Below, piece after piece: positions 1 through 64,000 of a stretch of DNA of 64,000 bases. Positions within the stretch are counted from its first letter, which is position 1; each line of letters opens with the position of its first letter. The stretch lies in contig NZ_BBXE01000035.1 in NCBI RefSeq assembly GCF_001570565.1, forward strand, positions 62,001 to 126,000, in the 5' to 3' direction. Under the pieces are notes generated by a model that saw only the letters and a program-made list of their open reading frames with translations, did no database searches and was not told where the DNA came from. Both the position numbers and the translations under genes were made by a program. Source of the DNA: Herbidospora yilanensis (GTDB lineage: Bacteria > Actinomycetota > Actinomycetes > Streptosporangiales > Streptosporangiaceae).

Positions 1-24
1 CCAGTGTGCCAGCGAGCACAAAGA

Positions 25-57
25 AAGAGCCGGCCGGGCAGGGCCCGGCCGGCTCTT
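25..57 (-). terminator. Intrinsic terminator of the L33-L31 operon
   Basis: A 15-bp perfect stem (25-39 pairing with 43-57) has a 3-nt loop. Read on the minus strand it is followed by a T-rich tail (TTTCTTTG). It lies 9 bp beyond the L31 stop codon, as expected for the end of this operon. Confidence 0.9.
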
Positions 58-65
58 CGAGAAGA

Positions 66-308
66 TCACTTGCTGTAGCGGCGGCGGAACCGCTCGACGC
101 GCCCGGCGGAGTCGACCACGCGGCTCTTGCCCGTGTAGAACGGGTGGCTGGCGGAACTGACGTCGACGTCGACGACCGGGTAGGTCTGGCCGTCCTCCCA
201 CTCCACCGTCTTGTTCGACCGCACCGTCGACCTGGTCAGGATCGCGAAGCCCGCGCTCGGGTCGCGGAAGACCACGGGACGGTACTCGGGGTGGATGCCC
301 TTCTTCAT
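66..308 (-). CDS. rpmE2: 50S ribosomal protein L31 type B (zinc-free paralogue)
   Basis: This 80-residue protein starts [14 protein letters not shown], contains the conserved [13 protein letters not shown] segment and ends in a basic tail (RFRRRYSK). It is a large-subunit ribosomal protein. The CxxC zinc ribbon of the ordinary L31 is absent, which defines the type B form that replaces the zinc-binding paralogue when zinc is scarce. It lies 3 bp behind the L33 gene, so the two form one operon, and a Zur-like box sits in front of L33. Expression is therefore inferred to be zinc-repressed. The start is the only ATG in frame at full family length. Confidence 0.95.
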
Positions 309-311
309 GCG

Positions 312-476
312 CTATCGCTCCTCTCGGAAGGTCACGTGCTGCCGGACGACGGGGTCGTACTTGCGCAACTCCATCCGGTCTGGGTCGTTGCGGCGGTTCT
401 TCCTGGTCACGTAGGTCACACCGGTGCCCGCGGTGGACCGGAGCCGGACCAGCGGGCGGAGGTCACTTCGCTTCAT
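312..476 (-). CDS. rpmG: 50S ribosomal protein L33 (zinc-free form)
   Basis: This 54-residue L33 starts [17 protein letters not shown] and carries the family core [24 protein letters not shown]. No cysteine is present, so this is the zinc-independent paralogue. It is the first gene of a two-gene operon with type B L31. An in-frame ATG lies 7 codons upstream, but it falls inside the Zur-like palindrome and adds non-conserved residues, so the start at 476 is preferred. No clear ribosome binding site precedes it, and the transcript may have a very short leader. Confidence 0.93.
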
Positions 477-480
477 GGGA

Positions 481-497
481 TCGAAAACCGTTTTCAA
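481..497 (-). promoter_or_regulatory. Candidate Zur operator
   Basis: The core GAAAACCGTTTTC (483-495) is a perfect 6-bp inverted repeat around one base. Read on the minus strand with its flanks it is TGAAAACGGTTTTCGA, close to the actinobacterial Zur consensus TGAAAATnATTTTCA. It begins 7 bp upstream of the L33 ATG. The zinc-free L33/L31 pair is a standard Zur target in actinobacteria, so position and content agree. Confidence 0.78.
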
Positions 498-844
498 AGC
501 GGGGATATTCCCCCGGTTCTACCGTGCCGGACACCGCGCTCCTCGGGAACGGCGACGGCCTGGCGCCGTCGGTGAGCAACGATGTCATCACTTTCTCCGC
601 TGTTGCGGGGGCGACCTACTCGATCACACCTATCTAGATCACCCGGAAGGCCGGTCACCACGCGTGGCCGACCTTTTGTGTCTGCAAAAACGACAAACTA
701 ACACGCAAGATTCGGATCACCTTGCAAGAAAATCCCTCCAGACACGACAAAAGCCCCAAACAGCAGGGGCTTGACAGGATTTGAGGGCAATGCAACTCTC
801 GCAAGCATGTTACAAGAATATGAAAATAGATTCGAGTAACTCGA
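498..844. other. Divergent intergenic region
   Basis: This stretch between the L33 gene and the IclR gene has no convincing ORF and is richer in A/T than its surroundings from about 660 onward. It contains a 7-bp stem (751-757 with 766-772) directly abutting a TTGACA at 771-776 that could be a -35 element for the rightward operon, and a 17-bp palindrome at its right edge. I could not assign a clear -10 element. Confidence 0.5.
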
Positions 845-846
845 AT
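830..846 (+). promoter_or_regulatory. 17-bp palindrome over the IclR start codon, probable auto-operator
   Basis: The sequence ATTCGAGT-A-ACTCGAAT is a perfect inverted repeat with 8-bp arms. Its last two bases are the first two bases of the IclR ATG. A dimeric repressor bound here would block initiation of a leaderless transcript, which fits IclR autoregulation and control of the operon behind it. Confidence 0.6.
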
Positions 847-1627
847 GCAGAGTGGTCGTAAATCAGCAAGCGTCGACAAAGCCTTCGAGCTGGTGCACGC
901 CGTCTCCGACGCCGGTCGCGACGGGATCACCCTGGGCGCGCTCGCGAGCCGCGCCGGGGTCGCCGTCAGCACCGCCCACCGGTACGTGACGTCCCTGCTC
1001 GAACTCGGAGTGCTCGACCGTGACCCGGCCGGGTCCTACCGGCTCGGGGTCACCCTGATCATGCTGGCCGGGCAGTACCTCGACGAGGACGGCCTGCGCG
1101 CCGCCGCCCGGCCCTACCTGGCCGAACTGGTGGAGCTGAGCGGGGAGACCGTGCACCTCGGGGTGCTGGTCGGCGAACAGATCGTGTACGTCGACAAGGT
1201 CGAGAGCGCGAAGTCGATCCGCCTGGTGTCGCACATCGGGAAGCGGGCGCCGCTCCACTGCACCGCCATGGGCAAGGCCATGCTCGCCCTGCTCGACCCC
1301 GCCCGTCGCGACGAGATCCTCTCGGGACCTCTCGACGTGCGCACGCCCAGGACCCTCACCGGGAACGCCCTGCTCGCCGAGCTGGGCGTGGTGCGGGACC
1401 AGGGCTTCGCGATCGACGACGAGGAGAACGAGGAAGGGGTGCGCTGCGTCGGCCTGGCGATCATGAACGCCTCCGGCGAGCCGGTCGGCGCGTTCAGCGT
1501 GTCGGCCCCGGCCGCGCGGTTCAGCCGCGACGACTGCCACCGCCTCGCCCCCAAGGCCCGCGCGATGGCCGCCGACATCAGCAAACGCATCGGCGGGCGA
1601 ACCCCCTATCGAAGGAGCAGCAGATGA
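845..1627 (+). CDS. IclR-family transcriptional regulator
   Basis: This 260-residue protein has the two IclR parts: an N-terminal winged helix (about residues 5-65, with SVDKAFELV and GVAVSTAHRYVTSLLELGVL) and a C-terminal GAF-like effector domain (about 75-250) with LHCTAMGKAMLALL, which is diagnostic for the family. It probably represses, or is induced by a substrate of, the operon that follows. Its stop overlaps the next ATG by 4 bp (ATGA), so regulator, dehydrogenase and transporter are translated together. No ribosome binding site precedes the ATG. A perfect palindrome overlaps the start, so a leaderless autoregulated transcript is likely. The ligand is unknown. Confidence 0.93.
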   Translation: MQSGRKSASVDKAFELVHAVSDAGRDGITLGALASRAGVAVSTAHRYVTSLLELGVLDRDPAGSYRLGVTLIMLAGQYLDEDGLRAAARPYLAELVELSGETVHLGVLVGEQIVYVDKVESAKSIRLVSHIGKRAPLHCTAMGKAMLALLDPARRDEILSGPLDVRTPRTLTGNALLAELGVVRDQGFAIDDEENEEGVRCVGLAIMNASGEPVGAFSVSAPAARFSRDDCHRLAPKARAMAADISKRIGGRTPYRRSSR

Positions 1628-3012
1628 CCATTCTCGTGCGGAATCCGGGGACCGGTGAGCCTCTCGGCGAGGTGCCCGACCTGGACGCCGACGCGGTCCT
1701 GGCCGCCATCGCGGACGCGCAGAAGGGGCAGCGCGCGATGGCGGCCATGCCCGGCCACGAACGGGCGGCCCTGTTACGCCGGGTGGCCGACCTGATCGAG
1801 GGTGAGATCGAGTCGCTGGCGAACCTGCTGGCGAGCGAGAACGGCAAGCCCCTGACGCAGTGCCGGGGTGAGGTCGAGGCCGCGATCCGGATCTGGCGCG
1901 GCTACTCGGCCGAGGCGACCCGCCTGTTCGGGCGGCAGACGCCGATGGACGCCGTGCCCGGCATGGAGCGCCACCTGGCCGTGACGATCCGCGAGCCGCT
2001 CGGTGTGGTGGCCGCGCTGGTGCCGTTCAACTACCCGGTCGAGTTGTACTCCCACAAGGCCGCCGCCGCGCTGGCCGCGGGGAACGCGGTGATCGTCCAG
2101 CCGCCGGTCAAGTGCCCCCTGGCGCTGCTGCGGGTCGCCGAGCTCGTCGAGGAGGCGGGCGCGCCGGAGTTCGCGCACCAGGTCGTCACCGGCGGCGTCG
2201 AGGTCTCGGCGACGCTGGCCGAGGCCCCGGGCGTCGCCGCGATCTCGCTCACCGGCAGCACCGGCGCGGGGCGGGCCGTCGCCAGGCTCGCCTCCGGCAC
2301 CCTGAAGAAGGTCTTCCTCGAACTCGGCGGCAACGACGCGATGATCGTCTGCGACGACGCCGACGTCGAGGCCGCCGCCACCGCTGTCACCCTCGGGCGG
2401 CTGGCGCGCGGCAACGGCCAGATCTGCTGCGCGGTCAAGCGGGTGTACGTCCAGGACGGCGTGCACGACGCCTTCGTCGCGGAGTTGTCGGCCCAGGCGG
2501 CCAAGCTGGTCGTGGGCGACCAGATGGACGACGGCACCGACGTCGGGCCGCTGATCACCGAGCAGGCCGCCGAAGAGGTCGAGAAGGCCGTCGGGAGGCT
2601 GGTCGGCGAGGGCGCGCGGCTGGTCGTCGGCGGTGGCCGCAGGGGCTCGTTCGTCGACCCGGTCGTGCTCGTCGACGTGCCGGCCGAGAGCCCGACCTTC
2701 GCCGAGGAGATCTTCGGGCCGGTCGCGCCGATCGCCCGGTTCTCCGACCCGCGCGAGGCCGCGGCGCTGGTCTCCGACTCCCCGTACGGGCTGCACGCCT
2801 CGGTGTTCACCCGCGACGTCTCGCGCGCGTTCACCCTGGCCAAGCTGCTCGACGTCGGCGGCGTGATCGTCAACGGGTCGACCGCGATCCGGGCCGAGAA
2901 CCTGCCGTTCGGCGGCACCAAGGACACCGGCGGCTACCGCGAGGGCCTGCACGAGACCGTGCTCGACTTCACCCGGCAGAAGACCGTGCTGGTCATGGAG
3001 GCGTTCGGATGA
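1624..3012 (+). CDS. NAD(P)-dependent aldehyde dehydrogenase
   Basis: This 462-residue ALDH-superfamily enzyme oxidises an aldehyde to an acid. The general-base glutamate is in LELGG (E233), the nucleophile is in GNGQIC (C268), and the cofactor loop is LTGSTGAGRAV (about 209-219). The usual lysine of the VxKPxxxxP cofactor segment is replaced (NAVIVQPPVKCP, Q159), which is unusual. Encoded between an IclR regulator and a sugar ABC importer with 4-bp overlaps on both sides, it probably processes a breakdown product of the imported sugar. A lactaldehyde-type substrate would suit deoxy-sugar catabolism such as the fuconate pathway encoded at 25343-26683, but the sequence does not prove it. Confidence 0.9.
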   Translation: MTILVRNPGTGEPLGEVPDLDADAVLAAIADAQKGQRAMAAMPGHERAALLRRVADLIEGEIESLANLLASENGKPLTQCRGEVEAAIRIWRGYSAEATRLFGRQTPMDAVPGMERHLAVTIREPLGVVAALVPFNYPVELYSHKAAAALAAGNAVIVQPPVKCPLALLRVAELVEEAGAPEFAHQVVTGGVEVSATLAEAPGVAAISLTGSTGAGRAVARLASGTLKKVFLELGGNDAMIVCDDADVEAAATAVTLGRLARGNGQICCAVKRVYVQDGVHDAFVAELSAQAAKLVVGDQMDDGTDVGPLITEQAAEEVEKAVGRLVGEGARLVVGGGRRGSFVDPVVLVDVPAESPTFAEEIFGPVAPIARFSDPREAAALVSDSPYGLHASVFTRDVSRAFTLAKLLDVGGVIVNGSTAIRAENLPFGGTKDTGGYREGLHETVLDFTRQKTVLVMEAFG

Positions 3013-4478
3013 GCCTTGAGCTCCGGGACGTCCGCAAGAGCTACGGCGACGTGGAGGTGCTCCACGGCGTCGACCTCGTCGGGCGCGACGGTGAGGTCCT
3101 CGCCGTCGTCGGGGCCAATGGCGCGGGCAAGTCGACGCTGATCCGGATCTTCTCCGGCGCGCACGAGATGTCGTCCGGCGAGATGCGCGTCGACGGCGAG
3201 CCGGTGCGACTGCGCTCGCCGCACGACGCCCACGAGCGCGGCATCCGCACGGTCTACCAGGAGTTGTCGATCGTGCCCGGCCTGTCGGTCACCGAGAACC
3301 TGCTGATGGGCCGGTTCCCGAGGCGGAGGAGCGGCCTCATCGACTGGCCGGCCGCGCACCGCGAGGCCAAGGAACTGCTCGACGCCGCCGGTTTCGGCGC
3401 CATCGAGCCGCGCACCGTCGCCGGCCGCCTCACCGTGGCCCGCCAGCAGATGGTGGAGATCGCCAAGGCGCTGGCCGGAGAGGTGCGGGTGCTGGTCCTG
3501 GACGAGCCCTCGGCCGTCCTGGCGGGCGGCGACCTGGACGCGCTGTTCGGCCTGATCCGCCGGTTGAAGGCGCGCGGGGTCCTCGTCGTGTACGTCTCCC
3601 ACCGCCTCGCCGAGGTCATGGAGCTGGCCGACTCGATCGTCGTCATCAAGGACGGCGTGATCATCGAGACGACCGAGCCGTCCCGCACGTCCGAGGACGA
3701 GCTGATCCGGCTGATGGCCGGGCGCAGACTCGAACAGATCTATCCCGACCGGCGCGGCGCGCCGGGCGAGACCCGTCTGAAGGTCGACCGCCTTTCGCGG
3801 CGGGGCGAGTTCTCGGACGTCTCCTTCGAGCTGCGCGCCGGCGAGATCGTCGGGCTGTTCGGCCTGGTCGGCTCCGGGCGCAGCGAGATGGCCCGGTGCG
3901 TCTTCGGGGCCGAACCGCCCACGTCGGGCGGCGGGGCGTTCCGCTCCCCCGCCGACGCGATCTCGCACGGCCTCGCCCTGGTGACCGAGGACCGGAAACG
4001 GACCGGCCTGGTGGGCGGGATGACCGTGCTCGACAACATCGCCCTGGCGACCATGCGGGCCACCACCAGGGGGCCGCTGATCGACATGCCGGGGCGCAGG
4101 GAAAGGGTCGCCGGGATGATCGACCGGCTCAGCATCCAGCCCGCCCGGTGCGCCACCATGCCGGTGGCCGCGCTCAGCGGCGGCAACCAGCAGAAGGCCG
4201 TGCTCGCCAAATGGCTGCTCGCCGAGCCGCGGGTGCTCATCCTCGACGAACCGACCCGGGGCGTCGACATGGCCACCCGCGTCGACATCTACCGGATGAT
4301 CGACGCGCTGGCCCGCGAGGGCCTGGCCGTGCTGCTCATCTCCTCCGACCTGACCGAGGTGCTCGGCGCCACCGACCGCGTGCTCGTCATGCGCGAGGGC
4401 CGGCTCGCCGGCGAGCTGCGATCTGAGGGGACCACCGAGGACGAGGTGCTCGCGCACGCGATCGGAGTGGCCGCGTGA
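3009..4478 (+). CDS. Sugar ABC importer ATPase (RbsA/MglA type, double cassette)
   Basis: This 489-residue protein has two fused nucleotide-binding domains, the layout of CUT2 sugar importers. The first has Walker A GANGAGKST (35-43) and Walker B VLVLDEPSAVL. The second has a degenerate Walker A (GLVGSGRSE), signature LSGGNQQKAVLAKWL and Walker B VLILDEPTRGVD, as normal for RbsA proteins. It powers uptake through the permease encoded next. The ATG at 3009 overlaps the dehydrogenase stop (ATGA), and the same frame is open further upstream only as a shadow of that gene. Confidence 0.94.
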   Translation: MSLELRDVRKSYGDVEVLHGVDLVGRDGEVLAVVGANGAGKSTLIRIFSGAHEMSSGEMRVDGEPVRLRSPHDAHERGIRTVYQELSIVPGLSVTENLLMGRFPRRRSGLIDWPAAHREAKELLDAAGFGAIEPRTVAGRLTVARQQMVEIAKALAGEVRVLVLDEPSAVLAGGDLDALFGLIRRLKARGVLVVYVSHRLAEVMELADSIVVIKDGVIIETTEPSRTSEDELIRLMAGRRLEQIYPDRRGAPGETRLKVDRLSRRGEFSDVSFELRAGEIVGLFGLVGSGRSEMARCVFGAEPPTSGGGAFRSPADAISHGLALVTEDRKRTGLVGGMTVLDNIALATMRATTRGPLIDMPGRRERVAGMIDRLSIQPARCATMPVAALSGGNQQKAVLAKWLLAEPRVLILDEPTRGVDMATRVDIYRMIDALAREGLAVLLISSDLTEVLGATDRVLVMREGRLAGELRSEGTTEDEVLAHAIGVAA

Positions 4479-5422
4479 GCGTGAACGCCCTGCCCAAGAT
4501 CTCCCGCGACCTGCTCGTCACGGCGGCGTTCGGCCTGCTCATCGTGGTGATGGTCGTGGTGGCCGCGGTGACGACCGAGTCGTTCCTCACCCAGGCCAAC
4601 CTGACGAACCTGCTCAAGCAGATGGTCACCATCGGCCTGCTCGCCTACGGGATGCTGGTCGTCATCCTCACCGGCGGCATCGACCTGTCGGTCGGGTCGG
4701 TGGTGGCGTTCTCCGGCATCCTGACCGCCGGGCTGGTGTCGAGCCTGCCGATCCCGGCCGCGATGGCCGTCGGTGTCGTGTCCGGCATCGGGTTCGGCCT
4801 GGTCAACGGCGTGCTGGTGGCCCGGTTCGGGCTGGCGCCGTTCGTGGTGACGCTGGCGTCGCTGACCACCGTCCGCGGCCTGGCCTTCGTCTACTCCGAG
4901 GTGCCGATCGCGCCGGAGGACCCGGCGTTCTTCACGCTCGGGTCGGCCATGGCCGGGCCGATCCCGGTCTCCACGCTCATCATGTTCGCCGTCTTCCTCG
5001 TCGGCGGCGTCTTCCTCACCCGCACCCCGGCGGGGCGGTCGATCGTCGCGATCGGCGGCAACGCCGAGACGGTCCGCCTGGCCGGCATCAACGTGCGCCG
5101 GCACGTCGTGCTGGCCTACACCGTCTCCGGCCTGTGCGCCGGTCTGGCCGGGGTGATCCTGGCCAGCCGGGTCGGCATCGCGCAGCCCAGCGTGGGCGTG
5201 GCGTTCGAACTCGACGCCATCGCCGCCTGCGTCATCGGCGGCGCCAGCCTCGCCGGCGGCAAGGGCTCCGTCCGCGCCACCTTCGGTGGCGTGCTCGTCC
5301 TGGTCCTGATCAACAACCTGCTCAACCTGTACGGCGTGCAGAGCTTCTGGCAGCAGGTCCTCAAGGGGTTGATCATCATCGCCGTCATCCTCGCCCAGCG
5401 CACCAACCGGGTGCGCGCGTAA
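4475..5422 (+). CDS. Sugar ABC importer permease (RbsC type)
   Basis: This 315-residue membrane protein has about nine hydrophobic segments. It contains the family signature LTGGIDLSVGSV near residue 66 and the cytoplasmic coupling stretch AIGGNAETVRLAGI. It forms the transmembrane channel of the CUT2 importer encoded in this operon. The GTG start at 4475 overlaps the ATPase stop (GTGA). The substrate is likely a pentose, hexose or deoxy-sugar and cannot be fixed from this subunit. Confidence 0.94.
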   Translation: MSVNALPKISRDLLVTAAFGLLIVVMVVVAAVTTESFLTQANLTNLLKQMVTIGLLAYGMLVVILTGGIDLSVGSVVAFSGILTAGLVSSLPIPAAMAVGVVSGIGFGLVNGVLVARFGLAPFVVTLASLTTVRGLAFVYSEVPIAPEDPAFFTLGSAMAGPIPVSTLIMFAVFLVGGVFLTRTPAGRSIVAIGGNAETVRLAGINVRRHVVLAYTVSGLCAGLAGVILASRVGIAQPSVGVAFELDAIAACVIGGASLAGGKGSVRATFGGVLVLVLINNLLNLYGVQSFWQQVLKGLIIIAVILAQRTNRVRA

Positions 5423-5442
5423 CCCCCAGGAGAAACACCGTG

Positions 5443-6414
5443 ATGTCCAAGAGAATCCTGGCCGGCGCCGGCCTGTGCCTTGCGATGCTGACCGCCTGCT
5501 CCTCGGGCGGCTCGGCGGAGCCGGCCACCCAGGCCGACAGTGGTTACACCATCGGCGTCGCCAACTTCATGCTGAGCGGCCCCTACTTCAGCGGCATGGA
5601 CAAGGCGATCGCCGCCCAGGCCCAGAAGAAGGGCAACGTCGAGATCATCAGCACCGACGCCAACGGCGACGCCGCCAAGCTGGCCGGCAACGTCGAAGAC
5701 CTGCTGACCAAGAACGTCGACGCCGTCATCATCTCCGGCGGCCCGCTGGAGTCGGCCCCCGCCGTGCTGAACAGCATCAAGGCGGCCGGCAAGCCGGTCG
5801 TGCTGGTCGACCGCAAGTTCCAGACCGGCGAGTACACGAGCTGGATCGGCCCGGACAACGAGGCCATCGGCCGCCAGAACGGCGAATACCTGTCGACCGC
5901 GCTGCCCGACGGCGGCAAGGTCGCCATCATCAAGGGCGGCCCCGCCGACAACAGCATCGGCCTGGCCCGCACCAACGGCGTCAAGTCGGTCCTGTCGGCC
6001 GACTCCAAGTTCACGCTGGTCGAGGCGCCCGACTTCGGCAACTGGGGCTCCGACGGCGGCCTGACCGTCATGGAGAGCCTGCTCGCCACCAACAAGGACA
6101 TCAAGGCGGTGTTCTGCGAGAACGACGCCATGTGCCTGGGCGCCCAGCGCGCCATCGCCGACGCGGGCCTGTCCGACGGCATCATCATCGCCGGCGTCGA
6201 CGGCCAGGCCGAGGCGCTGAAGGCCATCCTCGACGGCACCAACTACAAGGTGACCGGCCTGAACGACGCCGACATCATCGGTGCCAAGGGCCTGGACCGC
6301 GCGGTGGAGATCCTCGGCGGCGCGGCGAACGTCGAGAAGGACACGGTCGTGCCCTCCCCGATGGTCACCAAGGACAACGCCGCCCAGTTCCAGAACCCGG
6401 ACGGCAGCTTCTGA
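5443..6414 (+). CDS. Sugar-binding lipoprotein of the ABC importer
   Basis: This 323-residue periplasmic-binding-protein-like lipoprotein has signal MSKRILAGAGLCLAMLTAC with the lipobox cysteine near residue 19. The body matches the RbsB fold: YTIGVANFMLSGPYFSGMD, then SGGPLESAPAVLNSIKAAGKPVVLVDR, and hinge-side IIIAGVDGQAEAL. It should capture the sugar for the permease and ATPase upstream. AGGAG at 5428-5432 serves either GTG 5440 (spacing 7) or ATG 5443 (spacing 10). The ATG is used here, and the alternative adds one residue. A 9-bp hairpin follows the gene. Confidence 0.92.
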   Translation: MSKRILAGAGLCLAMLTACSSGGSAEPATQADSGYTIGVANFMLSGPYFSGMDKAIAAQAQKKGNVEIISTDANGDAAKLAGNVEDLLTKNVDAVIISGGPLESAPAVLNSIKAAGKPVVLVDRKFQTGEYTSWIGPDNEAIGRQNGEYLSTALPDGGKVAIIKGGPADNSIGLARTNGVKSVLSADSKFTLVEAPDFGNWGSDGGLTVMESLLATNKDIKAVFCENDAMCLGAQRAIADAGLSDGIIIAGVDGQAEALKAILDGTNYKVTGLNDADIIGAKGLDRAVEILGGAANVEKDTVVPSPMVTKDNAAQFQNPDGSF

Positions 6415-6433
6415 CCTTCCCCTTTCACCCGCC

Positions 6434-6459
6434 GGGGTGGCGGGCGGCGACGCCACCCC
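6434..6459 (+). terminator. Hairpin between binding protein and secreted enzyme genes, likely attenuator
   Basis: A 9-bp perfect stem (GGGGTGGCG 6434-6442 with 6451-6459) and 8-nt loop is followed by TTCTC. It lies 20 bp after the binding-protein stop and 24 bp before the next start. It could terminate part of the transcripts and lower expression of the secreted enzyme relative to the transporter. Confidence 0.6.
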
Positions 6460-6482
6460 TTCTCACCCAGAGAGGTTGCGCA

Positions 6483-8300
6483 TTGCGTACACGAAGAGCC
6501 AGAGCCGCACGCCGAGCGGCGCTGGCGCTGCTGCTGACCAGCTCGGCGCTGACCCTGACGAGCACCCCCGCCCAGGCCGACGACCCGACCCGGCCTGGCT
6601 GGACGTTGCTCTACGACGAGAACTTCGTCAACCCGATCAACACCGGCAACGCGCCGTGGGTGCGCGACGACTACTCCCAGCCGTTCGACACGATCATGGA
6701 CGACCCGGGCCAGTGGTACCGCAACGACTACGGCCCGGCCTGGACCACCGCGCTGAACTCCTTCCACACCTACCGGAAGGAGTTCCCCATCGGGCAGAAC
6801 GGCTGGCTGACCGCCTCGTTGTCGGCCCGCGACTGGAACAAGGACGGCGACATCGAGGCGCCGCCGAGCCTGACGACCCAGACGCTCGGCAGCGAGAAGG
6901 TCGCCGTGATGAACGTCCCCGACCACACGGGCGGCGTCATCCTGCGGCCGAGCCAGAAGCTGCCCGACTACTACCGCATCGAGTACAAGCTCAAGACGCT
7001 CGACTTCGGCGGCAAACGCAACGGCTCGATCGAGTACGACGGCCGCACCAACGGTTACGCCAACACCGGCTGCAAGACGCAGCACCCGTGGGGCGAGGGC
7101 GAGAACTCGCCCGGCTGGTCGGGCAACGCCTCGGCCCCCTACTGCGAATGGCAGGACGTCCGGCGCGGCACCTACGGCTACAACGGCTTCCACTTCCTGT
7201 CGATCGTCGACTTCGCCAACCCGGCCCCGCGCAACAACCACTTCTGGCACTACCGCCGCAAGGTGCTGATGGACGCCTTCTCCCAGCACCCTGACCGGGT
7301 GGGGAGCGGCACCGGCGGCCGGGTCTGCAACGCCGCGACCAACACCTACTACAACTACCGCGACGGCAACTTCAACACCGTCAACATGTGGATCAGCGGC
7401 ATGCCGAACTGGAACCCGGGCCCCGGCGGCCTGGCCGGCAACTCGCAGTGGTTCATGACCCCCTGCTCGGGCGGCGTCGCCGAGCAGCAGCTCTCGTCGG
7501 CGGCCGAACTCCAGCCGGAGCTCATGCCCAACGAGTTCTACACCTTCGCCATCGAACGCGACCAGACCGGCTACGTCCTTGAGGTGACCGGGAACTTCGC
7601 CCGTTCGGGCCAGCGGACCATCCGCATGCACCGCCCGTTCGTCGTCGGCAACAACCCGATCTGGCACTACAACGTGAAGGCCGACGAGTACAACGGGCAG
7701 TTCAACGGAAACCTGGTCCAGAACGACAACAACGGCTCGACCACCTGGCCCAACCAGTGGCCGGCCGGTTCGGCCTACCCCGACTACTTCGTGATCGGCG
7801 ACCTCTACACCAACGTGTACGAAGGCAGCGCCTCGTTGACGGACGTCCGGCTGTACGTGCCACAGACCACCGGCAACCCGAACCTGGCGCTGAACAAGAC
7901 CGCCACCGCCGACTCCTCGTGCGCCGCGAACGAGGGCCCGGCCAAGGCCGTGAACGGCTCGGTGTCCGGCGGCAACGCCGACAAGTGGTGCTCCCTCGGC
8001 TCGAACAAGTGGCTCCAGGTCGACATGGGGTCCAACCAGCGGGTCGCCAAGATCGTCCTGAAGCACGCCGCGGCCGGCGGCGAGCAGGCGATCTGGAACA
8101 CCCGCGACTTCGACCTCCAAGTGAGCACGAACGGGACGACGTGGACCAACGTGGCCCAGCCACGCGGGAACACGGCGAACATCACGACGCACACCTTTAC
8201 GCAACGGGATGTTCGGTATATCCGGGTGAACGTGCTCGCGCCGACGAGTAACTCGGACACCGCGGCCCGCATCTACGAACTGGAGGCCTACGCCTCGTAA
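6483..8300 (+). CDS. Secreted protein with C-terminal CBM32-like (F5/8 type C) domain; catalytic family not identified
   Basis: This 605-residue exported protein begins at a TTG with GAGAGG 7 bp upstream. Signal: RRAALALLLTSSALTLTSTPAQA (about residues 11-33). The main domain (about 40-460) opens with GWTLLYDENFV, rich in aromatic residues as in concanavalin-like glycan-acting enzymes, but I see no GH16 ExDxxE motif. The C-terminal 130 residues (NLALNKTATADSS to YELEAYAS) form a discoidin/CBM32-type glycan-binding domain. Its place directly behind a sugar importer suggests it releases or binds the glycan whose sugar is imported. It may represent an uncharacterised hydrolase or lyase family. 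Confidence 0.75.
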   Translation: MRTRRARAARRAALALLLTSSALTLTSTPAQADDPTRPGWTLLYDENFVNPINTGNAPWVRDDYSQPFDTIMDDPGQWYRNDYGPAWTTALNSFHTYRKEFPIGQNGWLTASLSARDWNKDGDIEAPPSLTTQTLGSEKVAVMNVPDHTGGVILRPSQKLPDYYRIEYKLKTLDFGGKRNGSIEYDGRTNGYANTGCKTQHPWGEGENSPGWSGNASAPYCEWQDVRRGTYGYNGFHFLSIVDFANPAPRNNHFWHYRRKVLMDAFSQHPDRVGSGTGGRVCNAATNTYYNYRDGNFNTVNMWISGMPNWNPGPGGLAGNSQWFMTPCSGGVAEQQLSSAAELQPELMPNEFYTFAIERDQTGYVLEVTGNFARSGQRTIRMHRPFVVGNNPIWHYNVKADEYNGQFNGNLVQNDNNGSTTWPNQWPAGSAYPDYFVIGDLYTNVYEGSASLTDVRLYVPQTTGNPNLALNKTATADSSCAANEGPAKAVNGSVSGGNADKWCSLGSNKWLQVDMGSNQRVAKIVLKHAAAGGEQAIWNTRDFDLQVSTNGTTWTNVAQPRGNTANITTHTFTQRDVRYIRVNVLAPTSNSDTAARIYELEAYAS

Positions 8301-8311
8301 TTCCCGAAGTG

Positions 8312-8350
8312 AAGAAGGGCCGGTCCGACGAAATCGGACCGGCCTTTCTT
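8312..8350. terminator. Bidirectional terminator between convergent genes
   Basis: A 17-bp stem (8312-8328 with 8334-8350, one mismatch) with loop CGAAA has an A-rich left and T-rich right flank, so it can act in both directions. It serves the rightward secreted-enzyme gene and the leftward pectate lyase gene, whose stop codon abuts it. Confidence 0.85.
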
Positions 8351-9492
8351 CAGCGGTACGTCAGATCCGACGCCGAATAGAAGCAGTTCGTCGAATCGGC
8401 CCCCGTGCCGACCTGGGTCGGCTCGTTGCCGCTGCTGTTGCCGTTGTACTTGCGGCAGATCACCATCGACCGGCCCGAGTCGTTGACGATCGTCACCCCC
8501 GAGAACCGGGCGGTGTCGCCGTAGTTGACGTTGACGCCCGCGACCGTGTTGCCCGGCCGGGTCAGCGTGACGTTCCTGATGACGACGTCCCGCTGGTACT
8601 GCGTGGAGCAGTTGCCGCACGAGCGGTAGAACGTCCCGAAGTTGGTCGCCTGGAAGTTCTGGATCGTGAGGGTCCCGCCCCCGTTGTGCTGGAACACCTT
8701 GTCGCCGGCGTACCGGGCGCCGCCGCCGTCGACCAGGAAGGTCGGCTCGCCGCTGCCCCGGAAGGTCGCGGCGTCCTCGCCGACGTCCTCCCACCAGACG
8801 TTGCGCAGCGTGCACGACCCAGAGCAGTGCACGCCGTCGCCGGCGGGCGCGCCGATGATGACGTTCTGCAGGGTCGCGCCGTTGGCGAGCTGGAACACCG
8901 GGTCCTGGCTCTCCTCCTGCCCGCCGTCGCCGATGCAGCAGTAGCGCCGCATGCCGCCGTCGAGGGTGCCGGAGACGGAGATGGTCCCGTTGACGCTCAC
9001 CTGCCCCGTGGGGGTGGGCCACCCGGTGGGCTGAGGTGTCGGGGTCGGGGTCGGGGTCCTCGTGGGCGTGGGGCTCGGGCTCGTGGGGGTGCCGCCGCAG
9101 GCCACGCCGTTGACGGCGAAGTTCGTCGGTGCGGGATTGCTCGACCCCGACGTGCCGTTGAAGCCGAACTGGACCGACGCGCCGGATGCGACGGCGCCGT
9201 TGTAGCTCAGACTGGCCGCCGTCACCGTGCTCCCGCTCTGGGTCACGGTGGCGTTCCACGCCTGCGAGACGGTCTGGCCGGCGGTGTACGACCAGGTCAC
9301 CCGCCAGGCCGACAGCGGGTCGCCGGTGTTGGTCAGCGTGACCCCGGCGGTGAACCCGCCGGGCCACTGCGACTGGACGGCGTAGGTCACCCGGCAGGCG
9401 ACCGCCGCCTGCGCCGCCACCACCGTCAAAGGTGTGACGGCCGCCGCGGCCGTCAGGACGAGTAGCGCCTTCTGACGCCATGAGCGCAGCAT
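8350..9492 (-). CDS. Secreted pectate lyase, family PL3, with N-terminal CBM2
   Basis: This 380-residue exported enzyme has a signal peptide (about 1-30), a CBM2 cellulose-binding module (about 31-132: CRVTYAVQSQWPGGFTAGVT and GGTPTS), a Pro/Thr linker (about 135-160) and a PL3 beta-helix (about 165-380). PL3 hallmarks are the cysteine-rich start MRRYCCIGDGGQEESQDPVF and GDGVHCSGSCTLRNVWWEDVGEDA. PL3 enzymes cleave de-esterified homogalacturonan by beta-elimination using calcium. The CBM2 should hold it on cellulose in plant walls. It converges on the preceding secreted gene and shares its terminator. I see no operator-like palindrome in its short upstream region. Confidence 0.93.
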   Translation of the reverse strand: MLRSWRQKALLVLTAAAAVTPLTVVAAQAAVACRVTYAVQSQWPGGFTAGVTLTNTGDPLSAWRVTWSYTAGQTVSQAWNATVTQSGSTVTAASLSYNGAVASGASVQFGFNGTSGSSNPAPTNFAVNGVACGGTPTSPSPTPTRTPTPTPTPQPTGWPTPTGQVSVNGTISVSGTLDGGMRRYCCIGDGGQEESQDPVFQLANGATLQNVIIGAPAGDGVHCSGSCTLRNVWWEDVGEDAATFRGSGEPTFLVDGGGARYAGDKVFQHNGGGTLTIQNFQATNFGTFYRSCGNCSTQYQRDVVIRNVTLTRPGNTVAGVNVNYGDTARFSGVTIVNDSGRSMVICRKYNGNSSGNEPTQVGTGADSTNCFYSASDLTYR

Positions 9493-9619
9493 GCTGCCTC
9501 CTGCTGCTCGGGAACGTAGGCGCCAGCATCCGCGCCCGGCTGACCACCCCTCCTGAGGCTCACGTCGTTCTCCCAGGTCGGCGCTGAACGTTTCTGAAAT
9601 CCGGTGTTACGGGCGGTCG

Positions 9620-10543
9620 TCAGCCTCGCCCTGCCGGACGGGGCGCTTCGATGAGCATCAGGTTGGGGTCGGTGCCGGTGAGGTAGGCGGCGCTGAGCAC
9701 GTAGAGGGTCCTGCCGCGCAGGGCCACCGACGTGGGGTTCTGCAGGCCGGTGGCCGGAAGCGGCTTCGCCCGGCCGGCCGCGTCGATCGTGACGACCTGG
9801 TTCGGCGCGTTCAGGGTCGCCACGACCTGGTCGTCGCGGGTGAAGGCGATGTCGTCGATGCCGGCCAGGCCGGTGGCCCTGACCTCGACGGGACGGCCCG
9901 GCCTGAACCGGAGCAGGGTGCCCTTGTCCAGGTTGGTGGCCCAGATGGCGCCGTCGCGGACCTTGATGCCGTTGGCTCCGAGGAATCCGGCCGGGGCGAG
10001 TTCGGGCGCCGACGACCAGACCTTCGCGACGCCGCCCTTCAGGGGGACCGCCGAGATGGTGCCGAGGGCCGAGTCGGTGAGGTAGAAGGTCTTGGCCGGT
10101 CCGTCGTAGGCCAGGCCGTTGGGCAGGCCGTCGGCCGGGAGCGCGGCGATGCGGCGCGGCTTCTGCCCGGGCTTGAGCCGGTAGAGGCCGGTGGTCTCGG
10201 GGTCGCCGCTGGCGTACAGGAAATGGAGAGTGCCGTCGTCGGCGCGCACGATGCCGGTGGTGAGCGCGAACCCCAGGGCCGGGACGTCCGCGCCGCCGTC
10301 GGCGGGGGCGGGGAGGGTGGCCAGGATCCTGATCGAGCCCTTCGGGCTGATCGCGGCGACCTGCCTGGCGGCGGCGAAAGTGACATACGCGGTGCCGTCG
10401 GGGGCGAGGGCGATGTTCTCCGGCTGCTGGCCCTTGGCCAGGTCGAAGTGCACCGCGATCCGGGACGGCGTCGCGGCGGACGGCGCCGCGGCCGCCAGGG
10501 CCATGCCGGTGGTGAGCGCGAGGGCGAGCAGTCTGGTGCGCAT
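9620..10543 (-). CDS. Secreted SMP-30/NHL-type beta-propeller protein
   Basis: This 307-residue protein has a cleavable signal (MRTRLLALALTTGMALAAAAPSAA). Repeated strands such as ENIALAPDGTAYVTF, NGLAYDGPAKTFYLTD, NGIKVRDGAIWATN and DDIAFTRDDQVVATL form a six-bladed propeller. Such proteins act as lactonases or binding scaffolds, and no catalytic set can be assigned here. It lies 73 bp downstream of an XRE regulator on the same strand and may be its target. Confidence 0.8.
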   Translation of the reverse strand: MRTRLLALALTTGMALAAAAPSAATPSRIAVHFDLAKGQQPENIALAPDGTAYVTFAAARQVAAISPKGSIRILATLPAPADGGADVPALGFALTTGIVRADDGTLHFLYASGDPETTGLYRLKPGQKPRRIAALPADGLPNGLAYDGPAKTFYLTDSALGTISAVPLKGGVAKVWSSAPELAPAGFLGANGIKVRDGAIWATNLDKGTLLRFRPGRPVEVRATGLAGIDDIAFTRDDQVVATLNAPNQVVTIDAAGRAKPLPATGLQNPTSVALRGRTLYVLSAAYLTGTDPNLMLIEAPRPAGRG

Positions 10544-10616
10544 TGGTGGAGTCCTGTCCGTGTGAGGGCGTGCGGCATCGGGCGCCCGGGTCCGAGCGCC
10601 TGCGGAGAAGCGGGTG

Positions 10617-11474
10617 TCAGTGGGTCGTGTACGTGGAGCGCGACGCCGCCCCGGTGTGCACGCCGTGCACGAGCAGCGTCATCGCGGCGTGGGAGGGCGA
10701 GCCGGGTTCGGTGGTCGCGACGACGACCACCTGGTCGTCGGTGACACGCAGTGTCTGCTGGGTCACGTGCATGCCGCCGACCAGGGGGTGGCGCATCTCG
10801 TACACGGCGTCACCGCCGGTCTTGACGCGGTGGTCGGCCCACATCGCGGCGAACTCGGGGCTCCTGACGGTGAGTTCGCCGATCAGCTCGTTCATCGCGG
10901 GGTCGTCCGGATGGCGTCCGGAGGCCATGCGGAGGGTCGCGACCACGGCCCGGGCCTTGGCGGGCCAGTCGGCGTAGAGGTCGCGGGTGTGCGGGTCGAG
11001 GAAGACCAGACGGGCCATGTTGGGCCGTTGGGACAGATGGCCGGCGTACAGCGCTTGACCCGCGGTGTTCCAGGCCAGCGCATCACTGCGGCGGCCCAGC
11101 ACCACCACGGGCACGTCGCCGAGCACGGCGACGAGCTGACGTGTGGCGGCGCTGACCCGTTCGGGCGCGGGCCGTCGCGCGGGGCCCCGCCGACGGCCGC
11201 CCTCCGCCAGTTGGTGCAGGTGGCGGCGTTCGGTGTCGTTCAGGCGCAGCGCCGAGGCCAGTGCGTCGAGCACCTCGGGTGAGGCGTTGGCCGCCTGGCC
11301 CTGCTCCAGCCGGGAGTAGTAGGACGCGCTCACCCCGGCCAGCAGGGCGAGTTCCTCCCGGCGCAGCCCGGGGACCCGGCGGCGGTCGCCGTAGGTGGCC
11401 ACCCCCGCGTCCTCTGGCACAAGCTGGGAGCGCCGCGTCCGGAGGTACTCCCCGAGTTGCCGTCTGCTGTTCAT
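10617..11474 (-). CDS. XRE-family regulator with MmyB-like ligand domain
   Basis: This 285-residue regulator has an N-terminal helix-turn-helix (about residues 25-80: RVPGLRREELALLAGVSASYYSRLEQGQ) and a C-terminal MmyB-like PAS-type domain (about 100-275: ALAWNTAGQALYAGH, LVFLDPHTRDLYADW), a common actinobacterial pairing that binds a hydrophobic ligand. The open frame extends 40 codons upstream, but ATG 11474 has a CAGGAC site and matches the usual N-terminus (NSRRQLGEYLRTRRSQL). It is divergent from the small monooxygenase-like gene at 11593 and may control it and the propeller gene. Confidence 0.9.
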   Translation of the reverse strand: MNSRRQLGEYLRTRRSQLVPEDAGVATYGDRRRVPGLRREELALLAGVSASYYSRLEQGQAANASPEVLDALASALRLNDTERRHLHQLAEGGRRRGPARRPAPERVSAATRQLVAVLGDVPVVVLGRRSDALAWNTAGQALYAGHLSQRPNMARLVFLDPHTRDLYADWPAKARAVVATLRMASGRHPDDPAMNELIGELTVRSPEFAAMWADHRVKTGGDAVYEMRHPLVGGMHVTQQTLRVTDDQVVVVATTEPGSPSHAAMTLLVHGVHTGAASRSTYTTH

Positions 11475-11592
11475 GTCCTGAAGTATTCGCGGCCGGTCCG
11501 GTTCCAGCCACACCCTGTGGGGGTTGGTCAACGCTTGAACCAGGAAGCCAGGATCTTGCTCCGACACCGGCATAACGGCTTTACTGGTGTTC

Positions 11593-11895
11593 ATGATTAT
11601 GCGGACCTGGCGCGGCTGGACCCGGAGAGAAGACGCCGACGCCTATGCGGACTACCTCATGGAGACCGGCCACCCCGGCTACGTCTCCACCCCCGGCAAC
11701 CGGGGCGTCACCTTCACCCGCCGCGACGACGGCGACCGGACCGAGTTCTTCCTCGTCTCCCTCTGGGAGTCGTGGGAGGCCGTCCGCGCCTTCGCCGGCG
11801 ACGAGCCGGGCACGGCCGTCTTCTACCCGCAGGACGACCGGTTCCTCGTCGACCGCGAGACCACCGTCGACCACTTCGACGTGTTCGCTCACTAG
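11593..11895 (+). CDS. Small antibiotic-biosynthesis-monooxygenase-like (ABM) protein
   Basis: This protein of about 100 residues has the dimeric alpha-beta-barrel pattern of the ABM superfamily: IMRTWRGWTR, YADYLMETGHPGY, then RTEFFLVSLWESWEAVRAFAG and final strand VDHFDVFAH. Family members range from quinone-forming monooxygenases to non-enzymatic proteins, so the reaction is unknown. Starts at GTG 11587, ATG 11593 or ATG 11599 are possible, and none has a strong ribosome binding site. It is divergent from the XRE gene and 10 bp ahead of a VOC-family gene, so the two probably share a transcript. Confidence 0.8.
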   Translation: MIMRTWRGWTRREDADAYADYLMETGHPGYVSTPGNRGVTFTRRDDGDRTEFFLVSLWESWEAVRAFAGDEPGTAVFYPQDDRFLVDRETTVDHFDVFAH

Positions 11896-11905
11896 GTTGG
11901 CCGCC

Positions 11906-12292
11906 ATGACACACCGATCGCGGCTGCACGCCGTCTCCATCGACGTCCCGCCGGACGTCCACGACGAGGAACTGGACTTCTGGCAGGGGGCCGTCGGCCG
12001 CGAGATGCCGCGGCTCGGCGCCTTCCCCGACTTCCACCGGACCACGCCGCCCGGCGCGGGGGTCGCCTTCATCGTGCAGCGGCTCGGAGAGGGGGCGCCG
12101 GGCGTGCACGTCGACATCCACACCGACGACCTCGACGCCGAGGTGGCGCGGCTCGAAGGGCTCGGCGCGGTGAAGGAGGCGTTCACCGAGGGCGGGTGGT
12201 GGATCATGCGCGATCCGGCGGGGTTGCGGTTCTGCGTGCTGGAGGATCCGCCCGGCACGTTCGGCGACGACGACTCGGCCCTCTGGGAGTGA
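11906..12292 (+). CDS. VOC (glyoxalase/bleomycin-resistance) family protein
   Basis: This 128-residue protein has the paired beta-alpha-beta-beta-beta units of the VOC fold: RLHAVSIDVPPDVHDEELDFWQGAVG, HVDIHTDDLDAEVARLEGLGA and WWIMRDPAGLRFCVLEDPPGTF. Metal-ligand-like residues are the histidine in GVHVDIH and the glutamate in VLED. The substrate is unknown. It is probably cotranscribed with the ABM-like gene 10 bp upstream. Confidence 0.85.
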   Translation: MTHRSRLHAVSIDVPPDVHDEELDFWQGAVGREMPRLGAFPDFHRTTPPGAGVAFIVQRLGEGAPGVHVDIHTDDLDAEVARLEGLGAVKEAFTEGGWWIMRDPAGLRFCVLEDPPGTFGDDDSALWE

Positions 12293-12299
12293 CGAAAAA

Positions 12300-12329
12300 C
12301 CGGGCCCGCGCCGTGTGGCGCGGGCCCGG
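12300..12329. terminator. Terminator between VOC gene and cold-shock gene
   Basis: A 13-bp GC-rich perfect stem (12300-12312 with 12317-12329) has loop GTGT. On the minus strand it is followed by a run of T (GTTTTTCG), so it chiefly ends the cold-shock transcript and probably also the convergent VOC transcript. Confidence 0.88.
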
Positions 12330-12345
12330 TCGGGTCGTGCTCAGG

Positions 12346-12549
12346 TCAGGCGGGAACGATGTTCTCGGCCTGCGGGCCCTTCTGGCCCTGGGTGACGTCG
12401 AAGCTCACGCGCTGCCCCTCCTGGAGCTCACGGAAGCCCGAGGCGGCGATGTTGGAGTAGTGGGCGAAGACGTCGGCGCCGCCGCCGTCCTGCTGGATGA
12501 AGCCGAAGCCCTTTTCCGAGTTGAACCACTTCACGGTACCGGTAGCCAT
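12346..12549 (-). CDS. cspA: Cold-shock protein (CspA family)
   Basis: This 67-residue single CSD domain binds single-stranded RNA and DNA. RNP1 is KGFGFIQQ and RNP2 is VFAHYSNI. It starts [17 protein letters not shown], the standard actinobacterial form. ATG 12549 has AAGGAG 7 bp upstream, and the longer in-frame ATG is in the leader. Acidic DGGGADVF links the two RNA-binding strands. The long leader with a stable hairpin at 12647-12683 suggests the post-transcriptional control usual for this family. Confidence 0.96.
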
Positions 12550-12646
12550 ATCGATTCTCCTTCGGGGTTGCCCGTGAGACGCGCACTGTGCGCGCCTCGC
12601 GTCGCCGCGATGATTACCCCGACCGGAAAATGATCCGGAAATACGA

Positions 12647-12683
12647 AAGTGCCACCACCGATTCATTTCACGGTGAGGCACTT
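12647..12683 (-). promoter_or_regulatory. Structured element in the cspA leader
   Basis: Arms AAGTGCC (12647-12653) and GGCACTT (12677-12683) pair, continued inward by CACCG with CGGTG across a small bulge, giving about 12 bp around a 10-nt A/T-rich loop. It lies about 100-135 nt upstream of the cspA start codon, where cold-shock mRNAs typically carry a regulatory structure. Confidence 0.5.
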
Positions 12684-12738
12684 GAAGTCTTCGGGAACCA
12701 CAACTGCAACTGAAAACGACAGTATCACGGCGCCCCCG

Positions 12739-12752
12739 GCCGTTATAACGGC
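12739..12752. promoter_or_regulatory. 14-bp palindrome GCCGTTATAACGGC
   Basis: This perfect inverted repeat in the cspA/malic-enzyme divergent region contains TATAAC on both strands. It could be a promoter core overlapped by an operator for the malic enzyme-fumarase operon. Confidence 0.45.
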
Positions 12753-12894
12753 GGTGCGGAAAAACCTGGCCCCCCGGGTCCGCCGAACCGGATCAAGGGT
12801 GATTCGTGGCGAAAACCTGACTTTGCCCGGCGTGTCGCCGGGGCACGGCCCGCTGAACAGCCACTTTCCTGGGCGAGACGGGGGGATGGTGACG

Positions 12895-14607
12895 ATGTCA
12901 CCTGGGAACAGGAAGCCGGACACGGGCCGCCGCGAGTTCTCCGAGCAGCCGGACGGCTCGTACGCGACGTCCCTGCGGGGCCTCGACCTGCTGCGGGAGC
13001 CGATGCTCAACAAGGGGACGGCGTTCACGCCGGAGGAACGCGCGGAACTGCTGCTCGACGGCCTGCTGCCGCCGGTGGTCGAGTCGCTCGACGAGCAGGT
13101 CCCCCGCGTGTACGCCCAATACCAGGCCCAGCCGGGCGACCTGCTCAAGAACGTCTACCTGGAGGGGCTGCGCGACCGGAACGAGACGCTCTACTACCGG
13201 CTGCTCGGCGACCACCTGCGCGAGATGCTCCCCGTCGTCTACGACCCGACGGTCGCGCGGGCGATCGAGACGTACAGTCACGAATACCGCAGGCCCCGAG
13301 GGGTGTTCCTGTCCGTCGACGACCCGGGCGGGATCGAGCGCGCCTTCGCCAACCTGGGGCTGGGCCCCGACGACGTCGACCTGATCGTCGCCTCGGACGC
13401 CGAGGAGATCCTCGGCATCGGCGACTGGGGCGTGGGCGGCGGCGCCGGCATCGCGGCCGGCAAGCTGGCCGTCTACACGGCCGCCGCCGGGATCGACCCC
13501 GACCGCGTCATCCCGGTCGCGCTCGACGTCGGCACCGACAACGAGGGGCTGCTCAACGACCCCGCCTACGTGGGCAACCGGCACTCGCGGGTGCGGGGGA
13601 AGCGCTACGACGACTTCATCGACGCCTACGTCACGGCGGCGACCCGGATGTTCCCGGGCGCGATGGTGCACTGGGAGGACTTCGGGCCCTCCAACGCCCG
13701 GCGGATCCTGGAGAGGTACACCGACCGGATCTCCACCTTCAACGACGACATGCAGGGCACCGGCGCGATCGTGCTGGCCGCCATGCTGAGCGCGGTGAAG
13801 GTGTCGGGGCTGCCGATGCGCGACCAGCGGATCGTCGTCTTCGGCGCGGGCACGGCCGGGATCGGCATCGCCGACCAGCTCCGCGACGCCATGGTCCGCG
13901 ACGGCCTCGACCCCGGGGAGGCGGCCCGCCGCATCTGGCCGATCGACAAACAGGGCCTGCTCACCGACGACATGGGCGACCTGCGCGACTTCCAGGTGCC
14001 CTACGCCCGCCCGGCGAGCGAGGGTGGCGGCGGGCTGGAGGAGGTGGTGGCGCGGGTCGAACCCACCATGCTGCTGGGCACCTCCACGACGCACGGCGCC
14101 TTCACCGAGAAGGTCGTGCGCACGATGGCCGCGAACGTGGAGCGGCCGGTGATCTTCCCGATCTCCAACCCGACGGAGCGGATCGAGGCGATGCCGGGCG
14201 ATTTGATCCGCTGGACCGACGGCCGGGCCCTGGTCGCGACCGGCGTGCCGATCGACCCGATCACCCACAACGGCATCACCCACGTCATCGGCCAGGCCAA
14301 CAACGCGCTGCTCTACCCTGGCCTGGGGCTGGGCGTGATCGTGTCGCGGGCCCGGCGGGTCAGCCGGGGCATGCTCCAGGCCGCCGCCGAGGCCGTGGCC
14401 GGGCTGGTCGACCCGACCCTGCCGGGGGCGTCGCTGCTGCCGCAGGTCGACAACCTGCGCGAGATCTCCGCCACGGTCGCGGTCGCCGTCGCGGAGCAGG
14501 CCGCGCGGGAGCACCTGGCCCGCACCACCCTGCGCGACCCGGTCCAGCAGGTCCAGGACACCATGTGGCAGCCGCGGTACCGGCCGGTCCGGGCGAGGGA
14601 GCGGTGA
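12895..14607 (+). CDS. NAD(P)-dependent malic enzyme, large (eukaryote-like) form
   Basis: This protein of about 570 residues decarboxylates L-malate to pyruvate with reduction of NAD(P). Signatures are the N-terminal LLNKGTAFTPEER-like motif, TDNEGLLNDPAYVG, the metal/substrate loop HWEDFGPSNARRIL with STFNDDMQGTG, Rossmann motif VVFGAGTAGIGIAD and FPISNPTERIEA. The length matches the SfcA/MaeA-type family rather than the 400-residue bacterial form. ATGs at 12886 and 12895 and GTG at 12889 are all possible. GGGGG at 12881-12885 best fits 12895. It overlaps fumarase by one base, linking malate and fumarate metabolism in one operon. Confidence 0.92.
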   Translation: MSPGNRKPDTGRREFSEQPDGSYATSLRGLDLLREPMLNKGTAFTPEERAELLLDGLLPPVVESLDEQVPRVYAQYQAQPGDLLKNVYLEGLRDRNETLYYRLLGDHLREMLPVVYDPTVARAIETYSHEYRRPRGVFLSVDDPGGIERAFANLGLGPDDVDLIVASDAEEILGIGDWGVGGGAGIAAGKLAVYTAAAGIDPDRVIPVALDVGTDNEGLLNDPAYVGNRHSRVRGKRYDDFIDAYVTAATRMFPGAMVHWEDFGPSNARRILERYTDRISTFNDDMQGTGAIVLAAMLSAVKVSGLPMRDQRIVVFGAGTAGIGIADQLRDAMVRDGLDPGEAARRIWPIDKQGLLTDDMGDLRDFQVPYARPASEGGGGLEEVVARVEPTMLLGTSTTHGAFTEKVVRTMAANVERPVIFPISNPTERIEAMPGDLIRWTDGRALVATGVPIDPITHNGITHVIGQANNALLYPGLGLGVIVSRARRVSRGMLQAAAEAVAGLVDPTLPGASLLPQVDNLREISATVAVAVAEQAAREHLARTTLRDPVQQVQDTMWQPRYRPVRARER

Positions 14608-16013
14608 TGACGACGTACAAGGAGACCCGCACGGAGAGCGACTCGCTCGGCGAGATCCCGGTGCCGGCCGACCGCCTCTGGGGCGCGCAGACGCAGCGGT
14701 CACTGATCCACTTCGACATCGGCGACGACCGGATGCCGAAGGCCGTCTACCACGCCTACGGCTACGTCAAGAAGGCCGCCGCGATCGTCAACGCCCGCGC
14801 GGGGCGGCTGCCCCAGTGGAAGGCCGACGCCATCGAGGAGGTCGCCGACGAGGTGATCACCGGGAGACTCGACGACGAGTTCCCCCTGTACGTCTGGCAG
14901 ACCGGCTCCGGCACCCAGTCGAACATGAACGTCAACGAGGTGATCTCCAACCGGGCCATCCAGCTCCTCGGGGGCAGGCTGGGCTCCAAGGACCCGATCC
15001 ATCCTAACGACCACGTCAACATGGGCCAGTCGTCCAACGACACCTTCGTCACCGCGATGCACCTGGCCGCCGTGGAGGCCGTCGAGGACGGCCTGCTCCC
15101 GGCGGCCCGACGCCTGCGCGACGCCGCCGCGGAGAAGAGCCGGCAGTGGGCCGACGTGGTCAAGATCGGCCGCACCCACCTGGAGGACGCCACCCCGCTG
15201 ACGGTCGGCCAGGAGTGGTCCGGCTACGCCGCCCAGCTCGACGACGCCGCCGAGCACCTGACGGCCACCGCCAAGGGCCTCTACCGGCTGGCCATCGGCG
15301 GCACCGCCGTCGGCACCGGCCTGAACGCGCCGCCCGGCTTCGCCGAGGAGGTCGCCGCCGAGATCGCCGAGCTGACCGGCCACCCGTTCACCGGCGCGGC
15401 CAACCCGTTCGCCGCCCAGGCGTCGTGCGACGCGCTGGTGCGGGTCTCCTCGGCGATCAGGGCACTGGCCGTCCCGCTGTTCAAGTTCGCCAACGACATG
15501 CGCTGGCTCGGCTCGGGCCCGCGCGGCGGCCTGCACGAGCTGATCCTGCCGTCGAACGAGCCGGGCTCCTCGATCATGCCGGGCAAGGTCAACCCGACCC
15601 AGGCCGAGGCGGTGCTGATGGTCTGCATCCAGGTGATGGCCGACGACACGGCGGTCTCGGCGGCGGGCGCCGAGGGCAACTTCGAGCTCAACGCGTTCCG
15701 CCCGCTGATCATCAACAACGTGCTCCACTCGGCCCGCATCCTGACCGACGTGATCGACCACTTCCGCAGGTTCCTCGTCGTCGACGCCCGCCTGGACGAG
15801 GACCGGCTGCGGGAGTACGTCGACCGCTCGATCATGATGGTGACGGCCCTGAGCCCGGTGATCGGCTACGACAGGGCGGCGAAGATCGCCCACCGGGCGC
15901 TCGACGAAGACCTGACCCTGAAGGAGGCGGCGCTGAAGTCGGGCGTCGACGAGGCGCTGTTCGACCGGGTGGTCGTGCCCGAACGGCTGACCCGCCCGGG
16001 GACGGCCGGCTGA
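14607..16013 (+). CDS. fumC: Fumarate hydratase class II
   Basis: This 468-residue enzyme interconverts fumarate and L-malate. It contains TGSGTQSNMNVNEVISNRA, NDHVNMGQSSNDTFVTAMH, IGRTHLEDATPLTVGQE with the catalytic histidine, and the superfamily signature GSSIMPGKVNPTQ (about 320-332). Length and motifs are those of the iron-free tetrameric fumarase C. The ATG overlaps the malic enzyme stop (TGATG), so the pair is translationally coupled and gives a fumarate-malate-pyruvate route. Confidence 0.96.
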   Translation: MTTYKETRTESDSLGEIPVPADRLWGAQTQRSLIHFDIGDDRMPKAVYHAYGYVKKAAAIVNARAGRLPQWKADAIEEVADEVITGRLDDEFPLYVWQTGSGTQSNMNVNEVISNRAIQLLGGRLGSKDPIHPNDHVNMGQSSNDTFVTAMHLAAVEAVEDGLLPAARRLRDAAAEKSRQWADVVKIGRTHLEDATPLTVGQEWSGYAAQLDDAAEHLTATAKGLYRLAIGGTAVGTGLNAPPGFAEEVAAEIAELTGHPFTGAANPFAAQASCDALVRVSSAIRALAVPLFKFANDMRWLGSGPRGGLHELILPSNEPGSSIMPGKVNPTQAEAVLMVCIQVMADDTAVSAAGAEGNFELNAFRPLIINNVLHSARILTDVIDHFRRFLVVDARLDEDRLREYVDRSIMMVTALSPVIGYDRAAKIAHRALDEDLTLKEAALKSGVDEALFDRVVVPERLTRPGTAG

Positions 16014-16098
16014 AGCGTCCATGAATGCATTCAGGCCGGGCGCACCCGGAGCTGGCCTGCGTCAGCGTGTTCTTGACAACCCATGACCTCGCACGTGA

Positions 16099-16112
16099 TG
16101 TTAACGCTAACA
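16099..16112 (+). promoter_or_regulatory. LacI-type operator upstream of the GH5 gene
   Basis: TGTTAACGCTAACA is a near-perfect palindrome (12 of 14 positions symmetric) with the central CG typical of LacI-family operators. It ends 22 bp before the GH5 start, in promoter-proximal position. The cognate repressor is not encoded in this window. Confidence 0.65.
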
Positions 16113-16134
16113 GCATCTAGTGATGGGATGTTTC

Positions 16135-17601
16135 ATGGTGTCTCGCGCCCACCGGTTACTGACCGCCGCCGTGGTGACCCTGTTCACCGCGGCGGCGGGC
16201 CTCGTCGTCTCCGCGCCGTCGGCCCATGCCGCCACCAGCCAGTTCCGGGGCATGAACTGGGCCGTGCTGGGTGACAACTTCAGCACCGGCACGCTCGTCG
16301 TGCAGGGCCTGAGTCAGTCCGACAACAACGCGACGGTTCGCGCCAAGGCCAACTCGATCTACGACAGCATGGAATACCTCATGGGCGTCAACACCGTCCG
16401 GCTGCCCATCAACACGCACACCGTGGCCAACGCGAACTGGTGGAACTCCTACCGCGGCGCCATCGACGCCGCCACCGAGCGTGGATTCAAGGTCATCCTG
16501 GCCTACTGGGAGGACGGCGCCGCCTCCGGCGGCCGGATCACCAACCTCGCCGCCTGGAACACGATGTGGTCCAGCGTCATCAGCACGTACGGTTCGAACG
16601 GCAACGTCTACTTCGAGCCGATGAACGAGCCGCACGGCTACTCGTCGGCGGAGTGGCGCGACGTCGCGGCCAACTGGCTCGGCCATCACACCTCGGCGGT
16701 GCCCGGCCGGGTGCTCATCGGCGGCACCGGCTTCAGCCAGGACCTGCGGGACATCTGCAACGACAGCCGCTTCAACGCGACGTTGTTGTCCTTCCACTAC
16801 TACGCCTTCTTCTACAGCGCGATGACCTACGACGAATTCCGGAGCCACATCCAGACGCGTCTGGGCAACTGCGCCTCCCGCGCGGTCGCGACCGAGTTCG
16901 GCGCGCCGATGGCCACCGGCCTCGACTACGGCGACCCGAACAGCACCGACAACTTCGTGCGCTACCTCCGCGCCATGGCCCAGGTCATGCGGGACAACCA
17001 GATGGGCGGCACCTACTGGCCCGCCCTCGGCGGCAAGGTGACCGCGGGTCTCGGCTACGACCACTACTCGATGTTCGCTCTCGGCGGCAGCGGCACCACC
17101 CTCAACCTGGCCACCCGCAACGGCCACGGCGCCAACCGGGTCCGGTACGCCTGGGGCGACGCCGTCAACGACTCGCCTCCGCCGTCGGCGTACCGGATCG
17201 ACGCGCGCCACAGCGGCAAGGCGATGAACGTCCAGCAACCGAACACCGGCAACAGCACGCGCGTCAGCCAGTACGCCTACGGCGGCAACGCGTGGCAGCA
17301 GTGGCAGTTCCAGGACGCCGGCAGCGGCTACTGGCGTATCGTCAGCCGTCACAGCGGGAAGTGCCTCGACGTGGTGAGCGCCTCGACCGCCGACGGCGCC
17401 GATCTCGTCCAGTACACCTGTGGCACCGGCGCCAACCAGCAGTTCCAGATGGTCGCCAACGGCGGTTACTTCCAGCTCCGGGCCCGGCACAGCGGCAAGT
17501 GCGTCGACGTGCCCGCCTCCGCGACGGGCGACGGGGTGATCCTCAAGCAGTACACCTGCAACTCGGGCGCCAACCAGCAGTGGTCGCGCACGGCCGTCTA
17601 G
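16135..17601 (+). CDS. Secreted GH5-type beta-glycanase with C-terminal CBM13 (ricin) module
   Basis: This 488-residue exported enzyme has signal SRAHRLLTAAVVTLFTAAAG to SAHA (1-32), a GH5 barrel (about 36-330) and a beta-trefoil CBM13 (about 355-488) with SGKCLDV repeats and QxW motifs. The acid/base glutamate is E165 in FEPMNEPHG and the nucleophile is E254 in ATEFGAPM. SFHYYAFF is the HxY strand. GH5 enzymes cleave beta-1,4-glucan, mannan or related chains. Substrate specificity is open. ATG 16135 has GATGGGA 6 bp upstream, and in-frame GTG 16120 precedes it. A LacI-type operator lies just upstream. Its stop overlaps the stop of the convergent pseudogene. Confidence 0.9.
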   Translation: MVSRAHRLLTAAVVTLFTAAAGLVVSAPSAHAATSQFRGMNWAVLGDNFSTGTLVVQGLSQSDNNATVRAKANSIYDSMEYLMGVNTVRLPINTHTVANANWWNSYRGAIDAATERGFKVILAYWEDGAASGGRITNLAAWNTMWSSVISTYGSNGNVYFEPMNEPHGYSSAEWRDVAANWLGHHTSAVPGRVLIGGTGFSQDLRDICNDSRFNATLLSFHYYAFFYSAMTYDEFRSHIQTRLGNCASRAVATEFGAPMATGLDYGDPNSTDNFVRYLRAMAQVMRDNQMGGTYWPALGGKVTAGLGYDHYSMFALGGSGTTLNLATRNGHGANRVRYAWGDAVNDSPPPSAYRIDARHSGKAMNVQQPNTGNSTRVSQYAYGGNAWQQWQFQDAGSGYWRIVSRHSGKCLDVVSASTADGADLVQYTCGTGANQQFQMVANGGYFQLRARHSGKCVDVPASATGDGVILKQYTCNSGANQQWSRTAV

Positions 17602-17979
17602 AGGAGGTCGACGGCCTCACCCGGTTCGAGCGCGGCGCCGGCGGCGAACCCGTCCCGGTAGGCGGCGTCGCCGGCCAGGTCCCGGGCCGCCCGCTCGCAG
17701 GCGGCCCGGGCCGCGCGCAGGTCGGCCGAGCCCATCTGGGGCCGGCCGTAGTCGCGCCAGATCTGGTGGCCGAGGCCGAGCAGGCGGGCGGCGCGCACGC
17801 CGTCGCCCGGTGGCGGGCCACCGCAGGTCGCGGAAGCTGTCGAGCGCCTCGGCGGGCCGCCCGGCCCGGTAGAGGGCCGGCATGTGGCCCTCACACAGCC
17901 GCTCGCGCAACGGATGGGCCTCGACCAGCGGCCGGATCTCCCGGAGCGCGGCCTCGGTGGCCCAGGGCCAGTTCGACAC
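17598..17979 (-). pseudogene. Remnant of a SARP/AfsR-like regulator (BTAD fragment joined to the C-terminal tail)
   Basis: Two fragments of one type of gene lie in different frames. At 17979-17821 there is LVEAHPLRERLCEGHMPALY then RAGRPAEALDSFRDLR, a typical bacterial transcriptional activator domain. From about 17807 to the TAG at 17598 there is VRAARLLGLGHQIWRDYG, LRAARAACERAARDLAG and GAALEPGEAVDLL, typical of the last helices of large AfsR/LuxR-type ATPase regulators. The DNA-binding N-terminus, the NTPase and most TPRs are missing and the junction is out of frame. The simplest reading is a large internal deletion followed by decay. Confidence 0.7.
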
Positions 17980-18067
17980 CAGCCCGCGCAGGCTGCGCCC
18001 TCTTCGACGAGCTCAACGCCGAGACCCGGTTCCAGGCGGGTGTCCAGCCCCGCCGGCGGGGCCTGGT

Positions 18068-18709
18068 CTAGGGAAGCAGGCCGTGGTCGCGGGCGTAGAC
18101 CGCCGCCTGCGTGCGGTCGCGCAGGCCGAGCCGCTGGAGGATGCGCGAGATGTGATTCTTCACCGTGCCCTCGCTGAGGTAGAGCCGGTCGGCGATCTCC
18201 CGGTTCGACGCCCCGGCGGCCACCAGCCGCAGCACGTCGAGCTCCCGCGCCGTCAGCGGCACCCGCGCCTGCGGGGCACGGGCGCCGCCGGTCGCCACCA
18301 GGCGGGCGGCGACCCCCGGGTCGAGCTGGGCGACCCCGGCGTGCGCGAGCCGCACGGCCGCCGCCAGTTCCCGTGCGGGGAGGTCTTTCAGCAGGTAGCC
18401 GGTGGCGCCCGCGCGCAGGGCCTGGAGGACGTACTCCTCGTCGTCGAACGTCGTCAGCATGACCACCCGGACCTCCGGCGCGCGGTCGCGGAGCGCGGCG
18501 ACCGCGCGCACCCCGTCCATGCGCGGCATCCGCACGTCCATCAGCACGATGTCGGGCCGCAGGGCGACCGCCTGCTCGACCGCCTCGTGGCCGTCGGCCG
18601 CCGTGCCGACCACGGTGACGCCGGGCTGCACGCCGAGCAGCGAGGCGATGGCCTCCCTGATCAGCCCCTGGTCGTCGACGACCAGCACCCGCACCGGCTC
18701 GTCGCTCAC
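18068..18709 (-). CDS. NarL/LuxR-family response regulator
   Basis: This 213-residue regulator has a receiver domain (1-125) with acidic pocket VVDDQ, phospho-acceptor D58 (VLMDVRMPRMDG), a conserved Thr (MLTTFDD) and Lys (LLKDLP), and a LuxR-type helix-turn-helix (about 148-210: LTARELDVLRLVAAGASNREI). It is phosphorylated by the kinase whose gene overlaps it by 4 bp. The membrane protein gene upstream of the kinase completes a three-gene operon. No target can be named. Confidence 0.95.
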   Translation of the reverse strand: MSDEPVRVLVVDDQGLIREAIASLLGVQPGVTVVGTAADGHEAVEQAVALRPDIVLMDVRMPRMDGVRAVAALRDRAPEVRVVMLTTFDDEEYVLQALRAGATGYLLKDLPARELAAAVRLAHAGVAQLDPGVAARLVATGGARAPQARVPLTARELDVLRLVAAGASNREIADRLYLSEGTVKNHISRILQRLGLRDRTQAAVYARDHGLLP

Positions 18710-19821
18710 GGCGCGTTCCTCCGGGGGATGGTGACGGTCAGCCGGGTGCCCCCGCCGGGCGGGCTGCCGATGTCGACCCGGCCGCCGGCGAGCTCGACCC
18801 GCTCGCGCATGCCGAGCAGCCCGTACCCCTCGCTCCCGGGCACGAAGCCCCGCCCGTCGTCGCTGACCACCAGCTCCGCGCCCCGCGGGTCCAGCGACGC
18901 GGCGACCGACACGCGCGTGGCGCGGGCGTGCCGCCGGGCGTTCGTGATGCCCTCCTGCGCCGCCCGGTAGAGGGCACGCAACGCCGCCGGGTCATGGCCG
19001 CCCTCCTCGCCGGAGAACTCCAGGACCACATCCGTCTGGCCGTCGACCAGGGCGGACAGGGCCTCTTCGAGGCTGAAGGACTCGCGCAGGGTGCGCACCG
19101 AGCGCCGCACGTCCTCCAGCGCCCGCCGCGCCGAGCCGCGCGCGTCGGCGACCGCCCGGTCGGCCGCCTCGGCGTCGAGGTCACGGAACGCCGCGGCCTT
19201 CTCCAGCAGCACCACGATCGCGGTCAGGTGGTGCCCGAGATCGTCGTGGATGTCCCTGGCCACCCGGTTGCGCTCGGCCGTGGCCGACAGTTCGGCGACC
19301 GCCGCCGCCGAGGCGGCCAGTTCCATCCGTGCCCGGCGCTCCTCGGCCGCCACCGCCGCCATGGTCACCGCGAGGACCAGCCCGACGCAGAACATCAGCA
19401 AATCGGAGACCTGCCCGGCGTCGGCGAGCCAGTGCGGGTCGCGGACCAGTCCGGCCGCCGCCATGACGACGACGCACCCCACGGCGAGCGCCACGGCGAC
19501 CGTCCGCCCGAACGTGAAGTAGGCCGTGAACGGCACCAGCACGAACAACACCCGCGACAACCCGGCGCCGTCGGCGGACGCGACCAGCGTGCACAACCCC
19601 ACCCGCAGGGCCAGCAGCAGCACCGGGCCGATCCGGTGCTCCCACCGGTCGAGGACGGCCAGCCCCGCCAGCCCCGCCACGAACGGCACCGGCCGGGTGT
19701 CGCCCACCCCGGCCAGCCAGGCGTACAGACCCGCGAGGAGGACCGCGCCGTAGAGCACCGGCGACACCCACGGCACCGGACGGGACAGGGCCATGCCCGA
19801 AAGACTACGGTCGGTCCGCAT
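18706..19821 (-). CDS. NarX/DesK-type sensor histidine kinase
   Basis: This 371-residue kinase has five to six transmembrane segments (about 20-155), a short coiled coil (160-185), HisKA_3 box ERNRVARDIHDDLGHHLTAI with phospho-acceptor H192, and an HATPase_c domain with DDGRGF and GLLGMRERVELAGG. The membrane sensor has no large extracellular part, so the signal is probably sensed within the membrane. Start 19821 overlaps the upstream membrane gene by 17 bp. ATG 19794 is an alternative. It partners the response regulator encoded next. Confidence 0.93.
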   Translation of the reverse strand: MRTDRSLSGMALSRPVPWVSPVLYGAVLLAGLYAWLAGVGDTRPVPFVAGLAGLAVLDRWEHRIGPVLLLALRVGLCTLVASADGAGLSRVLFVLVPFTAYFTFGRTVAVALAVGCVVVMAAAGLVRDPHWLADAGQVSDLLMFCVGLVLAVTMAAVAAEERRARMELAASAAAVAELSATAERNRVARDIHDDLGHHLTAIVVLLEKAAAFRDLDAEAADRAVADARGSARRALEDVRRSVRTLRESFSLEEALSALVDGQTDVVLEFSGEEGGHDPAALRALYRAAQEGITNARRHARATRVSVAASLDPRGAELVVSDDGRGFVPGSEGYGLLGMRERVELAGGRVDIGSPPGGGTRLTVTIPRRNAP

Positions 19822-20368
19822 ACCGCCGCACCGATAGTGACAACCAGATGAGCGTCGCGGCGACCATGACGTGCAGCAGGCTCGTCAGCACGCCGTCCGG
19901 CAACGACGCGCCGACCGCCAGCGCGGTCAGCGTGACGCCGTACCCGGCGGCGGGCACCCGGGGGAAGACGCCCGCACGCAGCATCGCCGCCGAGAACAGG
20001 ACCGTGCCGGCCACGAACACCGCCGTACCGCCGAGCAGGACGAGCTTCGTCGGGCCCAGGAGCAACTCCCGCGTCACCGCGCCGTCGAGGAAGAAGACGA
20101 CCAGGTTGAGCGCGAAGGCGATGCCGGCGAAGAGGGAGAGCCCGATCATGTTGACGGCGTACGCGACCTCGCCGAACCGGCCGGAGACCTCGCTCTGCCG
20201 CAGGTGGAAGGCGGTGAGCGCGGGCGGCCCGAAGGCGACCCCGAGACCGATGACGAGGCTGGTGATCGTCGTCTCACCGGTGAACGCCTCGACGGCGCCG
20301 GGGACGCCGACGGACAGGCCCATGACGATGCCGCAGACGGCGCCGAACCGGAGCAGGGGGGAGGGCAT
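19805..20368 (-). CDS. Integral membrane protein linked to the two-component system
   Basis: This 187-residue protein has about six hydrophobic segments (for example FGAVCGIVMGLSVGVPGAV, VNMIGLSLFAGIAFALNLVV, LVLLGGTAVFVAGTVLF). I do not recognise a named family. ATG 20368 has AAGGAG 9 bp upstream, and the longer open frame has no support. It begins the operon that continues with the kinase and response regulator, so it may be an accessory sensor or a target of that system. Confidence 0.8.
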   Translation of the reverse strand: MPSPLLRFGAVCGIVMGLSVGVPGAVEAFTGETTITSLVIGLGVAFGPPALTAFHLRQSEVSGRFGEVAYAVNMIGLSLFAGIAFALNLVVFFLDGAVTRELLLGPTKLVLLGGTAVFVAGTVLFSAAMLRAGVFPRVPAAGYGVTLTALAVGASLPDGVLTSLLHVMVAATLIWLSLSVRRYADRP

Positions 20369-20441
20369 GGGAGGACTCCTTGACCGAGGGGATTCCGACG
20401 GTAGGAGCGGCGGCTTCTCCGGATAAGTGCCGCAGGTCATG

Positions 20442-20451
20442 GTGACGTCAC
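20442..20451. promoter_or_regulatory. Palindrome GTGACGTCAC before the membrane protein-kinase-regulator operon
   Basis: This 10-bp perfect palindrome lies about 75 bp upstream of ATG 20368, with a further GCCGTCACGCG about 20 bp on. It is a reasonable regulator-binding site for autoregulation, but a site this short can occur by chance. Confidence 0.35.
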
Positions 20452-20536
20452 GGCTTCGGCGACCACGGTCATGTGCCGTCACGCGCCGGTGGCGGCCTCC
20501 GGCCCGCCCGCCGGGTGAACGTTCGTGGTCATCGCA

Positions 20537-21706
20537 CTACCTGCCCGGCCGCCCTGCCGATTCGAGGATCAGCGGGTCGTCGAGGACACGGTCGACCACC
20601 GTGCCGGCCGCTCCTCGCGACGCCGCCTCGAAGCCCAGCTCCGAGGCGATGATCCTGCACCGCCCCCCGGCCACGACCCGCCGTTCGAGCTCGGCCTGGG
20701 CCGGGGGGATCAGCCGTTCGGCCAGCCGGGCGAAGTAGCCGCCGACCACGATCGCGCGGGGGTTGAAGAGGTTGACCAGGATCGAGCCGCCCAGGCCCAG
20801 CCAGCGGCCCACCTCGGCCAGCGCGTCGAGGGTGCGGGGGTCGCCGGCCGCGGCGGCCGACGCGATCGAGTCGACGCGCGTGTCCGGGTCGGTCGAGGTG
20901 GCTCCGGCGGGGTCGAGTGCCGCCAGTCCGACCTTCGTCTCCCAGCATCCGGTGCGGCCGCAGCCGCATCTCTCGCCGCCGGGGTCCACGAGCAGGTGGC
21001 CCGTCTCCCCCGAGAAGCCGTCGGCGCCGCGGAGTAACCGGCCGTCCACGATGATGCCGCCGCCCACGCCGACCTCGCCGGTCAGGTAGACCATGTCGGG
21101 CGTGCCCGCCGCCACGCCGCACGCGTGTTCGGCCAGCGCCGCCAGGTTCGCGTCGTTGCCCACGCCGACCGGCAGGCCCAGTTCGGCGTGGAGCAGGTCG
21201 GCCAGGGGCACCTGCCGCCAGCCGAGGTTCGGGGCGAAGGTGACCACGCCGCCGGAGACCAGGCCGGGCACGGCCACCACGACGCCGGCCAGCGAGCCCA
21301 TCTCGCCCGCCGCCCGGCGGGTGACGCGGACCAGTTCGGCCAGGCACGCGGAGAGGCCCGCGCCGGCCGCGTCGAAGCCCTCACGGCTGGAGAACAGGAC
21401 GCGGCCGCCCAGGTCGGAGCCGTGGGCGGCCACGTAGTCCACGTTGATCTCCAGGCCCAGGGCCCCCACGTGGGAGCCGTCGAGGGCCACGTCACGCCGT
21501 GGCCGCCCGATGGCCCCCGCCGAGGAGGTGCCCGCCTCCCGCGCCAAACCGAGCGACATCAGCTCGGCCATCAGGGAGGAGACGGTGGCCCGGTGCAGAC
21601 CGGTCGCCTCCACCACGTCCGCGCGGGAGCAGGTCCCGTGGTCGCGCAGGTGCCGGAGCACGCGGGACAGGTTGTCCCTGCGCAGGGTGGCGCGGCCGGT
21701 CGTCAC
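20537..21706 (-). CDS. ROK-family transcriptional regulator
   Basis: This 389-residue protein has an N-terminal winged helix (about 5-65: SRADVVEATGLHRATVSSLMAEL) followed by a ROK sugar-kinase-like domain. Hallmarks are DLGGRVLFSS, VAVPGLVSGG, GVGNDANLAALAE, VYLTGEVGVGGGII and the zinc motif CGCGRTGCWE. Such NagC/XylR-like proteins sense sugars. It is the last gene of the fuconate dehydratase-ABC importer operon (1 bp after the permease stop, GTG start), so it probably regulates it and is self-regulating. Operator candidates are the repeats at 26699-26776. Confidence 0.93.
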   Translation of the reverse strand: MTTGRATLRRDNLSRVLRHLRDHGTCSRADVVEATGLHRATVSSLMAELMSLGLAREAGTSSAGAIGRPRRDVALDGSHVGALGLEINVDYVAAHGSDLGGRVLFSSREGFDAAGAGLSACLAELVRVTRRAAGEMGSLAGVVVAVPGLVSGGVVTFAPNLGWRQVPLADLLHAELGLPVGVGNDANLAALAEHACGVAAGTPDMVYLTGEVGVGGGIIVDGRLLRGADGFSGETGHLLVDPGGERCGCGRTGCWETKVGLAALDPAGATSTDPDTRVDSIASAAAAGDPRTLDALAEVGRWLGLGGSILVNLFNPRAIVVGGYFARLAERLIPPAQAELERRVVAGGRCRIIASELGFEAASRGAAGTVVDRVLDDPLILESAGRPGR

Positions 21707-21707
21707 G

Positions 21708-22778
21708 CTAGTCCTGGGCCCTCCCGCCGGCCAGCCGGCTGATCATCAGGGCGACCAGGATGATGCCGCCGTACACGAGCTGCTTCCACTCGCCGGGCAC
21801 GCCCTGGAGCGTCAGGATGTTCTCGACCAGGCCGATGACCAGGACACCGGTGAGGGCGCCGAGGATGGTGCCCTTGCCGCCGTCCATGCTGACGCCGCCG
21901 ATGACGGCCGCGGCGAAGACCATGAAGATCCAGCCGACGCCCTGGTTGGCGCTGATGCCGCCGAGGCGGCCGGTCTCCAGGATCCCGGCGAGCGCCGCGA
22001 GGGTGCCGCCGATGACGAAGACCGCCAGCACGACCCGCTCCACGCGGATGCCCGCCGCCCTGGCCGCGTCGGCGTTGCCGCCGATGGCGTAGAGGGAACG
22101 GCCGGAGCGGAAGTAGCCGAGGGCGGCCATGCCGACGGCGAACAGCACGCCGGTGATCCAGATGGCGGCGGGCAGGCCGAGCCAGACCGCGCTGCCGAGG
22201 TAGGTGAACGACTCGGGCAGGGCGAAGAGGCTCTTGCCGCCGGTCAGGCCGAGGTGCAGGCCGTGCACGACGATCAGCATCGCGAGCGTGACGACGAAGG
22301 CCGAGAGCTGGTAGCGCAGGATGAGGAAGCCGTTGAAGGCCCCGATCAGCGCGCCGATGAGCAGGCACAACACCACGGCCATCGCCGGCGGCAGGCCCAG
22401 GCCGAAGCCGCCGTCGCCGGTGGAGATGACGAGCATGACCGCCACGGCGGGGGCCATGCCGACGATCGACTCCAGCGACAGGTCGAACTTGCCGGCGATC
22501 AGGATGAGCGCCTCGGCCAGCACGACCAGGGCCAGCGCCGACTGCTGCTGCAGCACGTTCGTCAGGTTGCCCGGGGTGAGGAACACCGGGTCGATGAACG
22601 ACCCGACGATCAGCAGCACCACGATGACCGGCACCAGCGTCAGGTCGCGGAACCGGCTCAGCCGGAAGCCCGGCCGGGCGGCGAGCGCCGGGGCCGGGCC
22701 GGAGCCGTTCGCCGACGCCGCCGGGGTCTTCGGCAGTGTCGGGGCGCGGCGCCCCTGCCGATCACTCATGACTGACAC
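21708..22778 (-). CDS. Sugar ABC importer permease (RbsC type)
   Basis: This 356-residue protein has a 40-residue cytoplasmic N-terminus and about ten membrane segments. Family signatures are LILIAGKFDLSLESIVG and the loop AIGGNADAARAAGI. It is the channel of a CUT2-type importer with the adjacent ATPase and binding protein. The start at 22778 overlaps the ATPase end by 17 bp, and an internal ATG at 22769 is equally possible. Operon context with L-fuconate dehydratase suggests uptake of L-fucose, L-fuconate or a related 6-deoxy sugar acid. Confidence 0.93.
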   Translation of the reverse strand: MSVMSDRQGRRAPTLPKTPAASANGSGPAPALAARPGFRLSRFRDLTLVPVIVVLLIVGSFIDPVFLTPGNLTNVLQQQSALALVVLAEALILIAGKFDLSLESIVGMAPAVAVMLVISTGDGGFGLGLPPAMAVVLCLLIGALIGAFNGFLILRYQLSAFVVTLAMLIVVHGLHLGLTGGKSLFALPESFTYLGSAVWLGLPAAIWITGVLFAVGMAALGYFRSGRSLYAIGGNADAARAAGIRVERVVLAVFVIGGTLAALAGILETGRLGGISANQGVGWIFMVFAAAVIGGVSMDGGKGTILGALTGVLVIGLVENILTLQGVPGEWKQLVYGGIILVALMISRLAGGRAQD

Positions 22779-24264
22779 CCTCCATAGCGGCCACGAGGTC
22801 GTTGTCCGACCATCCGCGTGGCACGTCCTTGATCACCCGGCCGTGGAACATCACCAGGACCCGGTCACAGATTCGCAGGTCGTCGAGTTCGTCGCTGACC
22901 AGCACGGCTGCCGCCCCCCGCTGCGCGGCGTCCTCGACCGAGCCGAGCAGCGACTGCTTGGCCTTGACGTCGACGCCGGCGGTGGGGTTGATGACGACCA
23001 GCGCGGCCGGGTCGTCGACCAGGGCACGGGCCATCACGACCTTCTGGGCGTTGCCGCCCGACAGGTCGCCGACCGGCTGGTCGGGGCCCTCGGTCTTGAT
23101 GTCGAGCTCCTGGATCATCGTGCGGGCGCGGGCCCGGCGCCTCTCGGGCGAGATCATCCCGAAGCGGCCGAGCTTGCCGGCGATCGGCATGGTCGCGTTC
23201 TCGCCGACCGACAGCAGGGGCACGAAGCCCTCGTGGTGGCGGTCCTGCGGAACGAAACCCACCCCGGCGGCCAGCGCCGACGGCACGTCGCCCGGCTTCG
23301 GCCGCTTGCCGTTGATCGTGATGACGCCGCTGTCGGCGCGGCGCAGCCCGACGATGCTCTCGGCCAGGCCGACCTTGCCGCTGCTGCCCGATCCGGCCAG
23401 GCCCACGATCTCGCCGGCCTTCACGGTCAGGTCGACGTCGTGGTAGCGGCCCGCGGAGTTGAGGCCGCGCACCTCGATGACGACCCCGGCCTTCTCGTCG
23501 ACCGTCCGGGCCTTGGCCTCGTAGGTGACGGCGTGCTCGCCGGTCATCGCGGCCACCAGCGCGTCGTGCGGGAGGTCCGCCACGGTGCTGGTGACGATGT
23601 GGCGGGCGTCGCGGAAGACGGTGACGCTCTGGCAGACCTCGTACACCTCTTCGAGGTGGTGCGAGATGAACATCATCGTGACGCCCTGCTCCCGCAGGTC
23701 GCGCATGCGGTCGAAGAGGCGTCCGATGGCCGGGCCGTCGAGCTGGGCGGTCGGCTCGTCGAGGATGATGAACCGCGCGCCGAAGGAGAGCGCGCGGGCG
23801 ATCTCGACGAGTTGCCGCTGCTCGACGCCCAGGTCGCCGGCGAGCCCCGACGGGTCGACGTCGACGTGGTACTGGTCGAGGAGGGCGGTGGCGCGGGCGC
23901 GCATGGCGCGCCAGTTGATGACCCTGCCCTCGGTCTGGCGGTTGATGAAGAGGTTCTCGGCCACGGTCAGCGCGGGGATGATCGTGGACTTCTGGTAGAC
24001 GCAGGCCACGCGGGCCTTCCACGCGTCGCGGTCGGCGAGCGGCGGAGCCGGCTCGCCCGCGAACCGGACCTCACCGGCGTCGGGGCGCTGCAGGCCGGTC
24101 AGGATCGACACGAGGGTCGACTTGCCGGCGCCGTTGCGCCCGATGAGGGCGTGCGTCTCGCCCTGCTTGATGGTGAGGCCGGCGTCGTTGAGTGCGACGG
24201 TGGGGCCGAAGCGCTTGGTGATCCCGCGCGCCTCGACCGCCGCCGCGTTCGATGAGGTGCTCAT
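22762..24264 (-). CDS. Sugar ABC importer ATPase (RbsA type, double cassette)
   Basis: This 500-residue protein has two fused ABC domains. The first has Walker A GRNGAGKST (42-50), ERQLVEIARAL-like signature and Walker B FIILDEPTAQLD. The second has degenerate Walker A (GSGSSGKVG), signature LSGGNAQKVVMARAL and a weakened Walker B ALVVINPTAGVD, where the usual LDEPT is INPTA. The second site is probably inactive, as in many RbsA proteins, although loss of both acidic residues is unusual. It directly abuts the binding-protein gene. Confidence 0.93.
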   Translation of the reverse strand: MSTSSNAAAVEARGITKRFGPTVALNDAGLTIKQGETHALIGRNGAGKSTLVSILTGLQRPDAGEVRFAGEPAPPLADRDAWKARVACVYQKSTIIPALTVAENLFINRQTEGRVINWRAMRARATALLDQYHVDVDPSGLAGDLGVEQRQLVEIARALSFGARFIILDEPTAQLDGPAIGRLFDRMRDLREQGVTMMFISHHLEEVYEVCQSVTVFRDARHIVTSTVADLPHDALVAAMTGEHAVTYEAKARTVDEKAGVVIEVRGLNSAGRYHDVDLTVKAGEIVGLAGSGSSGKVGLAESIVGLRRADSGVITINGKRPKPGDVPSALAAGVGFVPQDRHHEGFVPLLSVGENATMPIAGKLGRFGMISPERRRARARTMIQELDIKTEGPDQPVGDLSGGNAQKVVMARALVDDPAALVVINPTAGVDVKAKQSLLGSVEDAAQRGAAAVLVSDELDDLRICDRVLVMFHGRVIKDVPRGWSDNDLVAAMEGVSHE

Positions 24265-25329
24265 CTACTTGACCTGGTTGCCCCAGAGGTTGGGGTCGTC
24301 GACGTTCTCCGCGGTCACCAGCGGCGCGGGGAGCTGGTCCTCCAGGCCGTTGGGGAGCTGGATGATGTTGCTGTCGTGGTCGGTCGGGCCGGGCTGGAAG
24401 GTCTTGCCCTCCAGAGCGGCCTTCGCGTAGTAGACGGCGTACTTGGCGTAGAGGTCGGCCGGCTGCGAGACGGTCGCGTCGATCTCGCCGGCGCGGATGG
24501 CCTCGAACTCGGCCGGGATGCCGTCGTTGGACACGACGAAGATGTGCTTGGGGTCGTCCGGCTTGACCAGGAGGCCCTTGGCCTTCAGGACCTGGAGGGT
24601 CGGGGCCAGGTGCACCCCGCCGGCGTGCATGTAGATGCCCTTGATGTCGGGGTTCTGCTCCAGGCGGGTCTGCAGCATGGACGCGGCCTTGCTGCCCTCC
24701 CACTCCGTCGGCTCCTCGAAGACGGTGATCCCGGGGAACTTCTCCTTCATGCAGTCGCGGAAGGCCTCGGCGCGGTCACGGCCGTTGATGGAGGCCAAAG
24801 CGCCCATGAGCTGCACGACCTTGCCCTTGCCGCCGAGCTTCTCGCCGAGGAACTCGCACGCCTTGGTGCCGTAGGCGCGGTTGTCGGCGCGCACGACCAT
24901 GTAGACGTCGCCCTTGTCGGGGCGGGTGTCCACGGTGACGACCGGGATCTGCTTGCTCGCGAGCGAGTCGAGCGTCGAGGCGATGGCGCCGGTGTCCTGC
25001 GGGGCCATGATGATCGCCTTGGCGCCCTGGCTGACCAGCGCCTGGGTGTTGGCGACCAGCTTGGCGACGTCGTTCTGGGAGTTGGTCGGCGGCATCAGCT
25101 CGACGCCGTCCTGGGTGGCGATCTCGGGCACGTACTTGTTGTACGAGTTCCAGAAGTCGGAGTCGGCGCGCGGGAAGTCCACGCCGACCTTGCCGCCGCC
25201 GGCGGCGGCCGCGGGAGCCGACTCGCCGGGGTTGGCGCTCGCTGCGGAGTCGGGGGTGTCGGACGACCCGCAGGCCGCCAGGCCCAGGGCGAGCACGGCG
25301 GCGCTGGCGGCGACGGACAGAAGTTTCAT
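24265..25329 (-). CDS. Sugar-binding lipoprotein of the fuconate-linked ABC importer
   Basis: This 354-residue type-I periplasmic binding protein has signal and lipobox LALGLAAC (cysteine near residue 20), a low-complexity Ala/Ser/Pro tether (24-45), then VGVDFPRADSDFWNSYNKYV, AIIMAPQDTGAIASTLDSLA and ASKQIPVVTVDTRPD. It should deliver a sugar or sugar acid to the permease. It lies 13 bp behind the L-fuconate dehydratase gene and abuts the ATPase gene. Confidence 0.92.
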   Translation of the reverse strand: MKLLSVAASAAVLALGLAACGSSDTPDSAASANPGESAPAAAAGGGKVGVDFPRADSDFWNSYNKYVPEIATQDGVELMPPTNSQNDVAKLVANTQALVSQGAKAIIMAPQDTGAIASTLDSLASKQIPVVTVDTRPDKGDVYMVVRADNRAYGTKACEFLGEKLGGKGKVVQLMGALASINGRDRAEAFRDCMKEKFPGITVFEEPTEWEGSKAASMLQTRLEQNPDIKGIYMHAGGVHLAPTLQVLKAKGLLVKPDDPKHIFVVSNDGIPAEFEAIRAGEIDATVSQPADLYAKYAVYYAKAALEGKTFQPGPTDHDSNIIQLPNGLEDQLPAPLVTAENVDDPNLWGNQVK

Positions 25330-25342
25330 GCCGATCGGCCTT

Positions 25343-26683
25343 TCAGGACGGGGGGTGAGTGACGGCGGAGGTTCTGCGCGCCTCCGCCGCGGGGGAGCTC
25401 TGGGCCACTGCGCTGGTCCAGTACTGACCCCATGGATAGGTGAACGCGGCGAGCGACGCGGGTCGCATCGCCGAGCTGAATCCGGCTGCTTCGGGCGCCA
25501 CGTAGCTGCCGTCCCGGATGACCACCGGGTCGACGAAGTGCTCGTGCAGGTGGTCGATGTACTCGATCACCCGGCCCTCCTTCGACCCGCTGACGGAGAC
25601 GAAGTCGAACATGGCCAGGTGCTGGACCAGCTCGCACAGCCCGACCCCGCCCGCGTGCGGGCAGACGGGGACGCCGAACTTGGCGGCCAGCAGCAGGATG
25701 GCGATGTTCTCGTTGACGCCCCCGACGCGCGCCGCGTCGAGCTGCAGGTAGGAGATGGCCTCCGACTGGAGGAGCTGCTTGAACACGATCCGGTTCTGCA
25801 CGTGCTCCCCGGTGGCGACCGGGACGGGCGCGACCGCGCGTGCGATCGCGGCGTGGCCGATGACGTCGTCCGGGCTGGTGGGTTCCTCCACCCACCAGGG
25901 GCCGAACTCGGCCAGTGCCTTCACCCAGCGGATCGCGTCGGAGACATCCCATCTCTGGTTGGCGTCGATCGCGATCGGGAAACCGTCGCCACAGACCTCG
26001 CGGGCGATCCGCATGCGGCGGACGTCGTCGTCGAGGTCGGCGCCGACCTTCAGCTTGATCTGCGGGAATCCCTCGTCGAGGGCCTCCTTGCAGAGGCGCC
26101 GAAGCTTGTCGTCGTCGTAGCCGAGCCAGCCCGGCGACGTCGTGTACGCGGGATAGCCGTGCTCCCGCAGGGCCGCGATGCGGCCGGCCCGGCCCGGCTG
26201 CGCGGCGCGGAGGATCTCCAGGGCCTCGCCTGAGGTAAGGGCGTCGGTGATGTAGCGGAAGTCGACCAGGGAGACGATCTCCTCCGGGCTCATCTCGGCG
26301 AGCAGCAGCCAGAGCGGCTTGCCCTCGCGGCGGGCCTTCAGATCCCACAGGGCGTTCATGACGGCGGAGATCGCCATGTGCATGACGCCCTTCTCCGGTC
26401 CGAGCCAGCGCAACTGCGAGTCGCCGATGAGGTCCTGGTAGACGGCTCCCAGGTCGGAGCAGTCACGGTCGACGATGTGACCTTCGAGCGCCTTGATGGC
26501 GGCGGTCTGCACGTCGTTGCCGCGTCCGATGGTGAACGCGAATCCGTGTCCCTTCTCGTCCTCGGTCCGCAGCACCACGTACGCCGCCGAGTAGTCGGGG
26601 TCGGGGTTCATCGCGTCGGAACCGTCGAGTTCCGTCGAGGTCGGGAACCGGATGTCGTGCGTCTCCAGGGAGATGACCCTCAT
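25343..26683 (-). CDS. L-fuconate dehydratase (enolase superfamily)
   Basis: This 446-residue enzyme converts L-fuconate to 2-keto-3-deoxy-L-fuconate. The N-terminus [20 protein letters not shown] is characteristic of fuconate dehydratase/ENOSF1. Enolase-superfamily residues fall in place: KLK with K210 and K212, metal ligands D240 (AIDANQ), E266 (VEEP) and E293 (ATGEH), D316 and the general base H343 (CPHAGG), with spacing identical to the characterised family. ATG 26683 has GGAG 6 bp upstream, and the ATG five codons earlier contains that site within its codons. It heads an operon with a sugar importer and ROK regulator. Downstream pathway enzymes are not in the window, except possibly the aldehyde dehydrogenase at 1624. 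Confidence 0.93.
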
Positions 26684-26698
26684 GCGAGCTCCAGACAC

Positions 26699-26776
26699 AT
26701 CCGATTAATGTTAGAGACCGGCGCTACCGCCGGGCGGTCGTATACGAAAGCCTTTCGAGATAAAGATCCGATTAAT
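26699..26776 (-). promoter_or_regulatory. Paired operator candidates ATCCGATTAAT in the fuconate operon promoter
   Basis: Perfect 11-bp direct repeats lie at 26699-26709 and 26766-26776, 67 bp apart. One is 15 bp upstream of the dehydratase start, the other upstream of the likely promoter. This arrangement suits a looping repressor. The ROK protein at the operon's end is the leading candidate binder. Confidence 0.55.
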
Positions 26777-26975
26777 TTGCGGACACGGCTCCTTGTGGCA
26801 CCGTGGACCGATCCCAGGTGGGATCAGAATTCCGCAGGTCGCCGCCGGGCGGAAGACCCCGCGGCCGTCTTCTCGGTTACTCTCCAGACATCCGATGTTT
26901 GGTTCTCAAGAAGAATGCCCCGCGTGTTACAGGCATGTCAATAGCCGCAACCGGAAAGAGATCCGATGATTCCGC

Positions 26976-27011
26976 AGGGCCGCGACCGACCTCGTGGTCC
27001 GTCGCGGCCCT
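26976..27011 (-). terminator. Terminator of the sugar dehydrogenase gene
   Basis: An 11-bp perfect stem (26976-26986 with 27001-27011) is extended by an inner GACC/GGTC pairing. It lies 14 bp beyond the stop codon of the leftward gene. Confidence 0.75.
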
Positions 27012-27024
27012 CGGGCTGACCTGC

Positions 27025-30000
27025 CTAGACGCCGTGGACGTCGAACTCCCAGAGCGAATAGCCCCATGCGGTGGCCCGCTGGGTGCCGTAGATCCGGACG
27101 TATCGCCCGGTTCCGGTCACCGCGAGGTCGTCGACGCCGCCGTCGCCGGCCGTCTGGGTGTGCACGACCGTCCAGGAGCTGTTGTCATTGGAGGTCTCCA
27201 CCCGGTACTGCCGGCCGTAGGCCGCCTCCCACTGGAGCCGGACCCGGGAGATGGACCGGGTCTGGCCGAGGTCGACGGTGATCCACTGCGGGTCGGCGTA
27301 GAGGCTGGACCAGCGGGTGGCGCCGTTGCCGTCGACCGCGTTGGCCGCGACGTTGGCCCCGGCCTCCGTGCTCGACACCGTCACCGGTCTGCTCCGGGAC
27401 AACACCTGGGCGATCCCGCCGGCCGGAGTGCCGTACACGTTGAGGTCCCAGAGCGAGTAGCCGTACTGCGTCAGCGCGCGCTGGGTTCCATATATACGGA
27501 CATACCGCCCCGTGCCACTGACGGAGAGATCGTCCACTCCCCCGTCCGAGGCGGTCTGGTTCGACAGGACCGTCCAGGTGCTGTTGTTCGGGGAGACCTC
27601 CACCCGGTACTGACGGCCGTAGGCCGCCTCCCAGTTCAGCCTGACCCGGTTGACGTCGTAGGACGCCCCCAGGTCCACCGTGATCCACTGCGGGTCGGCG
27701 TACAGGCTGGACCAGCGGGTGGCGCCGTTGCCGTCGACCGCGTTGGCCGCGACGTTCACCCCGGCCTCCGTGCTCGACACCGTGACCGGCCTGCCCTGCG
27801 CGAGGTCGCCGCCACCGGAGATCGGCGTCGAGACGCCGGGTCCGGTGAAGGTGTAGCTGTCGACGTCGAACAGTGCCGGGCCGGCCGCGCCAGAGAAGGT
27901 CAGGTACAGGTCGCGCGTGCCGGTCGGGGCGCTCACGGGAGCGGTCAGCTCCACGTAGTCGTCCCAGCCGCCGGTGTTGGTCACGTTGACGCCGGCGACC
28001 ACGGGGCCGGTCGGGGAGTCGTACCGGAAGGAGAGCACTCCCCCGGCGTTGGCGCTGGAGACCCGGGCCCTGACCCCGGTGATTCCCTGGAGGTTCACCG
28101 CGTGGTGGCGCACCCATTCGCCGTTCTGGATGTCGCCGAGCCGCTTGCCGCCCTCGGCCTGGGCCTGGTCGACGACACGCGGCCCGTTGAGGGTCACGTA
28201 GTGCTCGGCCTGCCACTGCTTGGGCCACAGGGTGATCTCCCGCTCGCCCGTCAGCGGCACCGTGCCGGTCGCGCCGCGGTCGGTGTAGGAGGCCCTGATC
28301 ACCCAGAACAGCACCGAGTCGGGACCGGCGTGCACCGGGCCGACGTCGAAGGAGGCGCCGCAGCCGGTGCCCTCGCCCTCCTCGTGGGCGTGTTCCTGGT
28401 GCCCCAGCGCGGCCCGGACGACCACGTTGGCGCACGGGACCGTGCCGTCCTGGGCGTCGGTGGCCGAGGCGGAGGCGGTCAGGCGCTCGTCCCAGGAGAA
28501 CAGGCCGCCGTTGGGGAGCCCGCCGACGTTGACGACCGGCCGGTTGTTGCCCACCACGACCGGGATCAGGGTGGTGCCGGTCATGGTCCCGTCGCTGACG
28601 GTCAGCCGGGCCCTCTTGTCGCCGCTGGTCGTGTACGTGTGCGACGGGTTGGCCGCCGTCGAGTCGGTGGTGCCGTTGTCGTCGAAGTCCCACGCGTAGG
28701 TGAGCGGGTTGCCGTCGGGGTCGTTGCTGCCCGCGCTGGAGAACTGCACGGTCAGCGGAGTGAGCCCGTTGTCGACACTGGCCGTGGCCACCGCGACCGG
28801 CGACCGGCCGCCCTGCACGTAGTTGATCTTGACGAGAGCGGCGTCGGCGGCTCCGGAGAAGTACCCGCTGCCGTATTCGAGCAGGTAGAGCGACCCGTCG
28901 GGGCCGAACTCCATGTCGATCGGGTGGACGAACGGCATCCCGGCGAGCACAGGTTCGATGATCGTCGGGGTGCCGGTGGCGGGGTTGCCGTCGCCGAACT
29001 GGACCTCCTTGATCCAGTTGCGGCAGTACTCGGTGATGATCAGCTTGTTGTCGTAGTACGGCGGCCACTTCACCGCGCTGTTGAGATCGGGGTCGTAGTG
29101 GTAGACCTCGGCGTGGTTCGGCGAGCCGCAACCGCCGGGCTGGTCGAGGGCCGGCCACTCCTTGCTGCCGCCGTGCTGCTCCCACACCAGCGCGCCCCGC
29201 GTGGGCGGGAGCTGCTGGAGGCCGGTGTTGCGCGGCGAGTCGTTGACCGGGCCGGTGGTCCCGCCGCACGGGAACCAGCCCCGGGGCGCGTTGGCCGCGA
29301 AGTCCCAGTCGTTGTAGGCGACGTTGGGGCCGCCGCAGTAGGGCCAGCCGTAGTTGCCCGCGCTGGTGGCGCGGTTCCACTCGTCGTAGGCGGCCGGTCC
29401 GCGGTTGGCGATGGTCGCGCCGGCGTCCGGCCCGACCTCGCCCCAATAAAGGGTGTCGCCGCCCTGCTTGTCGACCCAGATCCGGTACGGGTTGCGCGTC
29501 CCCATGACGTAGATCTCCGGCCGCGTCCGCGCCGTGCCGGGCGGGAACAGGTTGCCCGCGGGGATGGTGTAGGTCCCGTCGGCCTCCGGGTGGATGCGGT
29601 TGATCTTGCCCCGGAGGTCGTTGGTGTTGCCCGACGTGCGCTGCGCGTCGTACTGGGGGTCGCGGCTGGTGCGCTCGTCGATCGGCGCCATTCCGGCCGA
29701 GTCGCCGCCGGAGTTGGTGTTGTCGCCGACCGCGAAGTAGAGGTTGCCGTTGCCGTCCCAGCTCATCGATCCGGCCGAGTGGCAGCAGAGGTTCCGCTCG
29801 GTCGGCCACTCGATGATCATGTCTTCACCGGTCAGCGTGTTGGTACCGGTGGTGAAGGTGAACCGGGAGATCCGGTTCACCAGCGGGGTCACCTTCGGCG
29901 AGTAGAAGAGGTAGACCCAGCGGTTGGCCGCGAAGCCCGGGTCGAGGGTGATGCCGATCAGTCCGTCCTCGAACCGGGCGTCGAGCGGGAGGGTGAGGGC

Positions 30001-30264
30001 GACCGTCGTCGCCCGGGTGGCCGGGTCGTACAGGCGGACCTGGCCGCCGCCGGCGCTGGTGCCGCGGTTGATGTACAGCACCTTGCCGTCGGGCAGCACG
30101 GACAGCTCGATGGGCTCGCCCATCGACAGGCCGCCGTCGAGCCGGACCTTCTCGAAACCATTTGTGGGTGGCGGCGCCGCGTGAGCGGGTGCGGCGGGCA
30201 CCAGTGCGACGACGATCAGGGCCAGCACACCCAGAATCGCGCGCAGGCGCGGGATACCTGACAT
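27025..30264 (-). CDS. Secreted PQQ-type sugar dehydrogenase with PKD, CBM6-like and two CBM32-like domains
   Basis: This 1079-residue exported protein has signal LGVLALIVVALVPAAPAHA, then a glucose/sorbosone dehydrogenase propeller (about 35-480: IELSVLPDGKVLYINR, GLIGITLDPGFAANRWVYLFYS, GTRNPYRIWVDKQGGDTLYWGEVGPD split over the blade loops), a PKD domain (about 490-575), a CBM6-like domain (about 660-800) and two F5/8 type C domains (about 815-940 and 950-1079). The family oxidises sugars with PQQ at the cell surface. ATG 30264 has GGAG 6 bp upstream. The terminal pair of domains is nearly repeated in the ThuA-DUF1080 protein at 33961, so both should bind the same glycan. It is transcribed away from the fuconate operon. 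Confidence 0.88.
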   Translation of the reverse strand: MSGIPRLRAILGVLALIVVALVPAAPAHAAPPPTNGFEKVRLDGGLSMGEPIELSVLPDGKVLYINRGTSAGGGQVRLYDPATRATTVALTLPLDARFEDGLIGITLDPGFAANRWVYLFYSPKVTPLVNRISRFTFTTGTNTLTGEDMIIEWPTERNLCCHSAGSMSWDGNGNLYFAVGDNTNSGGDSAGMAPIDERTSRDPQYDAQRTSGNTNDLRGKINRIHPEADGTYTIPAGNLFPPGTARTRPEIYVMGTRNPYRIWVDKQGGDTLYWGEVGPDAGATIANRGPAAYDEWNRATSAGNYGWPYCGGPNVAYNDWDFAANAPRGWFPCGGTTGPVNDSPRNTGLQQLPPTRGALVWEQHGGSKEWPALDQPGGCGSPNHAEVYHYDPDLNSAVKWPPYYDNKLIITEYCRNWIKEVQFGDGNPATGTPTIIEPVLAGMPFVHPIDMEFGPDGSLYLLEYGSGYFSGAADAALVKINYVQGGRSPVAVATASVDNGLTPLTVQFSSAGSNDPDGNPLTYAWDFDDNGTTDSTAANPSHTYTTSGDKRARLTVSDGTMTGTTLIPVVVGNNRPVVNVGGLPNGGLFSWDERLTASASATDAQDGTVPCANVVVRAALGHQEHAHEEGEGTGCGASFDVGPVHAGPDSVLFWVIRASYTDRGATGTVPLTGEREITLWPKQWQAEHYVTLNGPRVVDQAQAEGGKRLGDIQNGEWVRHHAVNLQGITGVRARVSSANAGGVLSFRYDSPTGPVVAGVNVTNTGGWDDYVELTAPVSAPTGTRDLYLTFSGAAGPALFDVDSYTFTGPGVSTPISGGGDLAQGRPVTVSSTEAGVNVAANAVDGNGATRWSSLYADPQWITVDLGASYDVNRVRLNWEAAYGRQYRVEVSPNNSTWTVLSNQTASDGGVDDLSVSGTGRYVRIYGTQRALTQYGYSLWDLNVYGTPAGGIAQVLSRSRPVTVSSTEAGANVAANAVDGNGATRWSSLYADPQWITVDLGQTRSISRVRLQWEAAYGRQYRVETSNDNSSWTVVHTQTAGDGGVDDLAVTGTGRYVRIYGTQRATAWGYSLWEFDVHGV
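27028..27810 (-). repeat. Tandem CBM32-coding repeat, copy 1 (inverted partner at 35296-36078)
   Basis: Two consecutive F5/8 type C coding units share stretches such as TRWSSLYADPQWITVDLG, RVRLNWEAAYGRQYRVEVSP and DGGVDDLSVSGTGRYVRIYG with the two units in the ThuA-DUF1080 gene on the opposite strand. The similarity is also obvious at DNA level. The repeat arms are inverted and about 8 kb apart. Confidence 0.85.
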
Positions 30265-30339
30265 GGGGTCTCCAGTGCAGGAGGGGACGGGGACGAGACG
30301 ACGGCCCGTGATCACCGAGAGCCGCCGATGGAGAACGCA

Positions 30340-30370
30340 CCGGTGACCACCCGCCACAAGCGGTCACCGG
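30340..30370 (-). terminator. Hairpin after the GH95-like gene
   Basis: A 9-bp perfect stem (CCGGTGACC 30340-30348 with 30362-30370) has a 13-nt loop. It lies 25 bp beyond the GH95-like stop and ahead of the dehydrogenase gene, so it may separate the two transcripts or attenuate readthrough. Confidence 0.6.
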
Positions 30371-30394
30371 CGCGCTTACTGCCCCTGGGGGTTT

Positions 30395-33300
30395 CTAGAC
30401 AGGGATCAGATCGAACTGCTCCCATGGTCCGATCGCGGCGCGGTTGGTGACGAGGTTCTGCGACCCGCCGCCCTCGGCGCAGACGTACTGGTTGTTCACC
30501 GTGGCCCGAAGCGAGATCGAGCCGTCGCCGTTGGTCACCACCGCGAAGGTCTCCCACGACCCGGCCGAGGGCCGGTCGGCCAGCAGCGGCACGTTGCCGC
30601 CGCCCTGGTTGGTCACATAGAGGTTGTTGGCCACCGAGCGCAGCGCGATGTTGCCGCCGCCCAGGTCGACCCGGACGAACTGCTCGGTCGCCCCGGCCGT
30701 CGTCTTACCGGCGATCAGCGGAGTGGTCGCGTCGGCGGCCGAGACGAACAGGTTGTTGGCCCGCGACCGCAGCGTGTACGTGTTGGCCGGCGTCGACCCC
30801 GTGATCACCCGGACCGCGTCGATCATGCCGACCGACGTGGTCTTGTTGACCACCCGGAGCGTGTGCTGGCCGCTGGACAGGCCCGTCTTGCCGTAGACGA
30901 CCTGCTGCGCCTGCCGGGCGCCGCTCTGGTAGAGGTTCACGTTCTGCTGGAACACGTTGTCGATGTAGACGTCGACGTTGCCCATGTCGGAGAACCGTTC
31001 CGAGAGGATCTCGATGCCGGTGCCGGTGAACGTGTAGGTCGCGGCGGCGTTGACGGTGGTGCTGTGGTGGGTGTCGTCGTTGTGGTCGCCGTAGCCTCGG
31101 CCCGTGGTCAGGTGCCAGTTCGCGTCGTAGGTGAGCTCGGTGTTGTTGACCAGCCCCGGGGTGCCGCCGCCGTTGATGCCGAGGGTGGAGGCGGTGCCGC
31201 TCAGCGACTTGGCCGCCTGGTTGGCGGTGCCGGTGAGCTGGGTCTGGCTGTAGGCCGACAGCGGCTTGCCGGTGCGCTCCACCACGTAGACCGTGTTCGC
31301 GGCGGTCGCGAAGCTGATCTCAGCGGCCGAGCCGGTGGTGATGATCGCGTTGTCGGAGGTGCGGCGGACGCGGACCTGCTGGGTGCCCCACGGGTTCACC
31401 ACGGTGGCCTGCTTGCCGTACAGGGACCTGATGCCGACGTACTTGGTCTCGTCGCCCTCGCGCTCGGAGGACACGATGAAGCCGTCCTTGGCCAGCAGCG
31501 AGAACTTCCCGATGAACGAGGAACCGCTCGGCGCGGCCGGGAAGACCCGGATCTTGTCGTTGTACGACTGCATCAGCGACTCGTTCATCGCCGCCATGTG
31601 CACGCCGTGGTACTCGAACACGCCGTTGGTGTTGCTGGTGAAGCTGTTCGGGTAGTTCTGGTACCGCTGCGCCATCGTCTTCATGCCCTGGAAGGCCTGG
31701 TCGCCCAGGCCCAGGCGGGCGGCCTGCACGGCGTCGTTGGCCCAGACGTTGCCGTAGGGGTGCGGACGCACGTTCCAGGTGTTCAGCGCCGTCTGGTAGT
31801 CGGGGAAGCCGATGCCGGTCAGGTTGTACGGCCAGATCATCTCCGCCGCGACGTTCTCGTTGTTGCGGGTCTGCGAGATCGGCGGCTGGTGCGGCTGGTA
31901 GGCGTTGTTGACCACCGAGTAGGGCACCAGGTTGTTCAGGATGTTCTGCAACTCGGTCCGCAGGCTCGCGTCGACGCCGAGCTGCTGCGCCACCTGGATC
32001 GTCACGGGGAACAGGCTGCGGATCGCGGTCAGGTCGGTAAGGGCGTTCCGCACGTTCCAGTACGTCTCATGGGCGTTGGAGTTGGCGATGTAGTACTGGC
32101 CGGTCGAGGCGTCACGGGACACGAAGCTCCGGTAGAACTTCGCGGCCTCGCGCATGAACGGGTAGGCCGTGTTCGCCAGGTAGGTCGCGTCGTTGGTGTA
32201 CCGGTAGCGCAGGTACATGTTGTACGCGGCCTCGGCGGCGGTCGACATCGTGTTCTTGGTGTAGTCGGAATTGACGGTGCCGCGCGCGTTGCCGTCCCAG
32301 CCGTAGGTCTCCGGGAGCCAGATGCCGTCGATGCCGTATCTGGTCTGCGTGTACGACTTCAGCGCGTGGTAATTGCGCGAATGGAGATTGTTGAACACGT
32401 CCATCAGGTCGATGTGGTTGGACGCGTAGAACGAGTAGTACACGTGGCGCATGTTCCAGTACCAATAGGCGTTGGACCACTTCGACTGGTCTCCGGTGGC
32501 ACGGAAGACCCCGTTGATGAAGTGGAACGGGTAGTTGCCGTACCCGCCCGCCGCGACGATGTAGTTGCTCAGGTAGTAGAAGTTCTCCAGGTAGTCGTTG
32601 TCGGCGCTGCCGCCGTACTGGACGAACGACTTGCCCCAGAAGTCGTGCCAGAAGTTCTTGAAGCCGGTGAGCGTGGCGCCGATTCCGGCCGACTTCACAT
32701 TGGTGAGCTGATTTCGCGCCTGCTGCACCGAGTTGGCCGAGGGAGCGTTCTTCCGGGAGGCCGCGGTGAACCAGATCGTGTAGTCGTTGTCGGCGGTGAT
32801 GCTCAGCCGGACGGTGCGCCCGTTGACGGTCGAGGTCGAGTAGTTCGCGCCCTCGACGGTGGCGGCGAAGGTGTAGCCGAACCCGTTGGCGTCGGTCTGG
32901 CCCCGGCTGAACCCGGCGACCGAGGAGTCGTTGAACGTCTGGACGGTGCGCCAGGTGTTCAGGTCGGGTGTGTCGGCGATGTTCTGGACGGTGTTCGGGT
33001 CCCACAGGCCGAGGTCGACCGTGGTGGTGCCGAGCCCGCCGCGGGTGTCCTCGACGCGGATGCCCATGACCTCCGAGCCGGGCTGGCCCAGGATCGTCAC
33101 GGTGCGGTTGTTGTCGTACTTGGTGGTCAGCGTGCCGTCGTACAGGTTGAGGCGCTGCTGGTAGGTCGTGTAGCCGGTGTCCAGGCCGGGGCTGGTGTTG
33201 AGGGTCAGCGTGCCGGCCGCGTAGGTCGACTGCTGGGCCAGGTCGGCGCCGGAGACCTGCATGGTCATGCCGTTCTGGCTCCAGACCATGGCGCCGGTCC

Positions 33301-33520
33301 TGCCGTTGCCGACCGTCAGGCCGTAGTTCGGGTTGGTGTTCGGGCGGTTGTAGACGATGTCGTGCTTGGACAGATAGCCCGCCCGGTTGACGTTCAGGGC
33401 CCCGGCCGACTGGTCGAAGGCGTGGTCGGTCGTGGACGCCAGCGCGGGCGCCGTCACCACTCCCCCGGCCGCCAGCCCGCCGACGAGCGCTAATGCGGGG
33501 AGCGCTCTCAGAAATCTCAT
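30395..33520 (-). CDS. Secreted GH95-like (alpha-L-fucosidase type) glycosidase
   Basis: This 1041-residue exported protein has a signal (1-28), an N-terminal DUF5703/GH95-like beta domain (about 35-290: HDIVYNRPNTNPNYGLTVGN, TGAMVWSQNGMTMQVSGADL), an (alpha/alpha)6 barrel (about 320-700: YWYWNMRHVYYSFYASNHID, NAHETYWNVRNALTDLTAI), a beta sandwich and a C-terminal fascin/trefoil-like region (about 880-1041). GH95 removes alpha-L-fucose or alpha-L-galactose by inversion. I did not map its catalytic residues one by one. ATG 33520 has AGGAG about 9 bp upstream. The L-fuconate dehydratase-transporter operon 4 kb away supports a fucose-releasing role. Confidence 0.78.
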   Translation of the reverse strand: MRFLRALPALALVGGLAAGGVVTAPALASTTDHAFDQSAGALNVNRAGYLSKHDIVYNRPNTNPNYGLTVGNGRTGAMVWSQNGMTMQVSGADLAQQSTYAAGTLTLNTSPGLDTGYTTYQQRLNLYDGTLTTKYDNNRTVTILGQPGSEVMGIRVEDTRGGLGTTTVDLGLWDPNTVQNIADTPDLNTWRTVQTFNDSSVAGFSRGQTDANGFGYTFAATVEGANYSTSTVNGRTVRLSITADNDYTIWFTAASRKNAPSANSVQQARNQLTNVKSAGIGATLTGFKNFWHDFWGKSFVQYGGSADNDYLENFYYLSNYIVAAGGYGNYPFHFINGVFRATGDQSKWSNAYWYWNMRHVYYSFYASNHIDLMDVFNNLHSRNYHALKSYTQTRYGIDGIWLPETYGWDGNARGTVNSDYTKNTMSTAAEAAYNMYLRYRYTNDATYLANTAYPFMREAAKFYRSFVSRDASTGQYYIANSNAHETYWNVRNALTDLTAIRSLFPVTIQVAQQLGVDASLRTELQNILNNLVPYSVVNNAYQPHQPPISQTRNNENVAAEMIWPYNLTGIGFPDYQTALNTWNVRPHPYGNVWANDAVQAARLGLGDQAFQGMKTMAQRYQNYPNSFTSNTNGVFEYHGVHMAAMNESLMQSYNDKIRVFPAAPSGSSFIGKFSLLAKDGFIVSSEREGDETKYVGIRSLYGKQATVVNPWGTQQVRVRRTSDNAIITTGSAAEISFATAANTVYVVERTGKPLSAYSQTQLTGTANQAAKSLSGTASTLGINGGGTPGLVNNTELTYDANWHLTTGRGYGDHNDDTHHSTTVNAAATYTFTGTGIEILSERFSDMGNVDVYIDNVFQQNVNLYQSGARQAQQVVYGKTGLSSGQHTLRVVNKTTSVGMIDAVRVITGSTPANTYTLRSRANNLFVSAADATTPLIAGKTTAGATEQFVRVDLGGGNIALRSVANNLYVTNQGGGNVPLLADRPSAGSWETFAVVTNGDGSISLRATVNNQYVCAEGGGSQNLVTNRAAIGPWEQFDLIPV

Positions 33521-33960
33521 GTCATCGATCTCCTGGTCACCACAGCGGATTCAGGGGGTGCGTCCCTCCGGCAGGGGAGCCGCCGGGCCCCCTCACCGGC
33601 GATCGGCGACCGGTATGGGACAGCCCGACGGCCCCTCTGCACAGGCACAGGCCCGACTCGCACTGTTACCAAGTCGGAACTGTCAGGCGCAGTTAACATT
33701 GGATGTCTTCGGGCGTCAATAGCCACCTCTGCTTCACAGACCAGCGATCAGCCGCTTTTTATGTCGGTTACGAGAAGAAACTCGGTCGGACCGGTCCCAA
33801 ATACCTCCGATGTCTTGAGATCGTTATCGTCCGTTGACGGTGTCCTTCAGGTGTGCGAGCCTTTCGGAGCACCCGCACGCGAGTGGCTCCGCGTGCCTTT
33901 CGAATTCACCATTCGGGTAGCGGTCGGCGCGCGCTCTCGCGAGCACAGTTAGGAGTCACG
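33521..33960. other. Divergent promoter region between GH95-like and ThuA-DUF1080 genes
   Basis: No gene of plausible codon usage is present, and the region is clearly lower in G+C than its surroundings. It holds palindrome GGACCGGTCC (33788-33797), GTTAAC near 33692 and TTGACG (33834-33839), possibly a -35 element. TCCGATGTCT near 33807 resembles copies in the fuconate promoter region. I cannot assign a regulator. Confidence 0.5.
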
Positions 33961-36081
33961 ATGCGCCGACTGTTCATGGCGCTGCTCGGGGCGGTCCTGT
34001 TAGGGAGCGCGCTCTCCGCCGTGCCGACGGCCGCGGGCGCGGCACCGCTCACGAAGGTCCTCGTCTTCAGCAAGACCGCCGGGTTCCGGCACGACTCGAT
34101 CCCCACGGGGATCGCCGCGATCCAGCAGCTGGGCGCCGCCAACGGCTTCACCGTGACGGCCACCGAGGACGCGGCCCAGTTCACCACGGCCGACCTGGCC
34201 CAGTACCAGGCGGTCGTCTGGCTCTCCACCACGGGCGACGTGCTGAACGCGGCCCAGCAGACCGCGTTCCAGTCGTACATCGCCGGCGGCGGGGGCTACG
34301 TCGGCGTGCACGCCGCGGCCGACACCGAATACGACTGGTCCTGGTACGGCGGCCTCGTCGGCGCCTACTTCGCGAGTCACCCGGCCACCCAGAACGCCGT
34401 GGTCAAGGTCGAGGACCGGTCGAACGTGTCGACCTCGCACCTGCCGCGGACCTGGACCCGTCTGGACGAGTGGTACGACTACCGCACCAACCCCCGTTCG
34501 GTCGCGCGGGTGCTCGCCTCGCTCGACGAATCGACGTACAGCGGCGGTTCGATGGGCAGCGACCACCCGATCACCTGGTGCCAGAACTACGGCGGCGGCC
34601 GGAGCTGGTACACCGGCATGGGGCACACGCAGGAGACCTTCGCCGACGCCGGCTTCCGGCAGATGCTCCTGGGCGGCATCCAGATCGCGGCCGGGTTCCG
34701 GGCGGCCGACTGCCGCCCCGAGACCGGCTACACCCCGCTCTTCGACGGCACCCAGGCCGGCCTCGACCGGTGGCGGCAGGCGGGACCCGGCGGCTTCACC
34801 CTGGCGAACGGCACCCTGACCTCGTTCGGCGGCATGGGCCTGCTCTGGTATCCGGTCTCCACCTTCGCCGACTACTCGCTCAAGGCCGACTGGATGATGC
34901 CGGGCGACGACAACGGCGGCGTCTTCATCGGCTTCCCCGACCCGCAGGGCGACCCGTGGAAACCGGTCGACCAGGGCCACGAGATCCAGATCGACGCCAC
35001 CGACGCCGACCCCTCGCGCACCACCGGCTCGGTCTACGGCCTGTCGGCCCCCGACGCCGCGCTCCGCGACGCCGCCCTCAACCCGCCGGGGACGTGGAAC
35101 GCCTACGAGATCAAGGTGACCGGCACCCGCATCGAGATCTGGCTCAACGGCGTCAAGATCAACGACTACACCAGCTCCCGCGCGATCCAGAACGGCTACA
35201 TCGGCCTGCAGAACGACGGCGCCGGCCTGGACGTCAACTACCGCGACATCCGGATCAAGGGCGACGCCACCACCCCGCCGCCGCAGCCGGCCGACCTGGC
35301 CCGGGGCAAGATCGCGACCGCCTCCAGCGTCGAGCCCGGGAGTGCTCACGTGGCCGCCAACGCGGTCGACGGCGACACCGCCACCCGCTGGGGCTCGGCC
35401 TACGCCGACCCGCAGTGGATCACGGTCGACCTGGGGGCCTTGTACCACCTCAGCCGGGTCCGCCTGAACTGGGAGGCGGCCTACGGGCGGCAGTACCGCG
35501 TGGAGGTCTCCCCCGACAACACGACCTGGACGACGGTCTCCACGCAGACCGCCTCCGACGGCGAGATCGACGACCTCACCGTCTCGGGCACGGGCCGCTA
35601 CGTCCGGATCCACGGCACCCAGCGCGCCCTCACCGCCTACGGCTACTCGCTGTGGGACCTGAACGTCTACGGAACCCCCGCCACCGGCGGGCCGGCCCTG
35701 CTCTCCCGGAGCCGTCCGGTGACGGTCTCCAGCGTCGAACCCGGCAGCGCGCACGCGGGCGCCAACGCGGTCGACGGCGACACCGCGACCCGCTGGGGCT
35801 CGGCCTACGCCGACCCTCAGTGGATCACGGTCGACCTGGGCCAGACCCGTACGATCAACCGAGTCCGTCTCCAGTGGGAGACCGCCTACGGCCGGCAGTA
35901 CCGCGTGGAGACGTCCACGAACAACAGCACCTGGACGACGGTCTCCACCCAGACCGCCTCCGACGGCGGCGTCGACGACCTGACGGTCAACGGCGCCGGC
36001 CGCTACGTGCGGGTCTACGGCACCCAGCGGGCCACCGCCTGGGGCTACTCGCTCTGGGAGTTCGACGTCTACGGCTCGTAG
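33961..36081 (+). CDS. Secreted ThuA-DUF1080 (3-keto-glycoside hydrolase-like) protein with two CBM32-like domains
   Basis: This 706-residue exported protein has a signal (about 1-28), a ThuA-like domain (about 30-235: KVLVFSKTAGFRHDSIPTGI, YVGVHAAADTEYDW, YTGMGH), a DUF1080 domain (about 243-430: YTPLFDGTQAGLDRWRQ, MPGDDNGGVFIGFP, GHEIQIDATDAD, WNAYEIKVTGTRIEIWLNG) and two F5/8 type C domains (about 438-570 and 575-706). DUF1080 proteins include hydrolases of 3-keto-glycosides. ThuA domains occur in 3-keto-sugar metabolism. A neighbouring dehydrogenase bears the same binding modules, so oxidation followed by cleavage of one glycan is a reasonable inference. ATG 33961 has AGGAG at 33952-33956. 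Confidence 0.87.
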   Translation: MRRLFMALLGAVLLGSALSAVPTAAGAAPLTKVLVFSKTAGFRHDSIPTGIAAIQQLGAANGFTVTATEDAAQFTTADLAQYQAVVWLSTTGDVLNAAQQTAFQSYIAGGGGYVGVHAAADTEYDWSWYGGLVGAYFASHPATQNAVVKVEDRSNVSTSHLPRTWTRLDEWYDYRTNPRSVARVLASLDESTYSGGSMGSDHPITWCQNYGGGRSWYTGMGHTQETFADAGFRQMLLGGIQIAAGFRAADCRPETGYTPLFDGTQAGLDRWRQAGPGGFTLANGTLTSFGGMGLLWYPVSTFADYSLKADWMMPGDDNGGVFIGFPDPQGDPWKPVDQGHEIQIDATDADPSRTTGSVYGLSAPDAALRDAALNPPGTWNAYEIKVTGTRIEIWLNGVKINDYTSSRAIQNGYIGLQNDGAGLDVNYRDIRIKGDATTPPPQPADLARGKIATASSVEPGSAHVAANAVDGDTATRWGSAYADPQWITVDLGALYHLSRVRLNWEAAYGRQYRVEVSPDNTTWTTVSTQTASDGEIDDLTVSGTGRYVRIHGTQRALTAYGYSLWDLNVYGTPATGGPALLSRSRPVTVSSVEPGSAHAGANAVDGDTATRWGSAYADPQWITVDLGQTRTINRVRLQWETAYGRQYRVETSTNNSTWTTVSTQTASDGGVDDLTVNGAGRYVRVYGTQRATAWGYSLWEFDVYGS
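35296..36078 (+). repeat. Tandem CBM32-coding repeat, copy 2 (inverted partner at 27028-27810)
   Basis: Two consecutive F5/8 type C coding units have the same order and spacing as those in the sugar dehydrogenase gene. First units of both genes contain ALTxYGYSLWDLNVYGTPA and second units contain ATAWGYSLWEFDVxG, so the pair was copied as a unit. Within each gene the first and second units are also similar. Confidence 0.85.
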
Positions 36082-36094
36082 ACGCATGAGAGCG

Positions 36095-36165
36095 GCCCCC
36101 CTCGTCTTGCGGGCGAGGGGGGCTTCGTGGATGGGAGTGGCCCCCTCGTCCCGGGGACGAGGGGG
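36095..36165. terminator. Two tandem, sequence-related terminator hairpins between convergent genes
   Basis: Hairpin 1 has stem 36095-36104 with 36114-36123, and hairpin 2 has stem 36141-36150 with 36156-36165. Both use the core CCCCCTCG/CGAGGGGG. They separate the rightward ThuA-DUF1080 gene from the leftward chitinase gene and appear to be a duplicated module. Confidence 0.8.
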
Positions 36166-36189
36166 ACTTCCCCGTTGCGGGGCTCCGGG

Positions 36190-37554
36190 CTAGAAGCCGG
36201 CCGTGACGCGGGTGAAGTCCCAGTTGGCCTGGGCGACGCCCGAGCAGGTGTCGTTCAGGCCGCCCGAGCAGGGGCGGTCGCGGTTGACCGACCAGAAGGC
36301 CAGCCGGCCGAGGCCGCGGGCGCGGGCCCAGTCGCGGATCTGGGTCCAGGTGGCGACCGTGGTGACCTCGCTGTTGTCGGAGTAGCCGTTCATGCCCGAG
36401 ATGCCCATGCGGGCGTAGGCCTGCGCGTCGGTGTAGCCCCACAGGGACTTGAGCTGGTTCTTCAGCCCTTCGGACGCGCTGACGGTGGCGTTGTAGATGT
36501 TGGAGGCGCCGAAGTTGAACGGCATGAGGGTGTAGTTGTCGATCGGCACGTTCAGCGCGCGGGCCTGCTGGAGGAAGCGGGCCTCGGCGCCGGCCGGGCC
36601 GGACTGGCTCGTGCCGATGGTGACGACGACGCGGACGTTCGGATTGTTCTGCTTGATGATCTTGATGCCGTTGAGGATGCGGTCCTGGACGGTGTAGTTC
36701 CCCATCTCGTCGGTGTTCTCGACGTCGAAGTCGACCACGTTCGGCCCGTGGGCGTTGATGACCTGCTGCACGGCGCCGGCGAAGGCGTCCGGGGTGGAGC
36801 AGTTCGGGCCGAGCTTGTTACCGGACCAGCCGCCGAAGGAGATCTGGACCTGGCCGCCCGCGGCCTTGATGGCGTTGATCGTCGACTGGTCGGTGCCGCC
36901 GGTCAGGGGGCGCTGGCCGTCCCAGCGCGGCACGCAGCCGCCGCCGGACAGGATGAAGGCCATCGTGAAGGAGCGCACACCGGTCTGGCTCATGATCGAG
37001 GTGGCGCTGGGCGGGCTGCCCCAGCCGAGGTAGAGGTAGGGCGTGCCGGGGAACCTGGCCGGGTTGCCGGGGTCGGGGTTGCCGCCGCCGGTCGGGAGGG
37101 TCCAGCGCTGGTTGGCGCCGGCGAAGCAGTCCCAGATCTGGAGCGGGGTGCCGTCGGCCGAGGAGTTGCCGGTGGCGTCGAGGCACTTGCCGAGGGCGCG
37201 CAGGGTGCCGTCGGCCTGCGGGGTCCAGTTCTGGGCGGCGCTGCCGTTGCAGTCGTAGAGCTGCACGCGGGTGCCGTTGGCCGTGCCGGCGGCGGCGACG
37301 TCGAGGCACTTGCCGAGGGCGCGGATGGTCTGGCCCTGGCCGGTCGTCCACTGCTGGGCGTTGGTGCCGTTGCAGGTGTAGAGCTGGATGGTGGTGCCGT
37401 TGGCGGGGTTGGCGGCGGCGACGTCGACACACTTGCCGCCGAATCCGGTGATCTGCCCGACCGCCGCCTGGGCGGGGGCCGCGACGACACCGGTGAGCAC
37501 GAGCGCGGCGGCGCTCAGCACGGCTCCGGCGCGCAACAGTAAGCGGAGGCGCAT
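36190..37554 (-). CDS. Secreted GH18 chitinase-like enzyme with N-terminal CBM13
   Basis: This 454-residue exported protein has a signal (1-30), a ricin-type CBM13 trefoil (31-152) with three QxW motifs (QQW, QNW, QRW), a Gly/Pro linker (155-168) and a GH18 barrel (169-454). The catalytic DxDxE motif is VVDFDVE with D275, D277 and E279, the glutamate being the acid. QISFGGWSG is the preceding GH18 strand. It lacks the glycine after the first aspartate of the usual DGxDxDxE, as in some non-classical GH18 enzymes, so chitin is likely but not certain. It converges on ThuA-DUF1080. The upstream region has a GGAAAGTTTCC palindrome. Confidence 0.9.
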   Translation of the reverse strand: MRLRLLLRAGAVLSAAALVLTGVVAAPAQAAVGQITGFGGKCVDVAAANPANGTTIQLYTCNGTNAQQWTTGQGQTIRALGKCLDVAAAGTANGTRVQLYDCNGSAAQNWTPQADGTLRALGKCLDATGNSSADGTPLQIWDCFAGANQRWTLPTGGGNPDPGNPARFPGTPYLYLGWGSPPSATSIMSQTGVRSFTMAFILSGGGCVPRWDGQRPLTGGTDQSTINAIKAAGGQVQISFGGWSGNKLGPNCSTPDAFAGAVQQVINAHGPNVVDFDVENTDEMGNYTVQDRILNGIKIIKQNNPNVRVVVTIGTSQSGPAGAEARFLQQARALNVPIDNYTLMPFNFGASNIYNATVSASEGLKNQLKSLWGYTDAQAYARMGISGMNGYSDNSEVTTVATWTQIRDWARARGLGRLAFWSVNRDRPCSGGLNDTCSGVAQANWDFTRVTAGF

Positions 37555-37619
37555 GGGGGGTCTCTTTCCGACGGGCGAGTACGGGGAGAGGAGAGCCCGG
37601 CCGTTGCTTCTCCTCTTAA

Positions 37620-37680
37620 ATTAACTCGGATGGAACACCCTCCTACAGACCCCTGTCAATAGGAAAGTTTCCGAATTAAT
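37620..37680 (-). promoter_or_regulatory. Operator candidates upstream of the chitinase
   Basis: Palindrome GGAAAGTTTCC lies at 37662-37672. Overlapping it, TTCCGAATTAAT (37669-37680) matches, in inverted orientation, ATTAACTCGGAT at 37620-37631. Both resemble the ATCCGATTAAT repeats of the fuconate promoter with one extra base. They lie about 65-125 bp upstream of the chitinase start. Confidence 0.45.
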
Positions 37681-37736
37681 TCACCCGCCGATCGCCTTCG
37701 GAAGCGGTTGAACTGCGGGAATGCGCTCTCCTGTCA

Positions 37737-38912
37737 TCACCGCCCATCGAGAGCGTGGAGAAGTCTGGTCACTTCCACGCGCCACAGGCTGTCTGCCGGG
37801 AACCACCTGGACCGTTCCGACAAGGCGCGGGCGGCATGGCCGGCGGCGTCCGCCCGGGCCCCTGTCCGGGCGATCACCACCCACGGCCGCCCGGGATCGG
37901 CCCCGCCCCACCACGGCCGGGGCCGGACCGCGGACAACCCGGCCGCCAGCCGCGCCGCCCGCTCCGCGTCCCCCGGCCGACCGGCCGCGAGGTGCGCCTC
38001 GGCCGTCAGCAGCGCCGCCCGGATCTGCCGCCCCGCGTCGAGCGGCCCCCCGAGCGACATGCAGGCCTCGGCCACGGTCAGCGCGTGTTCCGCGGCCTCC
38101 CCCATACTCCCGGCCCGCCCGGCCCCCGCTCGTGAACCGGCGTCAGCCGCCACTCCTCCACCCGGCCCCGAGCCCGCGCTGAGAGCCGTTTGAACACCCT
38201 GCCCCGTTCCCGGGCCGTTTTCGCGTGCCGCCTTCGCACCCGGCTCCGGCCCGTTCTCCGGCCGCGCTCGTGCCGTCGCCCCCGCTCCGGCCGCCGCCAG
38301 CCGGGCGGAGGCCTCCAAAGCGCGGGCCTCCCAGGTGAGCAGGTGGTCGCCGCCCAGGACGGCGGCGCGGCGGCCCGACTCCTCCGCCGCCAGCTCGGCG
38401 GCCTCCGCGGTGGTCCGGCGGGCGTCCGGGTCGAGCAGCGGCAGGGTCAGGAGCGTGACGACCAGGTCGGTCCGGGCCACGCCGGTCCAGTGGTCGTGGC
38501 GGCCCAGGGTCTCGTGGCGGCGGGCGAGTTCGGCGCGCTGGGCGGTGAGCGCCCGGCGCAGGTCGTCGGGGCGGGCCCGGCGGGCGAGCCAGCGCAGATG
38601 GGCACTGGCGATCTCCATGGTGACCGGGTCGTCGGGGCCGAGGGAGACGCCCGCCTCGGCGTGCGCGGCCGACCAGGCGGCCACCGTCTCGTCCACCTGG
38701 CGGGTGCGGCTCAGTTCCCGTTCGGCCGCGGCGGCGACGCGGAGGGTGGTCGGGTGGGCGGCGCCCAGGTGGGCGCGGGCGCTGCCGAGCAGGTCGCCCA
38801 GTTCGGCCGCGGCGGACGGGCCGCCCGCGCGCACGATGGCGCGCAGGCGGGCGATCCAGGAGTGGCCGGCCGGCTGGGCCGGCCCGTCAGGCCGCGCGGG
38901 GGCCGTTGTCAC
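37737..38912 (-). CDS. TPR-like helical protein of unknown function
   Basis: This 391-residue soluble protein is made of repeated helix pairs resembling the TPR region of actinobacterial regulators: LGSARAHLGAAHPTTLRVAA, LSRTRQVDETVAAWSAAHAEA and AHLAAGRPGDAERAARLAAG. A Gly/Ala/Pro-rich low-complexity insert (about 213-275) interrupts it. No DNA-binding or NTPase domain is seen. GTG/ATG choice is open, and the listed start overlaps the upstream regulator gene by 26 bp, so coupling is likely and the pair may work together. Confidence 0.65.
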   Translation of the reverse strand: MTTAPARPDGPAQPAGHSWIARLRAIVRAGGPSAAAELGDLLGSARAHLGAAHPTTLRVAAAAERELSRTRQVDETVAAWSAAHAEAGVSLGPDDPVTMEIASAHLRWLARRARPDDLRRALTAQRAELARRHETLGRHDHWTGVARTDLVVTLLTLPLLDPDARRTTAEAAELAAEESGRRAAVLGGDHLLTWEARALEASARLAAAGAGATARARPENGPEPGAKAARENGPGTGQGVQTALSAGSGPGGGVAADAGSRAGAGRAGSMGEAAEHALTVAEACMSLGGPLDAGRQIRAALLTAEAHLAAGRPGDAERAARLAAGLSAVRPRPWWGGADPGRPWVVIARTGARADAAGHAARALSERSRWFPADSLWRVEVTRLLHALDGR

Positions 38913-39705
38913 GTTCCCGTCCCTCCGTCCTGATGGTCCGGCGCAGCGCGTCGGCGGCGGCTTCGAGCAGGTCGGCGGCGGCCGTCCGCTCCGGCGGGTC
39001 GAGCCGGGCCGACAACACCGCCACGACGGCGTCGGCGAGCGCGGGCAGCGGCTCGGTGGCGCGTTCCACGGCCGGGATCCGCGACTCCAGCGCGGGCCGC
39101 ACCCCGTCGAGGACCACTTCGGCCGGCACGTGCAGCCCGCGCGTCGCGTCGATGATCACGTTCTGGAGCAGGCAGAAGACGTCGCGCGCGGTGGCCCGGG
39201 GACCGAAGACCGTCATGAGGTCCTCCACCGCGCAGACCGGCGGCTCCAGCCCGGTGGCCCGCAGCAGGCCCGGGTGGTCGGCGGCGAAGTCGGCCACCGC
39301 CAGCACCAGCCCCTCGGCGGCGGCCATCCGCCCGCCCGGTCCTGACTCCAGCATCTGTAGCCAGCTATCGCGATAGGGCCAGAAAGTCCAGACCACGGTC
39401 TCGCGCGCCAGTTCGGTCAGCGCGTCGACCCGCCCGAAGCAGTCGGGCAGCCCCCCGTCGTAGGCCGCCGCCAGCGAATGACGCGCCCTCGGTCCCACGA
39501 CCGTGTACAACGTGCTGGTCGAGCCCCCCGACACGTCCAGCACCTCCTTGCCGACCCGGCCACCGGCCTCGGCCACCTCGCGGCAGGCCGCGTAGTAGAC
39601 CGTCCTGGTCGCCCAGTGGCGTTGTCCGTGGCGGCTCCCCTGTAACAGGCCGTCCCGCCAACGGGCGGCCACGCTCCGGCGAGATTCCGTGAGTACGTCG
39701 GCCAC
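38887..39705 (-). CDS. Putative TetR-like helix-turn-helix regulator
   Basis: This protein of about 272 residues has near residues 25-70 YYAACREVAEAGGRVGKEVL followed by SGGSTSTLYTVVGPRARHSL, like the helix-turn-helix of TetR-type regulators with an unusual STSTLYTVVG recognition helix. The rest is all-helical, as a ligand domain would be. GTG 39705 has GGGAGGGG 4-5 bp upstream, and GTG 39717 would embed that site. It is divergent from an MFS exporter gene, a common arrangement for a repressor and its efflux pump, and overlaps the TPR gene. Confidence 0.62.
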   Translation of the reverse strand: MADVLTESRRSVAARWRDGLLQGSRHGQRHWATRTVYYAACREVAEAGGRVGKEVLDVSGGSTSTLYTVVGPRARHSLAAAYDGGLPDCFGRVDALTELARETVVWTFWPYRDSWLQMLESGPGGRMAAAEGLVLAVADFAADHPGLLRATGLEPPVCAVEDLMTVFGPRATARDVFCLLQNVIIDATRGLHVPAEVVLDGVRPALESRIPAVERATEPLPALADAVVAVLSARLDPPERTAAADLLEAAADALRRTIRTEGRERDNGPRAA

Positions 39706-39927
39706 GACCCCTCCCACCCGTACGGAAGTATTCGAATTGTCGACAGAAGACTACAGCTGACTTAAGTACTTTTCACGACCTGATTGCTTTTGGTGGCATT
39801 GGTGAGGATGTTCACCAGGTGTTCCCTGCGGAAAGACAGCCGATCGGCCAACATGGAGGGGCCCGGGCCGAACCGTGCAAAAGTGACATGAATAGGATGC
39901 AATTCGATCTGCACGGAAAGGCACCAC

Positions 39928-41382
39928 GTGACTCCCCCAGCTCGCCGCGGCGGCGCGATCATCACAGCACTGGCGTCGGCGGGGATCGTGGTCTCGGTGA
40001 TGCAGACCATCGTCATCCCGATCGTGCCCGAGCTGCCGCGGTACCTCCACACCGACGCCGCCTCGGTCACGTGGGTGCTGACCGCCACCCTGCTGGCGGG
40101 CGCCATCGCGACCCCGCTCACCGGGCGGCTGGGCGACATGTTCGGCAAGCGGCGGCTGCTGCTGATCTGCCTCGCGCTGCTGGTCGCCGGGTCGGTGGTG
40201 GGGGCGCTCAGCTCCTCGGTCGTGCCGATGATCGTCGGCCGGGCGCTCCAGGGGTGCGCTGCCGGGGTGATCCCGCTCGGCATCAGTCTCATGCGCGACG
40301 AACTGGCCCCCGAGCGGCTCGGCTCCGCCATGGGCCTGATGAGCTCCTCCCTCGGCGTCGGCGGCGCGCTCGGCCTCCCGGCCGCCGCCGCCATCGCCCA
40401 GAACGCGAGCTGGCACCTGCTGTTCTGGGGCGCCGCCGGGCTGGGCCTGATCGCCATGATCATGGTGTGGACGCTCGTGCCGGAGTCGAGCGACCGCAGC
40501 GGCGGCCGGATCGACTTCCCCGGCGCGATCGGGCTGACCGCCGGGCTGCTCTGCCTGCTGCTGGCCATCACCAAGGGCGGCGACTGGGGCTGGGGCGAGC
40601 CGCTGACGCTGGGGCTGTTCGGCGCGGCCCTGGTGATCCTGGCCGTGTGGGGCGTCTACGAGCTGCGCCGCCCGGGGCCGCTGGTCGACCTGCGCACCTC
40701 CGCGCGGCGTCCGGTCCTGCTCACCAACATCGCCTCGATCGCGATCGGCTTCGCCATGTACGCCCAGGCGCTCGCCATCCCGCAGCTCCTCCAGTTGCCC
40801 GCCGCCACCGGCCACGGGCTCGGCCAGTCGATGCTCGTGGCGGGCCTGTGCATGGCGCCCGGCGGCCTGGTCATGATCTTCGTGTCGCCCCTGTCGGCCA
40901 AGCTGTCGGCCTGGAAGGGCGCCAAGGTGTCGCTGATGACCGGCGCCCTGTTGTTCGCGGCCGGCGACGTCGCCGCGTTGTGGCTGCTGAGCGCCCCCTG
41001 GCAGCTCATCGTGGTCAGCATGATCACCTCGACCGGCATGGCCCTGGCGTTCGCCGCCATCCCGGCGCTGATCATGGCGAACGTCCCGCACACCGAGACC
41101 GCCGCCGCCAACGGCCTCAACGCGCTGATGCGCTCGGTGGGCACCTCCACCGCCAGCGCGGTGGTCGGCGTGGCGCTGGCGCACATGACCCAGCCGTTCG
41201 CCGGGGTCCTCGTGCCGACCCTCGACGGATTCAAGCTGACGTTCGTCCTGGGAGCGGCGGCCGCCATGCTGGCGGCGCTGATCATGGCGTTCGTCCCCGG
41301 GCGGCGGCGAAGTGTGGCGTACGCCACCCCCACAAAAGAAGCGGCGGGTATGGCGGCCGGCCACGTTCACCGCCCCTCGTAA
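39928..41382 (+). CDS. MFS exporter, DHA2 (14-TM) family
   Basis: This 484-residue membrane protein has about 14 hydrophobic segments. It contains drug-efflux motif A GRLGDMFGKRRLL after the second segment, DHA2-type motif GRALQGCAAGVIPLGISLMR and motif C-like SSSLGVGGALGLPAAAAIA. It should export hydrophobic compounds in exchange for protons. GTG 39928 has GGAAAGG 6 bp upstream. It is divergent from a TetR-like gene, so repression by that protein and induction by substrate is likely. Confidence 0.93.
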   Translation: MTPPARRGGAIITALASAGIVVSVMQTIVIPIVPELPRYLHTDAASVTWVLTATLLAGAIATPLTGRLGDMFGKRRLLLICLALLVAGSVVGALSSSVVPMIVGRALQGCAAGVIPLGISLMRDELAPERLGSAMGLMSSSLGVGGALGLPAAAAIAQNASWHLLFWGAAGLGLIAMIMVWTLVPESSDRSGGRIDFPGAIGLTAGLLCLLLAITKGGDWGWGEPLTLGLFGAALVILAVWGVYELRRPGPLVDLRTSARRPVLLTNIASIAIGFAMYAQALAIPQLLQLPAATGHGLGQSMLVAGLCMAPGGLVMIFVSPLSAKLSAWKGAKVSLMTGALLFAAGDVAALWLLSAPWQLIVVSMITSTGMALAFAAIPALIMANVPHTETAAANGLNALMRSVGTSTASAVVGVALAHMTQPFAGVLVPTLDGFKLTFVLGAAAAMLAALIMAFVPGRRRSVAYATPTKEAAGMAAGHVHRPS

Positions 41383-41456
41383 CCGGCATATCGTCCTCCT
41401 CAGCGGGGGATGTGGCCCACAAGGACACATCACCCGACCACACTGCGAGGACCGCG

Positions 41457-41774
41457 ATGGATCCGCTTCTGCCCGCCATCCAGCAGATGATCGACGCCAC
41501 CAACCGGGGCGACGACGACGCTCTCCTGGGGGCGTTCGCCGAGGACGCCGTCGTCAACGATTTCGGCCGCACGTTCGAGGGGCGCGACCGGATCGCCGAA
41601 TGGAACACGCGGGAGCACATCGGCGCCCGCACGAAGATCGTGGTCACGGGGGCGCGCACCACGGGCGAATCGACCACTGTCGCGGTCACCGTGTCCGGCG
41701 ACGGCTACAACGGGCCGGGCACCCTGACGTTCCGCACGCACGACACCCTTATCGACCGGCTTGACATCACCTGA
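41457..41774 (+). CDS. SnoaL-like (NTF2-fold) small protein
   Basis: This 105-residue NTF2-like protein reads IQQMIDATNRGDDDALLGAF, DAVVNDFGRTFEGRDRIAEW and a closing strand GTLTFRTHDTLIDRLDIT. Such folds act as small isomerases/cyclases or as binding proteins. No catalytic residues can be assigned. ATG 41457 has GCGAGG 6-7 bp upstream. It lies 74 bp behind the MFS gene. Confidence 0.85.
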   Translation: MDPLLPAIQQMIDATNRGDDDALLGAFAEDAVVNDFGRTFEGRDRIAEWNTREHIGARTKIVVTGARTTGESTTVAVTVSGDGYNGPGTLTFRTHDTLIDRLDIT

Positions 41775-41833
41775 CGGGGGACGTCGGTCAAGCGCCGGGA
41801 AAGGGCGGTGCAAGCGGAAGGTCTATCACTTGT

Positions 41834-41845
41834 TCGCGTACGCGA
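41834..41845. promoter_or_regulatory. Palindrome TCGCGTACGCGA upstream of the TPR-protein gene
   Basis: This perfect 12-bp inverted repeat ends 24 bp before ATG 41870 and just ahead of its GAAGGAG ribosome binding site, within the likely promoter or leader. The binding protein is unknown. Confidence 0.4.
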
Positions 41846-41869
41846 TGAAACGTACGAGAAGGAGCGCGG

Positions 41870-43756
41870 ATGGCCCACGAGGGGGACCGCCGGGGACGGG
41901 GCACGGCTCTGGCGGCCGGGGAACACGCACTGCACACCGAGGGGGATCTACGGGCGGCCCGCCAGTGGTTCGAGCCGGCCTGGCGTGGGGCGGAGGGCGA
42001 CGGCGACCACGAGGGGATGGCCCGGTCGGCCCTGGGGCTGGGCGGCGTGTGGGTGCACGAGCACCGCACCGCCGAGGCGGAGTCGACGGTGCGCACCCGC
42101 CAGTGGCAGGCCCTGGCCGCCGCCGAACCCGGCTCCGACCTGGCGCGGCGGCTCCGCATCCGGCTGGCCGGCGAGGAGGACTACCGCCACGGCACCCACC
42201 ACGCGATCATGCTGGAGCTCGCCGAGGCCAGGACCGCCGACGAGCCGGTCGCCCTGGTCGAGGCGCTCAGCCTGGCCCACCACTGCCTGCTCGGCCCCGA
42301 CCACGGCCAGACCCGGCTCGCGCTGGCCAAGGAGCTGATCGGGCACGCCGGACGCACGGGCCGCCGCGGCGACATGGTCATGGGGGTGATGTGGCGTACC
42401 GTCGACCTGTTCTTATTGGGCGACCCCCACGCCGAACGCGGCCTGCGGGAACTGGAGGCCCTGCTCGACCGGAGCCCCCACCTGGCGGCCGGGTTCATCG
42501 CCAGCGCGATCCGGGTGATGCTGGCCATCCGCCAGGGCCGCTTCGCCCACGCCGAGAACCTCGCCACCGCCAGCGCCGAACGCGGCACCGCCGCCGGCGA
42601 CCGCGACGCCGCCGGCTGGTACGGCGGCCAGCTCGGCACCATCCGCTGGTTCCAGGGCCGCATCGCCGAACTGACCGATCTGATGCACGACCAGGCCGAC
42701 TCCCCCGTGCTGAGCGCGGTCGACAACAGCTACTTCGCCGGCCTGGCCGTCGCCGCCGCCACCGCCGGGGAACACCGCCTGGCGGCCGGCATGCTGGCCC
42801 GCATCCGGGGCCGCGACCTCGCGGCCCTGCCCCGGTCGAGCTCCTGGCTCTACACCATGTACGGCGTCGCCGAGACCGCCCACCTCCTCGGCGACGAGAC
42901 CGCCTCGGCCGAGGTCTACGACCTGCTCAGTCCCCACGAGGGCAGCCCGGTCATCGCCAGCCTGGGGGTCACCTGCCTGGGCTCGGCCCACCATCCGCTC
43001 GGGGTGGCCAGCCTGACCCTGGGCCGCCCCGACCGGGCGATCGGCCACTTCCGCTGCGCCGTCCGCGACAACCTGGCCCTGGGCCACTGGCCCGCCACCG
43101 TGTTGTCCCGCTGGCGGCTCGGCCACGCCCTGGCGCTGCGTCACGGCCCCGACGACGACGGCGCGCTGCGGGAACTGGAACTGGCCACCAAGGAGGCCGC
43201 CGAACTCGGCATGGACCTCCCGGCCCCGGTCGTCCGCCGCTCCCCGGGGCCGTGGTCGGCCACGGCCCGCCGCCACGGCCGCCACTGGCGCCTCGACCTC
43301 GGCGGCCGGTCGGTCGTCGTGGAACACAGCGTCGGCATGGGCCACCTGGCGGTCCTGATCGCCAACCCGGGCCGGGAGGTCTCCGCCGCCGACCTGGCCG
43401 GCGTCCCCGGCCAGCCCCCCGACCAGCCGGTGCTCGACACGACGGCGCGCCGGGCCTACGAGGCCCGGCTGGCCCGGCTCCAGGAGGCGATCGAGGAACG
43501 CGAGGCGCTGACCGACACGGCGGGGGCGACGGCGCTACGGGCCGAACACGCGTGGCTGGCGGGCGAGCTGGCCGCCGCGACCGGGCTGGGGGGCCGGTCG
43601 CGGGCGTTCGCCGGCGACGGGGAACGGGCCAGAGTGGCGGTCGGCAAGGCGATCCGCCGGGCTCTGGCCCGGATAGAGGAGCTCGACGAGGCGGTGGCGG
43701 CGGAACTGCGGGCGACGGTGAAGACCGGGGCCCGGTGCGGCTACCACCCGCGATGA
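41870..43756 (+). CDS. Large TPR protein with C-terminal helical domain
   Basis: This 628-residue soluble protein consists of TPR-like helix pairs over residues 10-430 (RSALGLGGVWVHEHRTAEAE, LGVASLTLGRPDRAIGHFRC) resembling the C-terminal part of AfsR/LuxR-type ATPase regulators. There is a small beta segment (WRLDLGGRSVVVEHSVGMGH, about 455-475) and a C-terminal coiled helix pair (AYEARLARLQEAIEEREALT, RVAVGKAIRRALARIEELDE). No NTPase or helix-turn-helix is present. The function is unknown. GAAGGAG supports ATG 41870, and a perfect palindrome precedes it. Confidence 0.75.
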   Translation: MAHEGDRRGRGTALAAGEHALHTEGDLRAARQWFEPAWRGAEGDGDHEGMARSALGLGGVWVHEHRTAEAESTVRTRQWQALAAAEPGSDLARRLRIRLAGEEDYRHGTHHAIMLELAEARTADEPVALVEALSLAHHCLLGPDHGQTRLALAKELIGHAGRTGRRGDMVMGVMWRTVDLFLLGDPHAERGLRELEALLDRSPHLAAGFIASAIRVMLAIRQGRFAHAENLATASAERGTAAGDRDAAGWYGGQLGTIRWFQGRIAELTDLMHDQADSPVLSAVDNSYFAGLAVAAATAGEHRLAAGMLARIRGRDLAALPRSSSWLYTMYGVAETAHLLGDETASAEVYDLLSPHEGSPVIASLGVTCLGSAHHPLGVASLTLGRPDRAIGHFRCAVRDNLALGHWPATVLSRWRLGHALALRHGPDDDGALRELELATKEAAELGMDLPAPVVRRSPGPWSATARRHGRHWRLDLGGRSVVVEHSVGMGHLAVLIANPGREVSAADLAGVPGQPPDQPVLDTTARRAYEARLARLQEAIEEREALTDTAGATALRAEHAWLAGELAAATGLGGRSRAFAGDGERARVAVGKAIRRALARIEELDEAVAAELRATVKTGARCGYHPR

Positions 43757-43771
43757 CCGCGTGACCGGCGG

Positions 43772-44308
43772 TCAGACGATCCGGCCGACGTGGGCGAGGG
43801 CCTGCTTCAGCAGGGTGCCCTGGCCGCCGGTCATCTCCTGCTGGACGACCGGGGAGGCCGCCTCCTCGGGGGTGAACCACTCCAGGTCGAGGGCGTCCTG
43901 GCGGGGGGCGCAGTCGCCGGCGACCGGGACGATGTAGGCCAGCGACACCGCGTGCTGGCGCGGGTCGTGGTAGGGGGTCACGCCCGGGGTGGGGAAGTAT
44001 TCGGCGATGGTGAACGGCTGGGGCGACAGCGGGACGCGGGGCAGGGCGACCGGGCCGAGGTCCTTCTCCAGGTGCCGCAGCAGCGCGTCGCGGACCCGCT
44101 CGCCGTAGAGGACCCGCCCGGAGACCAGCGCGCGGCTGACGGTGCCGTCGGCGCCGATGCGCAGCAGCAGGCCGACGTGGGTGACCACGCCGTTCTCGTC
44201 GGCGCGGACCGGCACGGCGTCGACGTAGAGGATCGGGAGGCGCTCGCGCATGAGCGAGAGCTCCTCGGGTGACAGCCAGCCCGCCGCGGTTTCGGTCATT
44301 TCGGTCAT
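43772..44308 (-). CDS. NUDIX-hydrolase-like protein (DUF4916 type)
   Basis: This 178-residue protein has an N-terminal WLSPEELSLMRERLPILYVDAV and central GLLLRIGADGTVSRALVSGRVLYGERVRDALLRHLEKDLG, which occupies the place of a Nudix box but lacks the canonical GX5EX7REUXEEXGU residues. It ends DLEWFTPEEA, a Nudix-like closing motif. Hydrolase activity is uncertain because the metal-binding glutamates are not conserved. The ATG overlaps the upstream small HhH gene (ATGA, 44305-44308), so the two form one operon. Confidence 0.8.
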   Translation of the reverse strand: MTEMTETAAGWLSPEELSLMRERLPILYVDAVPVRADENGVVTHVGLLLRIGADGTVSRALVSGRVLYGERVRDALLRHLEKDLGPVALPRVPLSPQPFTIAEYFPTPGVTPYHDPRQHAVSLAYIVPVAGDCAPRQDALDLEWFTPEEAASPVVQQEMTGGQGTLLKQALAHVGRIV

Positions 44309-44508
44309 CGCTCGATCTTATCGGGATCGCGGAACGACAGTCCGGCGGCGGTCAGCGCCTCGGTGAGCACGCGGATGCCCTTGGGCCCCATCCCGTGCAG
44401 CGCGAGCAGTTCCCTGGCCGTGAACCGGGTGACGTCTTCGAGGGTGCGGCAGCCGGCCTCGGCCAGCGCGCGGTTCGCCGGGCGGCCGATCGTCGGGAGT
44501 TCGGTCAT
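44305..44508 (-). CDS. Small helix-hairpin-helix protein
   Basis: This 67-residue protein reads IGRPANRALAEAGCRTLEDV and LLALHGMGPKGIRVLTEALT, the same fold as the C-terminal domain of RNA polymerase alpha and other HhH nucleic-acid binders. It probably binds nucleic acid non-specifically. It is translationally coupled to the Nudix-like gene. Confidence 0.8.
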   Translation of the reverse strand: MTELPTIGRPANRALAEAGCRTLEDVTRFTARELLALHGMGPKGIRVLTEALTAAGLSFRDPDKIER

Positions 44509-44519
44509 GGGTGCCGATG

Positions 44520-45509
44520 CTACGAGACGCGCCAGAGTGTGGCATTGGCTCCGGGGTCATCGGGGTCCCCTTCCGGTGAGGTGAACCCGGCGCCCCACAC
44601 CTGCGAGGTGCCCGGCCGGCGCGCCACGGCGGCCAGCGACGCGTCGTACCCCTTGGGCCGGGGCAGCGGCACGCTTTCCCAGCTCGTGCCCCTGACCTGC
44701 CAGAAACGCGGGTTCCAGCCGCCCTGCGCGATCCAGACCCCGCCCTTGCCGTCCGGCTCCGCCTCCGTGTACGGCTGCCCTTGCGTCGCCCCGAGCGTCA
44801 TCCGCCACCGGGAGCCGTTCCAGTGCACGGCCAGTGGCCGGGAGAAGGTGACGTCGTCGCCCTCGGCATCGGCCCCCTCCCAGGAGACCCCGCCGACGGC
44901 CCACACATCGCGCGCGCCGAGGACGGCGACGTCGATGAAGGTGGCGGTGGCGTCCTCGGTCGGCAGCGGGATCGCGGGCAGCGGCACCTTGCGCCAGGCC
45001 TTGCCCGACCAGTGGAAGACGCCGCTCCCGGCGGCCCAGACGTGCCCCCCTCCGGCGTCCACGGCCTGGGCGGTGCCCGGGACGGGGTGGCGTTTCCACG
45101 ACGACCCCGTCCAGCGCCGCGAAGTGTTCCCGCCGACGGCCCAGACCTCGCGGGCGGAGACGGTCTCGGCGTCGGCGGCCCGGAACGTGCCAAGCGACCA
45201 CGACGTCCAGGCGCGCCCGTTCCAGGCGTAAGCCCGGTCGGGCCCGAAGGCCCAGACCCGGCCCGCGGAGGCGGCGACCGCCGACAACTCGGGCAGCCGT
45301 CCGGGCAGCGTCTTCCTCGCCTTGCCCTTGAGCGACTGCACGAACCCCTGGCGGCGCCCGTTCACGGACCGGTGCCCGGCGGTCCAGACGGTGCCGTCGG
45401 CCGTGACCGCGACGTCGGCGAACACGTCGTCTCCGGGGAAGTGGACGACCTGGGCGACCTGCCAGGGAGTGGCGGAGGCCGCCAATAAGACCGCGATGAT
45501 TGCCCGCAT
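44520..45509 (-). CDS. Secreted WD/Kelch-like propeller protein of unknown function
   Basis: This 329-residue protein has a short signal (MRAIIAVLLAASATP) and repeated blades with alternating W and G: VAVTADGTVWTAGHRSVNG, AASAGRVWAFGPDRAYAWNG, AREVWAVGGNTSRRWTGSSW, VLGARDVWAVGGVSW and DGKGGVWIAQGGWNPRFWQV. The pattern is of a bacterial beta-propeller with YCF48/galactose-oxidase-like loops. No enzyme motif is seen. ATG 45509 lies only 18 bp from the divergent phosphatase ATG. TATTGT 6 bp upstream suggests a leaderless transcript. Confidence 0.75.
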   Translation of the reverse strand: MRAIIAVLLAASATPWQVAQVVHFPGDDVFADVAVTADGTVWTAGHRSVNGRRQGFVQSLKGKARKTLPGRLPELSAVAASAGRVWAFGPDRAYAWNGRAWTSWSLGTFRAADAETVSAREVWAVGGNTSRRWTGSSWKRHPVPGTAQAVDAGGGHVWAAGSGVFHWSGKAWRKVPLPAIPLPTEDATATFIDVAVLGARDVWAVGGVSWEGADAEGDDVTFSRPLAVHWNGSRWRMTLGATQGQPYTEAEPDGKGGVWIAQGGWNPRFWQVRGTSWESVPLPRPKGYDASLAAVARRPGTSQVWGAGFTSPEGDPDDPGANATLWRVS

Positions 45510-45527
45510 CCGCCCACAATATTCCCC
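45510..45527. promoter_or_regulatory. 18-bp divergent promoter for two leaderless genes
   Basis: The whole space between opposed ATGs contains AATATT (45518-45523). Leftward, TATTGT sits 6 bp before ATG 45509. Rightward, CAATAT (45517-45522) sits 5 bp before ATG 45528. Both fit -10 elements of leaderless actinobacterial transcripts, and any -35 elements must lie inside the opposite gene. Confidence 0.55.
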
Positions 45528-45944
45528 ATGACCCTGCACGGCGCTCTTCTCCTGCCGGACGGCACCCGGATCCGGGGCCGCGGACTCCGCCACCCGCTGC
45601 CCCCGGGCCCGCTCCCCGACTTCGGCCTGTACGTCGTGGGCCGGCCCCCGCAGGTGCCCTGGCCCTCCGAATGGGTGCGCTGGCCCGACTTCTGGTTGCC
45701 CTCCGACCCGGCCCGTGCGGCCACGGCGATTCGCGGCCTGTACGACCGGGCCGCCGGCGGAGCCGACGTCGAGGTGGCGTGCGGGGGCGGGGTGGGCCGC
45801 ACCGGGACGGTGCTGGCCTGCCTGGCCACGCTGACGGGCCTGGACCCGGACGAGGCGGTGGCGTGGGTGAGGGCCAACCACCACCGGAAGGCGGTGGAGA
45901 CCCCGTGGCAACGCCGCTGGATCCGCCGCTTCGCCACCCTGTGA
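45528..45944 (+). CDS. Small protein-tyrosine-phosphatase-like protein
   Basis: This 138-residue protein carries the CX5R phosphatase loop ACGGGVGRTGT with C85 and R91. The histidine normally before the cysteine is alanine. WPDFWLPSD (52-60) offers the general-acid aspartate loop, and HHRKAVETPWQRRWIRRF is the terminal helix of this dual-specificity-like family. It should hydrolyse phosphoester bonds on protein or small substrates. Probably leaderless. Confidence 0.85.
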   Translation: MTLHGALLLPDGTRIRGRGLRHPLPPGPLPDFGLYVVGRPPQVPWPSEWVRWPDFWLPSDPARAATAIRGLYDRAAGGADVEVACGGGVGRTGTVLACLATLTGLDPDEAVAWVRANHHRKAVETPWQRRWIRRFATL

Positions 45945-45945
45945 G

Positions 45946-45968
45946 GCCCGAAGCAGGCGGTCTGCTTC
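45946..45968 (+). terminator. Terminator of the phosphatase-like gene
   Basis: A 9-bp perfect stem CCGAAGCAG (45946-45954) with 45960-45968 has a 5-nt loop. It begins 2 bp after the stop codon. No long T tract follows. Confidence 0.75.
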
Positions 45969-46116
45969 GGCGGAGTCGCCCCGTCCGAGGGCCGGAGACT
46001 CGGCCGACCCGCGCGGTCGGGCGACCGGCTCCTACGCGTCACCGGTCGCGGATGGCGGGTTCTCCGGCTCCGGGGGGTCGAGGGAGATCCTGCCGCACGC
46101 CACCGACGGTTCCGCG

Positions 46117-46995
46117 TTATTCGGTGTCGCGGTAGGTGGCCGTCCGGAACAGGAACGACGCCCACGACCGGAACGGCCGCCAGGTGTCGGCCAGCCGCCT
46201 GAACTCCTTCGGCGGCGTGTCCTCCGGCAGCCCGTAGGCCTCCCTGAGCAGCGCGAACAATCTCGGCTCGTCGCCGGGGAAGGCGTCGGGGGCCCCCGCC
46301 CCGCGGATGAGGATGAGCCCGGCCGAGAACGGCCCCACCCCCGGCAGCGCCCGGAGCTCCGCCAGGGCCTCCTCCGGCGGGACGCTCCGCAGGTATTCGG
46401 TCGTCAGCATCCCGTCGAGGGCCGCCCTCGCCAGCCCCCGGATCCACTCCTCCTTCTGGGCGGGCAGCCCGAACCCCTCGGCGTCGACCAGGCTGATCGG
46501 CGGCGGGAAGACGGCGTGCTCGGCGTCGCCGACGACGATCCGCGCGCCGAACCGCTCCGAGATTCGCCCCTTCAGGCTCCGCGCGACGACCATCGACGAC
46601 CGCTGCACGATCACCGCCCAGACGGCCGCCTCCCACGGCGTCCAGAAACACACGGGCCGCAGCCCCGGGTGGGCCGCCCGGAGATCCTTCAGCACGGGAT
46701 CGGCGTCCCCCACCCGCTCGAAGCCGGCTCCGTCGACGTCGAGCGAGAAGATCCGCGCCACCTCGGCGCGCAGGGCGGCCCCGGCGGGCCGGGTGGTCTC
46801 GACCCGCACCCCGCCGGGGGCCGCGGTGACGGCGACCCCCACGGGGAGCCAGTCGTGTTCGGCGCAGTAGCCGAACCGCAGGGTCCCGCCCTCGGACGGA
46901 AACGTGGTCGCCGCCGGCCACTCCCCGACGAACCGCAGCGTGGCGGCGAAGTCGAAGGCGCCCCGGGCGGTCAGCGTGAATCCGTGCGTGGTCAT
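46117..46995 (-). CDS. AlkA-like DNA glycosylase (HhH-GPD)
   Basis: This 292-residue protein has the AlkA layout: an N-terminal beta domain (FTLTARGAFDFAATLRFVGE), an all-helical body with VQRSSMVVARSLKGRISERF, and the helix-hairpin-helix LRALPGVGPFSAGLILIRGA followed by FPGDEPRL with the catalytic aspartate region. It should excise alkylated purines. It lies on the same strand and 55 bp upstream of the AhpD-like gene. No Ada partner is nearby. Confidence 0.88.
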   Translation of the reverse strand: MTTHGFTLTARGAFDFAATLRFVGEWPAATTFPSEGGTLRFGYCAEHDWLPVGVAVTAAPGGVRVETTRPAGAALRAEVARIFSLDVDGAGFERVGDADPVLKDLRAAHPGLRPVCFWTPWEAAVWAVIVQRSSMVVARSLKGRISERFGARIVVGDAEHAVFPPPISLVDAEGFGLPAQKEEWIRGLARAALDGMLTTEYLRSVPPEEALAELRALPGVGPFSAGLILIRGAGAPDAFPGDEPRLFALLREAYGLPEDTPPKEFRRLADTWRPFRSWASFLFRTATYRDTE

Positions 46996-47050
46996 CTCGG
47001 CATCGTAGGGGGCACGGGCCCGGTTTCATCCGCCGGCGGCGACGCCGGCT

Positions 47051-47536
47051 TCACCGCCTGCTGAGCGGGCTGTAGTTCTGCCCGACGGGCCTGCCCGGGA
47101 TCGGCCGGGCGATCAGCGCGACGGGGATGAAGAAGCAGATCTGGCCGATCGCGACCGTGAGCGTCCAGAGGGCGTGGTCGTCGTAGTGCGCGGACGCCCG
47201 CGCGAACAGCTCGTCCGGCACGCCGGGGCCGGGTGTCAGCACGGCCTCCACGAGCTCCAGCGCGACCCGTTCGGCCTCGGTGAAGCAGGTCGCGTCGCGC
47301 CACGACGCCACGGCGGTGATGCGGTCCTCCGGCTCCCCGGCCTCGCGGAGATTCCCCGTCTGCCGGAGCGTGTGGTAGGTGCTCCCGGCCAGTTGCCCGG
47401 CGCGGAGATGCACCAGGTAGACGGTACTGTCGGGGATCGTGCCGTTGTGGACCGCCTTGGACATTCCGGCGGCGATCGCCCCCATGCCGGGGAAGAACCG
47501 CATCGGATCGGGCAGGCGGGACTGAAGTTCGGTCAT
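47051..47536 (-). CDS. Carboxymuconolactone decarboxylase/AhpD-like protein, ECF41 partner, lacking the CxxC
   Basis: This 161-residue all-helical AhpD-like protein reads VYLVHLRAGQLAGSTYHTLR, REAGEPEDRITAVASWRDATCFTEAERVALELVEAV (read in two parts) and a hydrophobic C-terminal helix. The redox CxxCxxxH of the family is replaced by GSTYHTL, so peroxidase-type thiol chemistry is unlikely. It is divergent from an ECF41 sigma gene, and proteins of this family are the classic ECF41 partners. The predicted ECF41 promoter places its CGTC at 47545-47548, so ATG 47536 would be nearly leaderless and GTG 47542 would precede the transcript start. Confidence 0.85.
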   Translation of the reverse strand: MTELQSRLPDPMRFFPGMGAIAAGMSKAVHNGTIPDSTVYLVHLRAGQLAGSTYHTLRQTGNLREAGEPEDRITAVASWRDATCFTEAERVALELVEAVLTPGPGVPDELFARASAHYDDHALWTLTVAIGQICFFIPVALIARPIPGRPVGQNYSPLSRR

Positions 47537-47544
47537 GGTCACCC

Positions 47545-47571
47545 GACGACGTGACGACGCGGAATGTGAGG
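47545..47571 (-). promoter_or_regulatory. ECF41-type promoter for the AhpD-like gene
   Basis: CCTCACA (read leftward from 47571) is followed by a 16-nt spacer and CGTC at 47548-47545. This matches the remembered ECF41 consensus TGTCACA-N16-CGTC at TCACA, spacer and CGTC. It is the mirror image of the sigma-gene promoter. Confidence 0.75.
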
Positions 47572-47582
47572 CCTCACATTCC
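47561..47582. promoter_or_regulatory. 22-bp perfect palindrome shared by back-to-back ECF41 promoters
   Basis: The left arm GGAATGTGAGG is perfectly mirrored. Each arm supplies the -35-like element (CCTCACA) of one of the divergent promoters, so the two promoters abut at the dyad. Confidence 0.8.
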
Positions 47583-47598
47583 GGGCGGCCGTCTCGTC
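47572..47598 (+). promoter_or_regulatory. ECF41-type promoter for the sigma factor gene
   Basis: CCTCACA (47572-47578) is followed by a 16-nt spacer and CGTC (47595-47598). The start codon GTG at 47620 leaves a short leader with a GAAGGGGG ribosome binding site. The element implies autoregulation. Confidence 0.75.
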
Positions 47599-47619
47599 GA
47601 GTGAGGTGAAGGGGGCGAC

Positions 47620-48462
47620 GTGACAGTCGAACTGAACGAACGACGACATCTGATCAACCTCTCCTACCGGCTCCTCGGCTCCCTGGCGGACGCGGAGGAT
47701 GTCGTACAGGAGACCTACGCGCGCTGGTACGCGCTGCCACCCGACCGGCAGCGGGCCATCGCCTCACCGGGGGCGTGGCTGACCACCGTGGCCAGCCGCG
47801 TCTGCCTCGACCTGCTGGGCTCGGCGCGGGTCCGGCGTGAACGCTACGTGGGCGAGTGGATCCCGGAACCGGTGCCCGACCAGCCCGGCGACCCGGCCGA
47901 CCGGGTCACCCTCGACGAGTCGGTCAGCATGGCCTTCCTCGTCGTGCTCGAATCGATGACCCCGGCCGAACGGGTCGCGTTCATCCTGCACGACGTGTTC
48001 TGCCACTCCTTCGCCGAAGTGGCCGAGATCGTCGGCCGCAGTCCCGCCGCCTGCCGCCAGCTCGCCTCCTCGGCCCGCCGCCGCGTCGCCGCCGTCCCAT
48101 CGGTCCCCGCGACCGACCGCGCCGACGTGGTCAGGGCCTTCAAACGGGCGTGGGAGGCCCACGACATCGGGGCGCTCGTCGCCCTGCTCGACCCCGCCGT
48201 GACGGTCACCGCCGACGGCGGCGGCCTGGTCGAAGCGGTGCTGCGGCCGATCGAGGGCGTCGACCAGGTCGTCCGCTACGCCGCCGAACTCGCCGGGAGA
48301 CTGCCCGGCCTGACCCTCCTGGAGCGCACCGTGAACGGCCAGCCCGGCCTGGTGATGCGCCAGGACGGCGTGACCGTGACCGTGCTGGCGTTCGACGTGG
48401 CCGGCGACCGGATCACCCGCATCTGGGCGGTCCGCAACCCGGAGAAGCTGCGGCCATGGTGA
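47620..48462 (+). CDS. sigJ: ECF41-group RNA polymerase sigma factor with fused SnoaL-like domain
   Basis: This 280-residue sigma factor has region 2 (about 8-75: LINLSYRLLGSLADAEDVVQ) and region 4 (about 105-160: RVAFILHDVFCHSFAEVAEI), then an NTF2/SnoaL-like extension (165-280). The three ECF41 marks are present: linker WIPEP (80-84), DGGG (199-202) and terminal NPEKL. In this group the extension replaces a separate anti-sigma factor. GTG 47620 has GAAGGGGG upstream. It probably drives its own promoter and that of the divergent AhpD-like gene. Confidence 0.93.
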   Translation: MTVELNERRHLINLSYRLLGSLADAEDVVQETYARWYALPPDRQRAIASPGAWLTTVASRVCLDLLGSARVRRERYVGEWIPEPVPDQPGDPADRVTLDESVSMAFLVVLESMTPAERVAFILHDVFCHSFAEVAEIVGRSPAACRQLASSARRRVAAVPSVPATDRADVVRAFKRAWEAHDIGALVALLDPAVTVTADGGGLVEAVLRPIEGVDQVVRYAAELAGRLPGLTLLERTVNGQPGLVMRQDGVTVTVLAFDVAGDRITRIWAVRNPEKLRPW

Positions 48463-48824
48463 CGAACGTCCTGATCGCCGTGCGGACGCTGGTGCTCTTC
48501 ATCGCGCCGATCACCGCCGGCCTCCTGCTGACCACGCCCAGCGGACTGGCCCTGCACAGCGCGTCGGCGTACACGATGTTCACCGTCGCGGTCGTGCACG
48601 TGATCGTGACGATCGCCCAGTGGCGACCGGGCGGGGCCTCACCCCGGCCGATCCTGTCCGCCGCCCTCTTCCTGGCCCTGACGCTCGCCCAGGTGGCGTT
48701 GGGGATCGCGGGGGTGGTGGTCGCGCACGTGCCGCTGGGGGTGCTGATGTTCGGCCTGAGCCTCGTCCAGCTCAGCCGGGCCAGAACTGAACCAGGTAGG
48801 CCTCGTCCTGGCCGTCAGGCCTGA
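48456..48824 (+). CDS. Small membrane protein coupled to the ECF41 sigma gene
   Basis: This 122-residue protein has four hydrophobic segments (VLIAVRTLVLFIAPITAGLL, YTMFTVAVVHVIVTIA, SAALFLALTLAQVALGIAG and VVVAHVPLGVLMFGLSLV) and a basic hydrophilic tail. I do not recognise the family. ATG 48456 overlaps the sigma stop, with GGAGAAG 8 bp upstream, so it is part of the sigma operon. Its last 53 bp overlap, antisense, a coding-like frame on the other strand, so the tail may be a recent extension. Confidence 0.75.
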   Translation: MVTNVLIAVRTLVLFIAPITAGLLLTTPSGLALHSASAYTMFTVAVVHVIVTIAQWRPGGASPRPILSAALFLALTLAQVALGIAGVVVAHVPLGVLMFGLSLVQLSRARTEPGRPRPGRQA

Positions 48825-48990
48825 ACACCCGGAAGTTCCACCGGCTCTCCGTCCTGCCCAGATGGAGATAGGCGACGAATTCCACCCCGTAGAGGCTGCT
48901 CACGCAGATCTCGGCCGACTCGAAGTAGACGACACCGGCGCCCGCCTCCCACCAGCCGCCGGGCCATTCGGGGACGGACGGCCGCTCATC
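48772..48990 (-). pseudogene. Small coding-like frame lacking a start codon (frameshifted or mis-started gene)
   Basis: On the minus strand, a frame from 48990 to TGA 48774-48772 encodes ERPSVPEWPGGWWEAGAGVV, YFESAEICVSSLYGVEFVAY and LHLGRTESRWNFRVF with strong G/C third positions and protein-like aromatic content. It has no ATG, GTG or TTG near its beginning. The ATG with GGAG spacing at 48989, which overlaps the preceding gene's stop (TGATG), is in another frame that soon ends. Either one base is missing near the start, or GTG 48903-48901 starts a 43-residue protein. The family is not recognised. Confidence 0.5.
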
Positions 48991-50380
48991 AATAACTCCG
49001 CTGGCTCTGCACGTTGAGTTCGGTCATCTTGACGCTCTTGGCCGGATCGGTCAACGGGTCGTTGATCTCCAGAATGTCGAGCCCCTTGGTGATGTCGCTC
49101 GAATAGATGAACCCGTTGTAGTAATAGGCCGACCACGACCCGCCCAGGCTGAGCCCCGGCCGCAGCGGCCCCCGCTCGAAATAGCCGATCTCGCGGGCGT
49201 TCGCCGAATCGGTGAAGTCCCACACCGAGACGCCGCCCTGATACCAGCCCTGGACCATGATGTCCTTGCCCCGCACCGGAATCAGCGACCCGTTGTGGGC
49301 GACGCAGTTCTCCTCGCTCGTCTGCACCCGGGGGATTTTGAAGTAGCCGCGCCGCTCAAGGGTGTTCTCGGGCGTCAGGTCGTAAATGGCGTTCGCGCCC
49401 TCCTGTACCCCGGTGCCCTTGTCGCAGGTCGCCGAGGCCCCGCCGCCGAGTTCGTCGCTGAACACCAGTTTCGTGCCGTCGTTGTTGAAGGTGGCCGAAT
49501 GCCACACGGCGAAATTCGGGTCCTGTACGACCTGGAGAACCCGCGGCAACAGAGGATTGGAGATGTCCATCAGCACGCCGTCGCCGAAACAGGCCCCCGC
49601 GGCGAGTTTCCGCTCCGGATAGACGGTGACGTCGTGGCAACCACGCGGTTCCTCGTACTCCGAGCCCTCCGTGACGGGCCGCTTCCCGAACACCGGCGGC
49701 CGGGCGGCCACCCGGGCGGTCTCGGGGGCGTCCACGGGCACCTCGATGATGTCCATGGCGGCGTGCGGCGGCGGGCAGGTCACGGAGTCGGGCACGGGCC
49801 CGGAGGAGGCGACGTAGACGTACACGGTCTTGTCGCCCGGCAGCACCGCATGGGTGTGCGATCCGCATTCGGTACGAACAGAGGTCACATACTTCGGCTG
49901 CTTCTTGTCGGAGACGTCGAAGATGCGCACGCCCTCCCACGCCCCGGCGGCGCCTTCGTCCGAATCCCGGGAGACGCACGATTCGTCGTCTCGGGGGTAG
50001 TCGACGGAAAGGAACAGCAGATTCCCGGTGACCGAGATGTCGTTCTGGCCGCCTTCGCAGACCGTACGGGAGACGACCGAGGGTTTCTCCGGGTCGGAGA
50101 TGTCGACGATCGTGAACCCGGCATAGTTTCCGACGAACGCGTAATCGCCCTGAAAGGCGAGATCGGTCCCCCACGCCTCGTCACCGTCGAAAGGCGCCTC
50201 AAGAGGGACGTTCGCGACGACCCTGACGTTGTCGCTGTGATCGATCGCGTCGACCCCCAGCCCGGCCGCCGCCGGCGAGGAGGCCGCCGCTTGCGGGGAC
50301 ACCTCGGGAGGAGGCTCACCGCCAGAAGAACACCCGGTCGCTAAGAGGGCCACCACCAGGACGCCGAAGATCCGCCTCAT
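48989..50380 (-). CDS. LVIVD-repeat lipoprotein (extracellular propeller)
   Basis: This 463-residue exported lipoprotein has MRRIFGVLVVALLATGC (lipobox cysteine near residue 17), a Pro/Ser/Ala tether (20-42), then repeated blades with LVIVD-type core: YAGFTIVDISDPEKPSVV, WEGVRIFDVSDKKQPKYV, GDGVLMDISNPLLPRV and TKGLDILEINDPLTDP. Histidines in SHTHAVLPG, GCHDVTV, VWHSATFNND and VAHNGSL recur at blade loops and may bind metal. The function is unknown. Such proteins are surface-anchored propellers. The stop overlaps an ATG of the small frame downstream. Confidence 0.85.
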   Translation of the reverse strand: MRRIFGVLVVALLATGCSSGGEPPPEVSPQAAASSPAAAGLGVDAIDHSDNVRVVANVPLEAPFDGDEAWGTDLAFQGDYAFVGNYAGFTIVDISDPEKPSVVSRTVCEGGQNDISVTGNLLFLSVDYPRDDESCVSRDSDEGAAGAWEGVRIFDVSDKKQPKYVTSVRTECGSHTHAVLPGDKTVYVYVASSGPVPDSVTCPPPHAAMDIIEVPVDAPETARVAARPPVFGKRPVTEGSEYEEPRGCHDVTVYPERKLAAGACFGDGVLMDISNPLLPRVLQVVQDPNFAVWHSATFNNDGTKLVFSDELGGGASATCDKGTGVQEGANAIYDLTPENTLERRGYFKIPRVQTSEENCVAHNGSLIPVRGKDIMVQGWYQGGVSVWDFTDSANAREIGYFERGPLRPGLSLGGSWSAYYYNGFIYSSDITKGLDILEINDPLTDPAKSVKMTELNVQSQRSY

Positions 50381-50433
50381 GGGGGAACGCTATGGCACGG
50401 ATGGCCCGGTTACGTGGGGAATGCGTAACGGTT

Positions 50434-50850
50434 TCACGAGCTCCAGAGCATGTTGGTCAGCTCTTCGTCGAGATCCATGAAGTCGACCTCACGCCCGGCC
50501 GGCACGAGCTCGTAGGTCCGGTGGAGGAACTCGGTCAGCGGCGCCAGCGGCACCTCGAACAACGCCTGCCCGAACGGCGAGGTCAGGCTGATGTGGAGCG
50601 TGCGCTCCCCGTCGGACCGGGCCGGCCACACCTGGACGTCGCCGTCGCCCACCCGCCGGACGATTCCCACGGTCAGCAGCTCGCGCGCGAAGATCCATTC
50701 GACCGGCTCGTCGTTCCCGACGTGGAAGGCCATGCGGATGGCGTAAGGATCTTCGGCCGTGTAGCTCAACCCCGCCAGCAGCGGGACGGTCGTGCGGTCT
50801 GGGACGACAAGCCGAAGGCCCAGCTCGGCAGAGACGGTGGTGCTGTTCAT
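50434..50850 (-). CDS. ssgB: SsgB-type sporulation regulator (SsgA-like protein)
   Basis: This 138-residue protein starts MNSTTVSAELGLRLVV and contains SYTAEDPYAIRMAFHVG, PVEWIFARELLTVGI, DVQVWPARSDG, SLTSPFGQALFEVPLAPLTE and MDLDEELTNML, all hallmarks of SsgB. SsgB recruits FtsZ to future septum sites in sporulating aerial hyphae, so the organism is a sporulating actinomycete. AAGG lies 12 bp before the ATG, longer than ideal. The longer open frame upstream is not conserved. Confidence 0.92.
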   Translation of the reverse strand: MNSTTVSAELGLRLVVPDRTTVPLLAGLSYTAEDPYAIRMAFHVGNDEPVEWIFARELLTVGIVRRVGDGDVQVWPARSDGERTLHISLTSPFGQALFEVPLAPLTEFLHRTYELVPAGREVDFMDLDEELTNMLWSS

Positions 50851-51307
50851 CGTCAGCCAAACCTTTTCGTCGTCGGGACCCCCTGCGGGGCTTTCACTGC
50901 TCAGACGGACCACGTCCCGAGCTATGACGCGGAACGAAGAAACCTTGCAGGGAAGATTCCGCCGTCCGGCCGTTCTGTAACGCACAGCACAGCCAGACAT
51001 TTTGGCATCTACCTGCACAAACACCATAACCAACCCGGTGTTTGCGATGGTTTTGCGTGTCCTCCGAGACGTGGATGGGCTTCAGGTGGTGCTTATTGGT
51101 CGAGTGTGGAGCATCACGATGCTATGCCAACAGACCGCCACGCCGCCCGTTCCTGGAGAACCTTTCGATGACGATGCGGGGACAGACCCGAGACACGGCG
51201 GGGACTCCAGGGGTTGGACGGCCCGCGACTCGGGCTTCGCTTCGCGTGGAGGGGGCGGAGTGCGGTATGGTTCTTGCTGTCGGGCCCCGCAGGGGAACGA
51301 TCATCCC
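50851..51307. other. Intergenic region upstream of ssgB and tRNA-Val
   Basis: No credible gene is present. A CAAACACC/GGTGTTTG inverted repeat (51018-51044) lies in a locally A/T-rich stretch about 170-195 bp upstream of ssgB and may be a promoter or operator. The remainder toward the tRNA is GC-rich and contains no clear motif. Confidence 0.5.
51018..51044. promoter_or_regulatory. Inverted repeat upstream of ssgB
   Basis: CAAACACC (51018-51025) and GGTGTTTG (51037-51044) are 8-bp perfect arms with an 11-nt A/C-rich centre. A developmental regulator site for ssgB is possible. Confidence 0.4.
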
Positions 51308-51379
51308 GGGCGATTAGCTCAGCGGGAGAGCGCTTCGTTCACACCGAAGAGGTCACTGGTTCGATCCCAGTATCGCCCA
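51308..51379 (+). tRNA. tRNA-Val (anticodon CAC)
   Basis: The 72-nt cloverleaf has acceptor GGGCGAT (51308-51314) pairing with ATCGCCC (51372-51378), D stem GCTC/GAGC, anticodon stem CTTCG/CGAAG with loop TTCACAC (anticodon CAC, reading GUG), and T arm ACTGG-TTCGATC-CCAGT. The discriminator is A, and CCA is not encoded (CTC follows). Confidence 0.97.
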
Positions 51380-51389
51380 CTCTGGAGAG

Positions 51390-51432
51390 GGAGACCTGTG
51401 GTCAGCGGCTTTGCCGCTTTCCCCGGGTCTCC
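51390..51432 (+). terminator. Nested hairpin after tRNA-Val
   Basis: An outer stem GGAGACC (51390-51396) pairs with GGTCTCC (51426-51432). Inside it, AGCGGC (51404-51409) pairs with GCCGCT (51413-51418) around TTT. It begins 10 bp after the tRNA and is followed by TTCGTCG. Confidence 0.75.
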
Positions 51433-51640
51433 TTCGTCGTTTACACGGGGGGACGACCCCCCGAACCCCCCGATGCGAAGGGGCTGTCGCCCCCTCGCGC
51501 TCCCTCTGGCGCGCTTGCGCGCCCCTGGCGTCGCTTCGCTCCGGGTCGCTTTCGCTCCTTGCGAAGGGCTCTGCCCTTCGCGCTCCCTGGAATTCCTCGC
51601 TTCGCCCGGGTGGCTCTCGCTTCGCTCGCCGATTTGCCAG
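51390..51640. repeat. Hairpin-rich non-coding stretch downstream of tRNA-Val
   Basis: Seven or more short stem-loops follow one another: the nested tRNA terminator, CGGGGGG-acga-CCCCCCG (51446-51463), GGGGC-tgtc-GCCCC (about 51480), GGCGCGC-tt-GCGCGCC (about 51509), GAAGGGC-tct-GCCCTTC (about 51561), and GCTTCGC-type imperfect copies. No reading frame has normal codon usage. It may be a repetitive non-coding element. Confidence 0.7.
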
Positions 51641-51699
51641 TACCGGCCCAAAGATTCCTTCCGGGTGTCGTCTCTATCGGAAGCCGCACTGTTTGAGGC

Positions 51700-52209
51700 T
51701 GCCACGCGTCGAACAAGGTGGCGAGGCGACGAGATCGACGTTATGGGTCTCGCTCATCAGGCAAGTACCCGTGACGTAGGCCGGGAGATGATCGAACGCG
51801 CCGAAACCGCTGTGGACGAGTTAGCGGTGCCTGCCCGGTCGGGGCCCCCGCCTGCCAAGCTCCGTTAGCGCGTCCTTGTTCATCTGAGCTACACCGCGCC
51901 TCTATCAATAAGACGACGCTTGCCGAGCGTCGGCAACTCCTGGGCGTGAGCGGTTGGCGTCCTCTGCTGGCTGTCACAGGTCGTATAGACGTGCGTCAGT
52001 ACAGGGCCGGCACGGCCCGGCTCGTCACCGCCGGGCAGTTCGCCAAGCAGGCCGAGCATGCCAAGATCGCCGCTTGGTGCTTGGATACCGACACTTGGCG
52101 GGTCACGAAGTTGCTCCCTGAAGTCTGCTCAGCTCGACTCGTCCTGCCGACCGGATTCATTCCGCTACAGAGCACCGATATGGCTAGCATGCGCCAGTGT
52201 CATGAATAG
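51700..52209 (+). pseudogene. Decayed XRE/TPR regulator (C-terminal half)
   Basis: Fragments in successive frames resemble the TPR half of XRE regulators common in Streptomyces and relatives: MGLAHQASTRDVGREMIERA then ETAVDELAV, next VLVHLSYTA in a second frame, then NKTTLAERRQLL, GQFAKQAEHAKIAAWCLDTD and TWRVT in a third. Stops and frame changes separate them and the helix-turn-helix half is missing. The order of fragments matches the family, so this is one broken gene. Confidence 0.65.
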
Positions 52210-52242
52210 TCGGCCTTATCGGCGAGTGCTAGGTTTTCATCC

Positions 52243-53592
52243 ATGGAGAAGCATGCGCTGAGCGACCTGACCCCCGTCGAATTTGAAGAATTCTGCGTCG
52301 ACCTTCTCGGTTTCATGGGCTTCAAGGTGGACTGGAGGAAGGGAAGCAACACGAGTGCCAGTACGGCCGACGGCGGAGTCGATATCATCGCCATATATCC
52401 ACGCGAAGATCCCGACGGATCGCTATACGAAGAGCGCTGGTTCGTCGAGTGCAAGCATTCAACGCTCCGCGCGATCTCAAAATTAGAGGTGGAAAAGCTC
52501 CATCTCGCTTCGAAAGGGCGTGACGAGAAAGCCCATGTGCTGCTGTTCATGACAAGCGGAGCACTCGGGAATTCCGCCAAGGACTACATCGCCACACTCC
52601 GGAGGAGCGAGCAGCCCCTCCGCATTCTGTACTGGGAGCGAAAGCATCTGGAGAAGCTCCTGAGACGAATGTCGTCCGACACCTCCTCGGGCCCGGATCG
52701 GTCCCTGCTCTTTTTGGAGGCGAAAACCCGCCTGACGCACGACGACGTACAGGTACGCACGGGCGGATTGGAGATGTTAGAAGAGTTGGCGGTGTCGTCC
52801 CCTTCGAAGAGACAGGCGGTCATGCGGGCCATGTGCCAGTATCTGAGGAACGATTACCGAGAGACCGTGGACGACGCGCACGTCTTCGCTCAGGACGTCA
52901 TCTCCCGTCATGTCGCGTGGCCGGCCCCCCGGCGCGACCAGGAACCGCCCACGGACTACTGGCCGGACATGGAGATCGACCTGACTGGGGCGCGGCTGAA
53001 GGATCTCGATCTGGATAACGCGTGCATCCGGTCAGCGATATTTGACGATGCGGAATTCCTTGGCGATGTGCGGTTGCAAGAATGTCTCATCGAGGAGAGT
53101 CTCTCCCTCAGGCATGCTCGAGTGGAGGGAAACTTCTGGTTTTCGGGCAGCAAGGTAGGCGGGTCGGCCTCGTTCTCAGCTACGACATTCGGCGGGTCCG
53201 CCTACCTGGGACGCTCAGTTTTCAGAGGGGACACAGATTTCGACCACTGCAGGTTCCACCAGCATGCCAGTTTCGTGTCATGCGATTTCCGTGGCGCGGC
53301 GACGTTTCGCGACACCTCATTCATTGAGTCTGCGGACTTCACCTCACTTCGGGTCAAGCGGGATGCGATATTCAAGGATGCGACTTTCAACGACACGACT
53401 TTCGAACTGGCAGAGTTCGGCGACTTCGTCAATTTCGGCGGCGTGTCCGCCTCGAGAGACGAGCTGAATCTCAGCCGGGCCAGGGTCGTCCAGAAACTGC
53501 TTGGGAACATATGGCCCCTAGGCTATGTCGAGAGACCAGAGAACAGCCGGATGTCACTAGTAGTTCGCGTTCCCGATATCAGGCTCCGGTAG
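52243..53592 (+). CDS. Mrr-type restriction endonuclease domain fused to pentapeptide repeats
   Basis: This 449-residue protein has an N-terminal Mrr_cat domain (about 8-140): TPVEFEEFCVDLLGFMGFKV, then DGGVDIIA with D47 and WFVECKHS with E69 and K71, a complete PD-(D/E)XK set. A helical middle (150-230: VQVRTGGLEMLEELAVSSPS, RQAVMRAMCQYLRNDY) matches the helical lead-in of actinobacterial pentapeptide proteins, and residues 245-425 carry A(D/N)LXX-like pentapeptides (LTGARLKDLDLDNACIRSAI, DTDFDHCRF, ASFVSCDFRGAATFRDTSFI, ESADFTSL). Visible G+C is lower than its neighbours (33 of 60 in 52261-52320). ATG 52243 has only a weak AGG upstream. It probably cleaves DNA. Its target, such as methylated DNA, is unknown. 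Likely horizontally acquired. Confidence 0.85.
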   Translation: MEKHALSDLTPVEFEEFCVDLLGFMGFKVDWRKGSNTSASTADGGVDIIAIYPREDPDGSLYEERWFVECKHSTLRAISKLEVEKLHLASKGRDEKAHVLLFMTSGALGNSAKDYIATLRRSEQPLRILYWERKHLEKLLRRMSSDTSSGPDRSLLFLEAKTRLTHDDVQVRTGGLEMLEELAVSSPSKRQAVMRAMCQYLRNDYRETVDDAHVFAQDVISRHVAWPAPRRDQEPPTDYWPDMEIDLTGARLKDLDLDNACIRSAIFDDAEFLGDVRLQECLIEESLSLRHARVEGNFWFSGSKVGGSASFSATTFGGSAYLGRSVFRGDTDFDHCRFHQHASFVSCDFRGAATFRDTSFIESADFTSLRVKRDAIFKDATFNDTTFELAEFGDFVNFGGVSASRDELNLSRARVVQKLLGNIWPLGYVERPENSRMSLVVRVPDIRLR

Positions 53593-53876
53593 GCAGGGCA
53601 TACAGCATTCGTGTTCGCGGAGCAATCTTCTTCCGAGCCGACTGAGACGTGACGGCTGGATCCCCATGCCGCCCACCGGCATCACAGGTGGCCGTCTGAT
53701 CCACCGACTGTCCAGCGGAGCCGGTCATGCCGACTGCGGGCCGGATCGCGGGTGTCGAGCAGGGCTGGCCGCTCGCCGTTCACTCCCGGGTGTCCAGTGC
53801 CAAGGTGCGGCGTGGCGTCCTGGCGGCCTCCCTCGATTCGGCGACGATCTTGGGGAACCCATCATGGAGGCTGCTC

Positions 53877-54581
53877 GTGGACGTCATCGGCGCCGGTTTC
53901 GGGCGGACCTGCACCCTCTCGCTCAAAGAGGCCCTTGAGACCCTCGGCTTCGGGCCCTGTTATCACATGGCCGATGTCGTCGAAGACCCCCGCCGGATCC
54001 GTCAGTGGCTCGACGTCGGCGACGGGAGGACGGCCGACTGGGACACGATCTTCCAGGGGTTCAGGTCGGCCGTCGACTTTCCCGCCGTCTCCTACTGGCG
54101 GGAGCTGACCGGCCACTATCCCGAGGCCAAGGTCGTGCTGACCGTCCGCGATCCCGGCCGGTGGTACGAGAGCGCCCATGACACGATCTTCCATCGTGCG
54201 GTCGAGAACGATGAGCCCGATTCCCGGTGGCAACGGTGGCTGCACCGGCTGATGTTGCGGCGGGTGCCCGAGATGGCGCTGTTTCCCCGAATGGCCAAGG
54301 CCACGGTCGCCGATCGGGTGTTCGGGGGGCGGCTGGACGACCGGGAGCACTGCATCGAGGTCTTCCTGCGGCACAACGAGGAGGTCAAGGCGGCCGTTCC
54401 GGCCGATCGGCTGCTCGTGTACGAGTGCCGGGAGGGGTGGGAGCCGCTGTGCCGGTTCCTCGGGGTGCCGGTTCCCGACGTGCCCTTTCCGCACGTCAAC
54501 GATCGCACCCAGTTCAACCGCCGGCGGCCCTGGCGGGAACTGAGGCGGCTCGTCCTCGGGCGGCGTCGGCTGGGAGGCTGA
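53877..54581 (+). CDS. Sulfotransferase-family protein, copy 1
   Basis: This 234-residue P-loop protein of the Sulfotransfer_4 type has the 5'-phosphosulfate loop VIGAGFGRTCTLSLKEALE (residues 3-21) and 3'-phosphate-binding VVLTVRDPGRWYESAHDTIF. The C-terminal block LLVYECREGWEPLCRFLGVP is typical. GTG 53877 has GGAGG 6 bp upstream, and the longer open frame is not conserved. It is a close paralogue of the gene at 62947, including the GGAGG-6 bp-GTG start region. It should transfer sulfate from PAPS to an unknown acceptor. Its 3' end overlaps the convergent kinase gene by 68 bp. Confidence 0.87.
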   Translation: MDVIGAGFGRTCTLSLKEALETLGFGPCYHMADVVEDPRRIRQWLDVGDGRTADWDTIFQGFRSAVDFPAVSYWRELTGHYPEAKVVLTVRDPGRWYESAHDTIFHRAVENDEPDSRWQRWLHRLMLRRVPEMALFPRMAKATVADRVFGGRLDDREHCIEVFLRHNEEVKAAVPADRLLVYECREGWEPLCRFLGVPVPDVPFPHVNDRTQFNRRRPWRELRRLVLGRRRLGG

Positions 54582-55710
54582 CGGTGAAGACGGCGCCTTC
54601 GCCGGGGGCGCCGGCGACCGTCAGGATTCCGTCGTGGCCGTCGACGACCTCTTTCACCAGGGCCAGGCCCAGGCCGTAGCCGCTGCTCTCCGTCACGTGG
54701 CGGGTGAACAGGCGGGCGGGGTCTCCGGGGGCCAGGCCGACGCCGTCGTCGGCGACGGTCAGGCTGACGCGGTCGGCGGCGGAGGCGAGGGTGATGGTGA
54801 TGCGGCCGCCGGGGGCGGTGTGGGTGAGGGCGTTGTCCACCAGGGCCGACAGGACGCGGCGGAGGGCGGGGGCGGCGCCGCTGACGACCGTCGGGCCGTT
54901 CTCGCGGTGCACCTCGATGGTGACGCCGCGGGCCTCGGCGCGGGGCGACTCGGCCTCGGCCAGGTCCTGGGCCAGTGTGGCCAGGTCGACGGGGCGGCGG
55001 AGGCGGTCGCTGAGCAGCAGGTCGTCGACGACCTCGCCGAGTTCGCGGGTGCCGGTGACGAGGCGGTCGACGTCCTCCAGCGGGAGTTCACCGCGTCTGA
55101 GGCGGATCGAGACGAGCTGGGCCCTGGTGTGCAGGCGGGCCAGGGGGGTGCGCAGTTCGTGGCTGACGTCCTCGGTGAAGCGGCGCTGGCGGGCCAGGGC
55201 CTCGCCGAGCGGGGCGATGGCGCGGCAGGCGATCAGGTGGGCGATCAGCACGGCGGCCAGCAGGGCGACGAACTCGGCGGCGATCAGGGTGTGCAGCAGG
55301 CGCCGGCGTTCGGAGACCTGGTAGCGCAGGTCGAGCGCGGCCTGGCGGATGACGTCGCCGCGCCGTTCGGTCCGGACGAGGTAGTCGAGGCCGCCGAGTT
55401 CGACACGGTCGACGCGGGTCCCGCCGTCGCGGGCGACGGCCCTGATCCCGGCCCGCCACGGGAGGGCCTCGGGCGCGCCCGGCGAGCGGCGGAGGGTGTC
55501 TCCCTCGGCCTCGACCAGCCACAGGCAGGGCGGCGGGCTGGTGATGGAGGCGCGTTCGACCCCGGCCCGGACCTCGCGGCGGGCCGCCGCGTCCTGCTGG
55601 CCGACCATCACGCTGTAGACGAGGGCGCCCATGATGAGCAGCAGCACGGAGATCGCCCCGGCGGTCCGCAGGGTCACCCGGCGGCGGGCGCGGGTCAGCA
55701 GCGTGTTCAC
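54514..55710 (-). CDS. OmpR-partner sensor histidine kinase
   Basis: This 398-residue membrane kinase has TM1 at about 15-35, an extracytoplasmic loop (36-145), TM2 (about 150-172: LIAAEFVALLAAVLIAHLIA), a HAMP-like link, HisKA with FTEDVSHELRTPLARLHTRA, and HATPase_c with DNALTHTAPGG, DDGVGLAPGDPARLF and GYGLGLALVKEVVDGH. It autophosphorylates and passes phosphate to the OmpR-type regulator whose stop it overlaps (GTGA at 55707-55710). Its tail overlaps the sulfotransferase gene on the opposite strand. Confidence 0.93.
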   Translation of the reverse strand: MNTLLTRARRRVTLRTAGAISVLLLIMGALVYSVMVGQQDAAARREVRAGVERASITSPPPCLWLVEAEGDTLRRSPGAPEALPWRAGIRAVARDGGTRVDRVELGGLDYLVRTERRGDVIRQAALDLRYQVSERRRLLHTLIAAEFVALLAAVLIAHLIACRAIAPLGEALARQRRFTEDVSHELRTPLARLHTRAQLVSIRLRRGELPLEDVDRLVTGTRELGEVVDDLLLSDRLRRPVDLATLAQDLAEAESPRAEARGVTIEVHRENGPTVVSGAAPALRRVLSALVDNALTHTAPGGRITITLASAADRVSLTVADDGVGLAPGDPARLFTRHVTESSGYGLGLALVKEVVDGHDGILTVAGAPGEGAVFTVSLPADAARGRAASVPARAAGG

Positions 55711-56366
55711 AGGCTGCCCAGCCGGTAGCCGACGCCGCGGACCGTCCTGACCACCTCTGAGCCGAGTTTGCCGCGCAGGTAGTAGACGTAGGTGTCGACG
55801 ATCGACTCGGTGGTGGCGCCGTCGAAGACGCCCCGGCGCAGCGACGCCCTCGTGTGGACGTGCCGGGGGCGCACGGCCAGGGCGCGGAGCAGGCGGCACT
55901 CCTGGCCCGAGAGGGGCACCTGCGCGCCGTCGGGCAGGCACACCGCCTGGGCGCCGAGGTCGAGCCAGGCGCGGCCGAGCGGGAGCACTTCGGCGTGGTC
56001 GGCGTGGCGGCGGTGCAGCGCGCGCACGCGGGCCAGGAGTTCGTCGACCTCGAAGGGTTTGACCAGGTAGTCCTCCGCACCGGCGTCGAGGCCCGTCACG
56101 CGGTCGTGCACGGTGCCGAAGGCGGTGAGGAAGAGCGCCGGGACGGTGACGGCCCGGCGCCGGAGGCGGCGGAGCAGGTCGAGGCCGTCGAGGGCGGGCA
56201 GCCCCCGGTCGACGATCAGGACGTCGTAGGCCCGGCTGAGCGCCAGGTGGAGGCCGCGTTGCCCCTCCAGCGCGTGGTCGACCTCGTAGCCGTGGTCGGT
56301 GAGGATCTCGACGAGGAGCGCGCCGAGTTCTCGGTCGTCTTCGATGAGCAGCAGCCGACGTGCCAC
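55707..56366 (-). CDS. OmpR/PhoB-family response regulator
   Basis: This 219-residue regulator has a receiver (1-115) with phospho-acceptor D53 (VLIVDRGLPALDG), Thr in FLTAFG and Lys in YLVKPFEVDELL, then a winged-helix DNA-binding domain (125-219: LSGQECRLLRALAVRPRHVH, TESIVDTYVYYLRGKLG, VRTVRGVGYRLGSL). It is cotranscribed with the kinase. Two CTGTCACCG repeats begin 10 bp upstream of its start and suggest autoregulation. It lies 82 bp downstream of the antiporter end, so it may respond to a state that the upstream operon affects. Confidence 0.95.
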   Translation of the reverse strand: MARRLLLIEDDRELGALLVEILTDHGYEVDHALEGQRGLHLALSRAYDVLIVDRGLPALDGLDLLRRLRRRAVTVPALFLTAFGTVHDRVTGLDAGAEDYLVKPFEVDELLARVRALHRRHADHAEVLPLGRAWLDLGAQAVCLPDGAQVPLSGQECRLLRALAVRPRHVHTRASLRRGVFDGATTESIVDTYVYYLRGKLGSEVVRTVRGVGYRLGSL

Positions 56367-56375
56367 AGAACCAAA

Positions 56376-56393
56376 CTGTCACCGCTGTCACCG
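56376..56393 (-). promoter_or_regulatory. Tandem 9-bp direct repeat before the OmpR-type regulator
   Basis: CTGTCACCG occurs twice without spacing (56376-56384, 56385-56393), beginning 10 bp upstream of the regulator's ATG. OmpR-family proteins bind paired direct repeats of similar length, so this is a likely own-promoter site. Confidence 0.55.
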
Positions 56394-56447
56394 AAGCGCC
56401 AGAGTCCGGGAGACGTCACCTGGGGTTCTCGTGAAAGTAGATGAAAT

Positions 56448-57728
56448 TTACACCAACTGATCCTCCCGGTCCGGGTCTCCGGCCTCCCGGCGGGCGGGCA
56501 GGGCGAGTTCGTAGAGGGGCACCGCGGCGGCCGTGGTGATGACGGCGACCAAGACGAGCATCGCGAAGACCTCCTGGCCGATCATCCCGTGGGCCAGGCC
56601 GATGTTGATGAAGATGAGGATCATCAGGCCGCGGGCGTTCATCAGGGCGCCGACGGCGTACGACTCGCGCCACGAGAAGCCCAGGGCGCGCATCGACACG
56701 GCGCAGCCGACGTACTTGCCGAGGAACCCGGCCGCGAGGATCAGCAGGAAGGCCAGCAGCATCGTGCCGCCCGCGATGCCGTCGAGGTGGGTGTTGAGGC
56801 CGGAGAAGGTGAAGAACACCGGCAGCAGCAGGGTGGAGACGACCTCCATCATGCGGCTGTGCAGGGCTTCGCGGAACTTCGGGTCGCGGGGCATGGCCAG
56901 GCCCGCGATGAAGCCGCCGAACACGGCGTAGACGCCGATCCAGTCGGTCAGCCAGCCGGCGGTCAGGGGGACGAGCACGACGACGTACATCATGGTGGGG
57001 CTCAGCGTGCCCGTGGCGGCGAAACGGGCGCCGAGCGGGCGCAGCAGCGGGGCGACCAGTTTCAGCATGACCACGGCGAACAGGGCGGTCAGCGCGATCG
57101 GGCGGAGCGCGCCGGCGCCGCCGGTGTCGAGGTGGAGGGCGGTCAGCACGGCGAGCAGGCACCACGCCACCGCGTCGTCGACCGAGGCGGCGAGCAGGGT
57201 GAGGCGGCCGATCAGGGAGTTCTGGAGGCTGCGTTCGTAGAGGATGCGGGCGAGCATCGGGAACGCGGTCAGCGACAACGCGCCGCCGAGGAAGAGGGCG
57301 AACTGCCATCTGCCGCTCTCCCCGGCCGACAGGCTGCCGTACAGGAGCAGACCCGCGCCGAAACCGAGCGCCAGCGACGGCAGGAAGCCCGAGACGGCCA
57401 GCACCCCGGCCCGTCTGACCTGGGCGGGACTGCTCGCGCTGTGGTCGAGGCCGGCCCCGACGAGGAACATGTAGAGGGTCAGGCCGATGGTGCTCAGGAC
57501 GTACAGGATCGGCTTGATCTCGGGCGGGAACAGCGACTGCTGCGCGGCCGGGAACAACCAGCCGAACAGGGTCGGCCCGAGCAGCACGCCCGCGACCATC
57601 TCCCCCAGCACGCGGGGCTGGCGCACCATCAGCGCCAGCCGCCCGCAGAGCGCGGCGACGGCCAGGATGACGACCAGGGCGGGCAGCACCTTCAGGACGA
57701 GTTCGAGATTCGCGTCCACAGTGATCAC
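56448..57728 (-). CDS. Cation/proton antiporter (CPA2/KefB type)
   Basis: This 426-residue membrane protein has about twelve hydrophobic segments. Family marks are RQPRVLGEMVAGVLLGPTLFG near the N-terminus, the core LTLLAASVDDAVAWCLLAVL with the paired aspartates, and GALMNARGLMILIFINIGL near the C-terminus. It exchanges Na+ or K+ for protons. GTG 57728 overlaps the P450 stop (GTGA) and has GGAG upstream. It is the last of five coupled redox/ligase genes, where it might provide ion balance or act as an exporter. Confidence 0.92.
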   Translation of the reverse strand: MITVDANLELVLKVLPALVVILAVAALCGRLALMVRQPRVLGEMVAGVLLGPTLFGWLFPAAQQSLFPPEIKPILYVLSTIGLTLYMFLVGAGLDHSASSPAQVRRAGVLAVSGFLPSLALGFGAGLLLYGSLSAGESGRWQFALFLGGALSLTAFPMLARILYERSLQNSLIGRLTLLAASVDDAVAWCLLAVLTALHLDTGGAGALRPIALTALFAVVMLKLVAPLLRPLGARFAATGTLSPTMMYVVVLVPLTAGWLTDWIGVYAVFGGFIAGLAMPRDPKFREALHSRMMEVVSTLLLPVFFTFSGLNTHLDGIAGGTMLLAFLLILAAGFLGKYVGCAVSMRALGFSWRESYAVGALMNARGLMILIFINIGLAHGMIGQEVFAMLVLVAVITTAAAVPLYELALPARREAGDPDREDQLV

Positions 57729-58978
57729 CTGTCTCCGAAGTGGCGGGCGCAGAGGGCCTGGCGGCGGGCGTCCCAGACCATGTAGGCGCCGAGCACGAGC
57801 TGGACGAGGCTGCGCCAGACGTCCTCCCACCGGTCGCGCGCCGCCATGACCCGGAGTCTCCAGGCGGGTGGCGGCGTGCCGGCGGGGGTGAGCAGGCAGG
57901 GGCCCCGGTTGGGCAGGGAGCGGGTGTGCCGGGCCGACGACGAGAACTCCCAGCGGCGCAGGAGTTCCCGGGACGCCGCGCGCAGCGCGATCGGCGCCAG
58001 GCGCCAGGCCGGGCAGGGCCGGTTGGCGGCGATGCCGAACGGGATGTGGTTGAGGTCGCGGACGCCGTGCTCGAACCGGCCCGGGTCGAAGCGGTCCGGG
58101 TCGGGGAATCCGGCGCGGTGGAAGTCGGGATAGTTGAAGCAGAGCACCGACCCGTCCGGGATGTCGGGCATGTCGCCCCGGGTGATGCGGTGCGCGACGC
58201 CGAACAGCGGATAGAGCCGGAAGGTCTCGTTGATGACCTGGTCGAGGAAGCGGTCGTCTCCGGTACGGGCCCGCGCCTGCGTCTCCTTGTGGTGGGCCAG
58301 GACCATGCCGAGGTGCGCGGTCGCCTCGGCCATCTGGACCACGGCCGTGTTGAAGAAGACGCCCTGCAGGTAGAGGGCCTGCTCGCGCCGGGTCAGGCCG
58401 CCGGGGAGCGGCTGCCGGACGTCGTCGAGCCGGGTTTCGAGATAGGCGGTGAGCCGGTCGCGGCGGTCCATGTGCCGCAGGCCCGTGCACTTCAGCGCGG
58501 TCACCACGTCGTCGGCGTTGGCCACGATCAGGGCGCGGGCCTCCGGCGGGCACTCCTCGCCGAAGACGAGTCCGTAGGAGAACTCGGCCCAGACCGGCAT
58601 GGCCAGGTCGCGCAGCCGGTAGGCGGGCGCGGCGCGGCGGGCGCACCGCACGGCCAGGTCCTCGATCGTGGTCTTCGAGACCGCCAGGAACCCCCGCGTG
58701 GCCGCGGCCACGGCGTCGTAGCGCTCCCCCGGTTCCAGGTGCTCCTGGTGCAGGTCGGCGCCCGGGGAGAGCCAGTACCAGAACAGGTCGGACAGGGCCG
58801 CGCCCCGGCTGCGTCCCGAGGCGGCCGGGTGGGAGTAGACCTCGCGGAACCGTTCGACCGGCACCGTGACCGTGTCCTGGCCGTTGACCCGCTCGAACAC
58901 CAGCAGCCGCAGGGCGACGACCCGGCCGGGCAGCCACCAGGGCAGGCTCAGCACGAACAGGACCGCGAGGATCAGCAT
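57725..58978 (-). CDS. Membrane-anchored cytochrome P450
   Basis: This 417-residue protein has an N-terminal anchor MLILAVLFVLSLPWWLPG. The heme-binding loop is PFGIAANRPCPAW (F314 to C322), and the ExxR motif is E251-T-F-R254 in VINETFRLYPLFG. The helix-I stretch QMAEAT lacks the common AGxDT acid, so oxygen activation may differ. It is a monooxygenase-type enzyme of unknown substrate, unusual among soluble bacterial P450s in having a membrane anchor. ATG 58978 overlaps the hydroxy-acid oxidase stop by 7 bp. Confidence 0.88.
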   Translation of the reverse strand: MLILAVLFVLSLPWWLPGRVVALRLLVFERVNGQDTVTVPVERFREVYSHPAASGRSRGAALSDLFWYWLSPGADLHQEHLEPGERYDAVAAATRGFLAVSKTTIEDLAVRCARRAAPAYRLRDLAMPVWAEFSYGLVFGEECPPEARALIVANADDVVTALKCTGLRHMDRRDRLTAYLETRLDDVRQPLPGGLTRREQALYLQGVFFNTAVVQMAEATAHLGMVLAHHKETQARARTGDDRFLDQVINETFRLYPLFGVAHRITRGDMPDIPDGSVLCFNYPDFHRAGFPDPDRFDPGRFEHGVRDLNHIPFGIAANRPCPAWRLAPIALRAASRELLRRWEFSSSARHTRSLPNRGPCLLTPAGTPPPAWRLRVMAARDRWEDVWRSLVQLVLGAYMVWDARRQALCARHFGDR

Positions 58979-59976
58979 CGCCGCACCACGCTCGGGTCGA
59001 GCGGGGCGCCGACGAGCGCCATGGCGACCTCGGTCTCGGCGCGGAACCGGCGCAGCACCTCGCGCACGCCCCGCTCCCCCTCGGCGGCCAGGCCCCACAG
59101 GATCGGCCGCCCGACCAGCACCGCGCGGGCCCCCAGGGCGAGCGCGGTCACGACGTCGGTGCCGCGCCGCACCCCGCCGTCGACCGTCACCGGGACGGCC
59201 GCGCCGACCGCGTCCACGACCCCGGGCAGCAGGTCGACGGCGGCGGCGACGCGGTCGAGCTGGCGTCCGCCGTGGTTGGAGACCATGACCATCGCGGCCC
59301 CGTGGCCGACGGCGGTCCGGGCGTCGTCCGGGTGGGTGACGCCCTTCACGATCAGCGGCAGGTCGGTGACCTCGCGCAGCCGGTCGAGATGGGCCCAGGA
59401 GATCTCCGGGGAGAACTCGATCGGCCGCACCACGTCGCCTTCGCGGAGGTTCTCGCAGGCCAGGCCCTCGGGCAGGTCGCGGAAGCCGTTGTGCAGGTCG
59501 CGCGGCCGGATGCCGAACACCGGCGAGTCGGCGGTGACGACGAGGGCCCGGCAGCCCGCCTTCGCCGCCCGGCCGACGACGCGCTCGGTGAAGGCCATGT
59601 CGGGCTGCACGTAGAGCTGGAACCAGAGGGTCGCGCCGGTCTCCGCGATGGCCTCGACCGGGGTGGTCGAGGCCATGCTGACGATCATGACGGTGTCCTC
59701 GGCCGCGGCGGCCCGCGCGGTCGCGAGCTCGCCGTCGGGGTGCGCGAGCCGGTGGAAGGCGGTCGGGGCGACCAGCACCGGCAGGGACGCACGGCCACCG
59801 GGCAGGGTCACCGCCAGGTCGGGTCTCACGCCGCTGAGCACGCGGGGGACCAGCCGCAGCCGGGCGAACGCCGCCTCGTTCTCGTGTACGGCGGTCTCGT
59901 CGCCGGCCCCGCCGGCGAAGTAGTCGTAGTGGGCCTTCGGGAGGCGTGCCCTCGCGACGGCCTCGTACGAGGGCAT
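58972..59976 (-). CDS. FMN-dependent alpha-hydroxy-acid oxidase/dehydrogenase
   Basis: This 334-residue TIM-barrel flavoprotein of the lactate/glycolate oxidase family has HYDYFAGGAGDETAVHENEA near the N-terminus, LPVLVAPTAFHRLAHPDGEL, the FMN/substrate lysine in LIVKGV and the active-site signature VSNHGGRQLD with the catalytic histidine, then VDGGVRRGTDVVTALALGA. It is slightly shorter than typical relatives. It converts a 2-hydroxy acid to a 2-keto acid. The ATG overlaps the flavoprotein stop by one base (TGATG). Confidence 0.94.
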   Translation of the reverse strand: MPSYEAVARARLPKAHYDYFAGGAGDETAVHENEAAFARLRLVPRVLSGVRPDLAVTLPGGRASLPVLVAPTAFHRLAHPDGELATARAAAAEDTVMIVSMASTTPVEAIAETGATLWFQLYVQPDMAFTERVVGRAAKAGCRALVVTADSPVFGIRPRDLHNGFRDLPEGLACENLREGDVVRPIEFSPEISWAHLDRLREVTDLPLIVKGVTHPDDARTAVGHGAAMVMVSNHGGRQLDRVAAAVDLLPGVVDAVGAAVPVTVDGGVRRGTDVVTALALGARAVLVGRPILWGLAAEGERGVREVLRRFRAETEVAMALVGAPLDPSVVRRC

Positions 59977-61481
59977 CAGGCCCGCCGGGCGAAGAAGGCG
60001 CGCAGGGGCTCCAGGTGGACGTCCGGGGAGGTCCAGTCGTTCTCCAGGTTCTCCGTGACGTGGTGGACGGCCGGTTCCTCGCCGGGGCGGTGGTGGCGGA
60101 CGACCGGGTGGAGGTAGTGGCCCTCGTCGGCGCGGGCGGCGTCGCTCTGGGTGATCCGGCCCACGGTCACGTCGAAGGGGTCGACCTGGTCGTGGCCGGG
60201 GCCGTACTCCAGCGTGATCGTGTAGTGAGGACCCTCGATCGGCAGGTCGGCCGGGCGTTCCTCCAGATAGCGGCCGTCGTGGGTGATCACGTCGGCGATC
60301 ACGCCGAACTGCTGCCACAGCGCCGAACTGCGGTTGACCCGGTCGAGCACCGCCTGCGCCATCGCCTTCGGGTCGGCGCCGACCTCCCTGGCGGGCCACG
60401 GGACGTCGTGGTGCCGCTCCTCCAGGACGCGGTGGAGGGCGCGCGCGCCGTACCGGAAACCGTGGATGAAGCCGCTGGTCCCGCGCTTGAAGTCGCGTGA
60501 CTGGGTGATGGTGCCGGCGAAGTACAGGCCCGGGACGTCGGCCGACTCGTAGGCCGGGGTGAGAGCCGGGAACCGGCCGCTGGCGTGCAGCGCCGGGCGG
60601 CAGGTGTCGTCGAAGATCGACCGGTCGAACGCGAAGCCGGCGCAGACGATGACGCGGTCGTAGGGGATGTCCTTGGTGACCTCGTCGGCCCGCACGAACG
60701 CGACGGTCACCCGGTAGGTGCCGTCGTCGAGGCGCTCGATGTGGCGCACGTCGCCGTCGAGGACGGCGTTCTGCGACTTGAGCTGGTAGGTGTCGAGGAA
60801 GTTGTTGTTGACCGCGCGCAGATGGCCCACGTAGTGGGTGCGCCAGGCCATCTTGACCGAGTGCGGCCCGGCCACGTGGACGACGGCGGCGGTCTCGACC
60901 AGGTTGTCGGCGGTCTCGAAGGCCGAGTTGCCCTTGCCGATGATGAGGACCCGCTTGTCGAGGAAGTCCTTGGGGTCGACGGAGACCAGGCCGTACTGTT
61001 CGGCCTGCTCGATTCCGGGGATGGCCGGGACGTTCTCCCGGCTCACGCCGGTGGCGACGATCACCTGCCGGGCGGTGCGCACGGTGCCGTGGTCGTCGGT
61101 GACGGCGAACCCGCCGTCCGTCCTGGTGACGTGGCGGGCGCGGGAGCCGTACACGACGTCGAGGCCCTCGGCGAATCTGGCCAGGTAGCGCACCATGTCG
61201 TCGGCGTGCGGGAAGTAGCGGTCGCTGAAGCGGGTGAACAGCAGCTCCGGGTCGTCGGACAGCAGGCTGTTCCAGTCCATCCGCAGGTTCAATTCGGGGT
61301 CGTCGGTGCCGTTGTGCTTCTTGTTGATGGAGATCAGGGTCCGATGGCGGGGGAAGGTCGCGAAGAACGTGCCCGGCGCCGGGCCCGCCTCCATGATCGT
61401 GTACGACCTTCCGGCCGCCCTCAGGAACCATCCCATCTGCAGACCGGCCGGTCCCGCGCCGATCACCAGGTAATCCAGCAT
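59976..61481 (-). CDS. FOXRED2-like FAD-dependent oxidoreductase
   Basis: This 501-residue flavoprotein has FAD-binding VIGAGPAGLQMGWFLRAAGR at the N-terminus, FATFPRHRTLISINKKHNG typical of FOXRED2-like proteins, an NAD(P)-binding VLIIGKGNSAFETADNLV (about 170-187) and PGLYFAGTITQS. The layout is that of group B flavin monooxygenases, and a hydroxylase of a lipid-like or amine substrate is possible. It follows the acyl-AMP ligase gene by 24 bp and is coupled to the hydroxy-acid oxidase. Confidence 0.88.
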   Translation of the reverse strand: MLDYLVIGAGPAGLQMGWFLRAAGRSYTIMEAGPAPGTFFATFPRHRTLISINKKHNGTDDPELNLRMDWNSLLSDDPELLFTRFSDRYFPHADDMVRYLARFAEGLDVVYGSRARHVTRTDGGFAVTDDHGTVRTARQVIVATGVSRENVPAIPGIEQAEQYGLVSVDPKDFLDKRVLIIGKGNSAFETADNLVETAAVVHVAGPHSVKMAWRTHYVGHLRAVNNNFLDTYQLKSQNAVLDGDVRHIERLDDGTYRVTVAFVRADEVTKDIPYDRVIVCAGFAFDRSIFDDTCRPALHASGRFPALTPAYESADVPGLYFAGTITQSRDFKRGTSGFIHGFRYGARALHRVLEERHHDVPWPAREVGADPKAMAQAVLDRVNRSSALWQQFGVIADVITHDGRYLEERPADLPIEGPHYTITLEYGPGHDQVDPFDVTVGRITQSDAARADEGHYLHPVVRHHRPGEEPAVHHVTENLENDWTSPDVHLEPLRAFFARRA

Positions 61482-61505
61482 GCCCCCAGTGTTGGCGGGC
61501 GATTC

Positions 61506-62855
61506 TCAGAGAACGATCAGAGCCAGTAAGGCCTGCTTGTCAGGTTTCCCCGACGCGGCCAGCGGGACCTCGTCGATGACCGTGATCGTGGCGGGCACGT
61601 GGTCGGCCCCCAGTTCCTCCCGCACGTGGCCCTTCAGCTCCCCGATGTCGGGATCCTTCGCCACGACGAACGCGTGCGCCGCCTCGCCGGTGGCCCGGTC
61701 CGGGGCGCCGACGACGTAGGCCGCCTCGACGCCGGGACGGCTCTCCAGGACCCGTTCGATCGGCCCGAGGTAGACGACCATGGCGTTGACCATGACGGCC
61801 TCGCGCGCCCGCCCCTCGATGTGGACGAAGCCGTCGTCGTCGACGTGGCCCAGGTCCCCGGTGCGGAACCAGCCGTCGGCGATCGGGTTCTCCTCCCCGT
61901 TCCAGTAGCCCGTCATCAGGTAGGGGCTGCTGACCAGCAACTCCCCCTCATGGGCCCTGACCCGCACCATCGGATGGGGCCGGCCGACCGTCGAGGCCTT
62001 GCCGGGCAGGTCGCGCGGGGTGAGCATGGAGATCGAGCCGGCCTCCGTCGCGCCGTAGCCCTGGTAGACCACCGGCCCGAGCAGCTTCACCGCCCGCTCC
62101 AGCCGGGACGCGGAGATGGGCGAACCGCCGACCATCATGGCGCGCATGTCGGGCAGTTCGGTGCCGGTGTCGATGATCTGGGTCAGCCGCGGGACGGTGA
62201 AGATCGAGCCGGTGATGCGCAGGTCGCGGTAGACGCGGGGGAACTCCGGGTCCACCGGGATCACGACGGTGCCGCCGCCGAGCAGCGCCAGGCCGAGGAA
62301 CTCGAAGACGACCATGCTCGCCAGCGTGCCGAACAGCAGGTACCGCTCGAATCCGGCGGCCATCTCCCGGGCGACCGGCGACCACGCGCCGGGCTGCCAG
62401 GCCCAGTGCCGGTCGAGCGCGCCGTAGGTGACGGCACAGCCCTTCGGCCGTCCGGTGCTGCCGCTGGTGAAGGCCAGCAGCGCGACGTCGCCCGGACGGC
62501 CCAGCGGGGTCAGGCAGGTGCCGGCCCCCACCTCCGGCAGGGTCGTGTCGTCGACGACGTGGTCGACGTCCATGGCGAGGACGTGGGCCAGTTGCGCCTT
62601 CGAGTAGCCCGGCCGCACGCCCACCACCCGGCAGCCCAGGACGTGCGCGGCCATCTGGGCGGCGAACGCCTCCGGCGTGACCGAGGTGCGGAACGCGACG
62701 GCCTTGCCGCGCAGGCCCTTGGCGTCCAGGGTGCCCGCCATCGCGCCGATCAGGGCGAGCAGCTCGGCGCGGGTGACGACGCGCGAGCCGTGCTCGAAGA
62801 CCGGCCGGTCCGGTTCCTCGCGCAGGAGGTCCAGCAGCGGTGCGGGGAAGACCAT
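61506..62855 (-). CDS. Acyl-AMP ligase (AMP-binding/adenylate-forming enzyme)
   Basis: This 449-residue ANL-superfamily enzyme has core motifs LLAFTSGSTGRPKG (A3), YQGYGATEAGSISM (A5), GWFRTGDLGHVDDDGFVHIE (A7-A8) and terminal ASGKPDKQALL with the catalytic lysine (A10). It activates a carboxylic acid as an acyl-adenylate, and transfer to CoA or a carrier is possible although no carrier protein is encoded nearby. The N-terminal part is short for the family. ATG 62855 has AAGGAG 8 bp upstream. It heads the five-gene operon and is divergent from sulfotransferase copy 2. Confidence 0.92.
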   Translation of the reverse strand: MVFPAPLLDLLREEPDRPVFEHGSRVVTRAELLALIGAMAGTLDAKGLRGKAVAFRTSVTPEAFAAQMAAHVLGCRVVGVRPGYSKAQLAHVLAMDVDHVVDDTTLPEVGAGTCLTPLGRPGDVALLAFTSGSTGRPKGCAVTYGALDRHWAWQPGAWSPVAREMAAGFERYLLFGTLASMVVFEFLGLALLGGGTVVIPVDPEFPRVYRDLRITGSIFTVPRLTQIIDTGTELPDMRAMMVGGSPISASRLERAVKLLGPVVYQGYGATEAGSISMLTPRDLPGKASTVGRPHPMVRVRAHEGELLVSSPYLMTGYWNGEENPIADGWFRTGDLGHVDDDGFVHIEGRAREAVMVNAMVVYLGPIERVLESRPGVEAAYVVGAPDRATGEAAHAFVVAKDPDIGELKGHVREELGADHVPATITVIDEVPLAASGKPDKQALLALIVL

Positions 62856-62946
62856 GACGCGTCTCCTTCGGGTCTGGGAAAGCGGCGACGGACGCGATAC
62901 AACCACCGTGAGATCAGAGCCCGATCAGACCCCCGGGAGGCCGCTC

Positions 62947-63636
62947 GTGGACGTCATCGGCGCGGGATTCGGCCGGACCGGCACCCGGTCGCTGAAGGCG
63001 GCACTCGAACTGCTCGGATTCGGCCCCTGCTACCACATGTCCACCGTGGTCGCCGAGCCGCGCCGGGTCAGGCAGTGGCTCGACGTGGGCGAGGGGGGGC
63101 CGGCCGACTGGGACACGATCTTCGCGGGCCACCGGTCGGCGGTCGACTTCCCGGCGGCGTCGTACTGGCGCGAACTCGCCGCCCACCACCCGGCGGCGAA
63201 GGTGATCCTGACGGTCCGCGACCCCGGCCGCTGGTACGACAGCGCCCGCGAGACCATCTTCCGCCGCGAGATCGACGCCGGCACGCCCCAACCGTGGCGG
63301 CGCCGGGTGATGAGCCGCCTGATCGCCTGGCGGGCGCCCGATTTCGCGATCTTCCCCCGGATGTCGAAGGCGACCGTGTCCGACCGGCTGTTCGGCGGCC
63401 GGGTGGCCGACCGCGACCACTGCGTCGCGGTGTTCCGCCGCCACGTCGAGGAGGTCCGCGCGACGATCCCGGCCGACCGGCTGCTGGTGTTCGAGTGCCG
63501 GGAGGGCTGGGAGCCGCTGTGCCGGTTTCTGGGGGTGCCGGTGCCGGACGTGCCGTTTCCGCGGGCCAACGAGCGGGCGGCTTTTCGGGCCAAGCGGCCG
63601 GGGCGGGCGCTGGGCCTGATCGTCCGGGGCCGCTGA
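62947..63636 (+). CDS. Sulfotransferase-family protein, copy 2
   Basis: This 229-residue paralogue of the gene at 53877 shares VIGAGFGRTGTRSLKAALEL, GFGPCYHM, RQWLDVG, SYWRELA, VILTVRDPGRWYDSARETIF and CREGWEPLCRFLGVPVPDVP. The P-loop GRTGTRSL is intact, whereas copy 1 has GRTCTLSL. GTG 62947 has GGGAGG 6 bp upstream. Only 91 bp separate it from the divergent ligase gene, so the two may share regulation and the protein may sulfate the pathway's product. Confidence 0.87.
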   Translation: MDVIGAGFGRTGTRSLKAALELLGFGPCYHMSTVVAEPRRVRQWLDVGEGGPADWDTIFAGHRSAVDFPAASYWRELAAHHPAAKVILTVRDPGRWYDSARETIFRREIDAGTPQPWRRRVMSRLIAWRAPDFAIFPRMSKATVSDRLFGGRVADRDHCVAVFRRHVEEVRATIPADRLLVFECREGWEPLCRFLGVPVPDVPFPRANERAAFRAKRPGRALGLIVRGR

Positions 63637-63640
63637 GGCC

Positions 63641-64000
63641 TCAGCCCGCCAGCAGCGCGCGCATCCGGCCGATCTCGATCTGCTGGCCCGTCACGATGTC
63701 GAGCGCCAGTGTCCGCATCAACTGGTCGCGGCCGCCCTTCAGTTGCTCCCCCGCCATCGTCACCGCCCCCTCGTGGTGGCGGATCATCAGCGTCAGGAAC
63801 AGGCGGTCGAACGCCTGCCCGCGTGCCGACCGCAGGTCGTTCATCTCCTCCAGCGAGGCCATGCCGTAGCCGGTGGTGTGGGCGTGGCCCGCGGGGATCT
63901 CGCGGCCGAGCCGGGTGAGCCAGCCGGACAGGACGCCGATCTCCGGCTGCTGGGCGGCCGTGATCCGGCCGGCCAGGGCTTTGACCCGCTCGTCTTGGGC
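63641..64000 (-). CDS. DUF305-family protein, truncated by the window edge
   Basis: The C-terminal 119 residues of a DUF305 (ferritin-like four-helix) protein are visible: HAHTTGYGMASLEEMNDLRS, then FLTLMIRHHEGAVTMAGEQL and GQQIEIGRMRALLAG. The histidines in MIRHHEGA probably bind metal. The frame runs open past the right end of the window, so the start and any signal peptide lie outside. ATG 63862 is internal. Confidence 0.88.
   Translation of the reverse strand, partial: AQDERVKALAGRITAAQQPEIGVLSGWLTRLGREIPAGHAHTTGYGMASLEEMNDLRSARGQAFDRLFLTLMIRHHEGAVTMAGEQLKGGRDQLMRTLALDIVTGQQIEIGRMRALLAG

Follow-up and report, generated by a model that had tools for sequence, protein, structure and literature searches.

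A nuclease-type gene with a stem and pentapeptide beta-helix module in Herbidospora yilanensis: a candidate self-contained defense effector

The fusion gene and its genomic site

The window, which is the whole stretch of 64,000 nucleotides of DNA from the soil actinobacterium Herbidospora yilanensis that was analyzed (contig NZ_BBXE01000035.1), contains a gene for a 449-residue protein, as seen in Table 1. The open reading frame starts with ATG. Its N-terminal Mrr_cat match (Pfam PF04471, E 4.1e-14) scored 53.1 bits against a cut-off of 21, and Pentapeptide_3 (PF13576) was matched in five stretches of the C-terminal half with an E of 6e-22. An AlphaFold2 model built on a 34-row alignment had a mean pLDDT of 90.6 and a pTM of 0.77, with an alpha/beta fold to about residue 131, helices from 133 to 224 and short regular beta strands from 243 to 442. 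Ten-residue means of pLDDT were 96 to 98 across residues 241–400, and the model is uncertain at residues 35–42, where pLDDT is below 50. Residues F and L recur at a lag of five in 241–400, at a level that only 2 of 5000 shuffles reached; a cruder fixed-phase pentapeptide score showed no excess (13, compared to a shuffle mean of 13.7). The original prediction of an Mrr_cat domain followed by a helical linker and a pentapeptide beta-helix was confirmed, as were its catalytic residues D47 and E69-C70-K71, which are conserved in the alignments. It was also right that the gene is lower in G+C, with 58.3% compared to 70.5% for the window. Judged by its Pfam domain, the window protein is an Mrr_cat enzyme.

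Table 1. Features of the fusion gene and its surroundings, in window positions
Feature	Position	Strand	Basis
tRNA-Val (CAC), within the conserved left flank; the variable segment follows after ~250 bp	51308..51380	+	ARAGORN
2.2-kb segment, unmatched at the equivalent site in 6/6 congeners	51630..53807		Genus DNA search, blastn of flanks
Fusion gene, Mrr - helical stem - pentapeptide, 449 aa	52243..53592	+	ORF list, Pfam, AlphaFold2, five full-length homologues
Mrr_cat PD-(D/E)XK nuclease domain, residues 7-138	52261..52656	+	Pfam PF04471 (4.1e-14), Foldseek
D47, expected catalytic aspartate	52381..52383	+	Invariant in 6/6 fusion and 8/8 stand-alone Mrr rows
E69-C70-K71, expected catalytic ExK motif	52447..52455	+	5/5 rows; E69 and K71 in 14 Mrr rows
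Helical stem, residues 153-224, four helices	52699..52914	+	AlphaFold2, own HMM across the stem and the beginning of the beta-helix
Pentapeptide right-handed beta-helix, residues 243-442	52969..53568	+	Pfam PF13576, AlphaFold2 strands, lag-5 periodicity

A Foldseek search of the PDB with the model placed 1y88 (AF1548) at the top with an E of 0.019, and no PDB match fell below 1e-3; Cap4 ranked second at 0.088, which is not significant. Three matches below 1e-3 were found in a viral structure library, one of which, at 3.1e-4, is named a restriction endonuclease. No solved pentapeptide protein was present among the best 50 matches listed for the model. With PADLOC, the window protein gave weak matches only, and these to the nuclease part only, the best being PDC-S02 at 1.5e-6. 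The candidate family PDC-M58A, also an Mrr-type protein, was second for the window protein, the top match in three of the four fusions scanned and the sole family listed for four stand-alone Mrr relatives scanned. The fusion differs from PDC-M58A in length, since that profile has 154 residues and, therefore, no room for a pentapeptide module. Pfam detected no SAVED domain in the window protein or in eight relatives. An identity with HalA of Hailong was rejected (NCBIfam, 8.8 bits against 250, E 0.84).

The tRNA named in the original prediction is a tRNA-Val. Homology of the left flank, including this tRNA, ended at window positions 51609–51629 in all six congeners. The right-flank match restarted at 53808–53873 in four of them (G163, G033, G083 and G109) and at 54565 in G130 and G149, in which the sulfotransferase gene that borders the site on the right in the window lies beyond the left flank (L182, L183). 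Between the flanks, each congener carries different DNA of 1.9 to 24 kb and, thus, the site is variable within the genus. The fusion was found in none of these segments and is present in one of the seven genomes of the genus, so either the window's genome acquired it recently or other genomes of the genus lost it. Inside the cargo of G083, there is a 173-bp copy of the 3' half of the tRNA-Val and the DNA downstream of it, at 97% identity (L180:6271-6443). Since integrative elements leave att-like repeats of this kind, the tRNA-Val site appears to be used for integration. A tRNA-Val att duplicate in the window was rejected, as none was found in 51641–56000.

Two other neighbors named in the original prediction fared less well. 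The "dead regulator" at 51946–52209 had no Pfam hit at 0.01, and the "hairpin array" was reduced to two inverted repeats in 51381–51640, although 51445–51628, downstream of the tRNA-Val, belongs to a repeat dispersed through the genus, with at least dozens of matches, about 73–90% identical, in 7/7 genomes. Elsewhere in the window, the sulfotransferase stretch at 53866–54505 has a second copy at 62936–63575, with 76% identity. The cargo of G033 (L178, L179) is about 24 kb long and includes genes for proteins that, by eye, resemble vWA, tubulin-like, CRP-like and cyclase-like ones.

Recurrence and conservation of the Mrr fusion

The original prediction would have suffered had the fusion been absent from relatives, but the full fusion was found in 6 of the 297 genomes of the host's order. 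These are the window's own genome (G000), Nonomuraea deserti (G003), Spongiactinospora gelatinilytica (G068), Actinomadura sp. NBRC 104412 (G182), [Actinomadura] parvosata (G200, N. parvosata below) and G707. A single-protein family scan of 297 genomes recovered five of the six, and a pattern scan of genome contigs gave 13 relatives, which were four fusions and nine Mrr proteins with other or truncated C-termini. The other fusions are 31–34% identical to the window protein over the whole alignment. The copies of N. parvosata and G707 are 97% identical, and those of Spongiactinospora and N. parvosata 73%.

Wider searches returned little. The fusion was seen only in the window's own genome in a scan of 396 genomes of the phylum, with at most four candidates scored in each, and no additional type of nuclease head was found there or in 394 genomes of the class. 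Misses are likely in both scans because just four or five candidates were scored per genome. A single-protein search of genome contigs gave nine stretches and no relative, the same kind of search of viral contigs gave no match, and neither did tblastn against phage records. Plasmid records were matched by tblastn in 71 cases, none covering 80% of the query. A separate Mrr gene and module gene in G261 were dropped; the match was weak (37 bits), the protein has 394 residues, and it carries QAK compared to ECK in the fusions. In genome G091, a relic of an Mrr relative with an in-frame stop was observed (L104:9201-9800).

The conservation of the nuclease residues in homologues of the same architecture was borne out. 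D47, E69 and K71 are invariant in the six fusions and the eight stand-alone Mrr relatives of a 14-row alignment, and D47 and E69-C70-K71, including C70, are invariant in all five rows of a smaller one. Between the Spongiactinospora and N. parvosata copies, dN was 0.168 and dS 1.27, and pN/pS was low throughout, at 0.143/0.737 for the Mrr domain, 0.138/0.578 for the stem and 0.163/0.540 for the beta-helix. In this one well-separated pair, all three parts are shown to be under purifying selection. The close pair of N. parvosata and G707 indicated weak constraint (dN 0.013 compared to dS 0.036).

In an Mrr tree, ten stand-alone relatives formed one group (98/99) with the six fusions outside it. 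The fusions did not come out as a group of their own (three changes, 0/200 bootstrap trees), and two outgroup branches, both very long, were placed among them. The six fusions may have had a single origin.

The stem and beta-helix module and its other heads

A pentapeptide helix had been predicted to be an odd partner for an Mrr nuclease. The module was surveyed with our own HMM, which spans the stem and the beginning of the beta-helix and was run over loci chosen from hits and, therefore, not over a random sample. Among 107 distinct module ORFs, 84 had hydrophobic (membrane-type) N-termini as called by a simple hydrophobicity window rather than a trained predictor, six had Mrr heads, one an HNH head and one a REase-like head, two were weak hits, and 13 had neither a hydrophobic call nor a nuclease-type head; by eye, the 13 were truncated ORFs, other frames and tandem modules. 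Stem matches in other module proteins had E values of about 1e-9 to 1e-11. Going by the survey, the stem and beta-helix are a common actinobacterial module in its own right. The pairing is thus no chance oddity, and the module mostly stands behind hydrophobic N-termini. The fusions have a stem and beta-helix homologous to those of the hydrophobic-headed actinobacterial proteins, but the latter carry a membrane-type head and are separated from the fusions by a supported branch of the module tree.

The HNH head belongs to L031 (genome G050). Its matches were to the nuclease half of the CBASS HNH-SAVED effectors (PADLOC SAVED_HNH, 6.8e-30) and to HNH-SAVED chains in the PDB (7rwk at 8.3e-14 and 8fm1 at 5e-9). 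No second protein matching both this head and the module was found in 295 genomes at 1e-12.

The REase-like head, that of L029 (genome G218), had no Pfam match. Its model (pLDDT 83.4, pTM 0.56) was matched by Foldseek at ranks 1 to 9 exclusively to chains of LmuA, Avs3, Cap4 and Hachiman, two of them below 1e-3. The match to LmuA of Lamassu was at 1e-5, yet at 18 A over 425 columns; those to Avs3 (2.7e-3), Cap4 (3.3e-3) and a Hachiman entry (4.3e-3) covered 269–282 columns at 5.5–8.3 A. The likeness to these proteins lies in the fold of the head. L029 differs from them in its partner, which is the pentapeptide module, and in its degenerate active site, with GVRR at the expected position of QxK. 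Because of this replacement, the heads need not all cut DNA. Heads of the L029 type were found at 1e-15 in 8 of 289 genomes, G218 included. L250, L251, L253 and L254 retain the catalytic QxK, and other residues stand in its place in L029, L248, L249 and L252. Behind this type of head, Pfam found NTPase domains of the STAND/AAA kind in L248, L250 and L252, one family each and just above the cut-off, while L249 gave only HTH matches and, by eye, a P-loop-like motif.

The HNH head and the LmuA-like head are each a single sighting. In a tree of 48 modules, in which 40 non-nuclease modules were drawn at random from 53, the eight modules with nuclease-type heads lay on one side of a branch (97/89) found in 96% of bootstrap trees; the non-nuclease set includes L037, which has no hydrophobic call. 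The placement of L029 and L031 is unsure because both are long branches that meet. L029 and two Mrr fusions (L006, L007) have a C-terminal C-x2-C-x5-C tail in common, which also points to an exchange of heads.

Proposed function and the alternatives

Neighboring genes, picked by eye, were scanned with PADLOC for defense families. PADLOC-matched genes were found within 10 kb of the fusion at four of the five relatives (one match being weak), but not at the window copy, for which ten chosen adjoining ORFs gave zero hits at 1e-5. In G707, the neighbors are Cas3g (2.3e-256), Cas56g (3.8e-150) and Cas7g (5.7e-28), and 4.0 kb separate the fusion from the closest of them. Chance was judged from single-copy markers only. 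Cas3g has one copy in the 13.1 Mb of G707 at an E of 1e-30, 6.8 kb from the fusion, and, by a hand calculation, a random point would have such a copy no more than 10 kb away with a chance of about 0.15%. In the Actinomadura genome (G182), DrmA (4e-303) lies 4.0 kb away and DrmB (1.7e-8) is cut by the end of the stretch; DrmA occurs at three loci in this genome (E 1e-30) and, therefore, the case from this neighborhood is weaker. An Mrr-ResIII helicase lies 7 kb from the fusion in N. deserti, and in N. parvosata a 1228-residue NB-ARC protein lies 4.3 kb away (NB-ARC 1e-6, weak LmuA 1.6e-6). The Spongiactinospora contig, at 6.9 kb, is too short to judge; one neighbor was scanned and had no PADLOC hit.

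We favor, with a probability of roughly 0.55, a self-contained nuclease effector, most likely in anti-phage or anti-plasmid defense, whose Mrr domain cuts DNA and whose module gates this head. The N-terminal Mrr-type domain would be the DNA cutter, and the helical stem and pentapeptide beta-helix would be a separate control module that keeps the nuclease inactive, with the heads held apart or shielded. Upon an invasion signal, the module would alter its assembly state and the nuclease heads would act on DNA. The original prediction put forward a self-contained sensor-nuclease, and an effector of this kind, encoded by one gene together with its control module, is likelier because two other nuclease-type heads were found on the same module; the nuclease activity, the module as a sensor or oligomerization switch and the role in defense are what we infer.

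Elsewhere, the HNH head is joined to SAVED and the Cap4/LmuA-like head to NTPase domains of the STAND/AAA kind. By analogy, the best reading is that the pentapeptide module would fill the slot held in those proteins by SAVED or STAND sensors. In Cap5 of CBASS, the HNH head has been proposed to be activated by the stacking of ligand-bound SAVED domains (PMC8568899, in excerpt). The fusions are like Cap5 in having a nuclease head and one C-terminal module in a single chain, and L031 even has a Cap5-type HNH head. They are unlike it in that none of the fusions scanned with Pfam showed a SAVED domain and no cyclase gene was recognized by eye near the HNH fusion. As for a CD-NTase gene, the zero PADLOC hits in the ten ORFs apply to the window, and the other fusion loci were partly scanned. 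We read the window protein as one that would work like a sensor-nuclease and assign it to none of CBASS, Lamassu and PDC-M55.

Another explanation, which we consider unlikely, is a type IV modification-dependent restriction enzyme, in which the winged helix of Mrr has given way to the stem and beta-helix, which read modified or oddly shaped DNA so that the Mrr domain cuts nearby. The fusion shares with EcoKMrr and the type IV enzymes the Mrr_cat PD-(D/E)XK domain with its conserved D and (E/Q)xK, and the described Mrr-type enzymes, such as EcoKMrr and MspJI, pair a catalytic domain with one that reads DNA or its modification (excerpts of PMC12707154). Also, no methylase gene was recognized by eye among the called genes of the window. 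The fusion has ExK compared to QxK in EcoKMrr (excerpts of PMC12707154), and in place of a winged helix it has the C-terminal helical-pentapeptide module; neither Pfam nor AlphaFold2 showed a winged-helix domain N-terminal to the nuclease, for which there is no space because Mrr_cat starts at residue 7. Against this explanation, a module that reads DNA would not be expected behind the hydrophobic N-termini of 84 of the 107 surveyed ORFs, the pentapeptide part has a mildly acidic charge, and the HNH and LmuA-like heads join SAVED or NTPase modules elsewhere. For EcoKMrr itself, control through a switch in oligomeric state has been described (excerpts of PMC12707154), which we count in favor of a gated nuclease.

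The acidity of the beta-helix could suggest a DNA mimic that sits in the nuclease cleft of its own protein, or a gyrase binder, which phage DNA or topology stress would dislodge. Gyrase is bound by Qnr and MfpA. The window protein is weakly similar to the Qnr family (NCBIfam, E 0.0049), but its 16.6 bits are far under the curated cut-off of 240, so that it is not placed in Qnr/MfpA. The net charge of the beta-helix, -6 in the window protein and -6 to -13 across five aligned rows, is modest and neither proves nor excludes DNA mimicry. Since the hydrophobic-headed relatives are left unexplained as well, we regard this explanation as improbable.

We also give little weight to the view that the fusion is an accessory to multi-gene defense systems, for example as the fourth subunit of PDC-M55, rather than a stand-alone protein. 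It arises from the Actinomadura locus, where a complete set of PDC-M55A (1.2e-168), PDC-M55B (3.5e-118) and PDC-M55C (5.9e-259) was found by PADLOC; the end of PDC-M55C is 67 bp from the start of the fusion, on the same strand, and this genome has one PDC-M55C copy in 7.9 Mb at 1e-30. The absence of a partner, as originally predicted, thus seems to apply to most copies, but this one may have a partner. PDC-M55C is present in just two of the six fusion-bearing genomes and adjoins the fusion in one. The complete set was found only at the Actinomadura locus; at the window, no PDC-M55A, B or C was matched among the ten chosen ORFs, and the PDC-M55C match of this genome is on a different contig (C42). 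An operon with a conserved partner was dropped, as no recurring gene was seen by eye in the neighborhoods read, save a short upstream ORF common to the near-identical copies of N. parvosata and G707.

A non-defense role, as a nuclease of a mobile element or stress response with a scaffold that shares variable islands with defense genes, would suit the module genes that plasmids also carry and the cargo of the six congeners, in which no recurring defense genes were evident by eye, but it is hardly probable given three heads that are each related to restriction or anti-phage nucleases and the single-copy CRISPR and PDC-M55 markers that adjoin fusions.

The proposed self-contained, gated nuclease is made of known parts: Mrr_cat, HNH and Cap4-type nucleases and pentapeptide repeats. 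Pentapeptide repeats in conflict proteins have been published already (PMC7159879, PMC8195603, PMC10853773 and PMC12419801, each in excerpt). The conflict proteins of Aravind and co-workers are like the fusions in having pentapeptide repeats as one part and Mrr-like REases among the effectors, but their partners in the excerpted text are vWA, TRADD-N and Orc/Cdc6, with no nuclease-stem-pentapeptide chain (PMC7159879, PMC8195603, PMC10853773). Nor was such a chain described in the excerpts of the full-text literature matches listed, a scope outside which lie most subscription journals and all preprints.

A broader and more tentative possibility is that the module is a new class of actinobacterial invasion sensor with interchangeable effectors, which would be nuclease-type heads in some proteins and, in most, membrane helices acting as pores. 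If so, the common membrane-pentapeptide proteins of actinobacteria would be one large hidden immune-effector family, and the many hydrophobic-headed copies would become candidates for this widespread group. An unexplained module that is common in these bacteria would gain a function, different heads should share one trigger, and SAVED and STAND would be joined by a further type of control module for the HNH and Cap4/LmuA heads.

Other arrangements of the module were observed as well. L037 and L147 each have a tandem pair of stem-pentapeptide modules within a single protein, in which no head was recognized. In L009 and L015, a hydrophobic-headed module is followed by TPR-like repeats, which were below the Pfam cut-offs in L009 and seen by eye in L015. 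Two module genes lie about 2–6 kb apart in L140 (G170), L135 (G227) and L121 (G005).
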